A program made the position numbers and the translations under genes. The notes under the pieces were generated by a model. That model saw nothing but the letters and a program-made list of their open reading frames with translations, ran no database searches and was not told the DNA's origin. Positions 1 through 50,168 of a DNA stretch of 50,168 nt are shown here, piece by piece; the first letter of the stretch is position 1; each line of letters begins with the position of its first letter. This DNA is from an uncultured Saprospiraceae bacterium (GTDB lineage Bacteria > Bacteroidota > Bacteroidia > Chitinophagales > Saprospiraceae). The stretch lies in NCBI GenBank assembly GCA_938015805.1, contig CALLXF010000074.1, positions 1-50,168 on the forward strand, read 5' to 3'.

Positions 1-77
1 TTATATCTCTGGATCATGGTACCCATCGCACCATCCATCAGTAAAATTCTATTCCGACTTGCCTTTTCTAAATTCAC
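1..77 (-). CDS. metH: Methionine synthase MetH, N-terminal fragment (cut by window edge)
   Basis: Reading the minus strand from 77 gives a GTG codon followed by an open frame with no stop to the window edge. The frame encodes Asn-Leu-Glu-Lys-Ala-Ser-Arg and then LLMDGAMGTMIQRY. The DGAMGTMIQ block is the start of the homocysteine-binding barrel of cobalamin-dependent methionine synthase, which normally lies 10-20 residues from the N terminus. The GTG therefore fits better than the internal ATG at 38. Its G is shared with the TAG stop of the upstream barrel gene, a one-base overlap that suggests co-transcription. Only about 25 residues are visible. A stand-alone homocysteine S-methyltransferase domain of the split Bacteroidota type cannot be told apart from full-length MetH here. 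Confidence 0.72.
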   Translation of the reverse strand, partial: MNLEKASRNRILLMDGAMGTMIQRY

Positions 78-1885
78 TAATAATCTAATTTTAAATTTCC
101 AATATTCCCTCTTATTCCAGCACCTATATAATTTGTATTTAAGTCAAAGTTGTCATCGGTATTGTTACGTGTTCTTTTAAAAAAATGTATATCAAAGTAG
201 TAATTATGATGAAACTGATAAGATATATCTATTCCTATTTGTAAAATATCATTAGTGGTTCCCTGTCCAATGGAGTTACCTAGATTTTTTACCCTTGTTC
301 CACTAGGTTTAAGTATATCACCACCCCAGTTCAGGCCATCATAGTCCTCTCCTTTTTGGGCATAGATGACTTTCACGTTATAACTTAATTTATTCAATGG
401 TTTATATCGAGCTAAGAAAATAAATTCCCTAAAATTTGCTCCCAGAGGGTGAGCTAGTGGCTGGTTAAAGTGACTGTAATTAGCAATAGAGTTTTTAAAA
501 CCATCGAGAGGTTGACGATGTGAAAAGGTGTAAGGTCTTACTAGGTTATATTCTAAATGAAAGTCTAGGTGATCAACACTAAAAGCATCTATGTATTTGA
601 GACCAGCTTGTATTCCATATTTATTTGCCCACCAGCCTGATGCAGCTTTAAGCTCACTTAGATTAAACTCATCTAAAATGAGCTGACCATATAATGAAAA
701 TCTCTTAGCGAAATTCCATTTTCCATTTAGACCTATAAGCACATTATCTGGACTATCAAGAAAAAATTCGACAGTTCTATAAAGAATTACTGGATTTAAA
801 TATTGGAACTCAAAACGATTTTGTCGAGAAAAGATAACTGTTTCAAAAAGCCCTATTTCTATATTTTTCGTTGGCTTAATACTAAGATAATGAGTTGCCA
901 AATATTTTTTTGGTAATGCTGAAATACCAATGTTTTGTCGATCGCTTATAGGAGCTAGTTCCGCAAAAATATTTTGATAATGTAATTTCCAGACTTTCGT
1001 CGAGAATTTTAGATAGAAATAATTATTAGCATAATCAGATAATAACAATGAATTATATCCATTACCTATAAAATGGCGATTATGACCAAATTCGATTCCG
1101 ATATGAGGAGAGATTTTAAACCCTACATAGGCTTGCGAATTAGGAAAATCAAAGCCATTAAATTTTTCGGAAACGGTACTGGTAAAATCTTTATAACTCC
1201 CAAATCCTGGAATAGCTTTATACCTATCGATGCGCTCCATAAGGTAGTCGTTAAACTGACCTTGGTTCTCCACTAGATTTGTGTAGAAGTACACCTTATC
1301 ATCTATTGTTCCTCTGAGTTCTATTCCTCTGGTATTTTGGAAAATTACATTTTCGTTACCATTAAAATCTTTCCCAAATTTTATATTGACAATAGGGTTA
1401 ATTTTCATTTTTAGGAACTGGTCATTTAGTTCGTAAAAATTTGCTGGGGTTTTAAAAAAGTATTTAAGAATTGGATTTCTTGTAGTAAATTTTAACTGAG
1501 AGATGGACTTATCGGATATTTCTTTTTCTTCTATTGTGTAGAATATACTATCGACATATTTTTTTTCGTAATCGCCAGATGTATATACTTCATCACTAAA
1601 AAAATCAGAGATATACTCATTGTTGTCATCTAAGATAAATTGCATCTCCCAAAGATCTTTTTCTGAAAGGGCAGTCCCAGATTTCTCTACTCGACTGATA
1701 AAGTCGACCATGTCTTTACGGGTATAATATTTTAGGGACGAGTGTATGGGAGACTCTATTCCAGATTTTATTTCTAAGCGGTCATAGATATGATATGCAT
1801 CATTTCCAAAACCGATATAACTAGATTGTCCAAAACCAATCGAGAAGCAAAAGATTAAGAAACAGAGGAGTAATAAATACCGCAT
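77..1885 (-). CDS. RemB/Wzi-like outer-membrane beta-barrel protein
   Basis: A 602-residue exported protein with a signal peptide (hydrophobic residues 3-18) and a predicted cut before Gln20. The central part holds the family block GNGYNSLLLSDYANN (near residue 270), and further on YLNPVILYRTVEF, SGWWANKYG and FNQPLAHPLGANF. These motifs are those of the capsule-assembly Wzi-like family that in Bacteroidota includes the gliding-motility protein RemB. The C-terminal half is rich in alternating aromatic strands, as expected for an outer-membrane barrel. Wzi binds capsule at the surface and RemB is linked to gliding; which role applies here cannot be read from the sequence. It lies 16 bases downstream of lpxK and overlaps metH by one base, so it is probably the penultimate visible gene of the mre-folA-lpxK transcription unit. 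I leave the gene symbol empty because paralogues are common. Confidence 0.72.
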   Translation of the reverse strand: MRYLLLLCFLIFCFSIGFGQSSYIGFGNDAYHIYDRLEIKSGIESPIHSSLKYYTRKDMVDFISRVEKSGTALSEKDLWEMQFILDDNNEYISDFFSDEVYTSGDYEKKYVDSIFYTIEEKEISDKSISQLKFTTRNPILKYFFKTPANFYELNDQFLKMKINPIVNIKFGKDFNGNENVIFQNTRGIELRGTIDDKVYFYTNLVENQGQFNDYLMERIDRYKAIPGFGSYKDFTSTVSEKFNGFDFPNSQAYVGFKISPHIGIEFGHNRHFIGNGYNSLLLSDYANNYFYLKFSTKVWKLHYQNIFAELAPISDRQNIGISALPKKYLATHYLSIKPTKNIEIGLFETVIFSRQNRFEFQYLNPVILYRTVEFFLDSPDNVLIGLNGKWNFAKRFSLYGQLILDEFNLSELKAASGWWANKYGIQAGLKYIDAFSVDHLDFHLEYNLVRPYTFSHRQPLDGFKNSIANYSHFNQPLAHPLGANFREFIFLARYKPLNKLSYNVKVIYAQKGEDYDGLNWGGDILKPSGTRVKNLGNSIGQGTTNDILQIGIDISYQFHHNYYFDIHFFKRTRNNTDDNFDLNTNYIGAGIRGNIGNLKLDY

Positions 1886-1901
1886 TCAATAGATTTTAGA
1901 T

Positions 1902-2969
1902 TTAGACTTTGTAATTAAGTAAAAAGTCTTGTATACTCCGATTAAAAATTTCTTTTTCATCAAATAAAAAATCAACTCTTACCGGAAGTGCAAATATCGG
2001 AAGTTTATTACGAATAATGTATGGTCTATGTAATTCTAGACGTATTGCATCCTTTTCTGTCGTAACTATTATGGTATTATTTTTTTCAGCATTATCATAT
2101 ACTTTTTTTAGATACTGCATATCCCGATCTGTAAAGTAATGATGATCCTCATAGGATAGGGCATTTACTGAGATTGTTTTATCATTTAAATAGTCTAGGA
2201 GGTATTCTGTATTGGCTATAGCCGAAATCAAGATGACATTTAAATCTTTTAAACTAGGAACTTTTTGCTTGCCATTAAATATATAATAAGGTAGTCCGTA
2301 GACATATTTCGTGAAAAAGATTTTCTGATGGGGTAAAGGGTTTATATCAGAGATTATTGTGTTTTTATTTGATTCTAATATCTCATTATCACATTTAGTA
2401 ACGATAATGATATTTGCTCGTTCGTATGCGGATTTAAATTCTCGTAGTCGACCGGCGGGAAGAAGCATGTCATTAACAAAAAGATCATTTTGCGGCGTAA
2501 GTAGAATATTAAGATTTGCTGTAACAGACCTGTGCTGGTACGCATCATCGAGCAACACTACGTTTATTTCTGGATGAGCCTTTAGTAATTGAGGGATTCC
2601 TAGAGCACGACTTTCTGATACAGCCACTTTTAGCTGAGGATATTTTCTTTTGTACTGGAGTGGCTCATCACCAGCAAAGTGAGCATCATTCTGGCTTTCT
2701 ATGATTTTAAACCCTTTTGATTTTCTTTTATAGCCTCTACTGAGTATGGAAACATTGAGGTACTCCTCTAAAAGAGTAGCTAGATATTCTACATGTGGAG
2801 TTTTACCTGCTCCTCCTACAGATAGATTTCCCACATTGATTACAGGTATATTAAATTTAGTAGATTTTAGTAATCCAGAATCATACAATAGATTACGAGC
2901 TCCTACTGATAATCCATATAGAAGAGAGAGAGGAGAAAGTAAGATTTTACTTACAAAGTCTAATTTCAT
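1902..2969 (-). CDS. lpxK: Tetraacyldisaccharide 4'-kinase LpxK
   Basis: A 355-residue protein of usual LpxK length. It phosphorylates the 4' position of the tetraacyldisaccharide-1-phosphate lipid A precursor at the inner membrane. The P-loop-like motif GNLSVGGAGKTP (about residues 47-58) is diagnostic, and it is followed by ILSRGYKRKSKGF and the GDEP motif. The DDAYQHR block (about residues 141-147) is also typical of the family. The hydrophobic N-terminal segment before the P-loop matches the membrane-associated helix of LpxK. The start overlaps the end of the DUF2851 gene by four bases (ATGA), indicating translational coupling. Its place in a minus-strand envelope operon (mre, PBP2, lpxK, barrel) fits lipid A synthesis. 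Confidence 0.95.
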   Translation of the reverse strand: MKLDFVSKILLSPLSLLYGLSVGARNLLYDSGLLKSTKFNIPVINVGNLSVGGAGKTPHVEYLATLLEEYLNVSILSRGYKRKSKGFKIIESQNDAHFAGDEPLQYKRKYPQLKVAVSESRALGIPQLLKAHPEINVVLLDDAYQHRSVTANLNILLTPQNDLFVNDMLLPAGRLREFKSAYERANIIIVTKCDNEILESNKNTIISDINPLPHQKIFFTKYVYGLPYYIFNGKQKVPSLKDLNVILISAIANTEYLLDYLNDKTISVNALSYEDHHYFTDRDMQYLKKVYDNAEKNNTIIVTTEKDAIRLELHRPYIIRNKLPIFALPVRVDFLFDEKEIFNRSIQDFLLNYKV

Positions 2970-4255
2970 AAACTTTTAATAATATGATTGCCTATACTAC
3001 ACTGTAGGCAACGATTAGAATCACAATAAGTTTTCTTTAACTGGATGAGACCTTGAGACTGTAAAGCATCTTTAGAAGAGACCTTATTGCTTTTCCATTG
3101 CCTAATGATTTTATTATTCTCTGATTTTAAGCTTTCTAATAATGAGATTGCCCGTTCTTTACTTTTACGATGATTCATTTTTTCTCCATAGAAGTAGAGC
3201 ATAGATACTACAGCATTAATTATGATGGTATTTCTAGCATCTGATCCTAATTTTTTAGGTTGATGATTAGATTCATTATTAAAATGATAGTGATCATCCC
3301 AGAAAGTAGATGCTTTTACATCTAGTAATTTTATTAAATCTTTATTGGAGCTCGACTCCAATAGTAAAGAAAACAAATTATCTTTTTTAAATACAAGATG
3401 GGCAAACTGAGAGATTCTTATTGTTGGAAAAGATATCGGTCTCATCCTTGCAAATTTCCAGATGTCCAAGGATAATGGTTTTAGATCATACTTAGCTCTT
3501 AGGAAAGCGTATTCTCTAATCCACACTTTTACTTTATTATTTTCATGAGAAGAAGGCAGTAAACCACTTTGTCCCATAAGAATCGCTTCTATCTGAGAAA
3601 GGTCATTACTGTGCTTTAATAGTAGAGTAGATGATACTGATCTGGCTAATCGTTCAAAAGCATCAGCATTTACTCTAGCCCCAAAATATCTCGCTAATAG
3701 AATATAAAAACTCTCTCCCCAGTTTCCATCTGTACTTTTAAAAATCCTGTCTAAGTCTATAGTTTTTTGTTCTATCCGCTCGATTGCTGTTTTTTCTATC
3801 ATTCCGTTTACAATGATATCAGGAACGTCAGCAATTTTTGATTGACATGGAATCTCAAGTGTAGAAGATTTAAGCAAAAGGTAATTATCAAAAATATGTT
3901 GAGGGATTTTATCCTTTAATACTAGTGTAGGGATGTTTTTACCTAGGTTTTTAAGTACTTCTTTATCATGATTATAAACTACATGTAGGATCACATTATC
4001 ATATTTAGGATCATCTTGGTGATTATGTTTTAACCAGTCTGATGAACTTAAATGTATTTCTATATTTCCTGCCCAGACGGTATCATCTAGTTTTATTTTA
4101 CCAGAAAAAAAATCTGGTCCGGCATCATGATTATGGATTCCTTTCCGTAAAATCTCTAGCTTATTTCCATCCTTTGTAGCTAGTTTTGTTTTATCAAAAC
4201 ACTGTAGGTTCCAGACATAATGCAGAAAATCTTCGGAGATCTGTGTTACATTCAT
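2966..4255 (-). CDS. DUF2851 family protein
   Basis: A 429-residue soluble protein with no signal peptide. The N-terminal part (residues 8-120) contains the family signature with NHDAGPDFFSGKIK and then WAGNIEIHLSSSDW, as in DUF2851 proteins found across Bacteroidota. The C terminus ends with a cysteine cluster, TYCDSNRCLQCSIG (C-x4-C-x2-C), which looks able to bind a metal or a cluster. No function is established that I can name. It overlaps folA upstream by four bases and lpxK downstream by four bases, so the three are probably one tightly coupled operon segment. The acidic GPDFF region and the conserved His/Asp residues hint at an enzyme, but that is only inference. Confidence 0.85.
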   Translation of the reverse strand: MNVTQISEDFLHYVWNLQCFDKTKLATKDGNKLEILRKGIHNHDAGPDFFSGKIKLDDTVWAGNIEIHLSSSDWLKHNHQDDPKYDNVILHVVYNHDKEVLKNLGKNIPTLVLKDKIPQHIFDNYLLLKSSTLEIPCQSKIADVPDIIVNGMIEKTAIERIEQKTIDLDRIFKSTDGNWGESFYILLARYFGARVNADAFERLARSVSSTLLLKHSNDLSQIEAILMGQSGLLPSSHENNKVKVWIREYAFLRAKYDLKPLSLDIWKFARMRPISFPTIRISQFAHLVFKKDNLFSLLLESSSNKDLIKLLDVKASTFWDDHYHFNNESNHQPKKLGSDARNTIIINAVVSMLYFYGEKMNHRKSKERAISLLESLKSENNKIIRQWKSNKVSSKDALQSQGLIQLKKTYCDSNRCLQCSIGNHIIKSL

Positions 4256-4749
4256 ATCGATTTTTTCTCCCAGATATTAAAGCTATAGTGGTGCTCATTT
4301 TTATCGTCAGGACTATGTTTATCAGAGGATTTTAGAGTCCACTGATTATAGTCAAGTTTGGGAAAATAAATTTCACCGTCTACATCCAGATCTACCTCGG
4401 TGATATATAATCGATCCCATAAATTTGCGGTTTGCTCATATATCATACCACCGCCTATTATAAAAGCTTCTTGTTCTCCATTGGCGTAAGCCAAATTTAA
4501 AGCCTCCTCTATGCTATGGGCGACTAAACAATTAGAAGATAGGAAAAACGGATCTCTGGTAACGATTATATTAGTCCGATTAGGTAGTGGTTTTCCTATG
4601 GACTGGTAGCATTTACGCCCCATAATGATGTGATGACCGCTCGTAATTTTTTTAAAATACTTAAGGTCAGCTGGGAGGTACCATGGTATGTCGTTATCCT
4701 TACCGATAACATTATTTTTAGCTGTGGCTACGATACATGAGATCATCAT
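4252..4749 (-). CDS. folA: Dihydrofolate reductase
   Basis: A 165-residue type I dihydrofolate reductase, which uses NADPH to make tetrahydrofolate for thymidylate, purine and methionine synthesis. The frame begins MMISCIVATAKNNVIGKDND, followed by IPWYLPADLKYFKKIT, where the acidic substrate-binding residue (Asp28 in this numbering) is present. Next come the NADPH-binding GRKCYQSIG block and IIGGGMIYEQ. The C-terminal LYITEVDLDVDGEIYFP strand is also typical. The first Met is at 4749 and a second Met follows directly. It overlaps the DUF2851 gene by four bases and lies 13 bases after PBP2. Folate supply and the downstream metH are metabolically related, although several genes apart. Its position directly after PBP2 takes the place usually held by rodA. 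Confidence 0.95.
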   Translation of the reverse strand: MMISCIVATAKNNVIGKDNDIPWYLPADLKYFKKITSGHHIIMGRKCYQSIGKPLPNRTNIIVTRDPFFLSSNCLVAHSIEEALNLAYANGEQEAFIIGGGMIYEQTANLWDRLYITEVDLDVDGEIYFPKLDYNQWTLKSSDKHSPDDKNEHHYSFNIWEKKSI

Positions 4750-4762
4750 AAGACAGTGTAAT

Positions 4763-6616
4763 TTATGGATTGGATATTAAATCTAATTCTTTCATTCTGT
4801 TTAACAAAGGAAGTCGATACTCTGGAATTTCTGATTTAATATATTTTTCTAATAATAGACTGGCTATAGGAGCTGCTATGTCACCTCCAAATCCTGCATT
4901 TTCTACATATACCGCTATGGCAATCTGAGGATCATCGATCGGTGCAAAGGCAAAGTAAACGGAGTGATCTTTTCCTTGTGGATTTTGTGAGGTCCCTGTT
5001 TTTCCAGCCGAACTGATACCTGGAATTCTTCCAGCCTGTGCAGTTCCTGAGGTAATCACTTTTTGCATCCCATAAAGAACAGGGTCAAAGTGCTGTGGAT
5101 CTATAGAAACTTTATTTTTAATATTAAATTTAGGATCAAATGATGATGTCTCTGGTTTTACAAAATGAGGTATATAGTAATATCCTCTATTAGCTAAAAT
5201 CACAGCAAGATTTGCCATCTGCATCGTGGTTAGTTGTAACTCACCTTGGCCGATACCGAGCGATAAAATATACGAAGCTCTCCAGCCAGACCTTACATAA
5301 TTATACTGCTGATCATAGTGCTCGGGTGTAGGAATAAATCCAGTACTCTCGTGACTATAATCGATACCCAGTTTTTGCCCCAATCCAAATTCCTTGAGAT
5401 AGTCTACTAAGATTTGTAACCCTTTACCAGGATTATTATATCCCTCTTTTTCTATTACTTCTTTTACCAGCTGATAGTAGTAAGAATTACAAGAATGCTG
5501 AATGGCCGTGGATATATTTGTAGGGGTAGGGTGATTATGACACCCTTGACTAAATCCTTTTCTTTTATTAATTACATAGGAGCCATCACATTGTAGTGTT
5601 CTACCAGCATACGTTGTTTTTTCTTGTAATGCGATAAGTGATAGGATCGGTTTAAAAATAGATCCAGGAGGATATTTAGAAACAACTGATCGATTTATTA
5701 GTGGTTTATTAATAATATTTATACTGTCATATCTCAGAGCGTTATAAGCTTTACCTCTACCTCTATCTAGATTAAGTAAATTAGGATCATAGCCCGGAGC
5801 ACTAAGACAGGCAAGTATTTCACCAGTTTTTGGTTCGATCGCGACTATACTGCCTCGCTTGTTTTGCATTAGTTCTTCTCCTAATTTTTGTAAATCTAGA
5901 TCTATCGTCGTATATAAATCTTTACCTGTAACGGCTAAAGAATCTAGAAGACCATCGTTGTAACTCCCTACCTCACGACCGAGGTTATCTTTCATCACAA
6001 AACGGATTCCTTTTTTTCCTCTTAGATCTATATCGTAATATCTTTCCAGACCATTTTGTCCGATAAAATCACCTATATCATAAAGTCCATTAGATTTATT
6101 TATTTTGGAACTATCTGCTTCTCCTAAATATCCGAGAACATGAGCTGCGTTAGTATGAGGGTAGGCACGTACACTTCTTATCATGGGAGTAAACCCTGGA
6201 AACCTAAATAGATGCTCCTGGAATCGAGCAAATATTTCAGGCTTTATCTTAGATAAAAAAGTAAAAGGAGTAGATTTATTAAAACTGGCTTTACGCCAAT
6301 CTTTATTGAGGTATTCTAGAAATTCGTCTTTTGTAATTTCTAGCAGTTCACAAAATAATGTGGTATCCATATCTGGATCCAGTTGATTATAAACGGCATT
6401 AAGATTATAAATTTGAAAGTTATTTACTAGTAGTTTTTCGTTACGATCATATATGAGTCCTCGGCCTGGATATATAACTTGCTGGTCGATCGCCGTACTA
6501 CTTCCACGATCTCTATACTTATCACTAAACAACTGCAACTGAGCTGTTTTACCGATAAGCACAGAGGCCAGTATAGCTATGATACTGATGATGATATGAT
6601 GTCTAGATGTTTTGAT
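4763..6616 (-). CDS. mrdA: Penicillin-binding protein 2 (peptidoglycan transpeptidase), non-canonical start
   Basis: This is the PBP2 transpeptidase of the elongation (rod) complex. It has a dimerisation segment with YPGRGLIYDRNEKLL, the catalytic SxxK in PPGSIFKP, SxN in HSCNSYYYQ and KTG in SAGKTGTSQNP, followed by FAFAPIDDPQIAIAVYVEN. The first canonical start is GTG at 6562, but that would begin inside the membrane anchor. The frame stays open to a TAA at 6626-6628 and encodes KTSRHHIIISIIAILASVL, a classical basic-then-hydrophobic signal anchor, yet it contains no ATG, GTG or TTG. I place the start at ATC (6614-6616), two bases after the mreD stop, giving 617 residues. If the base is misread (ATC for ATG) the same start holds. 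The start is inferred; the product is certain. It ends 13 bases before folA. Confidence 0.9.
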   Translation of the reverse strand: MKTSRHHIIISIIAILASVLIGKTAQLQLFSDKYRDRGSSTAIDQQVIYPGRGLIYDRNEKLLVNNFQIYNLNAVYNQLDPDMDTTLFCELLEITKDEFLEYLNKDWRKASFNKSTPFTFLSKIKPEIFARFQEHLFRFPGFTPMIRSVRAYPHTNAAHVLGYLGEADSSKINKSNGLYDIGDFIGQNGLERYYDIDLRGKKGIRFVMKDNLGREVGSYNDGLLDSLAVTGKDLYTTIDLDLQKLGEELMQNKRGSIVAIEPKTGEILACLSAPGYDPNLLNLDRGRGKAYNALRYDSINIINKPLINRSVVSKYPPGSIFKPILSLIALQEKTTYAGRTLQCDGSYVINKRKGFSQGCHNHPTPTNISTAIQHSCNSYYYQLVKEVIEKEGYNNPGKGLQILVDYLKEFGLGQKLGIDYSHESTGFIPTPEHYDQQYNYVRSGWRASYILSLGIGQGELQLTTMQMANLAVILANRGYYYIPHFVKPETSSFDPKFNIKNKVSIDPQHFDPVLYGMQKVITSGTAQAGRIPGISSAGKTGTSQNPQGKDHSVYFAFAPIDDPQIAIAVYVENAGFGGDIAAPIASLLLEKYIKSEIPEYRLPLLNRMKELDLISNP

Positions 6617-6618
6617 AG

Positions 6619-7137
6619 CTACTGCTTAGGGTTAAAAATCAAAAGGAATAAAAGTATAACAACGTAAGATGAGATAAACGAAAAAATGACGCTTAAAGTT
6701 ATTTCACTAATATAAATAAACGAAAAAGCTTCTATACTAAAATACCATATCAAATGGAGTAAGAGTAAAATAGCAGTATAAGAAGCGATCCAGACTACTC
6801 CCATTTTATATATACTCAGATTATGATCTTTATTATAACCCTCGACTGGTTCCAGTATACGCAGTACATAGGTTCTACAAAACCCAGTAAATAAACAAGC
6901 ACTAGCATGAACACCAGGAGAGTTGTAAAAAAAATCTAAGGTTATTCCTAAGATAAAAGCCAGTAGAATTGTAGTGACTCTTTGTGTTTTTAGAGGTAAG
7001 AAAAGGATAAAAACAGGGTATAGAAAAAAGTGAAAATAGTTTAGGCTTCCGCCAATGTTGATCCTGTTTAAAAGAACAACTTGTACTAAAATGATGAGTA
7101 CAAATCGAAAGATATTTTTAGTAATCATACTACTCAT
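6619..7137 (-). CDS. mreD: Rod shape-determining protein MreD
   Basis: A 172-residue integral membrane protein with about five hydrophobic segments and a short loop carrying SPGVHAS near residue 75. Such small, poorly conserved membrane proteins between mreC and PBP2 are MreD. It acts with MreB, MreC, PBP2 and RodA to direct lateral wall synthesis. The sequence alone is weakly conserved, and the call rests mainly on gene order mreB-mreC-mreD-mrdA plus topology. Its start overlaps the mreC end by eight bases. Its stop is two bases before the inferred start of PBP2, so reinitiation by terminating ribosomes is plausible. Confidence 0.88.
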   Translation of the reverse strand: MSSMITKNIFRFVLIILVQVVLLNRINIGGSLNYFHFFLYPVFILFLPLKTQRVTTILLAFILGITLDFFYNSPGVHASACLFTGFCRTYVLRILEPVEGYNKDHNLSIYKMGVVWIASYTAILLLLHLIWYFSIEAFSFIYISEITLSVIFSFISSYVVILLFLLIFNPKQ

Positions 7138-7945
7138 CTTCCTCGTTCTTAAGTGATAGGAATTCTTCTTTTAACAAGCTTTCTACGATATAAACATTAT
7201 CAATAGAAGAGAAATCACTAAATAAATCTACCTCTATTCTAAATGTTTCTCCACTCGGTTCGATCTTAAAATTATCTATTGTTCCGACGGGTAAGCCTTT
7301 AGGAAAAACGGTAGAATATCCACTAGTGACCACGGTATCTCCAATACTAAAAGAAGCATATTTTTGAATGGCTTTTAGGATCCCGATTTTCTGATTACTT
7401 CCATCCCATTCTAAATACCCATGATGGTTTTGATTTTTTAAGGCAACACTAATTCTGGACTGAGTATGTAAAATAGATACAACACTGGCATAGTGAGGTG
7501 AGACATCTTTTATGATACCTACGATACCTTTATCATCGATGACACCCATTCCTGATTTGAGCCCGTCATTAAATCCTTTACATAAGGTTACAAAGTTATT
7601 TCTCACATTAGTGGTTTTGCCACATATATTAGAACCTATAACTACGTACTGATTACGAGTAGTATCACGATCATTACCATATCGTTTTATATTATTGTTA
7701 ATAATCGTCTGGAGTAACTTAGAATTCTCTTTACGTAAGGCTTCGTTTTCCTTATCTAAGTTCATAAAGTTGAAGATTTGCTGGGATTTTTGAGTGATGT
7801 AACCAGCAAATAAATTAGAACTATTGACGTAAATAGATTTTTGCTTTTGGTTATAGTTTATAATAAAGTAAAAGCAAATAAATTGTAAAAAGACAAAAAG
7901 AAAAAAGGAACCATATTTAACAAGAAAAAGAATTAAATTCTTCAT
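7130..7945 (-). CDS. mreC: Rod shape-determining protein MreC
   Basis: A 271-residue periplasmic scaffold of the elongasome, anchored by an N-terminal membrane helix (about residues 8-30). A coiled-coil stretch rich in Asn/Glu/Lys follows (about residues 63-90, with ENEALRKENSKLLQ), then a beta-rich domain with GLKSGMGVIDDKGIVG and VVSILHTQSRISVAL, which are typical MreC sequences. GDTVVTSGYSTVFPKGLPVG is a further family block. The C terminus is short and acidic (LKNEEDE), as in other Bacteroidota. It lies 14 bases downstream of mreB and overlaps mreD by eight bases. Confidence 0.95.
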   Translation of the reverse strand: MKNLILFLVKYGSFFLFVFLQFICFYFIINYNQKQKSIYVNSSNLFAGYITQKSQQIFNFMNLDKENEALRKENSKLLQTIINNNIKRYGNDRDTTRNQYVVIGSNICGKTTNVRNNFVTLCKGFNDGLKSGMGVIDDKGIVGIIKDVSPHYASVVSILHTQSRISVALKNQNHHGYLEWDGSNQKIGILKAIQKYASFSIGDTVVTSGYSTVFPKGLPVGTIDNFKIEPSGETFRIEVDLFSDFSSIDNVYIVESLLKEEFLSLKNEEDE

Positions 7946-7959
7946 ATACCTTTTTCATC

Positions 7960-8991
7960 TTAGATACTTTTTCTATCGATAAGGAAAGAGTATTCTTCGG
8001 TTTTCTTTAATGCTATACCTGTTCCTCTTACGACTGCAGTAAGTGGATCTTCTGCAATATGGACTGGTAATTTAGTTTTACTAGAGATTCTACGATCTAA
8101 TCCTCTAAGTAAAGCACCACCTCCAGTAAGGAATAGTCCTCTTCTGTAAATATCTGATGCAAGCTCTGGAGGAGTGTCTTCTAAAGCTTTTAGAATAGCT
8201 TCTTCTATCTTAGAGATGGATTTATCTAAGGCTTCTGCAATTTCTAGATGGGTTGTAAAAATTTGCTTAGGAATACCGGTAAGTAAATCTCTTCCATTTA
8301 CCGGCCACTTTTCTGGTGGGTTTTCAAGATCTTTTAAAGCTGATCCTACGTTTATTTTTACTTTTTCTGCAGTTCTTTCACCGATAAGGAGATTATGCTT
8401 TTTACGCATAAAATCTAATATATCCATTGTAAACTCATCACCAGCAGTTCTTATAGACTGATCTGTTACGATACCTGATAGAGATATAACGGCTATCTCA
8501 GTAGTACCTCCACCGATATCTATAATCATATTTCCCTCTGGAGCTTGTACATCTAAACCGATACCTAGGGCTGCTGCCATAGGCTCATGGATTAGATAGG
8601 TTTCCTTAGAATCTACATGATCTGCAGAATCAAAAACAGCTCTTTTTTCAACTTCTGTAATACCTGACGGAATACATATGACCATTTTTAGATGGGTAAA
8701 AAACCTCTTTTTACCTCCGATCATTTTGATCAGCTCCATAATCAAACTTTCTGCAGCTTGAAAATCTGCAATTACTCCATCCTTAAGAGGCCTAATCGTT
8801 TTTATATTTTCATGTGTTTTTCCCTGCATCTGCATAGCCTTTAAACCTACAGCAATGACCTCATTTGTCGTTCTGTTAATGGCTACTATAGAAGGCTCAT
8901 CCACGACGATCTTACCGTCTTGAATAATTAATGTGTTAGCAGTACCTAAGTCTACAGCTAATTCTTGCGTGAAAAAACTAAATAATTTCAT
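7960..8991 (-). CDS. mreB: Actin-like cell shape protein MreB
   Basis: A bacterial actin of 343 residues that polymerises under the inner membrane and positions wall synthesis. The phosphate-1 loop AVDLGTANT lies near residue 11, IIDIGGGTTEIAVIS is the phosphate-2 block, and LTGGGALLRGLD is the adenosine motif. The frame extends 23 codons further upstream to 9060, but the family start MKLFSFFTQELAVDLGTANT begins at the ATG at 8991. The extra residues are hydrophobic and not conserved, so I chose 8991. It heads the mreB-mreC-mreD-PBP2 series. The space to the M16 gene upstream (8992-9114) is short and holds no obvious terminator, so promoter and possible read-through cannot be separated. Confidence 0.96.
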   Translation of the reverse strand: MKLFSFFTQELAVDLGTANTLIIQDGKIVVDEPSIVAINRTTNEVIAVGLKAMQMQGKTHENIKTIRPLKDGVIADFQAAESLIMELIKMIGGKKRFFTHLKMVICIPSGITEVEKRAVFDSADHVDSKETYLIHEPMAAALGIGLDVQAPEGNMIIDIGGGTTEIAVISLSGIVTDQSIRTAGDEFTMDILDFMRKKHNLLIGERTAEKVKINVGSALKDLENPPEKWPVNGRDLLTGIPKQIFTTHLEIAEALDKSISKIEEAILKALEDTPPELASDIYRRGLFLTGGGALLRGLDRRISSKTKLPVHIAEDPLTAVVRGTGIALKKTEEYSFLIDRKSI

Positions 8992-9114
8992 TTTAAGTTT
9001 AAAAACTCTAAAAAAGTCCAATAAATAAAACGGAAATGTAACTTGGGATTGGAGACCCAAATTTACCCTTTTCTTTTAAAGCAAGAATAATGCCTTAATT
9101 ATTTTTGTAAAATT

Positions 9115-10383
9115 TTAGAAGTCTCCTACGCTAACTTGGTGTAAATTATTAAAATCTAAGTGTTTTTGTGCTATTGTAAGCAGTTGCTCGCTAGTAACGC
9201 TAGAAATAACATGGACCATATTATCAAAATCAGAGGTTGATAAACCGTTTTCAAATAACATTTTAAGCACTTTGGAGGATTTTAGTGGTCCATCTAACAT
9301 TGATAAAAAGTTACCTAACACATAATTTTTAGCCATATCTAACTCATTAACATCTACAAGTTCATTTTGAAGAAGTTCTATTTCCTCTTTAATTGCATCT
9401 ACTGTCTTATCTTGATATTCGGACCCTACCTCTGTGCTTATATAAAAATATCCATCGTAAGCCATCGACTCTAAAACAGAATATATATTATACGTATATC
9501 CTTTTTCTTCTCTTATAGATGACATTAATCTAGCTCCAAAATAGCCTCCTAAAATTGTATTGAGCATAAATAAAGTGTAGTAGTCTGGATGCTGACGATT
9601 AAATAGCCTTTTTCCGATTTTTATAGAATTTTGTAATTTATTTCCACTTATTCTAAACTGTTGTATATCTACATTGTCTGGTAGTGTATAATTAGGAGTT
9701 AATGATGTAAGCCCAAAATCATGGCCCATAGTATCATCTATAGCTTTTATAATCTGATGATCCGTACATCCGCTTAAATACATTTGACAAGAGTCAGAAG
9801 TATAACAGTGCTGGAAGTGATGTATGAGATTTTCTCTTTTTACACTTTTATAAGATTCCGGAAATGTATTGTAGCCATAACAATGCTCTTTTCCATAAAT
9901 AACCTCTGTAATTTTACGATATGCAACTACAGCGTTTTTAGATAACTCTTGATGTAGTCGTTCCGCTGAACGAGTTTTATATTTAGCCAGTTCCTGCTCT
10001 GGGAAACTGGGGTTAAATAATATTTCCTGTACTAATTCTAAGCTATAATTAAAGTATTTTTTTGCACAGAACAAAGTAATAGAGTTAGTATCCATACCAC
10101 TACTACAGGAGATACTAGAACCGTAAAAATCTATTTTCTCTGCTAGTTCTTCCGAACTGTATTTACCTGTTCCTTCTTTTAGTAAACTACTCGTGGCTTT
10201 AGAACTCAGAGGTTCTCTTTCCGTAGAACGACCTGCTTTAAAGACCAGTTCTAGTTTAATAATGTCATGATCACTAGAGGAAATGATGTGTAAAGGAATT
10301 CCATTTTTAAGCTTATGTTGTGTAACACTAGGGAATATTACTTTTCTGATAGCCTGGATTTTAGGAGCTATTTTTCTATCCAT
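9115..10383 (-). CDS. M16 family peptidase-like protein without the zinc-binding motif
   Basis: A 422-residue protein of the insulinase/M16 fold, with the two-domain layout of processing-peptidase-like subunits. It has LKNGIPLHIIS at the start, the ARLMSSIREEKGYTYNI block of the second half, and KTRSAERLHQ in between. The catalytic HxxEH helix of active M16 enzymes is replaced by the stretch around residues 58-72 (SSKATSSLLKEGTG), so zinc cannot be bound in the normal way. This matches the inactive partner type of M16 pairs. No signal peptide is seen. The reading frame continues upstream to 10428, but the family begins at MDRKIAPKIQ, so I use the ATG at 10383. It is divergent from dnaN. No active M16 partner is adjacent. 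Confidence 0.85.
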   Translation of the reverse strand: MDRKIAPKIQAIRKVIFPSVTQHKLKNGIPLHIISSSDHDIIKLELVFKAGRSTEREPLSSKATSSLLKEGTGKYSSEELAEKIDFYGSSISCSSGMDTNSITLFCAKKYFNYSLELVQEILFNPSFPEQELAKYKTRSAERLHQELSKNAVVAYRKITEVIYGKEHCYGYNTFPESYKSVKRENLIHHFQHCYTSDSCQMYLSGCTDHQIIKAIDDTMGHDFGLTSLTPNYTLPDNVDIQQFRISGNKLQNSIKIGKRLFNRQHPDYYTLFMLNTILGGYFGARLMSSIREEKGYTYNIYSVLESMAYDGYFYISTEVGSEYQDKTVDAIKEEIELLQNELVDVNELDMAKNYVLGNFLSMLDGPLKSSKVLKMLFENGLSTSDFDNMVHVISSVTSEQLLTIAQKHLDFNNLHQVSVGDF

Positions 10384-10499
10384 CACTTTTTTTTTCGATC
10401 GTCCCAAAAGTACTATTATCATCCTCAATCATATAATCTATGCTCGATGATGTTAAATTGTTATTTTTACGTGCTTAGTTTATAACCCAAAGTTGTGAT

Positions 10500-11615
10500 A
10501 TGAAATTTAGTGTTTCTTCTTCCGAATTACTTAAGAATTTGCAGGTAGCTGGTGGGGCCATAAACCCTAATCCTGTATTACCTATTTTAGAAGACTTTTT
10601 ATTTACGCTAGAAAACGATAAGCTCACTATAGCGGCTACTAATTTAGAGACTTCTATCATAACTAAGATGGATGTCTCTGTGGATAAAGCAGGAGAAATA
10701 GCTGTACCTGCAAAGATATTACTCGATACCTTAAAAGGTCTTCCAGAGCAACCTATTACTTTTTCTGTCAACGAAGAAAATAATGGAATAGAATTAACCT
10801 CTGCTTATGGTAAGTATAAGCTTGCTGGTGATAGTCCATCTGATTTTCCTGAAATCCCCTTAGAGAGTGATGTAGAAAAACTAGATATAAGTTCGGAAGC
10901 TATTACTAATGCCATTACTAACACTTTATTTGCAGCATCAAATGATGAGTTAAGGTTGGCGATGACAGGAATTTATGTGCAGATGGATTTTAATAAAATA
11001 ATTTTTGTTTCTACGGATGCTCATAAATTAGTTAAGTATACAAGTACTGGTGTAACTAGCGAACTCACATCTTCTTTCATTATTCCTAAAAAAGGAATGA
11101 CACTTTTAAAGAATGCAATCAGTGGAGATGATGAGGTAAGCATGTCTTTTAATAAGACTAATGCTTTTTTTATGATCGGAGATATCAGGGTAGTATGTCG
11201 TTTAGTAGATGCTAAGTATCCAGATTATAATGCAGTAATTCCTGTAGATAATCCTCATACACTCACACTGGGTAGAACAGATTTTCAAAATTCGCTTAAG
11301 CGAATAGCGATTTATTCTAATAAAACTACTAACCAGGTTATATTAAATATAAATGAAGGGACACTAACGATTTCTGCTCAGGATTTAGATTTTTCTAATG
11401 AAGCAACGGAACAGTTAAGTTGTACTTATACTGGCGAACCAATGACTATTGGGTTTAATGCAAAATTTCTGATCGAGATGCTAGGTGTATTAACTTGTCC
11501 AGAAATCAAACTAGAATTATCTACTCCTAACCGAGCGGGTATTTTATTGCCATCAGAGCAAAAAGAAAATGAGAATTTATTAATGCTGGTTATGCCAGTA
11601 ATGATGAGTAACTAA
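10500..11615 (+). CDS. dnaN: DNA polymerase III beta subunit (sliding clamp)
   Basis: A 371-residue clamp of usual length that encircles DNA and tethers the replicative polymerase. Sequence marks include MKFSVSSSELLKNLQVAGGA at the N terminus, LPILEDFLF, STDAHKLVKY in the middle domain and a C terminus ending in LLMLVMPVMMS, which forms part of the hydrophobic partner-binding pocket. No dnaA, recF or gyrB gene is adjacent, so it is not in an origin-type cluster here. It is divergent from the M16 gene by 116 bases, and nadD follows after 10 bases. The promoter is probably in the 10384-10499 interval, but I cannot place it firmly. Confidence 0.97.
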   Translation: MKFSVSSSELLKNLQVAGGAINPNPVLPILEDFLFTLENDKLTIAATNLETSIITKMDVSVDKAGEIAVPAKILLDTLKGLPEQPITFSVNEENNGIELTSAYGKYKLAGDSPSDFPEIPLESDVEKLDISSEAITNAITNTLFAASNDELRLAMTGIYVQMDFNKIIFVSTDAHKLVKYTSTGVTSELTSSFIIPKKGMTLLKNAISGDDEVSMSFNKTNAFFMIGDIRVVCRLVDAKYPDYNAVIPVDNPHTLTLGRTDFQNSLKRIAIYSNKTTNQVILNINEGTLTISAQDLDFSNEATEQLSCTYTGEPMTIGFNAKFLIEMLGVLTCPEIKLELSTPNRAGILLPSEQKENENLLMLVMPVMMSN

Positions 11616-11625
11616 AGGGAGATCA

Positions 11626-12204
11626 TTGAAAATAGGATTGTTTTTTGGGTCTTTTAATCCAGTCCATATCGGACACATGATTATTGCAAACTTTATGTCT
11701 GAGCATACAGACCTAGACGAAGTATGGATGGTTATCTCGCCTCATAACCCTCATAAGAATAAAGCCTCTTTAGCTAATAATTATGATAGACTACATTTAG
11801 TAAATCTAGCCATAGGAGAAAATACTTCTCTCCGATCTAGCAGTATAGAATTTAATCTTCCAGTTCCCTCATACACGATAGACACTCTAAGCTATTTAAA
11901 AGAAAAATATGAGGATAAGGAATTTGTGTTGATTATGGGAGGAGATAATTTAGGCACTTTGCATAAGTGGAAAAACTACGAGCAGATTTTATTACATCAT
12001 AAAATTTATGTTTATGCTCGACCAGGATATGAACTCGGAGACTTACAAAACCATAAGAATGTAGACATCGTGGAGGCTCCATTATTAAGTATATCCGCAA
12101 GTTTTATTAGAAATCTAATCGCCGCCCAAAAATCAATTAGATATTTAGTTCCTGATGCGGTCTATACTTATTTAAAAGAAAACCCGTTGTACAAGAGTAA
12201 ATGA
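11626..12204 (+). CDS. nadD: Nicotinate-nucleotide adenylyltransferase
   Basis: A 192-residue adenylyltransferase that makes deamido-NAD from nicotinate mononucleotide and ATP. It carries the nucleotidyltransferase motif GSFNPVHIGHM (HxGH type, residues 8-18) and the C-terminal SISASFIRNLI (ISxSxxR-type). GGDNLGTLHKWKNYEQIL is a NadD-specific block. The start is TTG at 11626, set by the family start KIGLFFGSFNP. A purine-rich AAAGGGAG lies about six bases upstream, and the gene is 10 bases after dnaN, so the two are probably co-transcribed. Confidence 0.95.
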   Translation: MKIGLFFGSFNPVHIGHMIIANFMSEHTDLDEVWMVISPHNPHKNKASLANNYDRLHLVNLAIGENTSLRSSSIEFNLPVPSYTIDTLSYLKEKYEDKEFVLIMGGDNLGTLHKWKNYEQILLHHKIYVYARPGYELGDLQNHKNVDIVEAPLLSISASFIRNLIAAQKSIRYLVPDAVYTYLKENPLYKSK

Positions 12205-12259
12205 TAATAGCAGATATCTACAATATTTTGCTTTTATAAAAGTTTATTTCCTTTATAAT

Positions 12260-14581
12260 ATGAAGTGTAAAACCATCTACTTTTTCTTATTATTTTCTGT
12301 AGTGTTACAAGCTCAGAGCGATCTCCCGATTTATGGTTGGAAATCATACCTACCTTATCTAAATGGAAGACTCGTCACACAAAGTGATACTAAAATTATT
12401 TATGCGACTGAGTACTCTATTTTATCGATAGATAAGGAAGATGACTCTGTAAATTTTCTGAGTAAAGTAGAGGGCTTGAGTGATATTTGTGTAGAACAAA
12501 TGATCTATGATGAGTTTAATGATCAGCTTATCGTCGTCTATCTAAACAGTAATATAGATCTTATAAAAGATGATGAAGTTTTTAATATTAAAGACATAAA
12601 GAACAATACAAATATTGTCGGAGATCGTCGGATAAATGCACTTGAGGTGGCTAACAGTGAGCATGTATATTTTGCCACTGCCTTTGGAATAGTGCAGTAT
12701 AATTTAGAACGCCGAGAATTTGGGTTTACAACAGTAACAGGAGTAAACGTATTAGATATTACGTCATCAGATGAATTTATTTATGCGGCTACGGAGGATG
12801 GCGTATATGCGGTACCACTAAACCAAAATTTAAATTTAGGCGATTTCGGTAATTGGGACTTACTGGGTCCTGATGTTGGGTTACCCTTTATTTACTCTGC
12901 ACCTCATGTGGATTATTTTAATGAGTCTTTATATGTTGTTGTGGAAGATACTCTATTCCGCCAAGGAGATATGGGTCAGTTTGAAAAAATTTATGAAGAG
13001 CTTAGACCAGAGTACGAGATCACTTTTATTAATGCAGGTTCGCGTATGATGCTCGGTACCTGGGATGGAGAAATCACAAGTGAGGTATTATACTTTAATG
13101 ATAATGGTACAATCACAAAATCTGAAGAAGGATGTTTAAATATTGTCAGGGATGCAATAGAAGATGAGGACGGTGTTATATGGTTTGCGGATCAGTTTAA
13201 TGGTTTAAGAAGAGCTGAAAATATGGGGCAGGAATGTTTATTTCCTAAATCATTTAATTCGCCAGCTGGAATATCCGCAAGTGATTTTGCTTTCGCGAAT
13301 GGAGAGGTATATGTTGCATCAGGAGGAGTATCTGATGCACTAGGCGGCCTAGGATCTACGAGGGGATTTTATAGATTGGTCGATGGTGAATGGAAGATTT
13401 ATAATTTTAACTATGATCCCATAAAAGATAATAATGTTCTCAATGTATGGAAAGCTAAAAAGCACCCTACAAACTCAAAAATATATTTTGCTTCATATGC
13501 AGGTGGGCTTTTAGAGTTTGACTCGGAGACCGAGGAGGGTATGGTTTATAATAAAGATAATTCATCCTTACAGGTAACCCAGGGAGGTAATCCTAATCGT
13601 ACTAGAGTGTCAGGACTAGAGTTTGATAATGAAGGGAACTTGTGGATGACAAATTATGGAGCAGAAATGCCTATTTCTGTTCTTACTGTCGATGGCGAGT
13701 TCAGATCTTTTAGATCTGCTGGGAATACGCAGCTTTTTGGGATGACTATTGATCAGAATGGCTATAAATGGGCCATAGCTCAAGGTAATAACGGAGGAGT
13801 TTTAGTTTACGATGATGCAGGTACAATAAATGACCCTAACGATGATCCATTCCCTAAATTTTTTAATGTAGGTAATAGCGAATTAAGTACAAATTTGATT
13901 AACTCTATAAAGGCAGATTTAAACGGAGATGTTTGGGTAGGAACAGCAGAGGGTCCTATTGTTTTTGAGTGTGGCGGAGGTACTTTTGATTCAGAATGTA
14001 GAGGTACGAGACGTAAAGTCTTACAGGATAGTATCGGTGCATTTTTATTACAAACGGAGGATATTCGAGTTATAGAAGTAGACGGTGCTAACCGCAAATG
14101 GTTTGGTACGAGAAATGGAATATTTTTACAATCTCCAGATGGTGTAGATCAGATTGCTCATTTTACGGAGGATAATTCGCCCCTATTTGATAATACGATA
14201 AACGCTCTTTCTTTTAATAATGAGACTGGAGAGATGTGGATCGGAACTAACAAAGGGATGCAAGCATTCCGTACAGATGCAACTGGTCCAGAGCGTTTCC
14301 ATAGAGAGGATAATGTTATCGCATTTCCTAATCCAGTTAGGCCCGACTATACTGGTCCGATAGCGATAAAAGGATTAGTAGAAAATGCGGAAGTCAAAAT
14401 TACAGATGTAAACGGACATTTAGTCTTTGAGACTACTTCTCTTGGCGGACAGGCTATCTGGGATGGACAAGACTATAATGGTAACAGGGCCGCAACAGGA
14501 GTTTACTTAGTATTTAGTTCTTCTTCCAGTACATTTTCTGATCCCGATACCGCAATCACAAAAATTCTAATCGTCAACTAA
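12260..14581 (+). CDS. porZ: PorZ-like type IX secretion beta-propeller protein with C-terminal sorting domain
   Basis: A 773-residue secreted protein. The signal peptide is residues 1-18 with a likely cut before Gln19. Residues about 25-680 hold many propeller-type blades (for example HVYFATAFGIVQYNL, FIYAATEDGVYAVPL, GNLWMTNYGAEMP, GDVWVGTAEGPIV, NRKWFGTRNGIFLQS, GEMWIGTNKGMQAF). The end carries a Fn3/FlgD-like T9SS domain starting at FPNPVRPDYTGP and running through DVNGHLVFETTS and NRAATGVYLVF. Length and order match PorZ, a surface component of the T9SS attachment complex that binds A-LPS and helps sortase PorU. The same fold occurs in two-component regulator propellers, but no kinase follows here. 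It lies 55 bases after nadD, with DUF4199 next. Confidence 0.75.
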   Translation: MKCKTIYFFLLFSVVLQAQSDLPIYGWKSYLPYLNGRLVTQSDTKIIYATEYSILSIDKEDDSVNFLSKVEGLSDICVEQMIYDEFNDQLIVVYLNSNIDLIKDDEVFNIKDIKNNTNIVGDRRINALEVANSEHVYFATAFGIVQYNLERREFGFTTVTGVNVLDITSSDEFIYAATEDGVYAVPLNQNLNLGDFGNWDLLGPDVGLPFIYSAPHVDYFNESLYVVVEDTLFRQGDMGQFEKIYEELRPEYEITFINAGSRMMLGTWDGEITSEVLYFNDNGTITKSEEGCLNIVRDAIEDEDGVIWFADQFNGLRRAENMGQECLFPKSFNSPAGISASDFAFANGEVYVASGGVSDALGGLGSTRGFYRLVDGEWKIYNFNYDPIKDNNVLNVWKAKKHPTNSKIYFASYAGGLLEFDSETEEGMVYNKDNSSLQVTQGGNPNRTRVSGLEFDNEGNLWMTNYGAEMPISVLTVDGEFRSFRSAGNTQLFGMTIDQNGYKWAIAQGNNGGVLVYDDAGTINDPNDDPFPKFFNVGNSELSTNLINSIKADLNGDVWVGTAEGPIVFECGGGTFDSECRGTRRKVLQDSIGAFLLQTEDIRVIEVDGANRKWFGTRNGIFLQSPDGVDQIAHFTEDNSPLFDNTINALSFNNETGEMWIGTNKGMQAFRTDATGPERFHREDNVIAFPNPVRPDYTGPIAIKGLVENAEVKITDVNGHLVFETTSLGGQAIWDGQDYNGNRAATGVYLVFSSSSSTFSDPDTAITKILIVN

Positions 14582-14631
14582 CCTTAGTATTAATTATTCC
14601 TTATAACTTGGGTAGTATAAAACCTAAACTT

Positions 14632-15147
14632 ATGAATAATGCAATAAAATGGGCTGGAATTATGGCAATAGCTTTAATCCTTTTAGGCCTTGTATACTAT
14701 TTAACTGGTATGACAGATCCGGAAACAGGAGAAAGTGGTTGGCTTAATGGTTTGTTAAGTTATGTCATTTCAGTTGGAGCTATAGTGATGGGGATTAAAG
14801 CGTTTAAAAATCAAAATGAAGGATATTTATCTGTAGGACAAGGTGTACAACAAGGGTTGCTGATCGGTTTATTTGCGGGCCTATTGATGGCTATTTGGAC
14901 ATTTATGTTTTTCTCATTTATAGAACCTGATATGATGGATATGATGAAAGAAAATGCACTATCTCAAAGTGGAGATGTAAATGAAGATCAAGAGGAGATG
15001 ATGACTGGAATTTTTGGAGCCATCTTTAATCCTATGACCATGGCGATTATGGTTATTATAATGAAAGTTTTTCTAGGCTTATTTGTAGGATTGATCACTG
15101 GACTAATCATAAAATCTAATAGACCCGTAGAGTTTTTGGATTCTTAA
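14632..15147 (+). CDS. DUF4199 family membrane protein
   Basis: A roughly 171-residue inner-membrane protein with four hydrophobic segments and the arrangement of DUF4199 proteins: two helices, the GIKAFKNQNEGYLSVGQG linker, then two more helices. The middle loop is Met/Asp/Glu-rich. The function of this family is not established. The frame can be extended to a TTG at 14608, but the family start fits MNNAIKWAGIMA at 14632. It follows the PorZ-like gene by about 50 bases and is convergent with bshA 21 bases beyond its stop. No terminator hairpin is visible in that short gap. Confidence 0.8.
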   Translation: MNNAIKWAGIMAIALILLGLVYYLTGMTDPETGESGWLNGLLSYVISVGAIVMGIKAFKNQNEGYLSVGQGVQQGLLIGLFAGLLMAIWTFMFFSFIEPDMMDMMKENALSQSGDVNEDQEEMMTGIFGAIFNPMTMAIMVIIMKVFLGLFVGLITGLIIKSNRPVEFLDS

Positions 15148-15168
15148 AAGCAAAACTTAGTTAGAAGA

Positions 15169-16308
15169 CTACGATTTATTTTTAGACTTAGCTATTAGGT
15201 CTTCATAATACGTAACGTATTGGGGTAAGATATTATCTAGATTAAATTCTTGTGCTCTAGCCAGTGCATTTTGTTTAAACTTATTATGTGTTTTTTCACT
15301 GCTTAAAATCTCTAGACATTTTTTTGCCATCATATCTGTATCTCCTACTTTACACACAAATCCTGTAACTCCATCTGTATTTACCTCTGGTAGTCCACCG
15401 ACATCAGAGGAGATTACCGGAACCTGGCATGCCATAGCTTCTAGAGCTGCTAGTCCAAAACTCTCGTTTGCGGAAGGGATAATAAATACATCTGCAAGAG
15501 ATAGTAATTCTTCTACAGCATCTTGTTTTCCTAGGAATCGTATATCCTCACATAAGCCCATTTCCCTACATAGGTTTTCCAGACTCTGTCTTTCTGGACC
15601 GTCGCCTATAAGTAAGAGTTTAGAGTCGATCTGATCATGTACTTTTTTAAATACTTTGATAACATCATGTACTCTTTTTACTTTTCTAAAATTAGAAGTA
15701 TGGATCAGTATTTTTTCTCCTTCTGGAGCAATTGCTTTTTTAAAGTGCTCTTTGTCTGTTTTTTTAAAGCGATCAAAATCGATAAAATTGTAAACGACCT
15801 TTATCTCCTTATCTACATTAAATAAATTGCAAGTTTCTTTTCTTAGATATTCGGAAACTGCAGTCACCCCATCACTATTATTGATACTAAACTCTACCAC
15901 TGGCGAAAAAGATTTATCATTTCCTACGAGTGTAATATCAGTTCCATGAAGAGTGGTAACGATTGGAATATTGATACCTCTAGAAGCTAGGATCTGCTTT
16001 GCCATATACGCTACCGCTGCATGTGGAATAGCATAGTGAACGTGTAAAATATCTAGTTTTTCAAAAGATATGACATCGACAAGCTTACTCGTTAATGCAG
16101 TCTCATAAGGTGAATATTCAAATAGGGGATAAGACATAGATGAAACCTCATGAAAGAATACATTTTCATTAAAAGAGGTAAGTCTGGCAGGACGCTGATA
16201 CGTAATAAAGTGTACCTGATGACCATTTTTAGCAAGGCCCAGACCTAACTCTGTCGCAACGACTCCACTTCCTCCATAGGTAGGGTAACATACTATTCCT
16301 ATTTTCAT
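15169..16308 (-). CDS. bshA: N-acetyl-alpha-D-glucosaminyl L-malate synthase BshA
   Basis: A 379-residue GT4 glycosyltransferase, the first enzyme of bacillithiol synthesis. It joins UDP-GlcNAc to L-malate. It begins MKIGIVCYPTYGGSGVVATELG, the BshA-specific glycine loop. HVHYAIPHA (about residues 95-103) and the donor-binding PSANESFGLAALEAMACQVPVISSDVGGLPE block (about residues 278-308, with the EX7E glutamates) are clear. This is the length and motif set of BshA rather than a general GT4. bshB and bshC are not in the window. It is divergent from the MerR gene (16440), sharing about 130 bases of upstream DNA, so joint control is possible but not shown. Confidence 0.92.
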   Translation of the reverse strand: MKIGIVCYPTYGGSGVVATELGLGLAKNGHQVHFITYQRPARLTSFNENVFFHEVSSMSYPLFEYSPYETALTSKLVDVISFEKLDILHVHYAIPHAAVAYMAKQILASRGINIPIVTTLHGTDITLVGNDKSFSPVVEFSINNSDGVTAVSEYLRKETCNLFNVDKEIKVVYNFIDFDRFKKTDKEHFKKAIAPEGEKILIHTSNFRKVKRVHDVIKVFKKVHDQIDSKLLLIGDGPERQSLENLCREMGLCEDIRFLGKQDAVEELLSLADVFIIPSANESFGLAALEAMACQVPVISSDVGGLPEVNTDGVTGFVCKVGDTDMMAKKCLEILSSEKTHNKFKQNALARAQEFNLDNILPQYVTYYEDLIAKSKNKS

Positions 16309-16439
16309 CTTTTGCTTCTAATTGTATTTAGTTATTATTTTTATCCAAACTTATCAAAATAAACCCACCATTTATAGTGAATACAGGATGAACAATTTTA
16401 ATTCTGTGATGTTTGAATCTTTGCTTTTATTTTTCGACT

Positions 16440-17315
16440 ATGTCTTCAGTTTACAGTATTAAGGATTTAGAGAAACTCTCGGGTATTAAAGCCCACACCT
16501 TACGTATATGGGAAAAACGATACGGAATCGTTAAACCAAGACGTACGGAAAATAACATACGTTACTATCTGGATGAAGACATTAAGCATGTACTTAACAT
16601 AGCTTTACTTAATAAAAACGGTCATAAGATTTCTAAAATTGCCTGTATGGGTAGTGAGGAAATTAGTGAGGCAGTTCAGGACCTTTCCATTATTAACGGA
16701 GTGGAAGCAGGAAATGAAATCGAGGCAATCACTTTATCTATTTTAGAACTAGATAAAAGAAGGTGTAAAATTATATTGGATACGATCATTGAGAAAAAAG
16801 GTTTTGAATCCTGTATATACGAGTTTATATACCCACTGCTGGATAAACTCAGTGCCATGTGGTTCTCAGGTTCTTTTAAAGCGGTACATGAGTCTTTTAT
16901 TAGGAATTTGTTGCGTAATAAGGTATGTGCGGAGATTGATCATTTAGATAGCATAGAGAACCCTAGATGTAGTTTTATTTTATTTTTATCAGAGAAGGAA
17001 AATCACGAACTGAGTCTTTTGTTTTTACAGTACATATTGAAAAAGAGAAATGTACAGGTTATAAACCTTGGAAGTGAGATTGCCGTTTATGATATTATTC
17101 AAGCTTGCGAAATATATAAGCCAGATTATACTTTTTCCATAATCAATGATACCTTTGTAGAAGATTCGTTGCAGTCTTATATAGACTTTTTATCACAACA
17201 CATTCCCGATGTAACCATGCTTTTTTCAGGCTTCCAATTTGTAAAGCAGGATATTAAATTTGGTAAAAACTGTAAGTACATAGAAAGCTTAAACGCTGTA
17301 GAGTCTATTATTTAA
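16440..17315 (+). CDS. MerR-family regulator with degenerate cobalamin-binding domain
   Basis: A 291-residue regulator. The N-terminal MerR winged helix (residues 3-70) contains YSIKDLEKLSGIKAHTLRIWEKRYG. Residues about 90-170 fit the four-helix cap and about 175-290 the Rossmann part of a B12-binding domain as in CarH/LitR photoreceptors. His189 (KENHELS) matches the lower-ligand His of E/DxHxxG, but the Gly is Ser. In the W-x9-EH cap motif, Trp141 and Glu151 are kept while the next residue is Ser152 instead of His, and Phe142 replaces the second His. Adenosylcobalamin photochemistry therefore looks unlikely. In other Bacteroidota such genes sit near carotenoid or stress genes; here a YceI lipoprotein gene follows. 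The start is ATG 16440; an upstream extension to 16413 is not conserved. Confidence 0.82.
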   Translation: MSSVYSIKDLEKLSGIKAHTLRIWEKRYGIVKPRRTENNIRYYLDEDIKHVLNIALLNKNGHKISKIACMGSEEISEAVQDLSIINGVEAGNEIEAITLSILELDKRRCKIILDTIIEKKGFESCIYEFIYPLLDKLSAMWFSGSFKAVHESFIRNLLRNKVCAEIDHLDSIENPRCSFILFLSEKENHELSLLFLQYILKKRNVQVINLGSEIAVYDIIQACEIYKPDYTFSIINDTFVEDSLQSYIDFLSQHIPDVTMLFSGFQFVKQDIKFGKNCKYIESLNAVESII

Positions 17316-17329
17316 CAATTTATAAATAT

Positions 17330-17337
17330 TAATTTTG
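17330..17337 (+). promoter_or_regulatory. Possible Bacteroidota -7 promoter element upstream of the YceI gene
   Basis: TAATTTTG fits the TAnnTTTG consensus of the Bacteroidota primary sigma factor, 58 bases before the YceI start at 17396. I see no good -33 TTTG at the expected distance, so the site is only suggestive. Confidence 0.25.
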
Positions 17338-17395
17338 TTTCATTCTTGAAGACTGAAACAATTTGTCATTTTTTAAACTAACATAAATTTTTTTA

Positions 17396-18064
17396 ATGAA
17401 ATCAATAATGAAAATATCCCTACTATCTCTTGTGATGGTTTTTACTTTTGCTTGTAAAAAAGACAAAGCATCAGCAGTAGTAGGAGAAGCAACAGAAGTA
17501 AAAACAGCAGCTGCAAATTCTAGTGGTACTGGATATATGGTCCTTCCAGAGCGTAGTATGGTTTCTTGGACTGGTTCTAAGCTAGCCGGAAAACACATGG
17601 GTACACTTACAGTTTCTGAAGGTGAGGTATTTGTTAATGACGGAAAACTTACCGGTGGTAAATTTACAATCGATATGAATAGTCTAAACTGTACAGATTT
17701 AACTGCCGCTGATGGTAAAGCAGATTTAGAAGGTCATCTTAAGTCTCCTGACTTTTTTGATGTAGCCGCTCATCCTACCGCTAGTTTTGAAATTACTAAG
17801 GTTACTGCTTTAGAAGGAGATGTAAAAGCAAACTCTCTAGTGTATGGAAACCTTACTATAAAAGGTATTTCTAAGCAAGTAGGCTTTAAAGCCAATGTTT
17901 TTGATAAAGGTAATGGTGTAACTGTTAAGTCACCTGAGTTTAAAATCAACAGAACTGATTTTGGAATCAAATATGGATCTAGTGCTTTTATGGATGTAGT
18001 AAAAGATAAAGCTATCGATGACGAAGTGATTTTATCTGTAGTACTCGGTGCTACTAATGGATAA
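17396..18064 (+). CDS. YceI family lipoprotein
   Basis: A 222-residue exported lipoprotein with lipobox VFTFAC (Cys20), anchored in a membrane. Residues about 50-220 form the YceI lipocalin-like barrel with VSWTGSKLAGKHMGTL, FTIDMNSLNCTDL, LKSPDFFDVAAHPTASFEI and FGIKYGSSAFMDVVKDKAIDDEV. This fold binds isoprenoid-like lipids such as polyprenyl chains in characterised homologues. The ligand here is unknown. Two Met codons are available (17396 and 17408); both keep the signal peptide. It follows the MerR regulator by 80 bases, and a strong hairpin closes the gene, so it may be a one-gene or two-gene transcript. Confidence 0.9.
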   Translation: MKSIMKISLLSLVMVFTFACKKDKASAVVGEATEVKTAAANSSGTGYMVLPERSMVSWTGSKLAGKHMGTLTVSEGEVFVNDGKLTGGKFTIDMNSLNCTDLTAADGKADLEGHLKSPDFFDVAAHPTASFEITKVTALEGDVKANSLVYGNLTIKGISKQVGFKANVFDKGNGVTVKSPEFKINRTDFGIKYGSSAFMDVVKDKAIDDEVILSVVLGATNG

Positions 18065-18094
18065 ATAGAACGATAAATAATAAATTTATTTTAT

Positions 18095-18130
18095 AAGAAA
18101 GGGGTCTTTTTAGACCCCTTTCTTTATTTT
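18095..18130 (+). terminator. Intrinsic terminator after the YceI gene
   Basis: A perfect 13-base stem, AAGAAAGGGGTCT (18095-18107) with AGACCCCTTTCTT (18112-18124), has a TTTT loop and is followed by ATTTTTT. It lies 30 bases after the YceI stop and in front of the convergent gene ending at 18181. Confidence 0.88.
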
Positions 18131-18180
18131 TTAGCTATTACTTTAAGACTCATCTATAATCCAAATTTTATTTCAGCTGT

Positions 18181-19563
18181 TTATTCTAATATTACCTCTA
18201 TTAACTGACTTGTTTTCATATTAGATTCCATCAGTACTCTCTTCTTTTTTCCCTTGTAAAAATATGCGACTTCCATTGTGTTAGGTGAGACGACTCCTTC
18301 ATTTACAGCATGTAGTGTAAAAAAGTTTTTGCCTTTCTGGTTGAGTTGGATTTTTAGTTTTACTGGCTCTTTTTCTAAAGATTTATTTTCTAATATCCAG
18401 TCTCCATTATAACTAACAGATACGATATCACCATCTAGTAATTTCTGGTCTGATAATTCCAGTTCAAAAATTTGACTATCGACGATTATCGTATGATCAC
18501 TTGCCGTTATTTCCCTTTCTTTTAGTTTTTCTGGGATAGCTTCTATGTAACTATCTGTACTGACGATGACATCCGAGCTCACGAGTTTTCTAGGATATAG
18601 CACCTTAAATATTGGAGGTAACTCCAGGAACTTTACCTGATTGATATCTTGACTTTCGATGTATTTATTTGTTTTAAAAGCGGTACCTGATCCTACAGTA
18701 TTTAGATAAGAGGTGATAATAGAATTGTAGTAGTAATAAAATTTCCCATACCTCGCTTGAGATTTAGGAACACTTCCATCAGTATAAAACCGGTTAGCTT
18801 TTTTACTTGCCTCTACTGCCTGAGTGTAAATATCATTGATAGCTGTATTCTTATTTCCTAATGTTTTAAGACCCTGAGTGGCATTTACATTTCTAAGCAT
18901 GTACGTTTTAAAATCGACCGTTTCTTTTGCTCTAATCTTTTGCAGGAGTTTGATCAGTGTATCATGAGTAGCCTTTAGTTTATCGTATTTTGCTTTCTGG
19001 TTAGAGAGACCTCTATTTAACGCTATTTTATTAACCACTTTATCGAGTTCATTACGTAATGTATAAATCTGATCAAAAAGCTCAACTCCTTTTTCCAGTT
19101 TTTTATAAATAGAGGCTAGGTTTTCGGGATTCTGGATGTCATTATTTTCTAGAAAACTGCCCGCATCAAAACGTAAATCATTGAGCCGTTTTGCGGCGTC
19201 AAAAATCTTAGTGGTTAGTTCATTAAGTACTTTTGCATCTGCTCCTAAAACACCACCTTCTTTAAGCATGATAGGGTACTGGTCAGTAGGACTTTTACCC
19301 CGATGCTCATAATACGAGATCTCAGAATAGATATCTCTCCCAAAATCACTATTTTTAAATATAAAACCATCTGTGGCGTCGACATATTTATTTACCTCGT
19401 TATTAAAACTTTGCAGCATGAGGTGAGATATCGTCAGACCGTGTATACAGTCATTTGTAAAATCAACATAATTATTAAGGGCTTTAGTTTTGATATCTTT
19501 AGATTGGGTAAACCCACAAATACTTATTACACAAAAAGCTAAAGTAAATAGCAAACGATACAT
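18181..19563 (-). CDS. Exported protein of unknown function
   Basis: A 460-residue protein with a signal peptide (residues 1-19, MYRLLFTLAFCVISICGFT) and a likely cut before Gln20. I do not recognise the family. Residues about 25-290 are rich in charged and helix-forming residues, with coiled-coil-like stretches (for example near NLASIYKKLEKGVELFDQIY). Residues about 330-460 look beta-rich, with DHTIIVDSQIFELELSDQ and VKLKIQLNQKGKNFFTLHAV. No T9SS sorting domain, lipobox or catalytic motif is visible, so a periplasmic or loosely outer-membrane-bound protein is most likely. It is transcribed divergently from cysS and convergently with the YceI gene. Confidence 0.8.
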   Translation of the reverse strand: MYRLLFTLAFCVISICGFTQSKDIKTKALNNYVDFTNDCIHGLTISHLMLQSFNNEVNKYVDATDGFIFKNSDFGRDIYSEISYYEHRGKSPTDQYPIMLKEGGVLGADAKVLNELTTKIFDAAKRLNDLRFDAGSFLENNDIQNPENLASIYKKLEKGVELFDQIYTLRNELDKVVNKIALNRGLSNQKAKYDKLKATHDTLIKLLQKIRAKETVDFKTYMLRNVNATQGLKTLGNKNTAINDIYTQAVEASKKANRFYTDGSVPKSQARYGKFYYYYNSIITSYLNTVGSGTAFKTNKYIESQDINQVKFLELPPIFKVLYPRKLVSSDVIVSTDSYIEAIPEKLKEREITASDHTIIVDSQIFELELSDQKLLDGDIVSVSYNGDWILENKSLEKEPVKLKIQLNQKGKNFFTLHAVNEGVVSPNTMEVAYFYKGKKKRVLMESNMKTSQLIEVILE

Positions 19564-19652
19564 AGTTATTAGTTATCTAAATTCAAAACGAAAATACTTC
19601 CTTTAAAGTTATAGTTGCATCATTAATAGCAATAGTGCTGATAATAATTGGT

Positions 19653-19660
19653 TATTTTTG
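19653..19660 (+). promoter_or_regulatory. Possible Bacteroidota -7 promoter element for cysS
   Basis: TATTTTTG (TAnnTTTG type) lies 18 bases before the cysS ATG in the divergent interval. The expected upstream TTG box is not seen at standard spacing, so confidence is low. Confidence 0.3.
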
Positions 19661-19678
19661 CTTTTCGAAAAAAAGTGA

Positions 19679-21154
19679 ATGAGAGATTTATTTGTATACA
19701 ATAGCTTAAGTAGAAAAAAAGAGAAATTTCAGTCTATAAATCCGGATTTTGTAGGGATGTATGTATGTGGTCCTACCGTGTATAGCGATGTGCATCTAGG
19801 AAATGTACGGACGTTTATGAGCTTCGATATGATGTATCGATATCTCTTACATTTAGGATATACCGTAAGATACGTCAGGAATATTACGGACGTCGGACAT
19901 CTCACTGATGATGGCGAAGATCGGATGTCTAAAGGAGCAAAAAAAGATAAGCTGGAACCGATGGAGGTCGCCCATAAATACACCATCGGTTTCCATGATA
20001 TGATGCGGATTTTTAATACCCATTCTCCGGATATCGAGCCACGAGCCACAGGCCATATCATCGAGCAGATAGAAATGGTACAGCAGATTATCGATAATGG
20101 ATATGGATATGAGAGTAACGGATCTGTTTACTTTGATGTTACCGCGTTTATGAAGGATCATCCTTATGGCGAACTGAGCGGTCGAGTAGTAGAGGACTTA
20201 TTAGTAGAGACTAGAGATCTTAAAAATCAAAACGAAAAAAGAAGTCCAAGTGATTTTGCAATATGGATGAAAGCATCTGTTGATCATCTCATGAAGTGGA
20301 ATTCTCCATGGTCTGTAGGATTTCCAGGATGGCACCTAGAGTGTTCAGCGATGAGTACAAAATATTTAGGTAAACATTTTGATATACATGGCGGAGGAAA
20401 TGATCTCAAATTTCCGCATCACGAAAACGAAATCGCTCAGAACATAGGAGCCTGTAAATGTAGCCCAGCAAATTATTGGTTACATACTAACATGCTTTTA
20501 ATGAATGGTAAAAAAATGTCTAAAAGCGATGGTAATACGATCACACCTATACAGTTATTTACTGGAGAGAGTCCGCATGTGACTAAGGGTTACGACCCGA
20601 TGGTCGTTAAGTTTTTTATGCTACAGGCACATTACTCGTCTACTATTGATCTCACAAATGACGGTTTATTAGCTGCTGAGAAAGGGTATAAAAAACTGAT
20701 GGATGCGATTAAGGTTTTAGAGGGACTTACGTCCAATGCAAGTTCTGGGACAATAGACTCTGAGATCGATCCTATATTAGAAGCGATGGATCATAATATG
20801 TCCGATGATTTTAATTCGCCTAAGGTAATTGCAAATCTATTTGAACTGGTAGCCAAAATAAATGGTCTCAAAGGAGGTCAGCTAGACATTAATCAGCTAT
20901 CAAAAGATTGTCTGGACAAAACTAAAAAAGCTATCTCAGCTTATGTATACGACATTCTAGGATTAAAAGATAATCGTGTATCAGAGGGAGCCGGAGATCA
21001 TTTAGAGGGACTGATGTCATTGATCTTAGAAATAAGAGCAGACTCCAGGATTAAAAAGGACTGGGACACATCTGATAAGATAAGAGACACTTTAAAAGAA
21101 TTACAAATCACAGTAAAAGACGGAAAGGACGATACGACCTGGTCCATTAACTAA
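19679..21154 (+). CDS. cysS: Cysteinyl-tRNA synthetase
   Basis: A 491-residue class I aminoacyl-tRNA synthetase of usual length that charges tRNA-Cys. The zinc ligands are visible as the Cys in CGPTVY (about residue 30), the Cys in GWHLECSAM, and the His/Glu in FPHHENEIAQ. The HIGH-type motif is VHLGN (about residues 40-44) and the KMSKS motif is present as GKKMSKSDGN. The C-terminal DALR-like helical region (from about residue 350) has DDFNSPKVIANLFEL. The ATG at 19679 begins exactly where the family does. The M28/glutaminyl-cyclase gene follows after six bases, so the two are co-transcribed. Confidence 0.97.
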   Translation: MRDLFVYNSLSRKKEKFQSINPDFVGMYVCGPTVYSDVHLGNVRTFMSFDMMYRYLLHLGYTVRYVRNITDVGHLTDDGEDRMSKGAKKDKLEPMEVAHKYTIGFHDMMRIFNTHSPDIEPRATGHIIEQIEMVQQIIDNGYGYESNGSVYFDVTAFMKDHPYGELSGRVVEDLLVETRDLKNQNEKRSPSDFAIWMKASVDHLMKWNSPWSVGFPGWHLECSAMSTKYLGKHFDIHGGGNDLKFPHHENEIAQNIGACKCSPANYWLHTNMLLMNGKKMSKSDGNTITPIQLFTGESPHVTKGYDPMVVKFFMLQAHYSSTIDLTNDGLLAAEKGYKKLMDAIKVLEGLTSNASSGTIDSEIDPILEAMDHNMSDDFNSPKVIANLFELVAKINGLKGGQLDINQLSKDCLDKTKKAISAYVYDILGLKDNRVSEGAGDHLEGLMSLILEIRADSRIKKDWDTSDKIRDTLKELQITVKDGKDDTTWSIN

Positions 21155-21160
21155 CAGCAT

Positions 21161-22150
21161 ATGAACTATAAAGCAGCACTATATTTTTTAGCGATCAGTC
21201 TATTTGTTTTTGCAGGATGTAAAGGTGATACTCCTGCTACCTCTAGTAGTAATATAAAAACTAAGAAAGTAACGGTTCCGCCTTTTGATGGAGATGGTGC
21301 TTTAGCTTATGTGGAAAAACAGGTTTCTTTTGGGTATAGGGTACCTGGAATGGAATCTCATAAAGCATGTAAGGATTGGCTTGTCAGCGAATTTAAAGTG
21401 TTAGGTGCTGATGTAGAAATACAAGAATTTAAGGCGAGTTTTTTAGACGTAAAGGATGCAGAGTCATATAACATCATAGCCAGTATAAATCCTAAAAAGA
21501 AAAAAAGAATTGCTCTAGCGGCTCACTGGGATACTAGGCTGATCGCCGATAAGGATAAAACAGATAAGAATAAACCGATCGATGGTGCAGATGATGGAGC
21601 CAGTGGGGTTGCTGTACTTTTACAAATAGCCAAAACCCTAAAAGAAAACCCTATAGATCTAGGAGTGGATTTCTTCTTGTGGGATGCTGAAGACAACGGT
21701 ATCGATACCGATGAAGGAGAAGAAAGCCAGGCGGATACCTGGTGTCTAGGATCACAGTACTGGGTAAAAAAGAAACACGATAAAAATTACAAAGCAAAAT
21801 TTGGGATTCTACTAGATATGGTTGGTGCTAAAGGAGCTCGTTTCCCCTTGGAGGGAATATCAGCTCAGGTGGCTGGGGTATATCAAGCTAAAATCTGGGG
21901 ACTAGCTCAGCAGATGGGTTATGGTGATCTGTTCCAAAGTGTAAAAGCAGGCAGTATTACGGATGATCATTTACATATGTATTATGGCGGTATTCCTACA
22001 GTAAATATTATCAACCTTCCTACGGAAACATTTGGACATTATCATCACACTCATGATGACAACGTAGAAAATATAGATAAAAACGTTTTACGTAAAGTGG
22101 GACAGGTCGTTACTGCAGTATTATATCGAGAATCTAATAACACCTTTTAG
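21161..22150 (+). CDS. Glutaminyl-peptide cyclotransferase-like M28 family lipoprotein
   Basis: A 329-residue lipoprotein (lipobox LFVFAGC, Cys20) of the M28 zinc-hydrolase fold. The domain begins at about residue 40. Zinc/active-site blocks are AHWDTR, GADDGASGVAVLL, FLWDAEDNG and, near the end, HLHMYYGGIP and HYHHTHDD. The Glu-Asp pair in DAEDNG is what bacterial glutaminyl cyclases have, whereas M28 aminopeptidases normally have Glu-Glu. Such enzymes cyclise N-terminal Gln to pyroglutamate on exported proteins. Many exported proteins in this window start with Gln after the signal peptide, which supports this role. A plain M28 aminopeptidase is the alternative. It lies six bases after cysS. 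Confidence 0.82.
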   Translation: MNYKAALYFLAISLFVFAGCKGDTPATSSSNIKTKKVTVPPFDGDGALAYVEKQVSFGYRVPGMESHKACKDWLVSEFKVLGADVEIQEFKASFLDVKDAESYNIIASINPKKKKRIALAAHWDTRLIADKDKTDKNKPIDGADDGASGVAVLLQIAKTLKENPIDLGVDFFLWDAEDNGIDTDEGEESQADTWCLGSQYWVKKKHDKNYKAKFGILLDMVGAKGARFPLEGISAQVAGVYQAKIWGLAQQMGYGDLFQSVKAGSITDDHLHMYYGGIPTVNIINLPTETFGHYHHTHDDNVENIDKNVLRKVGQVVTAVLYRESNNTF

Positions 22151-22226
22151 GTCGTATATACGATAGAAAGGATGTAATATTTTCCATACCTTTATATTAC
22201 GATTTTTAATAATATAAAATAAACTA

Positions 22227-23270
22227 ATGAAACAAGTTTTACTTTCTATCCTATGCCTATTTGTATTAGGAAATCTTCAAGCACAAGACGATCAGTACAC
22301 CATCATCGTAAAAAAATCTGCAGATTGGTGTCCTAATTGTGGTGGATGGGCATGGCCCGTATTTGAGGAAATTTTAGATAAAATGGAAGGACGTAATGGT
22401 ATACCTATCTTAATGCATCACACTGGTGGACTCGCAAATGATGTAGCTGCTGAGATTACTGATAATTTAGGAGGTGTATATCAGCCAGAGTTTTTTCTGG
22501 ATAATGAGATTCAAAATATAAATAGCAATAATGCGGATGATAAGATTGCATTGATTGTAGATGCCGTAGATTTAAATGCTTCTTTAGGAGCATTTATGGG
22601 AGTAGATATTAATGATGTCTATTTATCAGAAGACGGTACTATGCTTTCTGTAGACATGACTCAGATGATTATGAATAATGGTTTAGAAGGTAGATTTAGT
22701 GTAGGTGTTTATCTTATCCAAAATAATATTATGCATAATCAATCTGGAAAAGGAAATGTATTACAACCTAAACTTCTAACAGGTTCCTTTACGGGTGACA
22801 CTTTTGGGGCTCCAGTAGATATCGACGCATCTAGCGTGGGAGACTATACGTCTACACTTTCTATCGAGGCTCCATCTACATTAAGTTTAGTAGATGGCGA
22901 TACGGAGATCGTTACGATTATATGGAGATGGGATGATGACGGTATAAAATATGTGTTCAATGCAGATCACTGGTCTGGTGAAATTTCTCAGTTATCTAAT
23001 ACTAACGAACGGGCAGAATCACTTAATGAGGTAACTGCTCTTTTTAGAACTAGTGATTTACAAGTAAATATAAATGCGGCTAGTAGTTTTGATAATGTAT
23101 CACTATTACTCACTGACGTAACGGGTAAAAGAATCTTATCTGATAATTTAATATTAACGTCTGGAGATAACAGTTTTACACTTCCAGCTAGTGATTTACG
23201 ATCGGGTGTATATGTTTTAAACATGAGTATCGGTAATCAGCAGATCACACAAAAAATATTTAAAAGGTAA
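22227..23270 (+). CDS. Secreted thioredoxin-like protein with T9SS sorting domain
   Basis: A 347-residue secreted protein: signal peptide 1-19, likely cut before Gln20. Residues about 24-130 resemble a thioredoxin fold with a redox pair in SADWCPNCGGWAWP (Cys35 and Cys38). The middle (about 130-260) is beta-rich. The end has a T9SS C-terminal domain (VTGKRILSDNLIL, then DLRSGVYVLNM and a final basic KIFKR). This layout predicts export through the outer membrane and surface attachment or release. The substrate is unknown. The gene stands alone, with a terminator 40 bases after its stop. Confidence 0.78.
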   Translation: MKQVLLSILCLFVLGNLQAQDDQYTIIVKKSADWCPNCGGWAWPVFEEILDKMEGRNGIPILMHHTGGLANDVAAEITDNLGGVYQPEFFLDNEIQNINSNNADDKIALIVDAVDLNASLGAFMGVDINDVYLSEDGTMLSVDMTQMIMNNGLEGRFSVGVYLIQNNIMHNQSGKGNVLQPKLLTGSFTGDTFGAPVDIDASSVGDYTSTLSIEAPSTLSLVDGDTEIVTIIWRWDDDGIKYVFNADHWSGEISQLSNTNERAESLNEVTALFRTSDLQVNINAASSFDNVSLLLTDVTGKRILSDNLILTSGDNSFTLPASDLRSGVYVLNMSIGNQQITQKIFKR

Positions 23271-23280
23271 CTTTTAAAAG

Positions 23281-23308
23281 TAACAAGTAACAAGTAACAA
23301 GTAACAAG
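23281..23308 (+). repeat. Tandem heptamer repeat (TAACAAG)4
   Basis: Four perfect copies of TAACAAG lie in a row, with partial copies at each edge (AAAG before, TAAAAAG after). The array sits between the stop of the thioredoxin-like gene and its terminator hairpin. It is not coding. Slippage length variation is possible. Confidence 0.9.
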
Positions 23309-23311
23309 TAA

Positions 23312-23350
23312 AAAGGCTCATCTGGAATTTCAGATGAGCCTTTGCTTTAT
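23312..23350 (+). terminator. Intrinsic terminator after the thioredoxin-like T9SS gene
   Basis: A 13-base perfect stem, AAAGGCTCATCTG (23312-23324) with CAGATGAGCCTTT (23331-23343), has a six-base loop and is followed by GCTTTATC. The T-tract is short, so efficiency may be moderate. Confidence 0.8.
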
Positions 23351-23956
23351 CATTAAGTTATTTTTTGCAGGCTTGCTATATGAAAGAAGTTAAGTTAGGC
23401 TATATGTTGATCAGAATGGGTAAGTGATTAATTGCAAGGTATACTTCTAAGTTATGCAAGGATTGACCTTTTTGATTTTAGTGGAATTTTGTTTAGGATT
23501 TTAAAGATTTAGGAGCGTTAAGAAATCAAAACAGTCTTGAATTTTTGTTTCTTTTGCTTCAAGGCAAAAGATAAAGAGGCATTTGAATATGAACTTAAAT
23601 GACAATCAGAATGGAATAGATATTTTTTACCCACTCAAATCGATATAGTGCCTTAATTACTATCTCATATAAAAGAGATACTTTCTTTTAAAGATTTAAA
23701 ATTTTTTTGAAAAAAATATAAGTTCACATTTTACATTTATTTAACTGATTATTAGGTTTTTATCCGATTATTTTTCGACTACTACCGAATATATACGTAA
23801 ATAATCGACTAACATCCGACTAACACTTATATCCTAGTCCACCTTTGTAACATTGAATCGATACAGCTTGTAGATCACACGCTTTATCATTTTTTTGTTT
23901 AACTCGTCCGCCAAAATAAATACACATATATCACAGCGGATACAAAAATTTAAATT
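23351..23956. other. 606-base interval without a supported gene, with short repeats
   Basis: No open frame of convincing length or codon pattern is seen. The interval holds a short hairpin, CTTTTGC-TTCAAG-GCAAAAG (about 23555-23575). In one frame just before it a short stretch reads NQNSLEFLFLLLQGKR and then stops, which may be a gene or repeat-element remnant. Between 23764 and 23820 there are five CGA motifs with near-10.5-base phasing (see findings). The last part before ssb is AT-rich and should hold its promoter, but no clear box can be fixed. Confidence 0.6.
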
Positions 23957-24319
23957 ATGAATACTTTAAAAAACAGTGTACAACTCATCGGTAACTTAGG
24001 GAAAGATGTCGAACTACAAAATTTTGACAATGGTTCTAAACTTGCAAAAATTTCCATCGCCACTAACGAATTTTATAAAAATAAGAAAGGTGAAAAAATG
24101 CAAAATACAGAATGGCATAATGCCATAGCCTGGGGAAACCTAGCTGAGAACATGTCTAAAATTTTAGAGAAAGGAAATGAAGTAGCCCTTAAAGGTAAAC
24201 TAGTGCATCGCTCATACGAAGACAAAAACGGTAATACTCGATACACGTCACAAGTAGTAGTTTCAGAGTTTATAAAAATTAATAAAGCCGTAGAAGTAGA
24301 AGTAAATACTCCGTTTTAA
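23957..24319 (+). CDS. ssb: Single-stranded DNA-binding protein, short form
   Basis: A 120-residue OB-fold protein: SVQLIGNLGKDVELQNF (residues 7-23), ISIATNEFY, WHNAIAWGNLAENMSKIL and GNEVALKGKLVHRSYEDKNG are the SSB blocks. It binds single-stranded DNA during replication, repair and recombination. The C-terminal tail is only a few residues (ending VNTPF): the PF tip remains, but the acidic Asp-rich stretch (such as DDIPF) used to recruit partner proteins is missing or very reduced. It is therefore either a short secondary SSB or a lineage-specific main form. A terminator follows immediately. It lies about 690 bases after the previous gene. Confidence 0.93.
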   Translation: MNTLKNSVQLIGNLGKDVELQNFDNGSKLAKISIATNEFYKNKKGEKMQNTEWHNAIAWGNLAENMSKILEKGNEVALKGKLVHRSYEDKNGNTRYTSQVVVSEFIKINKAVEVEVNTPF

Positions 24320-24323
24320 ATTT

Positions 24324-24363
24324 AAAAGGTCTTGTCTACAAAACTGTAGGCAAGACCTTTTTT
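24324..24363. terminator. Hairpin terminator between convergent ssb and lipase genes
   Basis: The outer stem AAAAGGTCTTG (24324-24334) pairs with CAAGACCTTTT (24351-24361), plus an inner CTACA/TGTAG stem. A T-run follows on the plus strand. On the minus strand the stem is followed by AAATTTA, so bidirectional action is possible but weaker. Confidence 0.85.
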
Positions 24364-24364
24364 A

Positions 24365-26464
24365 TCATCTGCATTTTGCAAACATCTTTTTTATAGTTCC
24401 TGCCCTAGTTTTAAGTTGGATAATATATAAACCCTCAGCCCATGAGTGGACATCTACTTTTACCTCTTCATTAATAATTGCTACTTTTTGTACTAACCTT
24501 CCATCCACGGTAAATATTTCTATTTGCTCATTAGCGATTTGATCTACATTATTTAAATCAACTTGTAGTACATGAGTCGTAGGATTAGGATAAACAGACA
24601 TCTCATTTAGTGGATCTGTACTAAAAGATATTCTTATAATTTTACTTGTAGTAGTATAACCATCAAAATCGATTTGTCTTAGCTGATAATAATTATCACT
24701 AAACGGTTCTTTATCTAAATGACTATATAAATTCCTATCCATAGAATTTCCACTTCCCACTATAGTTGCTATAACCTCATAAGTTATATTATCCGCCGAT
24801 TTTAATAATTGAAATTCATGATTATTAATCTCTGCCTCTGTTACCCATTCTAATAGGATGTGATCATTTTCCTTATAACCTACAAAAGAACTTAACTTTA
24901 TAGGAACGACTGTCTTTAATGTAGGTGATAATTTATAAGGTGAACGCCAGTCGTTTGCTCCGATATTATCATGAATGATTCTAATATAATTTGCTCCACC
25001 TAAATTTAAATCAGCATTAGGAATCGTAATGGTGGTTGTCCCTGATCCTGCAGCTAAATTTAAAGTAACATCTCCTGCCGAGGCCATAGAAGTAAAATTT
25101 CCAGGAGAACTAAAAAATTCTAATGTCGACGCAAGATCTACATTAGGTGTAAACTCAATACATAAATCCTCATTAGATCCTGCCGGTACAAAAAAAGTAA
25201 ACCAGTCTGGATCAGAAGTATTAGGACCATCTGGTACATCCGCAGATCTTAACTGGGGAATTCCAAAATAACTAAGGCTATTATTTACCTCTATCTCCCA
25301 TGCCCAGTTTGGATAATCTGCTTCGTCAAGTGCTCGGACTACTGTATTTAATTCATCATCTACAGATAAATGCCCGACATCTGTAAGCAGTGTATCCGAC
25401 AAGCGATAATCCACTCCATCGGAAGGCATCGGAATATTACCATCATAAATCCACTGTCTAGTTAATGCCACTACACCATCACCATTATCCACAGCTATAT
25501 CTGAAGTAACCCACGTATATCTAATATCTGTAGGTAAGGGCATAGTATTATTATCATATGTACCGCCAGAATTATTTAACCCAGTGATATCATCTTCTTG
25601 ATCATCATCTCCATCACAGTTTACATCCTGATTCCAGTAACCCCAAGGCATACTTTCATCTCCCCCAAATAAATAAGGTCCAGGACAAGAAGCAAAAACA
25701 CCACAATTAAATGGGTCTAATGGATTAAATACATAATCATACCTGAGGTCCCTTGCAGCTTCAGAGAATGGATCAGGTAATCCATTTTTTTGCTCCACTG
25801 GATCTCCTTTAAAGGTTATGTTTCCAAAAAAATTAGAACCTAAATGAGGAGTAACTGTAGTAACCGCTTTTTTTACATTATGATCAGAACCGACCCACCA
25901 GTCTCCACCTCCTCTTTGCAAATATTCTCTTATTGCGAGACCTCCCATCGAGTGGCCGACTACTATCACTTTGGATTTATCTGGGTTTGCATCTAATACT
26001 GCATCGATCATTTTACCCAGTGCATATCCTTGTTTATAAATGGCGGACTCATTACTATTAGAAGAAAAAGCACTCGGTGCGGAGCATGTATTCTGTTCTA
26101 TTTCTGGATTATTTTCATCCTCGTTCCACCAGTTTTCAAAATTAATAGAATAGATACAGCCCGACTCCAGCACATTATCCTCATTATCAAATAGGTATAA
26201 TACATCATCATCTGAGGTGCCTTCTATATCATCATCACCCCATATATTAGAGCTTTCTTGTGCATTTAATACAGCGTGGAATATATCTGCTCGTACGCCC
26301 CATATGTTTTCAAAGTCGGCGTCTTCTATAGTACCCGAGTAAGTATCTTGACTCCCAGTATAACCATGAATAAAAATTATAGGATAAGGACATTCGCATG
26401 ATTGCGAATGCAAGGCTTGCATATTTATACTACATAGTATAAACAAGAAAAATAAGTTTCTCAT
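24365..26464 (-). CDS. Secreted alpha/beta-hydrolase (lipase/esterase-like) with T9SS sorting domain
   Basis: A 699-residue secreted protein: signal peptide 1-20, likely cut before Gln21. The domain opens with PIIFIHGYTGS and the nucleophile elbow VVGHSMGG places the catalytic Ser at about residue 172. This matches PGAP1/lipase-type alpha/beta-hydrolases. An Asp-rich insertion (DVNCDGDDDQEDDITG, about residues 280-295) could bind calcium. Residues about 390-510 look beta-rich (pre-peptidase-like). A Fn3-like part and then a T9SS C-terminal domain (VYPNPTTHVLQV, IEIFTVDGRLVQ, WAEGLYIIQLKT) close the protein. It is probably a cell-surface or secreted lipase or esterase; the substrate is unknown. 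It is convergent with ssb. The upstream 205 bases hold no recognisable element. Confidence 0.82.
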   Translation of the reverse strand: MRNLFFLFILCSINMQALHSQSCECPYPIIFIHGYTGSQDTYSGTIEDADFENIWGVRADIFHAVLNAQESSNIWGDDDIEGTSDDDVLYLFDNEDNVLESGCIYSINFENWWNEDENNPEIEQNTCSAPSAFSSNSNESAIYKQGYALGKMIDAVLDANPDKSKVIVVGHSMGGLAIREYLQRGGGDWWVGSDHNVKKAVTTVTPHLGSNFFGNITFKGDPVEQKNGLPDPFSEAARDLRYDYVFNPLDPFNCGVFASCPGPYLFGGDESMPWGYWNQDVNCDGDDDQEDDITGLNNSGGTYDNNTMPLPTDIRYTWVTSDIAVDNGDGVVALTRQWIYDGNIPMPSDGVDYRLSDTLLTDVGHLSVDDELNTVVRALDEADYPNWAWEIEVNNSLSYFGIPQLRSADVPDGPNTSDPDWFTFFVPAGSNEDLCIEFTPNVDLASTLEFFSSPGNFTSMASAGDVTLNLAAGSGTTTITIPNADLNLGGANYIRIIHDNIGANDWRSPYKLSPTLKTVVPIKLSSFVGYKENDHILLEWVTEAEINNHEFQLLKSADNITYEVIATIVGSGNSMDRNLYSHLDKEPFSDNYYQLRQIDFDGYTTTSKIIRISFSTDPLNEMSVYPNPTTHVLQVDLNNVDQIANEQIEIFTVDGRLVQKVAIINEEVKVDVHSWAEGLYIIQLKTRAGTIKKMFAKCR

Positions 26465-26669
26465 TTTAAAAGCAGGTTGGTTAAGCTTAAGTTCTCACCA
26501 TTAAAATACAATAAATATTGTCTCCTCTTTGCTAAATACTATCGTATTCACTTTTCCATTTTTAATGATGCTTTAATACGCTCTAAATACCCGATATTTA
26601 CACACGTTTTGGAATAGGTGCTACTTATGCATTTAGCATCCGTCTCTATAAGACCTAAATAAAAATATC

Positions 26670-27185
26670 ATGGCATTTAAAAAACCTAAAAAAGGAACCT
26701 ACCCAGCTTATTTTGAAAAGTACGTAAACAAAGTAAAAGGTGATGTAATGGTTGTTCTCAAAGAGCAACAAAAAGAAATCAAAGAATTACTAAAGACTAT
26801 CGACAAAGATAAAATGGAGTATGCCTATGCTCCTGGAAAATGGACCCTAAAAGAAAGCCTAGTTCACGTAATAGACACAGAACAAATTTTTGCCTTTAGA
26901 GCATTAGCTATAGCCAGAGGAGAAAGAAAAAACTTGCCTGGGTTTGATCAAGACGGGTATATAAAAAATGCCAATCTTGAAAAAATAAGCAAAAAACAAA
27001 TTGGTGATAATTTTGTCTCTATTCGTAAATCGAGTATGTTTTTGTTTGATACATTCGGGCCAGAAGACTGGAGTCGCAAGGGAAAAGCATCAGGAAAAGA
27101 GATCACACCTCAGGCAATTCCATTTATGATAGCTGGCCATACGATCCATCATTTAAATATCATCAAGAAAAAGTATCTCAAATAA
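26670..27185 (+). CDS. DinB/YfiT-fold protein, possible thiol-dependent transferase
   Basis: A 171-residue four-helix protein of the DinB superfamily. The metal-site histidines appear in ESLVHVIDTEQIFAFRAL (His near residue 67) and in AGHTIHHLNIIKKK (residues about 157-166). The PGKWTLKE block before the first His is characteristic. YfiT/BstA members are bacillithiol S-transferases, and bshA is present in this window, so a role in bacillithiol-linked detoxification is a reasonable inference. Other DinB-fold enzymes exist and no function is proven. The name DinB does not mean a DNA-damage role here. The radical SAM gene follows after four bases, so the two are co-transcribed. Confidence 0.8.
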   Translation: MAFKKPKKGTYPAYFEKYVNKVKGDVMVVLKEQQKEIKELLKTIDKDKMEYAYAPGKWTLKESLVHVIDTEQIFAFRALAIARGERKNLPGFDQDGYIKNANLEKISKKQIGDNFVSIRKSSMFLFDTFGPEDWSRKGKASGKEITPQAIPFMIAGHTIHHLNIIKKKYLK

Positions 27186-27189
27186 CTAA

Positions 27190-28212
27190 ATGGCATTATA
27201 CACTGCGGATACTCTAAATTTTATTTCTAAGTTAACTCCTAGGCGTCTACTAAATGTTGCAAAACTTTTTGCTTCATTTTATATGACTAAGTGGAAAAAC
27301 AAGCCCGTGCAATGGGGCCTTCCGATGACGATCTCTTTTGAGCCGACCACCGCCTGTAACCTGAGATGTCCAGAATGCCCTAGTGGATTAAGAGCATTTA
27401 CTAGACCTACGGGAAACCTTAAAGAAGATTTTTTTAAGGAAACCATCGACGATATCTATAAAGAACTCTTATATCTCATTTTCTATTTTCAAGGTGAGCC
27501 TTACATCAATCCAAAGTTTCTAGACATGGTAAAATATGCCAATAACAAAGGCATCTATACCATTACCTCTACTAATGCTCATTTCCTTAATGATGATAAT
27601 GCTCGTAAAACCATAGAGTCAGGTTTAGATAGATTAATCATATCCGTAGATGGGACTTCACAAGAAACTTATGAGTCCTATCGTAAAGAAGGAAACCTAG
27701 AAAATGTTTTGATGGGAGCCCGAAACATTATAAAATGGAAGAAAAAATTAAAAAGTAAAACACCACACACGATTTTTCAATTTCTAGTGGTTAAACCCAA
27801 TGAGCATCAAATTCCAGAAATTTATAAACTCGCAAAAGAAATAGGTATTGATGAGGTAAAATTAAAGACCGCACAAATCTATGACTATGCAGGAGGAAAT
27901 CCACTGATACCTACTATCGATCAATACTCCAGATACAAAAAAGAATCTGATGGTACGTACTCCATAAAAAACGAACTACTTAATCATTGTTGGAAGCTAT
28001 GGCATGCCTGTGTCGTAACCTGGGACGGTTTAGTGGTACCTTGTTGCTTTGATAAAGATGCAATCCATAGACTTGGGGACTTAAAAAATGCAAAGTTTTC
28101 AGAAATATGGCACAATGAAAATTATGCTCATTTTAGATCCCAATTACTAAAAGGTCGTGACCAAATAGATATTTGTAAAAATTGTACAGAAGGTTGTACC
28201 GTATGGGCGTAA
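27190..28212 (+). CDS. Radical SAM/SPASM domain protein
   Basis: A 340-residue radical SAM enzyme with the cluster motif CNLRCPEC (Cys56, Cys60, Cys63). The barrel continues through YFQGEPYINPKFLDMV and IISVDGTSQETYESYR. The C-terminal SPASM-like part has Cys pairs in HCWKLWHACVV, VVPCCFD and ICKNCTEGC, enough for one or more auxiliary clusters. SPASM enzymes modify peptides or small molecules; the substrate is unknown. No precursor peptide gene is obvious next to it, so a ribosomal-peptide role is not supported. It lies four bases after the DinB-fold gene. Confidence 0.88.
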   Translation: MALYTADTLNFISKLTPRRLLNVAKLFASFYMTKWKNKPVQWGLPMTISFEPTTACNLRCPECPSGLRAFTRPTGNLKEDFFKETIDDIYKELLYLIFYFQGEPYINPKFLDMVKYANNKGIYTITSTNAHFLNDDNARKTIESGLDRLIISVDGTSQETYESYRKEGNLENVLMGARNIIKWKKKLKSKTPHTIFQFLVVKPNEHQIPEIYKLAKEIGIDEVKLKTAQIYDYAGGNPLIPTIDQYSRYKKESDGTYSIKNELLNHCWKLWHACVVTWDGLVVPCCFDKDAIHRLGDLKNAKFSEIWHNENYAHFRSQLLKGRDQIDICKNCTEGCTVWA

Positions 28213-28334
28213 GCAACGTTTTTATGCTTACTTTATCCTTTTAAATAGAGTCAAAAACTTTTTCCTGAAAAAAATGTTAACGTTTAATGTCAATTTAATG
28301 TTTTTGGAACAGTTTTTTCATTACACTATAGTCT

Positions 28335-29357
28335 ATGCTGCTGTACAAAACTATTGTTCAAGGTCGATTAGAGTTTGGATCGGATAAAACCTATAATACC
28401 GTTTTAACCCAGTTCCAAAATCGAGCTGAGGGACACTATAAAAACGAACTGGTTTTTAAGGAAGAGGATATTTTCGTCCATGAAGAAAATGCCATCGTTA
28501 TTCCTCGTTTTGTAGGTCAGGCTTCTGAAAAATGGTTTAAAAATACAATGATCCTTATAGGCTACTGTGCTCAGTTTGCAGTGGCGGGCTCCTTAAGAGC
28601 ATGGATGACAAATGAGGGCAAAATATTACATTACTTCCCTATCGAACCAGATAGCGAAAAAATCGTGGTACAATCTTATTTGAAAGGAAAATCGCTTGTA
28701 AAACAAAAAGGTAAACAAGATGAAGCCATAGAATCTCTTTCCAAAGCGATAGAAAAATATGATCGGCATGCTCAGGCATATGAACGTAGAGGTAAAGTAA
28801 ATTTTATTCTAAAGAAATATCATGATGCTGAGCGAGATTATAATAAAAGTCTCAAAATAGATGATACTAATGCCCACGCCTATTTTGGAAGAGCAAAAGT
28901 TCACTGCGTCAATGAGAAATTTGACGAAGCCATTGAAGATTTTGAAAAAGCACTGAAAACCTCGGTTGCTCTGCAGCCTTTATATTGGAAATCAAGACGA
29001 CGTAAAGGTGAGCTCCATATGAAACTCAAGCAATGGGATAAAGCTGCTTTTGATCTAAAACTTTTCGGAAATAGAAAGTTTAAAGAAGATGATCCTAATT
29101 TTCCTTGGCATAAAACTGTCTTAATCAACTATGGCCTTGTTCTATTAGAACAAGAAGAATACCTCACTGCGATACAAATTTTTGACAGATGTCTAGAAGC
29201 AGAGGAAGGAAATAACAAAGTATCTCGAGGCGTCATTTTAAGATATCTCGGTATAGCTAAAAAACGTGCAGGCAAAAAAGATTTCAAGAAAATACTCAAA
29301 CTCGCCGTTGAAGAAGGTGATAAAGTAGCTGCAAATATTTTAAAAGAAGGTAAATAA
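28335..29357 (+). CDS. TPR-repeat protein with a Bacteroidota-specific N-terminal domain
   Basis: A 340-residue cytoplasmic protein, no signal peptide. Residues 1-120 form a domain I do not recognise (FGSDKTYNTVLTQFQNRAEG, then FVGQASEKWFKNTMILIGY). From about residue 130 there are TPR units (KGKQDEAIESLSKAIEKY, KYHDAERDYNKSLKIDD, KFDEAIEDFEKALKT, EYLTAIQIFDRCLEAEEG), which usually bind partner proteins. It lies 122 bases after the radical SAM gene and 44 bases before the PorE-like lipoprotein, but no coupling is shown. Confidence 0.78.
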   Translation: MLLYKTIVQGRLEFGSDKTYNTVLTQFQNRAEGHYKNELVFKEEDIFVHEENAIVIPRFVGQASEKWFKNTMILIGYCAQFAVAGSLRAWMTNEGKILHYFPIEPDSEKIVVQSYLKGKSLVKQKGKQDEAIESLSKAIEKYDRHAQAYERRGKVNFILKKYHDAERDYNKSLKIDDTNAHAYFGRAKVHCVNEKFDEAIEDFEKALKTSVALQPLYWKSRRRKGELHMKLKQWDKAAFDLKLFGNRKFKEDDPNFPWHKTVLINYGLVLLEQEEYLTAIQIFDRCLEAEEGNNKVSRGVILRYLGIAKKRAGKKDFKKILKLAVEEGDKVAANILKEGK

Positions 29358-29401
29358 GATACTCATTTCTGTATTATTGCGTCTATATACAAAAGCTTGC
29401 T

Positions 29402-31339
29402 ATGTTTAGATTGCAATTTATCTTACTCCTAGGATTGTTATGCTGGTCTTCATGCGGCACAAGCCAATCTTTTATAAAAGACGGAAAGAAAAAAAACAAA
29501 GAATATTTTCAGAAAGCTGCTAAAGAAGCCAGTAGTAACGATTACAATAAAGCAATCTCTTATTGTGATAAAATCCTGAAGAAAGATCCAGAAAATGTAG
29601 ATGCCCTCCTAAGAAAAGGTTCTTATCTCAACTCGCAAAAAAAATATTCAGAGGCAGAAAATTCATTCGCGAAAGCAATAAAACTAGCTCCAGATTATAA
29701 CAGTTTATCATATTATATGCTAGGTCTAACCCAATATCATCAAGACAAATTTGGGGTGGCTAAAACAAATTTTAAAATTTTTCTGGACTCAGGAAAAGGA
29801 CGAAAAAATCAAGTAGAAAAAGCAACTCTATTAATGGGCATCAGTGAGTTCTCTGAAGTGGCCCTAAACAATCCAGTCCCCTTTAATCCAGAAAGACTTC
29901 CAGAATCTATAAATACACCAGACCATGAATATCTACCGGCACTAACTGCAGATGGGTCCCAAATGATATATACAAGTCGCGTAAATCGATCAGAAGATAT
30001 TTTTATTTCCACGATAACAAATAATACTTTTTCAAAAGGAATACATCCACCCTTTTTAGAGATGCCCACTGGTACAGGTGCTCATTGTATATCCCCTGAT
30101 GGTAAAACGATTATTTTTACCAGCTGTCAGGATCGACTTAGTTTTGGTAGTTGTGATTTATATTACATCTATTATAAAAATGGAAAATGGTCAATGCCTA
30201 ATAATATGGGAAAGATTATTAATTCTGCCGCTTGGGATAGCCAGCCTTCTTTATCTGGAGATGGTAACACTTTGTATTTCAGCAGCAAAAGGAGAGGAGG
30301 TTATGGAGATTCCGATATCTGGTCTTCCACTAAAGATAAAAACGGAAAATGGACCATTCCTATTAATTTAGGAGAAGCGATAAATACTCCGGGTAAGGAC
30401 GAATCCCCCTTTATTCATCCAGATGACCAGACCTTATATTTTAGAACTAATGGGAGAAAAGGAATGGGAGACTTTGATATTTTTTATTCGCGTAAGCAAA
30501 AAAACATTTGGACTACTGGTGTAAATATTGGGTACCCTATAAATACAGATGCAAATGATGGTGCTCTTTTTGTAACTTTAGACGGGACTAAGGCATATTA
30601 CACTAGCGATAAATATAGCTTAGAAAACGATATAGAACCTAATTTAGATATTTATTCTTTTGACTTATATCCTGAGGCTCGACCGCAACCTACGACTTAC
30701 GTAACAGGTATCATCATAGACGGCATCACTAATAAAAAAATACCCGCAACGATTTCGATAAATAATGGCTCGACAGTAAAAAAATTTACGACTGATAACA
30801 GCGGGACTTTTACGATCACTCTTCCTGCCTATAAAGACTATGCCTTCCAAGTAACTAAACCAGATTATTTACTGTACTCTAATAGGATCGAGCTTAAAGA
30901 AATCAGTAATGCATTAAATCCAGATACACTGACCGTTGTCCTATTTCCTGTTCCTAAAAAAGAGGTAACGGATACACCTAAGGTATACAATCAAGCTATT
31001 GTTTTAGAGAATGTTCTTTTTGAGACTGGCTCAGCTAATTTATTGCCAGAATCTGATTTTGAAATTGCAACCCTTTTAAAAATTTTAAACGATCACCCTG
31101 AAATGATCGTCAGGATAGATGGTCATACAGATAATGTAGGATCTAAAGAAGATAACTTACAGCTATCAGAATCTAGAGCTAAATCTGTTTATAGGCGACT
31201 GATCGAATTAGGAGTAAGTAATACTCAACGACTATCTTATAAAGGATATGGAGAGTCTGTAAGCATTGCCTCTAATGATACTCCAGAAGGACGTAAACAA
31301 AATCGTAGAACAGAATTTATTATCATAGAAAAAAAATAA
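29402..31339 (+). CDS. PorE-like lipoprotein (TPR, beta-propeller, CRD, OmpA domain)
   Basis: A 645-residue lipoprotein (lipobox LLCWSSC). Domain order: TPR repeats (about 32-140, SEAENSFAKAIKLAP); a WD40/PD40 propeller (about 170-430, TADGSQMIYTS, SPDGKTIIFTS, SGDGNTLYFSSKRRGGYGDSDIW, YFRTNGRKGMGDFDIFYS); a carboxypeptidase-regulatory-like sheet (about 435-510); and an OmpA peptidoglycan-binding domain (about 530-645, LFETGSANLLPES, IDGHTDNVGS, RKQNRRTEF). This is the order of PorE, the T9SS protein linking the PorK/N ring to peptidoglycan. Bacteroidota carry several paralogues of this layout, so the role is inferred, not proven. No other por genes are beside it. Confidence 0.85.
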   Translation: MFRLQFILLLGLLCWSSCGTSQSFIKDGKKKNKEYFQKAAKEASSNDYNKAISYCDKILKKDPENVDALLRKGSYLNSQKKYSEAENSFAKAIKLAPDYNSLSYYMLGLTQYHQDKFGVAKTNFKIFLDSGKGRKNQVEKATLLMGISEFSEVALNNPVPFNPERLPESINTPDHEYLPALTADGSQMIYTSRVNRSEDIFISTITNNTFSKGIHPPFLEMPTGTGAHCISPDGKTIIFTSCQDRLSFGSCDLYYIYYKNGKWSMPNNMGKIINSAAWDSQPSLSGDGNTLYFSSKRRGGYGDSDIWSSTKDKNGKWTIPINLGEAINTPGKDESPFIHPDDQTLYFRTNGRKGMGDFDIFYSRKQKNIWTTGVNIGYPINTDANDGALFVTLDGTKAYYTSDKYSLENDIEPNLDIYSFDLYPEARPQPTTYVTGIIIDGITNKKIPATISINNGSTVKKFTTDNSGTFTITLPAYKDYAFQVTKPDYLLYSNRIELKEISNALNPDTLTVVLFPVPKKEVTDTPKVYNQAIVLENVLFETGSANLLPESDFEIATLLKILNDHPEMIVRIDGHTDNVGSKEDNLQLSESRAKSVYRRLIELGVSNTQRLSYKGYGESVSIASNDTPEGRKQNRRTEFIIIEKK

Positions 31340-31371
31340 GGCTAGATATTTTTTTACCTAGCCTTAAAATA
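31337..31371. terminator. Hairpin after the PorE-like gene
   Basis: TAAGGCTAG (31337-31345) pairs with CTAGCCTTA (31358-31366), a nine-base stem with a T-rich loop and only a weak AAAAT tail. It may act for the plus-strand gene and the convergent small gene at 31397. Confidence 0.55.
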
Positions 31372-31396
31372 AACTTGTCCTATAGGACCATGCTAT

Positions 31397-31729
31397 TTAC
31401 TCCTTGCTAAATACTATAGGCAGTGTGTATTTCTCAAAGCTATTTAATGCCTTAGATGCCAAGGTCTTATAATTCAACATACGTTTTATAGCAGCATCGT
31501 GCTCCTTATCGGATGTAGAAAGTACAATGATTTCAAGATTATCATTTATCATGAAATCTACTAATATTCTTGTCGGGGCTTCCTTACTATCCAGAATATT
31601 TAATTCAGATAAATATGAGGTCATTTGAGTTTTCCAATCTACCGGATTATTACCAGCAGATAAATCTGAAGTCGAGATTAATAGCATGACCAATGATAAA
31701 ACGCTTACATATTTTTTAATGATCTTCAT
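31397..31729 (-). CDS. Small exported protein with a TonB-C-like fold
   Basis: A 110-residue protein with a signal peptide (residues about 1-25, ending DLSAG). The mature part has VDFMINDNLEIIVLST and then MLNYKTLASKA, a strand-helix-strand pattern like small TonB C-terminal or Bacteroidota-specific periplasmic proteins. I cannot assign a function. The start is the ATG at 31729. It is convergent with the PorE-like gene. The upstream 407-base stretch should contain its promoter, but no clear box is seen. Confidence 0.6.
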   Translation of the reverse strand: MKIIKKYVSVLSLVMLLISTSDLSAGNNPVDWKTQMTSYLSELNILDSKEAPTRILVDFMINDNLEIIVLSTSDKEHDAAIKRMLNYKTLASKALNSFEKYTLPIVFSKE

Positions 31730-32136
31730 TACAATTTTTTTTTAAAATGGTGATTATACTGACACTCCTATATCAGAGTAACATTAAGAAAAATTACTCA
31801 TAGGTTTTCAGCATTATACAGTACATACATGCCTATTTAAAGGTGCAATCTGTATAAAAAAAATAATTTTTAATAGAATAGTAAGCTTACTACTTATAAT
31901 ACTTTACAATCGGGATTTAGTTACAATGGGTATAAATAATTATCCAACTAATCGATAAACGATCTCCAATCCTAGACCAAATAAACCTCCTTCTCTAAAT
32001 AAACTATTGTTAAAACAACGCAGTAAAAAAGCTATTGTAGAAAGTACAAAATACGATATAGTCGTCCACTAGCACTCTCTAAATGATATATAAACTATCT
32101 ACTATTTTAAGGTATAGTACCCTATCTTCGCATCCT
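31730..32136. other. 407-base interval without a supported gene
   Basis: No convincing coding frame is present. It is AT-rich and lies between the divergent starts of the small exported protein (minus) and rlmD (plus), so it should hold two promoters. A 14-base perfect palindrome lies at 31879-31892. I see no tRNA, small RNA or riboswitch that I can support. Confidence 0.6.
31879..31892. repeat. 14-base perfect palindrome in divergent intergenic DNA
   Basis: TAGTAAGCTTACTA is self-complementary and sits about 150 bases upstream of the gene starting at 31729 and 245 upstream of rlmD. It could be an operator for a dimeric regulator, but a chance palindrome cannot be excluded. Confidence 0.35.
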
Positions 32137-33552
32137 ATGGCAAGAAGAAAACGGACAAAAAAAATAGTGAAGAATTTAAAAGTGCATGGTATTGCTGATA
32201 AGGGAATGGCTGTAGCGAGAGATGAGGAAGGTCTTGTATATTTTGTCAAAGGTGCCGTACCTGGTGACGAGATAGACATGCTGGTTTTACGCAAAAAAAA
32301 GGGATTCCAGACAGGCATCGTAAATGATTTTATATCATACTCTTCTAAGCGGATAGTACCAGTTTGTGAGCACTTTGGGTTATGTGGAGGTTGTAAATGG
32401 CAAAATTTATCTTATCCAGATCAGCTACATTTTAAACAAGAAAATGTCAACGCCGCTATTACGAGGATCGCAAAACTAAATGATGATATTATAGAACCGA
32501 TCATAGGTAGTAAACTAACGACGTTTTATAGAAATAAATTAGAGTATAGTTTCTCGACTAAGCGTTGGTTAACTGATGAGCAGATCCATTCTGATGCTAC
32601 TGATTTACAAAAACCAGCACTAGGGTTTCATGCTCCTGGAACCTTTGACAAAATTATAGATGTAAATAAGTGCCACCTCCAGGATGACAAATCTAATAAG
32701 ATCAGAAATTGGTTTAGAGCTTACGCCAATGAAAAAAATCTCTCTTATTACGACATCAAAGGTCATAACGGATTTTTTAGAAACTTGATAGTAAGGAATA
32801 CTACCTTAGGAGAATGGATGATAAATATCGTCTTAGGCGAAAATCAAAAAGAAGAAATTCTGGCGATTTGTAAAAAACTAATTGTCGACTTCCCTTTTAT
32901 TACGACCCTATTTTACACCGTAAATAAAAAAGTAAATGATACCATCCTAGATCAAGACGTGATCTGTTATCATGGTCCAGGTTTTATAAAAGAAAAACTA
33001 GGGGATCTTACATTCAAAATAGGACCAAAATCATTTTTCCAGACTAATAGCACACAAGCAAAAGTGCTTTACGATAACGTAGTATCCTTTGCAAATCTAA
33101 AAGGAACGGAAAACGTATACGACCTTTATACTGGCACAGGAAGTATCGCTTTATATCTTGCTGCTCATTGTAAAAAAGTAGTCGGAATAGAATCTGTAAA
33201 AGAAGCTATAAATGATGCTCATTATAACAAAGAATTAAACGGTATCACAAATGCTGACTTCCTTGTAGGTGATGTAAAGGATGTACTTACACCCACTTTT
33301 AAAGATAAATATGGTCATCCAGATGTGATCGTCACAGATCCACCTCGAGCCGGAATGCATAAAGATGTAGTGGAAACACTGTTAGAACTTAAAGCAAAAA
33401 AAATCGTTTATGTAAGTTGTAATCCTGCGACACAGGCAAGAGATTTATTATTATTATCAGCACTTTATGATGTTACTCGTATACAACCCGTGGATATGTT
33501 TCCACATACTAGTCATATAGAGAGCATCGCATTACTAGAATTACAGGCATGA
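32137..33552 (+). CDS. rlmD: 23S rRNA (uracil-C5)-methyltransferase, RlmD type
   Basis: A 471-residue methyltransferase with an N-terminal TRAM domain (about 10-70). The four-Fe-four-S cysteines are in VCEHFGLCGGCKW (C-x5-C-x2-C), with a further Cys in DVNKCHLQDDK. The SAM pocket is VYDLYTGTGSIALYLA, followed by TDPPRAGMH, and the catalytic Cys is in VYVSCNPATQARDL. These match RlmD/RumA, which methylates U1939 of 23S rRNA; the exact site here is inferred. The frame extends to 32083, but the family start MARRKRTKK at 32137 is preferred. The stop overlaps the start of the next small gene by four bases. Confidence 0.92.
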   Translation: MARRKRTKKIVKNLKVHGIADKGMAVARDEEGLVYFVKGAVPGDEIDMLVLRKKKGFQTGIVNDFISYSSKRIVPVCEHFGLCGGCKWQNLSYPDQLHFKQENVNAAITRIAKLNDDIIEPIIGSKLTTFYRNKLEYSFSTKRWLTDEQIHSDATDLQKPALGFHAPGTFDKIIDVNKCHLQDDKSNKIRNWFRAYANEKNLSYYDIKGHNGFFRNLIVRNTTLGEWMINIVLGENQKEEILAICKKLIVDFPFITTLFYTVNKKVNDTILDQDVICYHGPGFIKEKLGDLTFKIGPKSFFQTNSTQAKVLYDNVVSFANLKGTENVYDLYTGTGSIALYLAAHCKKVVGIESVKEAINDAHYNKELNGITNADFLVGDVKDVLTPTFKDKYGHPDVIVTDPPRAGMHKDVVETLLELKAKKIVYVSCNPATQARDLLLLSALYDVTRIQPVDMFPHTSHIESIALLELQA

Positions 33553-33899
33553 CAGGCAAATCAGAAAAATTTCTTCTATTAGAGCAAGAGTTATCTATTT
33601 ATAGAAAAATTATGGCTCAGGCATCCGATATTATCCTAGAAAAAGAGGTGACTAAGTTCCCGATTTTTGTAGCTCATCAGCAAGAGTTAGAATTAGGAAT
33701 CGTCATCGCGGATCAAGAAAAGGTAAAGGGCAACTGGAATATACATGCGTCGTCGTTAGAGGAGTTTGTAACTAAACAAATCATCTTCGATACCAAAATA
33801 GAGGAGTTTAAAAAAACATATAAAAGTCCTGAACATCACCTATGTGTTTTTGTGCTCAGCGAGTTAGGAGCACAGTTTATATTTTTACCTAAACCCTAA
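33549..33899 (+). CDS. Conserved Bacteroidota protein of unknown function
   Basis: A 116-residue soluble protein with no signal peptide. It starts in the ATGA overlap with rlmD, so it is translationally coupled. Sequence features are a helical first half (LLLEQELSIYRKIMAQASDIILE) and a strand-rich second half (ELELGIVIADQE, HLCVFVLSELGAQFIFLPKP). I do not recognise a named domain. Coupling to rlmD hints at a role near ribosomes or RNA, but this is only inference. Confidence 0.75.
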   Translation: MTGKSEKFLLLEQELSIYRKIMAQASDIILEKEVTKFPIFVAHQQELELGIVIADQEKVKGNWNIHASSLEEFVTKQIIFDTKIEEFKKTYKSPEHHLCVFVLSELGAQFIFLPKP

Positions 33900-33901
33900 A
33901 A

Positions 33902-34330
33902 GTGAAACTTAACACATACCAGTCTGCAGCTTTAGGAGTTTTAATGTTTAATGTAGTATACATACTCATCATGTACAGTGGTTTGCCCGATATTATTCCT
34001 AATCACTTTGATTATCAAGGAAAGGCTGATGGACATGGAGCAAAAAGCTTTTTAATTATCGGTCCGATTATAGGAAGCTTTATCTTTTTTGTTATGTATT
34101 ACGCTCAGTCTACAGAAAAATATAATCTCCCTAAAAGTGTTAGTCCACAAGCTGCCAAAAAATCAATCGGCCAACTAACCCTTACTGTACAAATCGTTTT
34201 TTTGTTAGTCACCTATTCCTCCATAACAACGGCCCTATCTAAGAACAATCCGATCGAAGGGTGGATGGCACCTCTCATCATAATCCTCATTTTTTTGCCT
34301 GTTCTAGGTATGTTTGTAAAGAAACAGTAG
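33902..34330 (+). CDS. DUF1648 family membrane protein
   Basis: A 142-residue inner-membrane protein with about four helices. The first loop has LPDIIPNHFDYQGKADGHGAK, the DUF1648 motif (P-x-H-x3-G-x2-D) seen in SdpI-like proteins. The start is GTG at 33902, two bases after the stop of the upstream gene. Function unknown; SdpI relatives act in immunity to a membrane-active toxin, but this protein carries little more than the DUF1648 region. Confidence 0.82.
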   Translation: MKLNTYQSAALGVLMFNVVYILIMYSGLPDIIPNHFDYQGKADGHGAKSFLIIGPIIGSFIFFVMYYAQSTEKYNLPKSVSPQAAKKSIGQLTLTVQIVFLLVTYSSITTALSKNNPIEGWMAPLIIILIFLPVLGMFVKKQ

Positions 34331-34402
34331 CATGTTTTAGGTTAACATAGATTATTTAAGTGTTTGTAAATTATGGTGCATTAATTGCAGTTATAAACAT
34401 AG

Positions 34403-35266
34403 ATGAAAGGTATTATACTAGCCGGAGGGCTCGGCACCAGATTATATCCACTGACCTTAGCAGTGAGTAAACAGCTTATGCCGGTTTATGATAAACCGAT
34501 GATTTACTATCCATTATCTACACTTATGAGTGCAGGAATCAGGGATATACTGATCATTTCCACTCCCTCAGATCTCCCTCATTTTGAAAAATTGCTTAAA
34601 GATGGAAGCGATATAGGTTGTAATTTTTCATATGTCGCTCAGCACGAACCTAATGGGCTAGCACAAGCATTTGTACTAGGAAAAGACTTTATAGGAAATG
34701 ATGCAGCGTCTCTCATACTGGGGGATAATATCTTTTATGGGCAGGGTCTAGATGAATTACTATTAGAATGTAGTGATCCTGATGGTGGAACCGTGTTTGC
34801 TTATCAGGTAGCGGATCCAGAAAGATATGGGGTTGTCGAATTTGATAATCAGTTTAATGCCCTATCGATCGAGGAGAAACCGGAAAATCCTAAATCTAAT
34901 TATGCTGTTCCGGGTATCTATTTTTATGATAATTCTGTATTGGCTATAGCCGAAAATCTTAAACCTAGTGCTAGAGGAGAATACGAAATTACAGATGTAA
35001 ATCGCATTTACCTAGAAAATAAAAAACTCAAAGTAGGAGTCATGGGAAGAGGTGTCGCATGGTTAGACACCGGTACACACACCTCTCTAATGCAAGCAGG
35101 ACAGTTTATACAAGTTATAGAAGAAAGACAAGGCCTAAAAATAGGATGTATCGAGGAAATCGCTCATAAAATGGGTTTTATCGATAATGCACAGCTAGAA
35201 AAACTCGGTCATAAATATATCAAAAGTGGTTATGGAGAATATCTATTAAAACTCCTTAGCAGCTAA
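34403..35266 (+). CDS. rfbA: Glucose-1-phosphate thymidylyltransferase RmlA
   Basis: A 287-residue nucleotidyltransferase that makes dTDP-glucose from dTTP and glucose-1-phosphate, the first step toward dTDP-rhamnose and related sugars. It has [11 protein letters not shown] (residues 8-18), [26 protein letters not shown] and [20 protein letters not shown], and [16 protein letters not shown]. Length and motifs are those of RmlA. rmlB, rmlC and rmlD are not adjacent, so this copy is an orphan here. The next gene starts 42 bases later. Confidence 0.96.
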
Positions 35267-35287
35267 TAAAACTCCACTTGCAAAGAG

Positions 35288-35295
35288 TACATTTG
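35288..35295 (+). promoter_or_regulatory. Possible -7 promoter element before the flippase-like gene
   Basis: TACATTTG fits the TAnnTTTG Bacteroidota consensus and lies 13 bases before the TTG start at 35309, leaving a very short leader. No matching -33 element was found. Confidence 0.22.
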
Positions 35296-35308
35296 TATAG
35301 TTAAATTA

Positions 35309-36409
35309 TTGTCATTGGCAACTCAAAATTCTTTTTCGAAAGAAGAACAAAAAGTACTCGATTCGGTAAAACTAAGTAGAATCATTTTACCTGTCCTTAT
35401 CGGATTAGGTGTCGTTATATACCTTATATGGAAACAGTGGGATCCTGAAGTTGTAGCTCAGATCGACTGGTCTAGATACACTGCTTTTTGGTTAGGAATG
35501 GCAGTATTTTTATATGTCATTAGGCACTTATTTTATGCATGGAGACTAAGAGTATTATCTGATAAAATTTTTAGTTGGTGGAAAAGTACCGAACTGGTTT
35601 TTATATGGGAATTCTCCTCTGCAGTGTCGCCTACGAGTATCGGTGGAGCAGGAGTAGCATTATTTTTTCTCGCTCAAGAAGAACTATCAGCTGCTAAAAC
35701 AGTAGCCATAGTGGTCTATACCATGATTATAGATACTATCTATTTCTTGGTCACCTTGCCATTATTATATTTTATAATCGGTCCGATCGTTCTTAGACCA
35801 GATGCTCAGACCTTTTCTGATTTAGAGGCTTTTGGGGTTGGATTCTGGTCTGTCATTATTTTTATGACCTGTTATGGAACGCTATTTTTCTATGGTGTTT
35901 TTGTTAAACCAAAATGGCTAAGCAACTTACTACACTGGTTTTCTAATCGTAAAATACTGAGACGTTTTAAAGATAATCTCCAAAAAACAGCTGATGATGT
36001 AATCATCTCCTCTAAAGAACTATCCACAAAACCTAAGTCCTATCATGCTCAAGTTCTAGCTAGTTCCACAGGAGCTTGGGTAACTAGATTTCTAGCCATA
36101 AACTGTATCATTATTGCTCTGATAAAGGGCGTACCTATGGATTTCTGGAATCAGTTTACTCTATTTGGAAGAGGCCAGGCAATGCATTCCTTAGTACAAT
36201 TTAGTCCTACTCCAGGTGGTGCAGGTCTTACAGAATATCTTTTTGAAGGATTCTACAGTGATTACATTCCTGTAGGATTAGCCATCATCGTGGCACTTGG
36301 ATGGAGACTTATTACCTACTACACGTACCTGGTAGCCGGTGCTATTATTATTCCTAACTGGTTAAGAAAAATCGTGAATAAAAAGAGATTAAAAAAGAAG
36401 ACTATCTAA
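35309..36409 (+). CDS. Flippase-like integral membrane protein (LPG synthase transmembrane/UPF0104 type)
   Basis: A 366-residue membrane protein with about seven or eight hydrophobic helices and the conserved blocks FSSAVSPTSIGGAGVALFFL and VQFSPTPGGAGLTEYLF. These belong to the lysylphosphatidylglycerol-synthetase transmembrane domain (YbhN/AglD family), which handles lipids or lipid-linked sugars. The soluble transferase domain of MprF is missing, so this is the stand-alone membrane module. The start is TTG at 35309 by best fit. The end overlaps the convergent TMEM220 gene by four bases. It follows rmlA, so a lipid-linked sugar role is conceivable but unproven. Confidence 0.85.
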   Translation: MSLATQNSFSKEEQKVLDSVKLSRIILPVLIGLGVVIYLIWKQWDPEVVAQIDWSRYTAFWLGMAVFLYVIRHLFYAWRLRVLSDKIFSWWKSTELVFIWEFSSAVSPTSIGGAGVALFFLAQEELSAAKTVAIVVYTMIIDTIYFLVTLPLLYFIIGPIVLRPDAQTFSDLEAFGVGFWSVIIFMTCYGTLFFYGVFVKPKWLSNLLHWFSNRKILRRFKDNLQKTADDVIISSKELSTKPKSYHAQVLASSTGAWVTRFLAINCIIIALIKGVPMDFWNQFTLFGRGQAMHSLVQFSPTPGGAGLTEYLFEGFYSDYIPVGLAIIVALGWRLITYYTYLVAGAIIIPNWLRKIVNKKRLKKKTI

Positions 36410-36777
36410 TCGGTGCTCCTAAGCATACGATAATAAACCAGAGACAAAATAATAATTACCAGCCCAAAAAATTCTCTCATAAATTCTACTATAGGTTTTT
36501 CTGCTTGCATAGATTCTACTATAGAAGGAAAACCTGAACTGATCCACTTTACTAAATCAGGAACATAAAGTAAGGTTGTAAAAATAAATATGATTAACAA
36601 CATTTTACCTGCCTTAGCATAATATCGATCTGCTAATAAAAGCCCAAATAATAGGCAAGGCATAATATAAGCAATGATCCATTTCCATCCATCGGGATCA
36701 TTATACTGCATAGCTGCAAAAGCCAAAAATACTAAGGCTAAAAATCCAGCAATCCACTTGATCTTACTAGTAATCAT
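36406..36777 (-). CDS. TMEM220 family membrane protein
   Basis: A 123-residue inner-membrane protein with four hydrophobic segments and the family mark AMQYNDPDGWKWIIAY (about residues 22-37) plus a terminal EFMREFFGLVII. TMEM220-like proteins occur in bacteria and animals, with no known role. It starts 3 bases after the flavin reductase gene in the same direction, so they are co-transcribed, and its last four bases overlap the convergent flippase-like gene. Confidence 0.85.
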   Translation of the reverse strand: MITSKIKWIAGFLALVFLAFAAMQYNDPDGWKWIIAYIMPCLLFGLLLADRYYAKAGKMLLIIFIFTTLLYVPDLVKWISSGFPSIVESMQAEKPIVEFMREFFGLVIIILSLVYYRMLRSTD

Positions 36778-36780
36778 TTT

Positions 36781-37617
36781 TTATTTTAAGAGTATCGCTA
36801 GAGCTTTTTCCTTATATCCATCCGATATAAAATCTTTTGCAATTAACTCCGGATCGCCATTTAATTCTATAGCATCTATCTCTTCTTTAGAAGGTAATGC
36901 ATTTACAGAAGCTAAGGTGGCTATGTCAGCTGCAGATAAGATTTCACTCGTTTTTATTTTTTCTGGAAGAGCATCATAACCAATGACCAATGGAGTAACG
37001 GTTTGCACTATTGGATAAACATTTTCTCCACTAGCTCTTACATAAAAAGATCGACCCATCCGCCCCATTAAATCTATTTTATGAGGATCTATACGATTAT
37101 TATCATCTATTACATCTTCGTTTATATGCATCATCACTACCTCACATATAATAAGATGTCCTGCTCCACCACCCGTCCCTAGTGTAATAATATCTTTTAC
37201 TTTACATTCCATATTTACTGGAGATTCTTTGACCCTCGGCGGTGTTACTAACTCAGAATTCATAGGGGTTAGACCCGCTTTAGAAAATTCGGATGTGCCT
37301 GCTGGAAATTCGACAGAAGTCAATGTCATATTTTTAACTATACTATGACTTACTACATTGATCACTGCTTCTTTAGTTGATATCACATTTGCAAGTGTAT
37401 CCTTAGTGGTGTTATCTCTAACACGCCTATTACTGGAGAATACGAGCAACGGTGGATTAGAACTAAAGGCATTAAAAAAACTATAGGGAGCAAGATTATG
37501 ATTTCCATCCTTATCCACTGTAGATACGAATGCGATGGGTCTAGGTGATACAGAGCCTAGCAAAAACTGATGCATATCACGAGTAGCCGTTTCCTTAGGA
37601 TCTATTCTTCTTTTCAT
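36781..37617 (-). CDS. Flavin reductase family (FMN-binding) protein
   Basis: A 278-residue flavin-reductase-like protein with the split-barrel FMN site: LLGSVSPRPIAFVSTVD (about residues 18-34), NLAPYSFFNAFSSNPPLLVFSS, and the later HLIICEVVMMHINE. It resembles the larger Bacteroidota flavin reductases with a C-terminal extension (about 200-278). It probably binds FMN and acts as an oxidoreductase or as a partner of a monooxygenase; no partner is adjacent. It is divergent from the thioredoxin gene by 110 bases and couples with the TMEM220 gene. Confidence 0.88.
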   Translation of the reverse strand: MKRRIDPKETATRDMHQFLLGSVSPRPIAFVSTVDKDGNHNLAPYSFFNAFSSNPPLLVFSSNRRVRDNTTKDTLANVISTKEAVINVVSHSIVKNMTLTSVEFPAGTSEFSKAGLTPMNSELVTPPRVKESPVNMECKVKDIITLGTGGGAGHLIICEVVMMHINEDVIDDNNRIDPHKIDLMGRMGRSFYVRASGENVYPIVQTVTPLVIGYDALPEKIKTSEILSAADIATLASVNALPSKEEIDAIELNGDPELIAKDFISDGYKEKALAILLK

Positions 37618-37727
37618 TTCTTATGTCTTTTGTACAACAATTTAAAGTACGCTTTTATAAATATTATAGACCTTTAGGGTGTTAATAGAATAAGAGTAAT
37701 TTAAATCTCCATCTGATCTATATCATT

Positions 37728-38249
37728 ATGTCAAAAGTATTAAATGTTTTAGTCGTTGTCGTTGTATTAGCCCTTATAGGTTATAAGTTTTTATGGCCTA
37801 AGGCTGTTACTGTAGGAGAGTACGCTCCAGTGATCGAACGAAAACTAGTAGATGGTACTGATTTTAAATTGGAAGATTTTAAAGGAGATTATGTACTTAT
37901 AGATTTTTGGGGGTCATGGTGTCCTCCTTGCCGTAAGGCCAATAAAGAGCTCGTGCCTTTTTATAAAAAGTGGGAAGGAAAAAAATTTAAAGATGGTAAT
38001 CAGTTACAAATTCTAAGTATTGCAATAGAAAAACAAAGAGCTCGTGCCTTAAAGGCCATTGAAAAAGATAATCTCTATTGGGATCATCATATTATAGAAC
38101 AAAGTCGTTTTCTACTCCAAAATCCATTGGCTTTAGCCTATAAAGTATCCGACGTTCCAGCTACTTTTCTAATAAATCCTGATGGACAGATTATGGGGAA
38201 AAATCTAAGTTTTGAGGAAATAGATCAGATTCTTACTAAAAGACTTTAA
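37728..38249 (+). CDS. TlpA-like thioredoxin, membrane anchored
   Basis: A 173-residue protein with an N-terminal membrane anchor (residues about 5-23) and a TlpA/ResA-like thioredoxin fold. The redox site is DFWGSWCPPCRKAN (Cys65 and Cys68), and the cis-proline block is SDVPATFLINPDGQI. It faces the periplasm and probably reduces disulfides or supports cytochrome c maturation; the exact client is unknown. The upstream 110 bases hold the divergent promoter space with the flavin reductase gene. Confidence 0.9.
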   Translation: MSKVLNVLVVVVVLALIGYKFLWPKAVTVGEYAPVIERKLVDGTDFKLEDFKGDYVLIDFWGSWCPPCRKANKELVPFYKKWEGKKFKDGNQLQILSIAIEKQRARALKAIEKDNLYWDHHIIEQSRFLLQNPLALAYKVSDVPATFLINPDGQIMGKNLSFEEIDQILTKRL

Positions 38250-38548
38250 TAAATTCTAGAATCCTATTTAGCTCTTGGCTAAAAGACTCCCATCTTCTAT
38301 TTCCAGAAATCGTACTTAAATAACTATTCTTAGTACATTTTTTAATCCAGTAATTTACACAAGACCTCTAGCATTTTATATTTTCATTTTAATATCTCTA
38401 TGCTGTCTATACCCTGATGGTGTATTATTTTTGCCATAATTGCATACTTATTTATCATTACCCATTAATTCTATGCCATTATGACCCATAAATAGGTTTG
38501 GCTCGACAATTGAACTCTCTGTATATGTTAGAAAAACTAAAGAATATC
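38250..38548. other. 299-base intergenic stretch before grpE
   Basis: No convincing coding frame or structured RNA is seen. TATTTTTG at 38426-38433 fits the Bacteroidota -7 element and lies about 115 bases before grpE. A CIRCE-type TTAGCACTC inverted repeat is absent, so HrcA control of grpE-dnaJ is not supported. Confidence 0.45.
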
Positions 38549-39109
38549 ATGTCTAAGAATAAGAACGAAGAGATTTCTACAGAAGAAGAAAAAGATGCTA
38601 AAGACTCAAAGAAAAAGTCTAAAAAAGGGAAGAAATTATCAAAAACGGCACAAATGGAATTAGAGTTAGACGAAGCTAGAATAGAGATAGCCGAACAAAA
38701 AGATAAATTTCTTAGGCTCTTTGCAGAGTTTGATAATTTTAAAAAGCGGAATGTAAAAGAACGTTTAGATTTAATGAAAACTGCTGCTCAGGATACCATG
38801 CAAGTTTTACTTCCTGTATTGGACGATTTTGATAGAGCTAAGCAAGCTGCAGAAGACGAAAATTCAACTGAGCCATTTAGCGAAGGAGTAATGCTCGTTT
38901 ATCAGAAGTTACATAACACACTAAAGCAAAAAGGTCTGGAGGAAATGGAATCTACAGGCGAAGTTTTTGACCCAGAATTACATCAGGCAATTACAGAAAT
39001 TCCTGCTCCTTCTGATGACATGAAGGGCAAAGTGATCGATACGATAGAAAAAGGATATTTACTCAAAGAAAAAATAATCCGACACGCCAAAGTGGTAGTT
39101 GGAAAATAA
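38549..39109 (+). CDS. grpE: Nucleotide exchange factor GrpE
   Basis: A 186-residue GrpE, the ADP-release factor of DnaK. A charged, Lys/Glu-rich first part (to about residue 45) is followed by a long coiled coil ([29 protein letters not shown]) and the beta-domain with [12 protein letters not shown] and [18 protein letters not shown] chose the ATG at 38549 ([10 protein letters not shown]). An ATG at 38525 and a TTG at 38498 are also in frame but unlikely. dnaJ follows after four bases, so the chaperone pair is one operon. dnaK is not in the window. Confidence 0.92.
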
Positions 39110-39113
39110 GCAG

Positions 39114-40271
39114 ATGGCAAAAAGAGATTATTACGAAGTATTAGGCGTTTCTAAATCAGCAGATGATAAAGAACTAAAAAAGGCTTATAGAAAAATTGCC
39201 ATGAAATATCATCCAGATAAAAATCCGGATAATAAAGAGGCAGAAGAAAAATTTAAGGAAGCCGCAGAAGCCTACGAGGTTCTTAGTGATGCTGATAAAA
39301 AAGCTCGTTATGATCGTTTTGGTCATGCAGGGATGGGACAAGGCGGAGGCTTTAGTGGCGGTAGTATGAACATGGATGATATATTCTCTCAATTCGGGGA
39401 TATTTTTGGAGATATGGGAGGTAGTCCTTTTGAAAGCTTTTTTGGAGGATCTCGAGGTGGAGGTAGAAGAGCCAGAGGACAAAAAGGAAGTAATCTAAGA
39501 ATAAAAGTATCTCTTACTCTAGAAGATGTAGATAATGGAGTTACTAAAAAAATAAAAGTTAAAAAGAATGTGTCTTGTGACACTTGTAAAGGGAGTGGAG
39601 CAAAGGATAGTAGTTCCGTAAAAACATGCGGCACTTGTGGTGGCGGTGGATACGTAAGACAAGTAAAAAACACCTTCTTGGGTCAGATGCAAACCACAGC
39701 AGCATGTCCGACTTGCAATGGTAGCGGCCAGCAGATTTCTGCACATTGTCCTAAGTGTAAAGGAGATGGTACTAATCTGGATAATGATACTATAGAAATA
39801 GAAATTCCAGCAGGTGTAGAGGATGGGATGCAACTATCGATGAGAGGAAAAGGTAATGCAGGAAAAAAAGGAGGGCCTAATGGAGATTTACTGATCAATA
39901 TAGAAGTAGCTAATCACAATCATTTTTCAAGAGATGGACAGAATATCGTCTACGACTTATTCCTAAATTTTGCAGATGCCGCTTTAGGAACCTCAGTAGA
40001 AGTTCCCACTCTTTCGGGAAAAGTAAAAATAAAAGTGCCGCCTGGAACGCAAGCCGGTAAAATATTTAGACTAAGAGGTAAAGGACTCCCTTCCGTTCAG
40101 GCCTACGGAAAAGGAGACCAACTAATCAACGTAAATATCTGGACTCCTAAAGAATTAAATAAAGAGGAGAAACAGATGATGGAACGTCTTAGAGACATGC
40201 CTAACTTTAAACCAGATCCTGGAACCTCTGAAAAAGGATTTTTTGAAAGAATGAAAGATTATTTTAATTAG
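39114..40271 (+). CDS. dnaJ: Chaperone DnaJ
   Basis: A 385-residue type I DnaJ co-chaperone. The J-domain (residues 2-68) has the HPD tripeptide in [11 protein letters not shown] Gly/Phe-rich linker (about 70-125) follows. The zinc domain (about 140-220) carries four CxxCxGxG-type repeats ([32 protein letters not shown]). The C-terminal substrate-binding domains have GEKIF-like [16 protein letters not shown]. The start ATG 39114 gives the usual [11 protein letters not shown]; the frame opens slightly earlier at 39099, which overlaps grpE and is not conserved. It is coupled with grpE. Confidence 0.96.
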
Positions 40272-40309
40272 TCCGTTTAGGACCTATTTATGACGTACTG
40301 AAGCTCTTT

Positions 40310-40768
40310 ATGAAATATCTACTTCCTTTTATTCTAATGATCACATTGTCCTCATGTAATGTGGACTTAGTATTTTCTGAGAAAGTAGAAATCCTAGACA
40401 GCAGCTGGACTTATGATAATCCAATTTCTTTTACATTTGACATTTCCGATACAATACAAACTTACGATATCGTTCTAAAAATAGAACACGATGTAGAATT
40501 CTCAAATCAAAACTTCTATACTCAGTTTACCACCACATACCCAAACGGCACAGAAATACAAGATGTCGTATCTATGGAACTGAGCAGTAAGTATGGACAA
40601 TGGCTCGGAGACTGTAATAGCGAGAATTGTGATATCGATATTTTACTAAAAGGACGGACCAGATTTAGGCAGCTTGGTAATCATACTATTTCTATAGCTC
40701 AGCATACTCGAAATGCTGTACTAGATGGAGTAAGATCATTAGAGTTTAATCTAATAAAGGTGGATTAG
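40310..40768 (+). CDS. gldH: Gliding motility lipoprotein GldH
   Basis: A 152-residue lipoprotein (lipobox ITLSSC, Cys16). The mature part fits GldH: SSWTYDNPISFTFDISDT, NFYTQFTTTYPNGTEIQD, and GQWLGDCNSENC with two cysteines that may form a disulfide. GldH is needed for gliding in Flavobacterium johnsoniae and is conserved even in some non-gliding Bacteroidota. Its molecular role is unclear. It stands 38 bases after dnaJ, possibly read through from it. No other gld genes are adjacent. Confidence 0.85.
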   Translation: MKYLLPFILMITLSSCNVDLVFSEKVEILDSSWTYDNPISFTFDISDTIQTYDIVLKIEHDVEFSNQNFYTQFTTTYPNGTEIQDVVSMELSSKYGQWLGDCNSENCDIDILLKGRTRFRQLGNHTISIAQHTRNAVLDGVRSLEFNLIKVD

Positions 40769-40894
40769 TCTCGTTTAATGCGGTGAAGGAAATAATATTT
40801 GTTTTTAATTAACCTAAAACATTAAAACGCTGACTGACAATTTATCAACTATCATTTTCCTTTCTTTGTAATTCCTTAAAACGTAAAAGTCTCA

Positions 40895-42220
40895 TTGACC
40901 TTAAACAAAGAAATATTTAAAATTGCTATTCCTAATATTATAGCAAATATTTCTATTCCATTACTCGGTATTGTGGATACAGCACTGATGGGTCGCATGG
41001 ATGATCCAGCATATATCGGTGCCATTGCTCTAGGTGGAATTATTTTTAATATTCTCTACTGGGGTCTAGGTTTTTTACGACCAGGAACTACAGGGCTCAC
41101 CGCTCAAGCGTACGGTAAAAACGATACTAGAGAATGCTATAGGATACTATACAGATCAGTGAGCATCGGAGTATTTTTCGGGATGGGTTTATTATTACTA
41201 TACAAGCCTATCGGTAGTCTGGCATTTACTGTTTTAAGTGGATCAGATAAAGTAGAGGCTCTTGCCTTACAATATTTTAGTATACGTATACTAGCGGCTC
41301 CTGCAGTGATATCGGTGATTGCACTTAGAGGTTGGTTCTTTGGGATGCAGGATGCTATATCTCCTATGATTCTGACAATCTCCGCAAATGTACTTAACAT
41401 ATTTGTTAGCTGGTATCTCGTTATGCATCAGGGGATGGGTGTAAAAGGAGTCGCTATAGGAACCATGACAGCACAGTGGATCACTTTCTTTATAGCAGTA
41501 TTTATTATAATTTATAAATACCGGAAGGATGTATTACAATATTTAGACAGAGCCATTTTTAAGGCCAAAGAAATGAAAAGATTTATATCCATAAACAGAG
41601 ATATGTTTATACGTAATATGGGTCTAATTCTGGTCTTCAGTTTTTTTACAAATCATTCCTCAAAACTAGGAGATGAGTATCTTGCTATTAGTCAGATGCT
41701 TTTACAGCTATTTTATTTTATGTCTTATGCAGTAGACGGTTTTGCATATGCGTCAGAGAGTCTAGTGGGTAAATATTTAGGATCATCTTCCATTCCTAAA
41801 GTAAAAACAGTAATTAAAAAATGCTTGTATCTCGGGCTTGGATTTGGGAGTCTTTTTATGATAGCTTATTTATTATTTGGGACTTTTATTCTCAGAGTTT
41901 TTACGGATGATATCTCCCTAATCTCCGCCGCCCAACCCTATTTTTTCTGGCTGGCTATGGTCGCCATTTCAGGAGCACTCGCATTTATATGGGATGGTGT
42001 TTTTAGTGGAGCTACAGCATCAGTAGAACTAAGAGATTCTATGTTGCTTTCCACAGTAGCCTTTTTTATTGCCTTTTATATTACGCAGATAAAATTTCCC
42101 CTCTTGGCCATATGGGTAGGTATGGTAGCTTTTATGCTAGTACGTTCTCTAGTGCAGATCTGGTATTATAAATATAAAATTCTTCCGCTTTGGTTATCTG
42201 AGTTTTCCAATAAGAGATAA
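40895..42220 (+). CDS. MATE family efflux transporter (DinF type)
   Basis: A 441-residue integral membrane protein with about 12 helices. The N terminus FKIAIPNIIANISIPLLGIVDTALMG is the MATE signature, and FLRPGTTGLTAQAYGKND and VDGFAYASESLVGKYLG are DinF-like. It exports organic compounds using a sodium or proton gradient; the substrate is not predictable. The start is TTG at 40895, set by the family start; the next in-frame ATG lies inside the first helices. It lies 126 bases after gldH. Confidence 0.9.
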   Translation: MTLNKEIFKIAIPNIIANISIPLLGIVDTALMGRMDDPAYIGAIALGGIIFNILYWGLGFLRPGTTGLTAQAYGKNDTRECYRILYRSVSIGVFFGMGLLLLYKPIGSLAFTVLSGSDKVEALALQYFSIRILAAPAVISVIALRGWFFGMQDAISPMILTISANVLNIFVSWYLVMHQGMGVKGVAIGTMTAQWITFFIAVFIIIYKYRKDVLQYLDRAIFKAKEMKRFISINRDMFIRNMGLILVFSFFTNHSSKLGDEYLAISQMLLQLFYFMSYAVDGFAYASESLVGKYLGSSSIPKVKTVIKKCLYLGLGFGSLFMIAYLLFGTFILRVFTDDISLISAAQPYFFWLAMVAISGALAFIWDGVFSGATASVELRDSMLLSTVAFFIAFYITQIKFPLLAIWVGMVAFMLVRSLVQIWYYKYKILPLWLSEFSNKR

Positions 42221-42264
42221 GCAGTTTTAATATTCGGCATAGTTTCTGTAATAATTATAGTGCT

Positions 42265-42606
42265 ATGAACATCGATCACATAAATAGAAGACATTTTACT
42301 AAAACCGATATGTATTATCGCGTTAGTTACGGAGTTTCTTCTAAACTAATTTCCTATAAACAAGGTATTTTTGAGATTGAGGTAGTCATAGGTTCTAAAT
42401 GGAAAAAAGAATACAATGCCACTGCTTACGAAATGGCAAGCTGTTGGAGAAATAAAAACCAAGAGCTATCTAAATCTGTGGGTTGCAAAGTATATATCAT
42501 CGATGCAAGAGCTTATCCTTTTAAAAAGCAACTTATGGGTATGGGTGTACAACCACTGTATGATGCAAAAAAAGGAATTATCTTCAGAAAGAAAATTCTT
42601 AATTAA
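42265..42606 (+). CDS. Small protein of unknown function
   Basis: A 113-residue basic, soluble protein without signal peptide or membrane helix. I do not recognise the family. It alternates strands and helices (VSYGVSSKLISYKQGIFEIEVVIG, then AYEMASCWRNKNQELSK and CKVYIIDARAYPFKKQLMG). An overlapping frame extends upstream of the next gene through this region, but this frame has an ATG, good length and its own stop, so it is the likely coding frame. It lies 44 bases after the MATE gene and 31 bases before the endonuclease gene. Confidence 0.6.
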   Translation: MNIDHINRRHFTKTDMYYRVSYGVSSKLISYKQGIFEIEVVIGSKWKKEYNATAYEMASCWRNKNQELSKSVGCKVYIIDARAYPFKKQLMGMGVQPLYDAKKGIIFRKKILN

Positions 42607-42617
42607 TCCTTTCCCCT

Positions 42618-42625
42618 TAGCTTTG
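42618..42625 (+). promoter_or_regulatory. Possible -7 promoter element before the endonuclease I gene
   Basis: TAGCTTTG (TAnnTTTG type) is 12 bases before the endonuclease ATG at 42638. A transcript from it would have a very short leader. No -33 box is evident. Confidence 0.2.
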
Positions 42626-42637
42626 TACCTTTATGAT

Positions 42638-43711
42638 ATGAAGCACATTTTTCTTTTCATATTTCTATGTATTTCTTCATTGGCTATAGCCCAATATGAT
42701 TATATCCCTGTATTTAAAGGGCAGCAAGGAGATATACTCTTATCCTCCATGGTCTCGGAATATAAACCCGTCGTAGTGCTTTCCTACAGTGATGCAAGGA
42801 ATGAATTATATACCTCTATTGATAATAATAATGGTGATGTATCCGGAATCTATACTGATCACACCGTTTTTTTACCTGCTAACGAAGCAAATCCTATTCA
42901 GTTTTTATTAATGAATAATTCTGTAGATGGAATAAATTGTGAGCATACTTATCCACAATCAAAAGGTGCTGGAAATGGTAATGCCCGTAGTGATATGCAT
43001 CACCTCTACCCTGCTCGAGCACAGGTAAATAGTAGTCGTGGAAGTAAGCCTTTCGGCGAAAATATAGACTCCGATACAGACACATGGTTTTACTTAAATC
43101 AATCTCAGTCATCCATCCCTAACGCTTCTACAAGAGATAACTTTAGCGAAAGCGATATACTTGCCTTTGAACCAAGGGAGTCTGTTAAAGGAAATATAGC
43201 TAGAGGAATGATGTATTTTTATACGATGTATAAAGCAGAAGCTGACAATGCAGATCCAGATTATTTTCCGAGTCAGATCGAAACACTTTGTGAGTGGCAT
43301 TTTACTGATCCTGTAGACCAAGCTGAGTGGGAACGAACCATGAAAATCGGAGCAATCCAAGGAAATAACCCTAACCCATATGTGCTAGACTGCTCTGTAG
43401 CCGCTAGAACTTTTTGCTCTCAAATCAGCGATGCATGTGCAGAATTAGTCCCTTCTAGCGAAATAGAATTTACACCTAGTTTTAAAATCTATCCTAATCC
43501 ATCAATTGATCAAATCAATATAGAAGTCGATCAAAAATCAAAAGTATCGTCTCTAAAAATGATCTCCATTTATGGCCAAGTTGTTTATCAGACATCCACT
43601 TTTAATAATTCCAAAATAACCATTGATCATAAATTACCTGCCGGAAATTATATCTGCCAGATTAATATCGATGGGGACATTTATAATAGTTTATTCGTTA
43701 TAGTTAAATAA
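42638..43711 (+). CDS. Secreted endonuclease I family protein with T9SS sorting domain
   Basis: A 357-residue secreted protein: signal peptide 1-18, likely cut before Gln19. The nuclease domain (about 20-265) has the His-Me finger residues in NCEHTYPQSKG (His103), DMHHLYPARAQVNSSRG (His121/His122, Asn131) and later a GNIARGMMYFYTMY block, as in extracellular ribonuclease/endonuclease I. The end is a T9SS C-terminal domain (IYPNPSIDQINIEV, MISIYGQVVYQTS, LPAGNYICQINI). The reading frame starts further upstream at 42416, but the signal peptide sets the ATG at 42638. It probably degrades external nucleic acid for nutrients. The FKBP gene follows by eight bases. Confidence 0.88.
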   Translation: MKHIFLFIFLCISSLAIAQYDYIPVFKGQQGDILLSSMVSEYKPVVVLSYSDARNELYTSIDNNNGDVSGIYTDHTVFLPANEANPIQFLLMNNSVDGINCEHTYPQSKGAGNGNARSDMHHLYPARAQVNSSRGSKPFGENIDSDTDTWFYLNQSQSSIPNASTRDNFSESDILAFEPRESVKGNIARGMMYFYTMYKAEADNADPDYFPSQIETLCEWHFTDPVDQAEWERTMKIGAIQGNNPNPYVLDCSVAARTFCSQISDACAELVPSSEIEFTPSFKIYPNPSIDQINIEVDQKSKVSSLKMISIYGQVVYQTSTFNNSKITIDHKLPAGNYICQINIDGDIYNSLFVIVK

Positions 43712-43719
43712 AAATAATT

Positions 43720-44166
43720 ATGAGATATCTTTTTTCCTTTATGATTTGTGCCGTTTTGTTTTCTGCTTGTTCAGATTGTTCTACACCTATAGCAGATGAT
43801 GAGAAGACCATAGAAGAATATCTATCCAGCACTAACTTGTCCGCAGAGAAAACTCCAGAAGGTGTATACTACAGTATATCAGTTCCTGGATCTGCAGAAA
43901 AACCTAATTCTAATAGTCAGGTTACGGTTGCGTATAGAGGATATCTATTAGACGGAACAGAGTTCGATGCCAGTGGAGATGATGATCTTGTTATCCAATT
44001 ATGGCAGGTGATCCAGGGATGGACTATCGGTATTCCACAGTTTGGAAGAGGAGGTTCAGGAACCCTGATTATTCCATCTGCTCTGGCTTATGACTGCGAC
44101 GCACGTACAGGTATTCCGGCAAATTCCATTTTGGTTTTTGATATTACGCTAGTTGATTTCCAGTAG
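43720..44166 (+). CDS. FKBP-type peptidyl-prolyl isomerase lipoprotein
   Basis: A 148-residue lipoprotein (lipobox VLFSAC, Cys17) with an FKBP domain (about 45-148): VTVAYRGYLLDGTEFDAS, VIQGWTIGIPQFGRGGSGTLIIPSALAY and the final PANSILVFDITLVDF. These show the core of an isomerase for Xaa-Pro bonds. Related membrane-anchored FKBPs include GldI of gliding Bacteroidota, so a folding role in the cell envelope is likely. Its end overlaps the convergent gene at 44144 by 23 bases. It starts eight bases after the endonuclease gene. Confidence 0.88.
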   Translation: MRYLFSFMICAVLFSACSDCSTPIADDEKTIEEYLSSTNLSAEKTPEGVYYSISVPGSAEKPNSNSQVTVAYRGYLLDGTEFDASGDDDLVIQLWQVIQGWTIGIPQFGRGGSGTLIIPSALAYDCDARTGIPANSILVFDITLVDFQ

Positions 44167-44860
44167 ATTTATTAAAATACCACGGCAGATATAGTAATAC
44201 GATTAGGATAAGACCGATTATATAAGTCACTCCAACGTACATCGGCCAAGGACCAAAAAAATCTAGTATCGACGCACTTACTGGCTTGCGGATCGTATAA
44301 AAATAATTACTTCCGGTAATCCAGTTAAAAGATGTTATTAAAACAAGATAGGCATTAGCCGTCCAAAATGCATTTTTTAGATCCTGGAAAGTTATTTTAA
44401 GACCATATACTTTAATAGCATAATACGGAATCACTAACAAGGATGAGTGTATCATCCAGTAAGTAAAATAATTAGACGATGGAAAAGCTCCATCTACATC
44501 CGGTGTAATATTCGCGTTAAGCGTACCTGCATAAATCATAAAATACATAATACCGAGTGCTTTTCTATTACGAGTATACATCACTATAGGTGCAGCGATA
44601 GCCAGTAATCGGCATAAATGCATAGGTAACTCTGTGGTATAATCAAACAGTCCTCTACCTACCATATGCTCGATCCTCAAAATAACGCCAAGTAAAGCAA
44701 TACTCGCATAGGCAGTTCCTAAAATAGTCTTCCCTTTCTGTGATAAATGACCAGCAGCTAGGGTACAAACGATACCTAATAAGACTAAAAAAAGTATCGG
44801 TAAAAAATGAGCTGGAGAAAAAATTTTAAATTCGCCACTGAGGTAAAACAGTAAGATCAT
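44144..44860 (-). CDS. YwaF/TIGR02206 family membrane protein
   Basis: A 238-residue inner-membrane protein with about seven helices. Family marks are TTELPMHLCRLLAIAAPI (about residues 76-93), TLNANITPDVDGAFPSSNYF and HSSLLVIPYYA. The function is unknown. Its 3' end overlaps the FKBP gene by 23 bases on the other strand. The promoter should lie in the 44861-44951 interval shared with the S46 peptidase gene. Confidence 0.85.
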   Translation of the reverse strand: MILLFYLSGEFKIFSPAHFLPILFLVLLGIVCTLAAGHLSQKGKTILGTAYASIALLGVILRIEHMVGRGLFDYTTELPMHLCRLLAIAAPIVMYTRNRKALGIMYFMIYAGTLNANITPDVDGAFPSSNYFTYWMIHSSLLVIPYYAIKVYGLKITFQDLKNAFWTANAYLVLITSFNWITGSNYFYTIRKPVSASILDFFGPWPMYVGVTYIIGLILIVLLYLPWYFNKSTGNQLA

Positions 44861-44951
44861 TTTTAGATTAGATGAAGTTGCTTTAAATTACTGTAAAATT
44901 ACTAAACGACCATATCTCGGATGAGATGATTTATTGACCATTAATGAAATT

Positions 44952-47114
44952 ATGAAGCATTTAAAAAAATTACTTTTCGGTTTTATTCTTTTATCATTTA
45001 GTAGTGTCGCTATTGCTGGAGAAGGTATGTGGCTACCATTGCTATTAAAAGCACTCAACGAAAATGAGATGAAAACCATGGGAATGAAAATGTCCGTTGA
45101 GGATGTTTATAGTGTAAATAAAAGTTCGCTTAAAGATGCCATCGTGCATTTTGGAGGTTTTTGTACCTCAGAGATAATCTCTCCGGATGGACTACTACTG
45201 ACTAATCATCACTGCGGATATGGACAGATACAGTCTCACTCATCTGTAGAAAATAACCTGCTCAAAAATGGATTCTGGGCAAAAACTAAATCAGACGAAC
45301 TAGAAAATCCAGGACTTACCGCCACATTTATAGATCGCATCGATGATGTATCTAAGCAAGTCCTTGCAGGTATAAATAATAAAATGACTGACAAAGAAAG
45401 ACAGTCAGCCATTGATCTAAACCTAGAGGTAGTTAAAAAAACCTACAACCTTAAGGACTATCAGGAACTCGTTATCAGACCGTTTTATAATGGCAACCAA
45501 TACTTTGCATTTACAACTACGATCTATCGAGATGTTAGACTAGTCGGAACACCACCAGAATCGATCGGAAAATTTGGGTCGGATACAGATAACTGGGTAT
45601 GGCCTCGTCATACCGGTGACTTTTCTCTATTTAGAATTTATGCGGGACCAGATAATCTTCCTGCAGATTACTCTGAGGCAAATGTCCCTTATAAACCAAA
45701 ACACTTTTTACCGATCTCATTAGATGGTGTAGAAGAAGATGACTTCACGTTAATTTTTGGGTTTCCAGGACGTACTAATCAGTATCTACCAGGAGTAGCC
45801 GTAGAACAAACAATGAATGTCCTTAACCCTGCAAAAATCAAAATTAGAGATACTGCTCTTAAGATCATAGATAAATACATGAGAGCTGACGAAAGTGTCC
45901 GTATCCAGTACGCTTCTAAATTTGCACGGGTTGCTAACTACTGGAAAAAATGGATCGGTGAAAACCAAGGTCTTAAATCCACAGATGCACTAGGTAGAAA
46001 AAGAAAATTCGAAGCTGAATTTACTCAGAATAATAAAACTAAAACGGGTCGTACACTGCTCTCAGATTTTACATCGTACTATAAAAATATCGAAGAAGTA
46101 GCACTGACTAGAGATTATTATAGTGAGATCGCCATACGTAATATCGAATTGCTAAACATGCAACGATACATCCGTAGGCTCGTAAGTACATATGAGGAAA
46201 ATGGTGAAACTGGCTATGACCAATATAAAGGAAGGCTAGCAGGATTTTTTGATAATTTTTATAAAAACTACAGAGCAGATATAGATCAGGAAGTATTTAC
46301 TGCACTTGTAAAATTATATGTAGAAGATGTAAAACCTGAGTATGTTCCAGAAGGTTTTAATGCACTGTCAGGTGTAGATAGTTATAAAAATCTAAGTAAA
46401 CTTATTTACCAAAACACAGCATTCACTAATAAAGAAAGTGTAGAAGCTCTGATGGCTTTACCAGCTGCAGAGGCTGTTGCCAAAATAAAAATGGATCCTG
46501 CATACAAACTCGGAGTCCAATGGGAAAATTTATATAATGAAAAAGTAGCCCGTCCTTACAGCAGTAAAAAAATGAGGATTGATTCTCTCCAGCGTATCTA
46601 TATGCAATCTATCATCGAAACTTTCCCTAAGCAAAAATTTTATCCAGATGCAAACAGTACGATGAGGGTGACCTATGGTCAAGTAAAAGGATATCAACCT
46701 AGAGATGCTGTATCATATACGCCTGTAACTTACCTCGATGGAGTGATAGAAAAATATGTGCCGGATGATTATGAGTTTGATGTAAATGACAAATTACTAG
46801 AGCTATATAATAATAAAGATTACGGGCAATATGCAGATACTAACGGTAAGGTCCCTGTATGCTTTATAGGTTCTAATCATACCACCGGAGGGAACTCGGG
46901 TAGCCCAGCAATAGATGCCCATGGAAATCTGATCGGTCTTAATTTTGATAGAGTGTGGGAGGGAACTATGAGCGATATAAACTATGACCCTTCCATCTGT
47001 AGAAATATCATGGTCGACGCTAGATACATTTTATTTATCGTGGATAAATATGCGGGAGCAACACACCTCATCGATGAGATGAAGCTTGTCCACCCTAAGC
47101 GTAAAAAGAAATAG
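44952..47114 (+). CDS. S46 family dipeptidyl-peptidase, DPP11-like specificity
   Basis: A 720-residue exported serine peptidase. The signal peptide ends about residue 22 (SSVAIAG-EGMW). The catalytic His is in LLTNHHCGYGQ, the Asp in WPRHTGDFSLFR and the Ser in TTGGNSGSPAID (Ser649). Eighteen residues after the Ser is Arg667 (NFDRVWEG). In known S46 enzymes this position is Arg in DPP11 (Asp/Glu-preferring) and Gly in DPP7 (hydrophobic-preferring), so DPP11-like specificity is expected. These enzymes cut dipeptides from oligopeptides in the periplasm. The ATG at 44952 is chosen because the signal peptide starts there (MKHLKKLLFG). A terminator follows 28 bases after the stop. The gene stands alone. 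Confidence 0.93.
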   Translation: MKHLKKLLFGFILLSFSSVAIAGEGMWLPLLLKALNENEMKTMGMKMSVEDVYSVNKSSLKDAIVHFGGFCTSEIISPDGLLLTNHHCGYGQIQSHSSVENNLLKNGFWAKTKSDELENPGLTATFIDRIDDVSKQVLAGINNKMTDKERQSAIDLNLEVVKKTYNLKDYQELVIRPFYNGNQYFAFTTTIYRDVRLVGTPPESIGKFGSDTDNWVWPRHTGDFSLFRIYAGPDNLPADYSEANVPYKPKHFLPISLDGVEEDDFTLIFGFPGRTNQYLPGVAVEQTMNVLNPAKIKIRDTALKIIDKYMRADESVRIQYASKFARVANYWKKWIGENQGLKSTDALGRKRKFEAEFTQNNKTKTGRTLLSDFTSYYKNIEEVALTRDYYSEIAIRNIELLNMQRYIRRLVSTYEENGETGYDQYKGRLAGFFDNFYKNYRADIDQEVFTALVKLYVEDVKPEYVPEGFNALSGVDSYKNLSKLIYQNTAFTNKESVEALMALPAAEAVAKIKMDPAYKLGVQWENLYNEKVARPYSSKKMRIDSLQRIYMQSIIETFPKQKFYPDANSTMRVTYGQVKGYQPRDAVSYTPVTYLDGVIEKYVPDDYEFDVNDKLLELYNNKDYGQYADTNGKVPVCFIGSNHTTGGNSGSPAIDAHGNLIGLNFDRVWEGTMSDINYDPSICRNIMVDARYILFIVDKYAGATHLIDEMKLVHPKRKKK

Positions 47115-47142
47115 GAATTACAGAAGAGTAAACACAATTGTT

Positions 47143-47181
47143 AAAGCCTTGGTCATGTAAAAATGATCGAGGCTTTTTTTT
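47143..47181 (+). terminator. Intrinsic terminator after the S46 peptidase gene
   Basis: AAAGCCTTGGTCAT (47143-47156) pairs with ATGATCGAGGCTTT (47163-47176), a 14-base stem with two G-U pairs, a six-base loop and a run of eight T. It lies 28 bases after the stop codon. Confidence 0.88.
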
Positions 47182-47278
47182 AAGGCTTACGCCAATGTTA
47201 GATTTTATTGCATCTAATACAATATTAAAACTATTTTATTAGTTTTATGACTATATTTTTAGTTATAATAAAATCTAT

Positions 47279-48427
47279 ATGCGTTTTGCCTTAGTATATA
47301 TTATCTTTTTTTTGACTCCACTCCTAGTAAAAGGACAAGAAACTTCTGATACGATCTTACCTATCGTACAGAAATATATATCCACAGACCAGTATAACGA
47401 TGCCCTACAATTAATAGAACACTGTACAGATACCATATGTGCATTTGCTAAAGCCGATATCCATTATCGTATGGGCAATTACGCGGAGGCAAAAAATATT
47501 TTTGAAGATCTATCAGAGTGTAATTATCAAAGGCATTCTTGCTCTCGTTATCTAAGTAAAATATATGAGTCAGAAGGAAACATACCAAAAGCCGTAAATC
47601 ATTATTTACATCTGATAAAATCGGATAGCACAAATGCACTTTACCACAGAAAACTAGGAGGTCTCTATCAAAAATCTGGATACACACTAGAGTCTCTTAA
47701 TGCTTATTATAAAGCACGATCTCTAAACCCCAGTGACATTATTACGATCACTGCCTTATCAGAAATGTTATTTAGCCTAGATCAGACTGCAGCTGCCGAT
47801 AGTCTGATTATGATAGGACACCGTTTAGATAGTACTAATATAAACGTGCAACTAATCCGTTCTAGAATCGCCTACAAACTAAAAAAATACCAGGAGGTCA
47901 CTGAGGTACTCTACAAAATAAAAGGTCGTATCGATCTAGACGATTATAGTAATAAGATACTAGGCTTTAGTATGGTAAAAATAGACTCCTTTAATAAAGC
48001 CATTTTTACACTACATAAAGTTTTGCTAAATGATCCAGAGGCAGAGTCTGTACATTATTACCTTGGACTAGCCTACGAAAATACCGAGCAACCTGAATTA
48101 GCCTCTAGCCATTTTAATAGAGCCTTATCTGCCGGCATATCAGCACAGACCTCACTATACCATCGGAAAATTGCTAAACTGGCTTCGGAAAAAAAAGACT
48201 GGCCCACTGCTATAAATCATTATAAGAGATCACTAGATTATAAAAGGAATCCAGAAGTCTTTTTTCTCTTAGCGAGAGCCATGGATACTTATTATAAAGA
48301 TAAATCTGCAAGTGTCAGATATTATAAAAAATACATCAGCTCCGATCACAAAAATGATCAATGGAAAAATTATGCTGTCCAACGTAAAAAACATTTAGAA
48401 GAAATCGCATTTCTCCAAAAGAACTAA
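47279..48427 (+). CDS. Exported TPR-repeat protein
   Basis: A 382-residue protein with a signal peptide (residues 1-18, LLVKG) and a likely cut before Gln19. The rest is made of TPR-like helical repeats (for example MGNYAEAKNIFEDLSE, GNIPKAVNHYLHLIKSD, YTLESLNAYYKARSLNP, FNKAIFTLHKVLLNDPEA, QPELASSHFNRALSAG, KDWPTAINHYKRSLDY). It probably sits in the periplasm or on the outer membrane as a scaffold. It precedes blaI by only nine bases, so it is part of the same operon as a BlaI-M56 signalling pair. Confidence 0.82.
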   Translation: MRFALVYIIFFLTPLLVKGQETSDTILPIVQKYISTDQYNDALQLIEHCTDTICAFAKADIHYRMGNYAEAKNIFEDLSECNYQRHSCSRYLSKIYESEGNIPKAVNHYLHLIKSDSTNALYHRKLGGLYQKSGYTLESLNAYYKARSLNPSDIITITALSEMLFSLDQTAAADSLIMIGHRLDSTNINVQLIRSRIAYKLKKYQEVTEVLYKIKGRIDLDDYSNKILGFSMVKIDSFNKAIFTLHKVLLNDPEAESVHYYLGLAYENTEQPELASSHFNRALSAGISAQTSLYHRKIAKLASEKKDWPTAINHYKRSLDYKRNPEVFFLLARAMDTYYKDKSASVRYYKKYISSDHKNDQWKNYAVQRKKHLEEIAFLQKN

Positions 48428-48436
48428 TACTTAAAT

Positions 48437-48811
48437 ATGACTAAAGAAAATAAAAAACTCACAAAGGCAGAAGAGGAAATCATGCAACTCTTCTGGGAAC
48501 ATGGTCCTAGTACAGTAAGTAATCTCATTCAAAAAATGGACGAACCCAAACCTGCACAGACGACTGTCTCTAGTTTTGTACGTATCCTAGAAAAAAAAGG
48601 ATTTGTGGACCATAAAGTCTATGGTCGTACTTATGAGTACTTCCCTATAATCACACAAGAATCCTATTCTAAGTTTTCTTTACGCAGTCTGGTCGGAAAT
48701 TATTTTGGAGGCTCCATGAGCCAGCTAGTTTCCTTCATCGCCAAAGAAGAAAACCTGAGTTTAAAAGAAATTAGTGCATTAATTGATGATCCTAAAAATC
48801 AAGAAAAATGA
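48437..48811 (+). CDS. blaI: BlaI/MecI-family repressor
   Basis: A 124-residue winged-helix repressor of the BlaI/MecI/CopY family: LTKAEEEIMQLFWEHGPSTVSNLIQ, AQTTVSSFVRILEKKGFVDHK and a C-terminal helical dimerisation part. Family members bind as dimers and are cut or released when the partner M56 sensor is activated. The ATG at 48437 is nine bases after the TPR gene and the stop overlaps the sensor gene by four bases (ATGA). Target genes are unknown; no beta-lactamase gene is in the window. Confidence 0.92.
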   Translation: MTKENKKLTKAEEEIMQLFWEHGPSTVSNLIQKMDEPKPAQTTVSSFVRILEKKGFVDHKVYGRTYEYFPIITQESYSKFSLRSLVGNYFGGSMSQLVSFIAKEENLSLKEISALIDDPKNQEK

Positions 48812-50168
48812 TAGCTTACATATTTGAATTTTGTACACTTCTCGCATTATTTGGGCTGGGGTACTTACTACTGGTTAGTGGAACCAGTAATTATCATATT
48901 CTGCGTAAATATATTGTAGGAAGTGTGATCGTAAGTATAGGACTACCGTTTGTTCCAGACTTAGTATCTAACGACCTACTCGTTTACTCTTTAGTATTAC
49001 CTGAGACTACTATTATAGCTCAGGGTACTGCCACTATAAGCAAAAATATTAATACTAATGGATCAATAAACTTACAACGGTTACTTCCATACATTTTAGG
49101 ATTGATCACTTTGTTTTTTGCATTTAGATTTTTATATGCATTATACCACATTGCTAAAATTATTTTTAATGCTCAGCTTGATGATAACCATGGCGTCCCG
49201 ATATTAAAATCAGCAGAAATAAAAACACCATTTTCCTTCTTTAACTATGTCGTACTTCCAGAAGATATCACTCTAGAACAAAGATCCATAGAGACCATTA
49301 TAGCTCATGAAAAACTACATATCAAATTTAATCATTCACTCGAAAAAATATTTATTGAGTTATTTAAAGTCTGTGCATGGTGGCATCCTGTCTCATGGAT
49401 GTTTGCTAAAGAACTAGAGTTAGTCCATGAGTATCAGGTAGATGATGCCATGACGGAACAGCTAGAATTTAAAACATATAAAAAAATATTATTGCAATTA
49501 ATTATAGATCCTCAGGGCCCGAGGATGATTAATCCTATTTCTTCAAATATTAAAAAAAGATTACTTATGATGAATCAGAAAAAAATAAAAAATCAACCCA
49601 TGAGGTTTATTCTATTATTCTCAGTAATGGCAATCGGAAGTTTAATAATTCATTCTTGTCAGCAAGATGATATAGATACTAAAGTAAAAGAAAATACTAA
49701 GCAATCAGAAATGAAGTCCCTTGTACAAAACGATCCATATGAAATTACTCTTGTAGATACGATTACCACTTTTGACTACGACACTTACGAAGAAACCGTT
49801 CAAATAGCAGAATCCAAAGATCAAGTTTTTATTACACCTGATCAGATGCCGCTTTTCCCTGGTTGTGATCAAAGCTTACCCTACGATCAACTAAAAGAGT
49901 GCAGCACAAAAGAACTTTTACGGTATATTTATACGAATCTCGTCTACCCAGAGAAATCAAGAAAGGACGGAATCGAAGGTATGGTTGTTGTAAAATTTGT
50001 AGTTAGTAAAAGCGGCTATATTTTTAACAAAGAGTTTGTAAGAACTCCCGATGTGCATTTACAACAATCTGTAAATGCTATGCTAACAAAAATGAACGAG
50101 GAACACACATGGATACCCGGTGTACAAAATGGAAAAAAGGTAAATGTCCAGTATACGTTACCTGTAAA
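48808..50168 (+). CDS. M56 (BlaR1-like) sensor peptidase with TonB C-terminal domain, cut by window end
   Basis: An open frame from ATG 48808 without stop to the window end (453 residues seen). Residues about 5-125 hold membrane helices. The zinc motif HEKLH is in IIAHEKLHIKFNHS (about 171-175), and HEYQVDDAM follows as the M56 third-ligand block. A further membrane helix (about 268-284) precedes a periplasmic part with the Bacteroidota TonB-type block MPLFPGCDQ and GMVVVKFVVSKSGYI. This is the usual Bacteroidota BlaR1-like antirepressor with a TonB fold in place of the beta-lactam sensor. It forms an operon with blaI (ATGA overlap). The C terminus is lost at the edge. Confidence 0.92.
   Translation, partial: MIAYIFEFCTLLALFGLGYLLLVSGTSNYHILRKYIVGSVIVSIGLPFVPDLVSNDLLVYSLVLPETTIIAQGTATISKNINTNGSINLQRLLPYILGLITLFFAFRFLYALYHIAKIIFNAQLDDNHGVPILKSAEIKTPFSFFNYVVLPEDITLEQRSIETIIAHEKLHIKFNHSLEKIFIELFKVCAWWHPVSWMFAKELELVHEYQVDDAMTEQLEFKTYKKILLQLIIDPQGPRMINPISSNIKKRLLMMNQKKIKNQPMRFILLFSVMAIGSLIIHSCQQDDIDTKVKENTKQSEMKSLVQNDPYEITLVDTITTFDYDTYEETVQIAESKDQVFITPDQMPLFPGCDQSLPYDQLKECSTKELLRYIYTNLVYPEKSRKDGIEGMVVVKFVVSKSGYIFNKEFVRTPDVHLQQSVNAMLTKMNEEHTWIPGVQNGKKVNVQYTLPV

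Follow-up and report, generated by a model that had tools for sequence, protein, structure and literature searches.

Organization of the locus

The window analyzed in this work, i.e., the whole stretch of 50,168 nucleotides of contig CALLXF010000074.1, comes from the draft genome (118 contigs; G000 below) of an uncultured Saprospiraceae bacterium. On its minus strand, mreB, mreC, mreD, the gene encoding PBP2 (mrdA), and a gene for dihydrofolate reductase follow one another in this order (Table 1). The product of the fourth gene is PBP2/MrdA, as it passes the TIGR03423 cut-off and carries both the dimerization (PF03717, 128.7 bits) and the transpeptidase (PF00905, 185.6 bits) domains. Inspection of the translation by eye also revealed SIFK, SCN, and KTGT, which we take to be the SxxK, SxN, and KTG motifs of PBP2. 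The assignment of mreD is based on its position between mreC and the PBP2 gene and on a TIGR03426 score lying below the cut-off of 34.85 bits, while a Pfam search of this protein gave no match. The ATG codon of mreD (at 7137) is placed inside the end of mreC, whose stop codon TAG occupies positions 7132-7130 (overlap 7130-7137), and mreC, mreD, and the PBP2 gene may therefore form a coupled chain.

Table 1. Features of the mreC-mreD-PBP2 region (positions within the window).
Feature	Position	Strand	Basis
Dihydrofolate reductase gene, downstream of PBP2	4252..4749	-	PF00186, 202.8 bits
PBP2 gene (mrdA), 617 residues when read from ATC to its stop	4763..6616	-	TIGR03423, 466.4 bits (cut-off 455)
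Hydrophobic membrane anchor of PBP2, residues 7-25	6542..6598	-	hydropathy peaks at residue 7 (2.05 over 19 residues)
GTG, first standard start codon, within the anchor (rejected as start)	6560..6562	-	codon 19 from ATC
ATC, proposed PBP2 start (AUC)	6614..6616	-	ATH + AAA in the same column in 4/4 species of the genus
Two-base spacer CT between the mreD stop and ATC	6617..6618	-	sequence
mreD stop codon TAG, two bases ahead of the proposed PBP2 start	6619..6621	-	sequence
In-frame TAA closing the PBP2 frame upstream	6626..6628	-	sequence
mreD, upstream partner gene, overlapping the mreC end	6619..7137	-	between mreC and PBP2; TIGR03426, 26.2 bits
mreC	7130..7945	-	NF010532, 268.2 bits (cut-off 243); PF04085

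The 5' end of the PBP2 gene

It was claimed in the first-pass annotation that the PBP2 frame is open from the upstream TAA and that neither ATG, GTG, nor TTG occurs ahead of the GTG at 6562. Rereading of the minus strand bore out the coordinates and the frame, and the same absence of standard start codons was found in all four analyzed species of the genus. Following the TAA (6628-6626), the frame reads GCA GTA GCT ATC AAA ACA TCT AGA CAT CAT, and its first standard start codon is the GTG at 6562-6560, i.e., codon 19 when the ATC at 6616-6614 is counted as codon 1. As bare sequence, a run of about 20 AT-rich codons devoid of standard starts is probably not rare; what is unusual is that this run heads a conserved gene.

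The same junction in four species of the genus

For the comparative analysis, the junction of mreD and the PBP2 gene was aligned with those of three congeners (G001, G002, and G003), each represented by a separate genome record. In the tree the four species create one clade (100/100 support), and the PBP2 proteins of the congeners show 70-72% identity to that of G000 (28-30% of residues differ), with G003 compared over only 223 residues, since its gene is cut by a contig end. Within the PBP2 genes, more than half of the third codon positions differ between species pairs. Despite this divergence, codons 1 and 2 occupy the same columns of an ungapped alignment, reading ATC AAA (G000), ATT AAA (G002), ATT AAA (G001), and ATA AAA (G003), and the spacers separating the mreD stop from ATH comprise 2, 2, 4, and 3 bases, respectively. 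The in-frame room upstream of ATH is limited to 3, 3, 11, and 1 codons (in the same order), none of which is ATG, GTG, or TTG. Upstream of the anchor, which all four species retain, standard starts are thus missing in 4 of 4. The lone upstream codon of G003 is itself ATC, which leaves two adjacent AUH codons as candidate starts in this species. Amongst the near-cognate codons listed within codons 1-7, position 1 is the only one common to all four species.

These results agree with the earlier proposal that the ATC located two bases past the mreD TAG is the best start candidate, as the stop-adjacent placement is kept in four of four species. The simple alternative offered at that time, namely a single-base sequencing error that turned ATG into ATC, did not survive the alignment with close relatives. 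Although the genome is a draft of 118 contigs, ATG was found at this codon in none of the four species, and the three others, each in its own genome record, read ATT, ATT, and ATA. We regard a sequencing or assembly error as hardly credible, because four independent errors at one codon would be required. It should be stressed that G is found at only 12-13% of the third positions of the PBP2 genes (three species), and so four non-G third bases alone are no proof of selection against ATG.

Genes in decay may lose their start codon early on, and the absence of a standard start could be read as a sign that PBP2 is no longer made. This explanation has next to no chance of being correct, given an open frame without stops and with 70-72% identity within the genus (the G003 gene being contig-cut), the TIGR03423 score above the cut-off, and the fact that this gene is the sole match to the PBP2 query in G000. 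Moreover, third codon positions were the most variable in all three PBP2 blocks compared; within codons 2-18, the first position came close behind the third (0.55, 0.29, and 0.62 over the three positions).

Another reading places the start of PBP2 downstream, at GTG 6562 or at another codon of the anchor, which would yield a shorter or unanchored enzyme. A standard start codon is indeed present at codon 19 in three of the four species (GTG in G000 and G002, TTG in G001), but the first one of G003 comes only at codon 47, past the anchor. In addition, initiation at codon 19 would leave the protein without its anchor: the top hydropathy mean over 19 residues drops from 2.05 to 0.03 in G000 and amounts to 0.03-0.38 across the four species. 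The relatives compared show a hydrophobic stretch at the anchor position (as judged by eye). Two AUH codons of the anchor (codons 8-9), common to all four species, are possible starts on paper, but the basic residues ahead of the anchor would be lost. Taken with the fact that, in the rows compared, the PBP2 starts of relatives fall within about eight codons either side of the ATH column, we consider a downstream start very unlikely. The nearest row outside the genus is L169 (support 90/92), which reads GTG AAG AGT CGA and whose GTG aligns to the ATH column given a one-residue gap (by eye); it comes from genome G111, the only genome of its own genus in the collection.

The variation of ATC, ATT, and ATA with fixed A and T agrees with pairing of an initiator tRNA at the first two bases, while the third base drifts between C, T, and A. 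The same variation is also expected of a conserved internal isoleucine, as would be the case in an MreD-PBP2 fusion produced by frameshifting or stop codon read-through. Such a fusion is topologically conceivable, as MreD ends in a hydrophobic segment. The distances from the mreD stop to codon 1 (5, 5, 7, and 6 bases, counted with the stop codon itself) would nevertheless demand events that differ between species, i.e., -1, -1, and +1 frameshifts and plain read-through, respectively. No common slippery sequence was noticed when the four junctions were inspected by eye, and none of them folds better than its shuffled counterparts (z from 0.38 to 0.94). We consider the fusion highly improbable, and an internal isoleucine was set aside because no upstream start exists.

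The four junctions share no strong ribosome-binding site, and an A at position -3 is present in two of the four species. In G001 (L008), the sequence AAGGA, resembling a Shine-Dalgarno motif, overlaps the mreD stop right before ATT; it is absent in the other three species.

Judging by sequence alone, the PBP2 gene of this genus would fit the class of genes with non-standard starts, as ATG, GTG, and TTG are missing at its conserved N-terminus and ATH is kept in four of four species with a varying third base. Similarly, the mreD-PBP2 pair, with its 2, 2, 4, and 3 bases, shows the close stop/start geometry of termination-reinitiation pairs, and its translational coupling is predicted.

Start codon usage across the family

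In the next step, the start codons of 136 PBP2 loci were compared (129 of the family and 7 of named near relatives). This set covers 127 of the 149 family genomes with a PBP2 match, together with G002, G003, and the 7 named records, and includes two identical pairs (L022/L041 and L037/L175); one earlier PBP2 locus set had kept 80 of 149. L037 is a named Saprospiraceae record and L175 belongs to genome G161 of the family, and the family was assigned on the ground of this shared PBP2. A standard start was found in range in 131 of the 136 loci, the chosen codons being ATG (77), GTG (34), and TTG (20). The five loci without any were the four congeners described above and L173 of genome G141. In a wider set including other Bacteroidota, the corresponding numbers were 77 ATG, 33 GTG, 20 TTG, and 6 without a start of 136, where one of the six (L108) is a contig cut before the N-terminus that was scored as none.

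Standard starts were present in all counted mreC (49) and mreD (122) genes of the same set, where 49 of 53 mreC hits and 122 of 125 mreD hits were counted (4 and 3, respectively, were dropped because of an edge-cut frame or a poor N-terminal match). ATG was missing from the whole range in 57 of 136 PBP2 loci, 9 of 122 mreD genes, and none of the 49 mreC genes (Fisher p = 8e-11 for PBP2 versus mreD and 8e-10 for PBP2 versus mreC, in tests that ignore relatedness). PBP2 thus lacks ATG far more often than mreC and mreD, which indicates that in this family weak starts are characteristic of PBP2, with the AUH genus as the extreme.

The idea that a weak start is predicted by tight spacing from mreD failed, as non-ATG starts were found in 32 of 82 loci with spacings from -4 to 12 bases versus 19 of 42 beyond. 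In this test, the mreD position was missing in 15 of 139 rows, the 5 start-less rows having none by design, and more than one standard start lay in range in 26 of 139 rows.

The junction of L173 reads TAG ACC CTG AAT AGA CAT, where CTG lies one codon past the mreD TAG. In three of the five G141 congeners, this column of the ungapped alignment is occupied by ATG, TTG, and ATG, while in the remaining two ATG is displaced from the CTG column by one and two codons. The G141 clade is distinct (100/100 support). As G141 is a single draft genome, its CTG could be a separate non-standard start or an error.

A weak start was also observed for infC, the gene encoding IF3: in 21 of the 22 genomes of the order with a match (L120-L123 and L322-L339), TTG is found at the conserved N-terminus. 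The exception is L323 (ATG), and L334 has an open ATG and GTG further upstream as well. Hence infC in this order likewise keeps a weak start, but not AUU.

Gene specificity, IF3, and initiator tRNA

A non-standard start in all four species could also reflect a start selection relaxed genus-wide, through an altered IF3 or initiator tRNA, with PBP2 being one of many affected genes. For this reading, about 225 kb of G000 was compared with 504 kb of G001, with overlapping frames removed and both genomes tested. In only 1 of 34 orthologue pairs, that of PBP2, did the alignment extend six or more residues upstream of the first standard start of both genomes, and the non-standard start looks gene-specific as far as sampled. 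Several further frames had been flagged before this filtering: W_18, W_21, W_81, W_105, and W_109 each lie opposite a longer frame, and just one comparison singled out W_12 and W_39, the latter of which has an ATG at 47279. The twelve codons ahead of this ATG (47243-47278) match G002 (8 of 12 identical) and may be a conserved leader or follow an unseen upstream start.

The IF3 gene is present in all four species of the genus. Amongst the 26 genomes searched (4 without a match), IF3 was aligned in 22, and no peculiarity of the genus was seen by eye in the C-terminal domain, which resembles that of the relatives. The stem pattern of initiator-type tRNA matched once in G000, twice in G001, and not at all in G002 or G003, whose assemblies are 73% and 64% complete. 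With the use of ARAGORN, the G000 match and one of the G001 matches were identified as tRNA-Met with the anticodon CAU, the second G001 match lying in no tRNA. As both IF3 and the initiator-type tRNA-Met look ordinary as far as checked, nothing seen points to a relaxed choice of starts in the genus, and we judge this explanation unlikely.

Proposed mechanism

We therefore favor, as the likely explanation, translation of PBP2 in this genus from an AUH codon 2-4 bases past the mreD stop, begun by ribosomes fresh from termination on mreD. A ribosome finishing MreD would sit beside the AUH codon and restart there; the initiator tRNA would pair with the first two bases, A and U, leaving the third free to drift. 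The weak codon would limit the amount of PBP2 in relation to MreC and MreD, and PBP2 output would depend on mreD translation. Since IF3 discriminates against AUH codons, PBP2 should also respond to the IF3 level.

In vitro, only Watson-Crick pairs were tolerated at the first two bases of the start codon, and yields were extremely low with weak third-base pairs (PMC10158994). For E. coli, initiation at AUU is quoted at about 0.3% of that at AUG (PMC10666635, citing Hecht 2017). These low values count against the proposed mechanism, as such yields would seem very low for a gene of the PBP2 kind. Reinitiation drops steeply with distance: with a 2-nt gap, three E. coli pairs lost 5, 20, and 70% of it, and in E. 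coli and Haloferax reinitiation fades within about 20-40 nt (PMC10666635). Overproduction of IF3 reduces reinitiation in E. coli, less so with a Shine-Dalgarno site (PMC2268962); Bacteroidetes are described as lacking Shine-Dalgarno motifs, and Flavobacterium favors A at -3 (PMC6847099). On this basis, PBP2 is predicted to be low, tied to mreD translation, and sensitive to IF3.

A bolder version of this mechanism, which we consider rather improbable, would extend to the Saprospiraceae as a whole. Just-terminated ribosomes would restart at any AUN next to a stop without a Shine-Dalgarno site, the identity of the start beyond A-U having lost its importance there, and residue 1 of PBP2 might not be formyl-methionine (it could be isoleucine, or the protein might begin with lysine-2 after drop-off of the initiator). 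How much PBP2 is made per MreC and MreD would then be determined by such relaxed restarts.

Comparison with known non-standard starts

Starts of the AUH type have been described for infC, which begins with ATT in E. coli, ATC in Streptomyces, and AUA in S. aureus (PMC5472188, PMC9410913, PMC13009471). The infC start is described there as discriminated against by IF3; its product is IF3 itself, which creates an autoregulatory loop, whereas the product here is a cell-wall transpeptidase. The AUU start of pcnB, the codon also proposed for the PBP2 genes of G001 and G002, is reported as inefficient and limiting, and only one other E. coli gene is said to have AUU besides pcnB (PMC9410913); coupling to an upstream stop is not mentioned for it in the excerpt of that paper.

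A non-standard start kept across a genus, as proposed here for PBP2, is known from sigR of Streptomyces, which has GTC in 32 of 34 cases and GTT in 2, was misannotated, and is repressed by IF3 (PMC5472188). The sigR start is accompanied by a highly conserved, strong ribosome-binding site, whereas the four PBP2 genes share no such site and their proposed starts abut a stop codon. Conserved AUH starts are also found in S. aureus ccpN (AUA) and cvfC1 (AUU), where in poor medium the yield of the tested non-canonical sites was about 10% of that obtained with AUG (PMC13009471). According to the same paper, extended Shine-Dalgarno motifs aid the weak codon in these genes, whereas Bacteroidetes are devoid of such motifs (PMC6847099).

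As for gene arrangement, termination-reinitiation pairs have a stop and a start a few bases apart, as do mreD and PBP2. In PMC10666635, overlaps of 4 or 1 nt are the most frequent layouts of such pairs, whereas mreD and PBP2 are separated by a small gap and the latter has no standard start.

Significance

Starts of the AUH type are themselves known (infC, pcnB, ccpN, and cvfC1), and what appears to be new here is such a candidate start on PBP2, conserved in a genus; no report of a PBP2 with a start of this kind was found in searches of open-licence PubMed Central papers. In practical terms, gene callers limited to ATG, GTG, and TTG would clip the anchor of a core cell-elongation enzyme or miss its start. 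If the proposed mechanism is true, this genus keeps an AUH start that lacks a Shine-Dalgarno site and for which the adjacent termination is the likely helper. It would then offer a natural system for studying start codon choice by reinitiating ribosomes and, likewise, how the level of IF3 could reach cell-wall growth.
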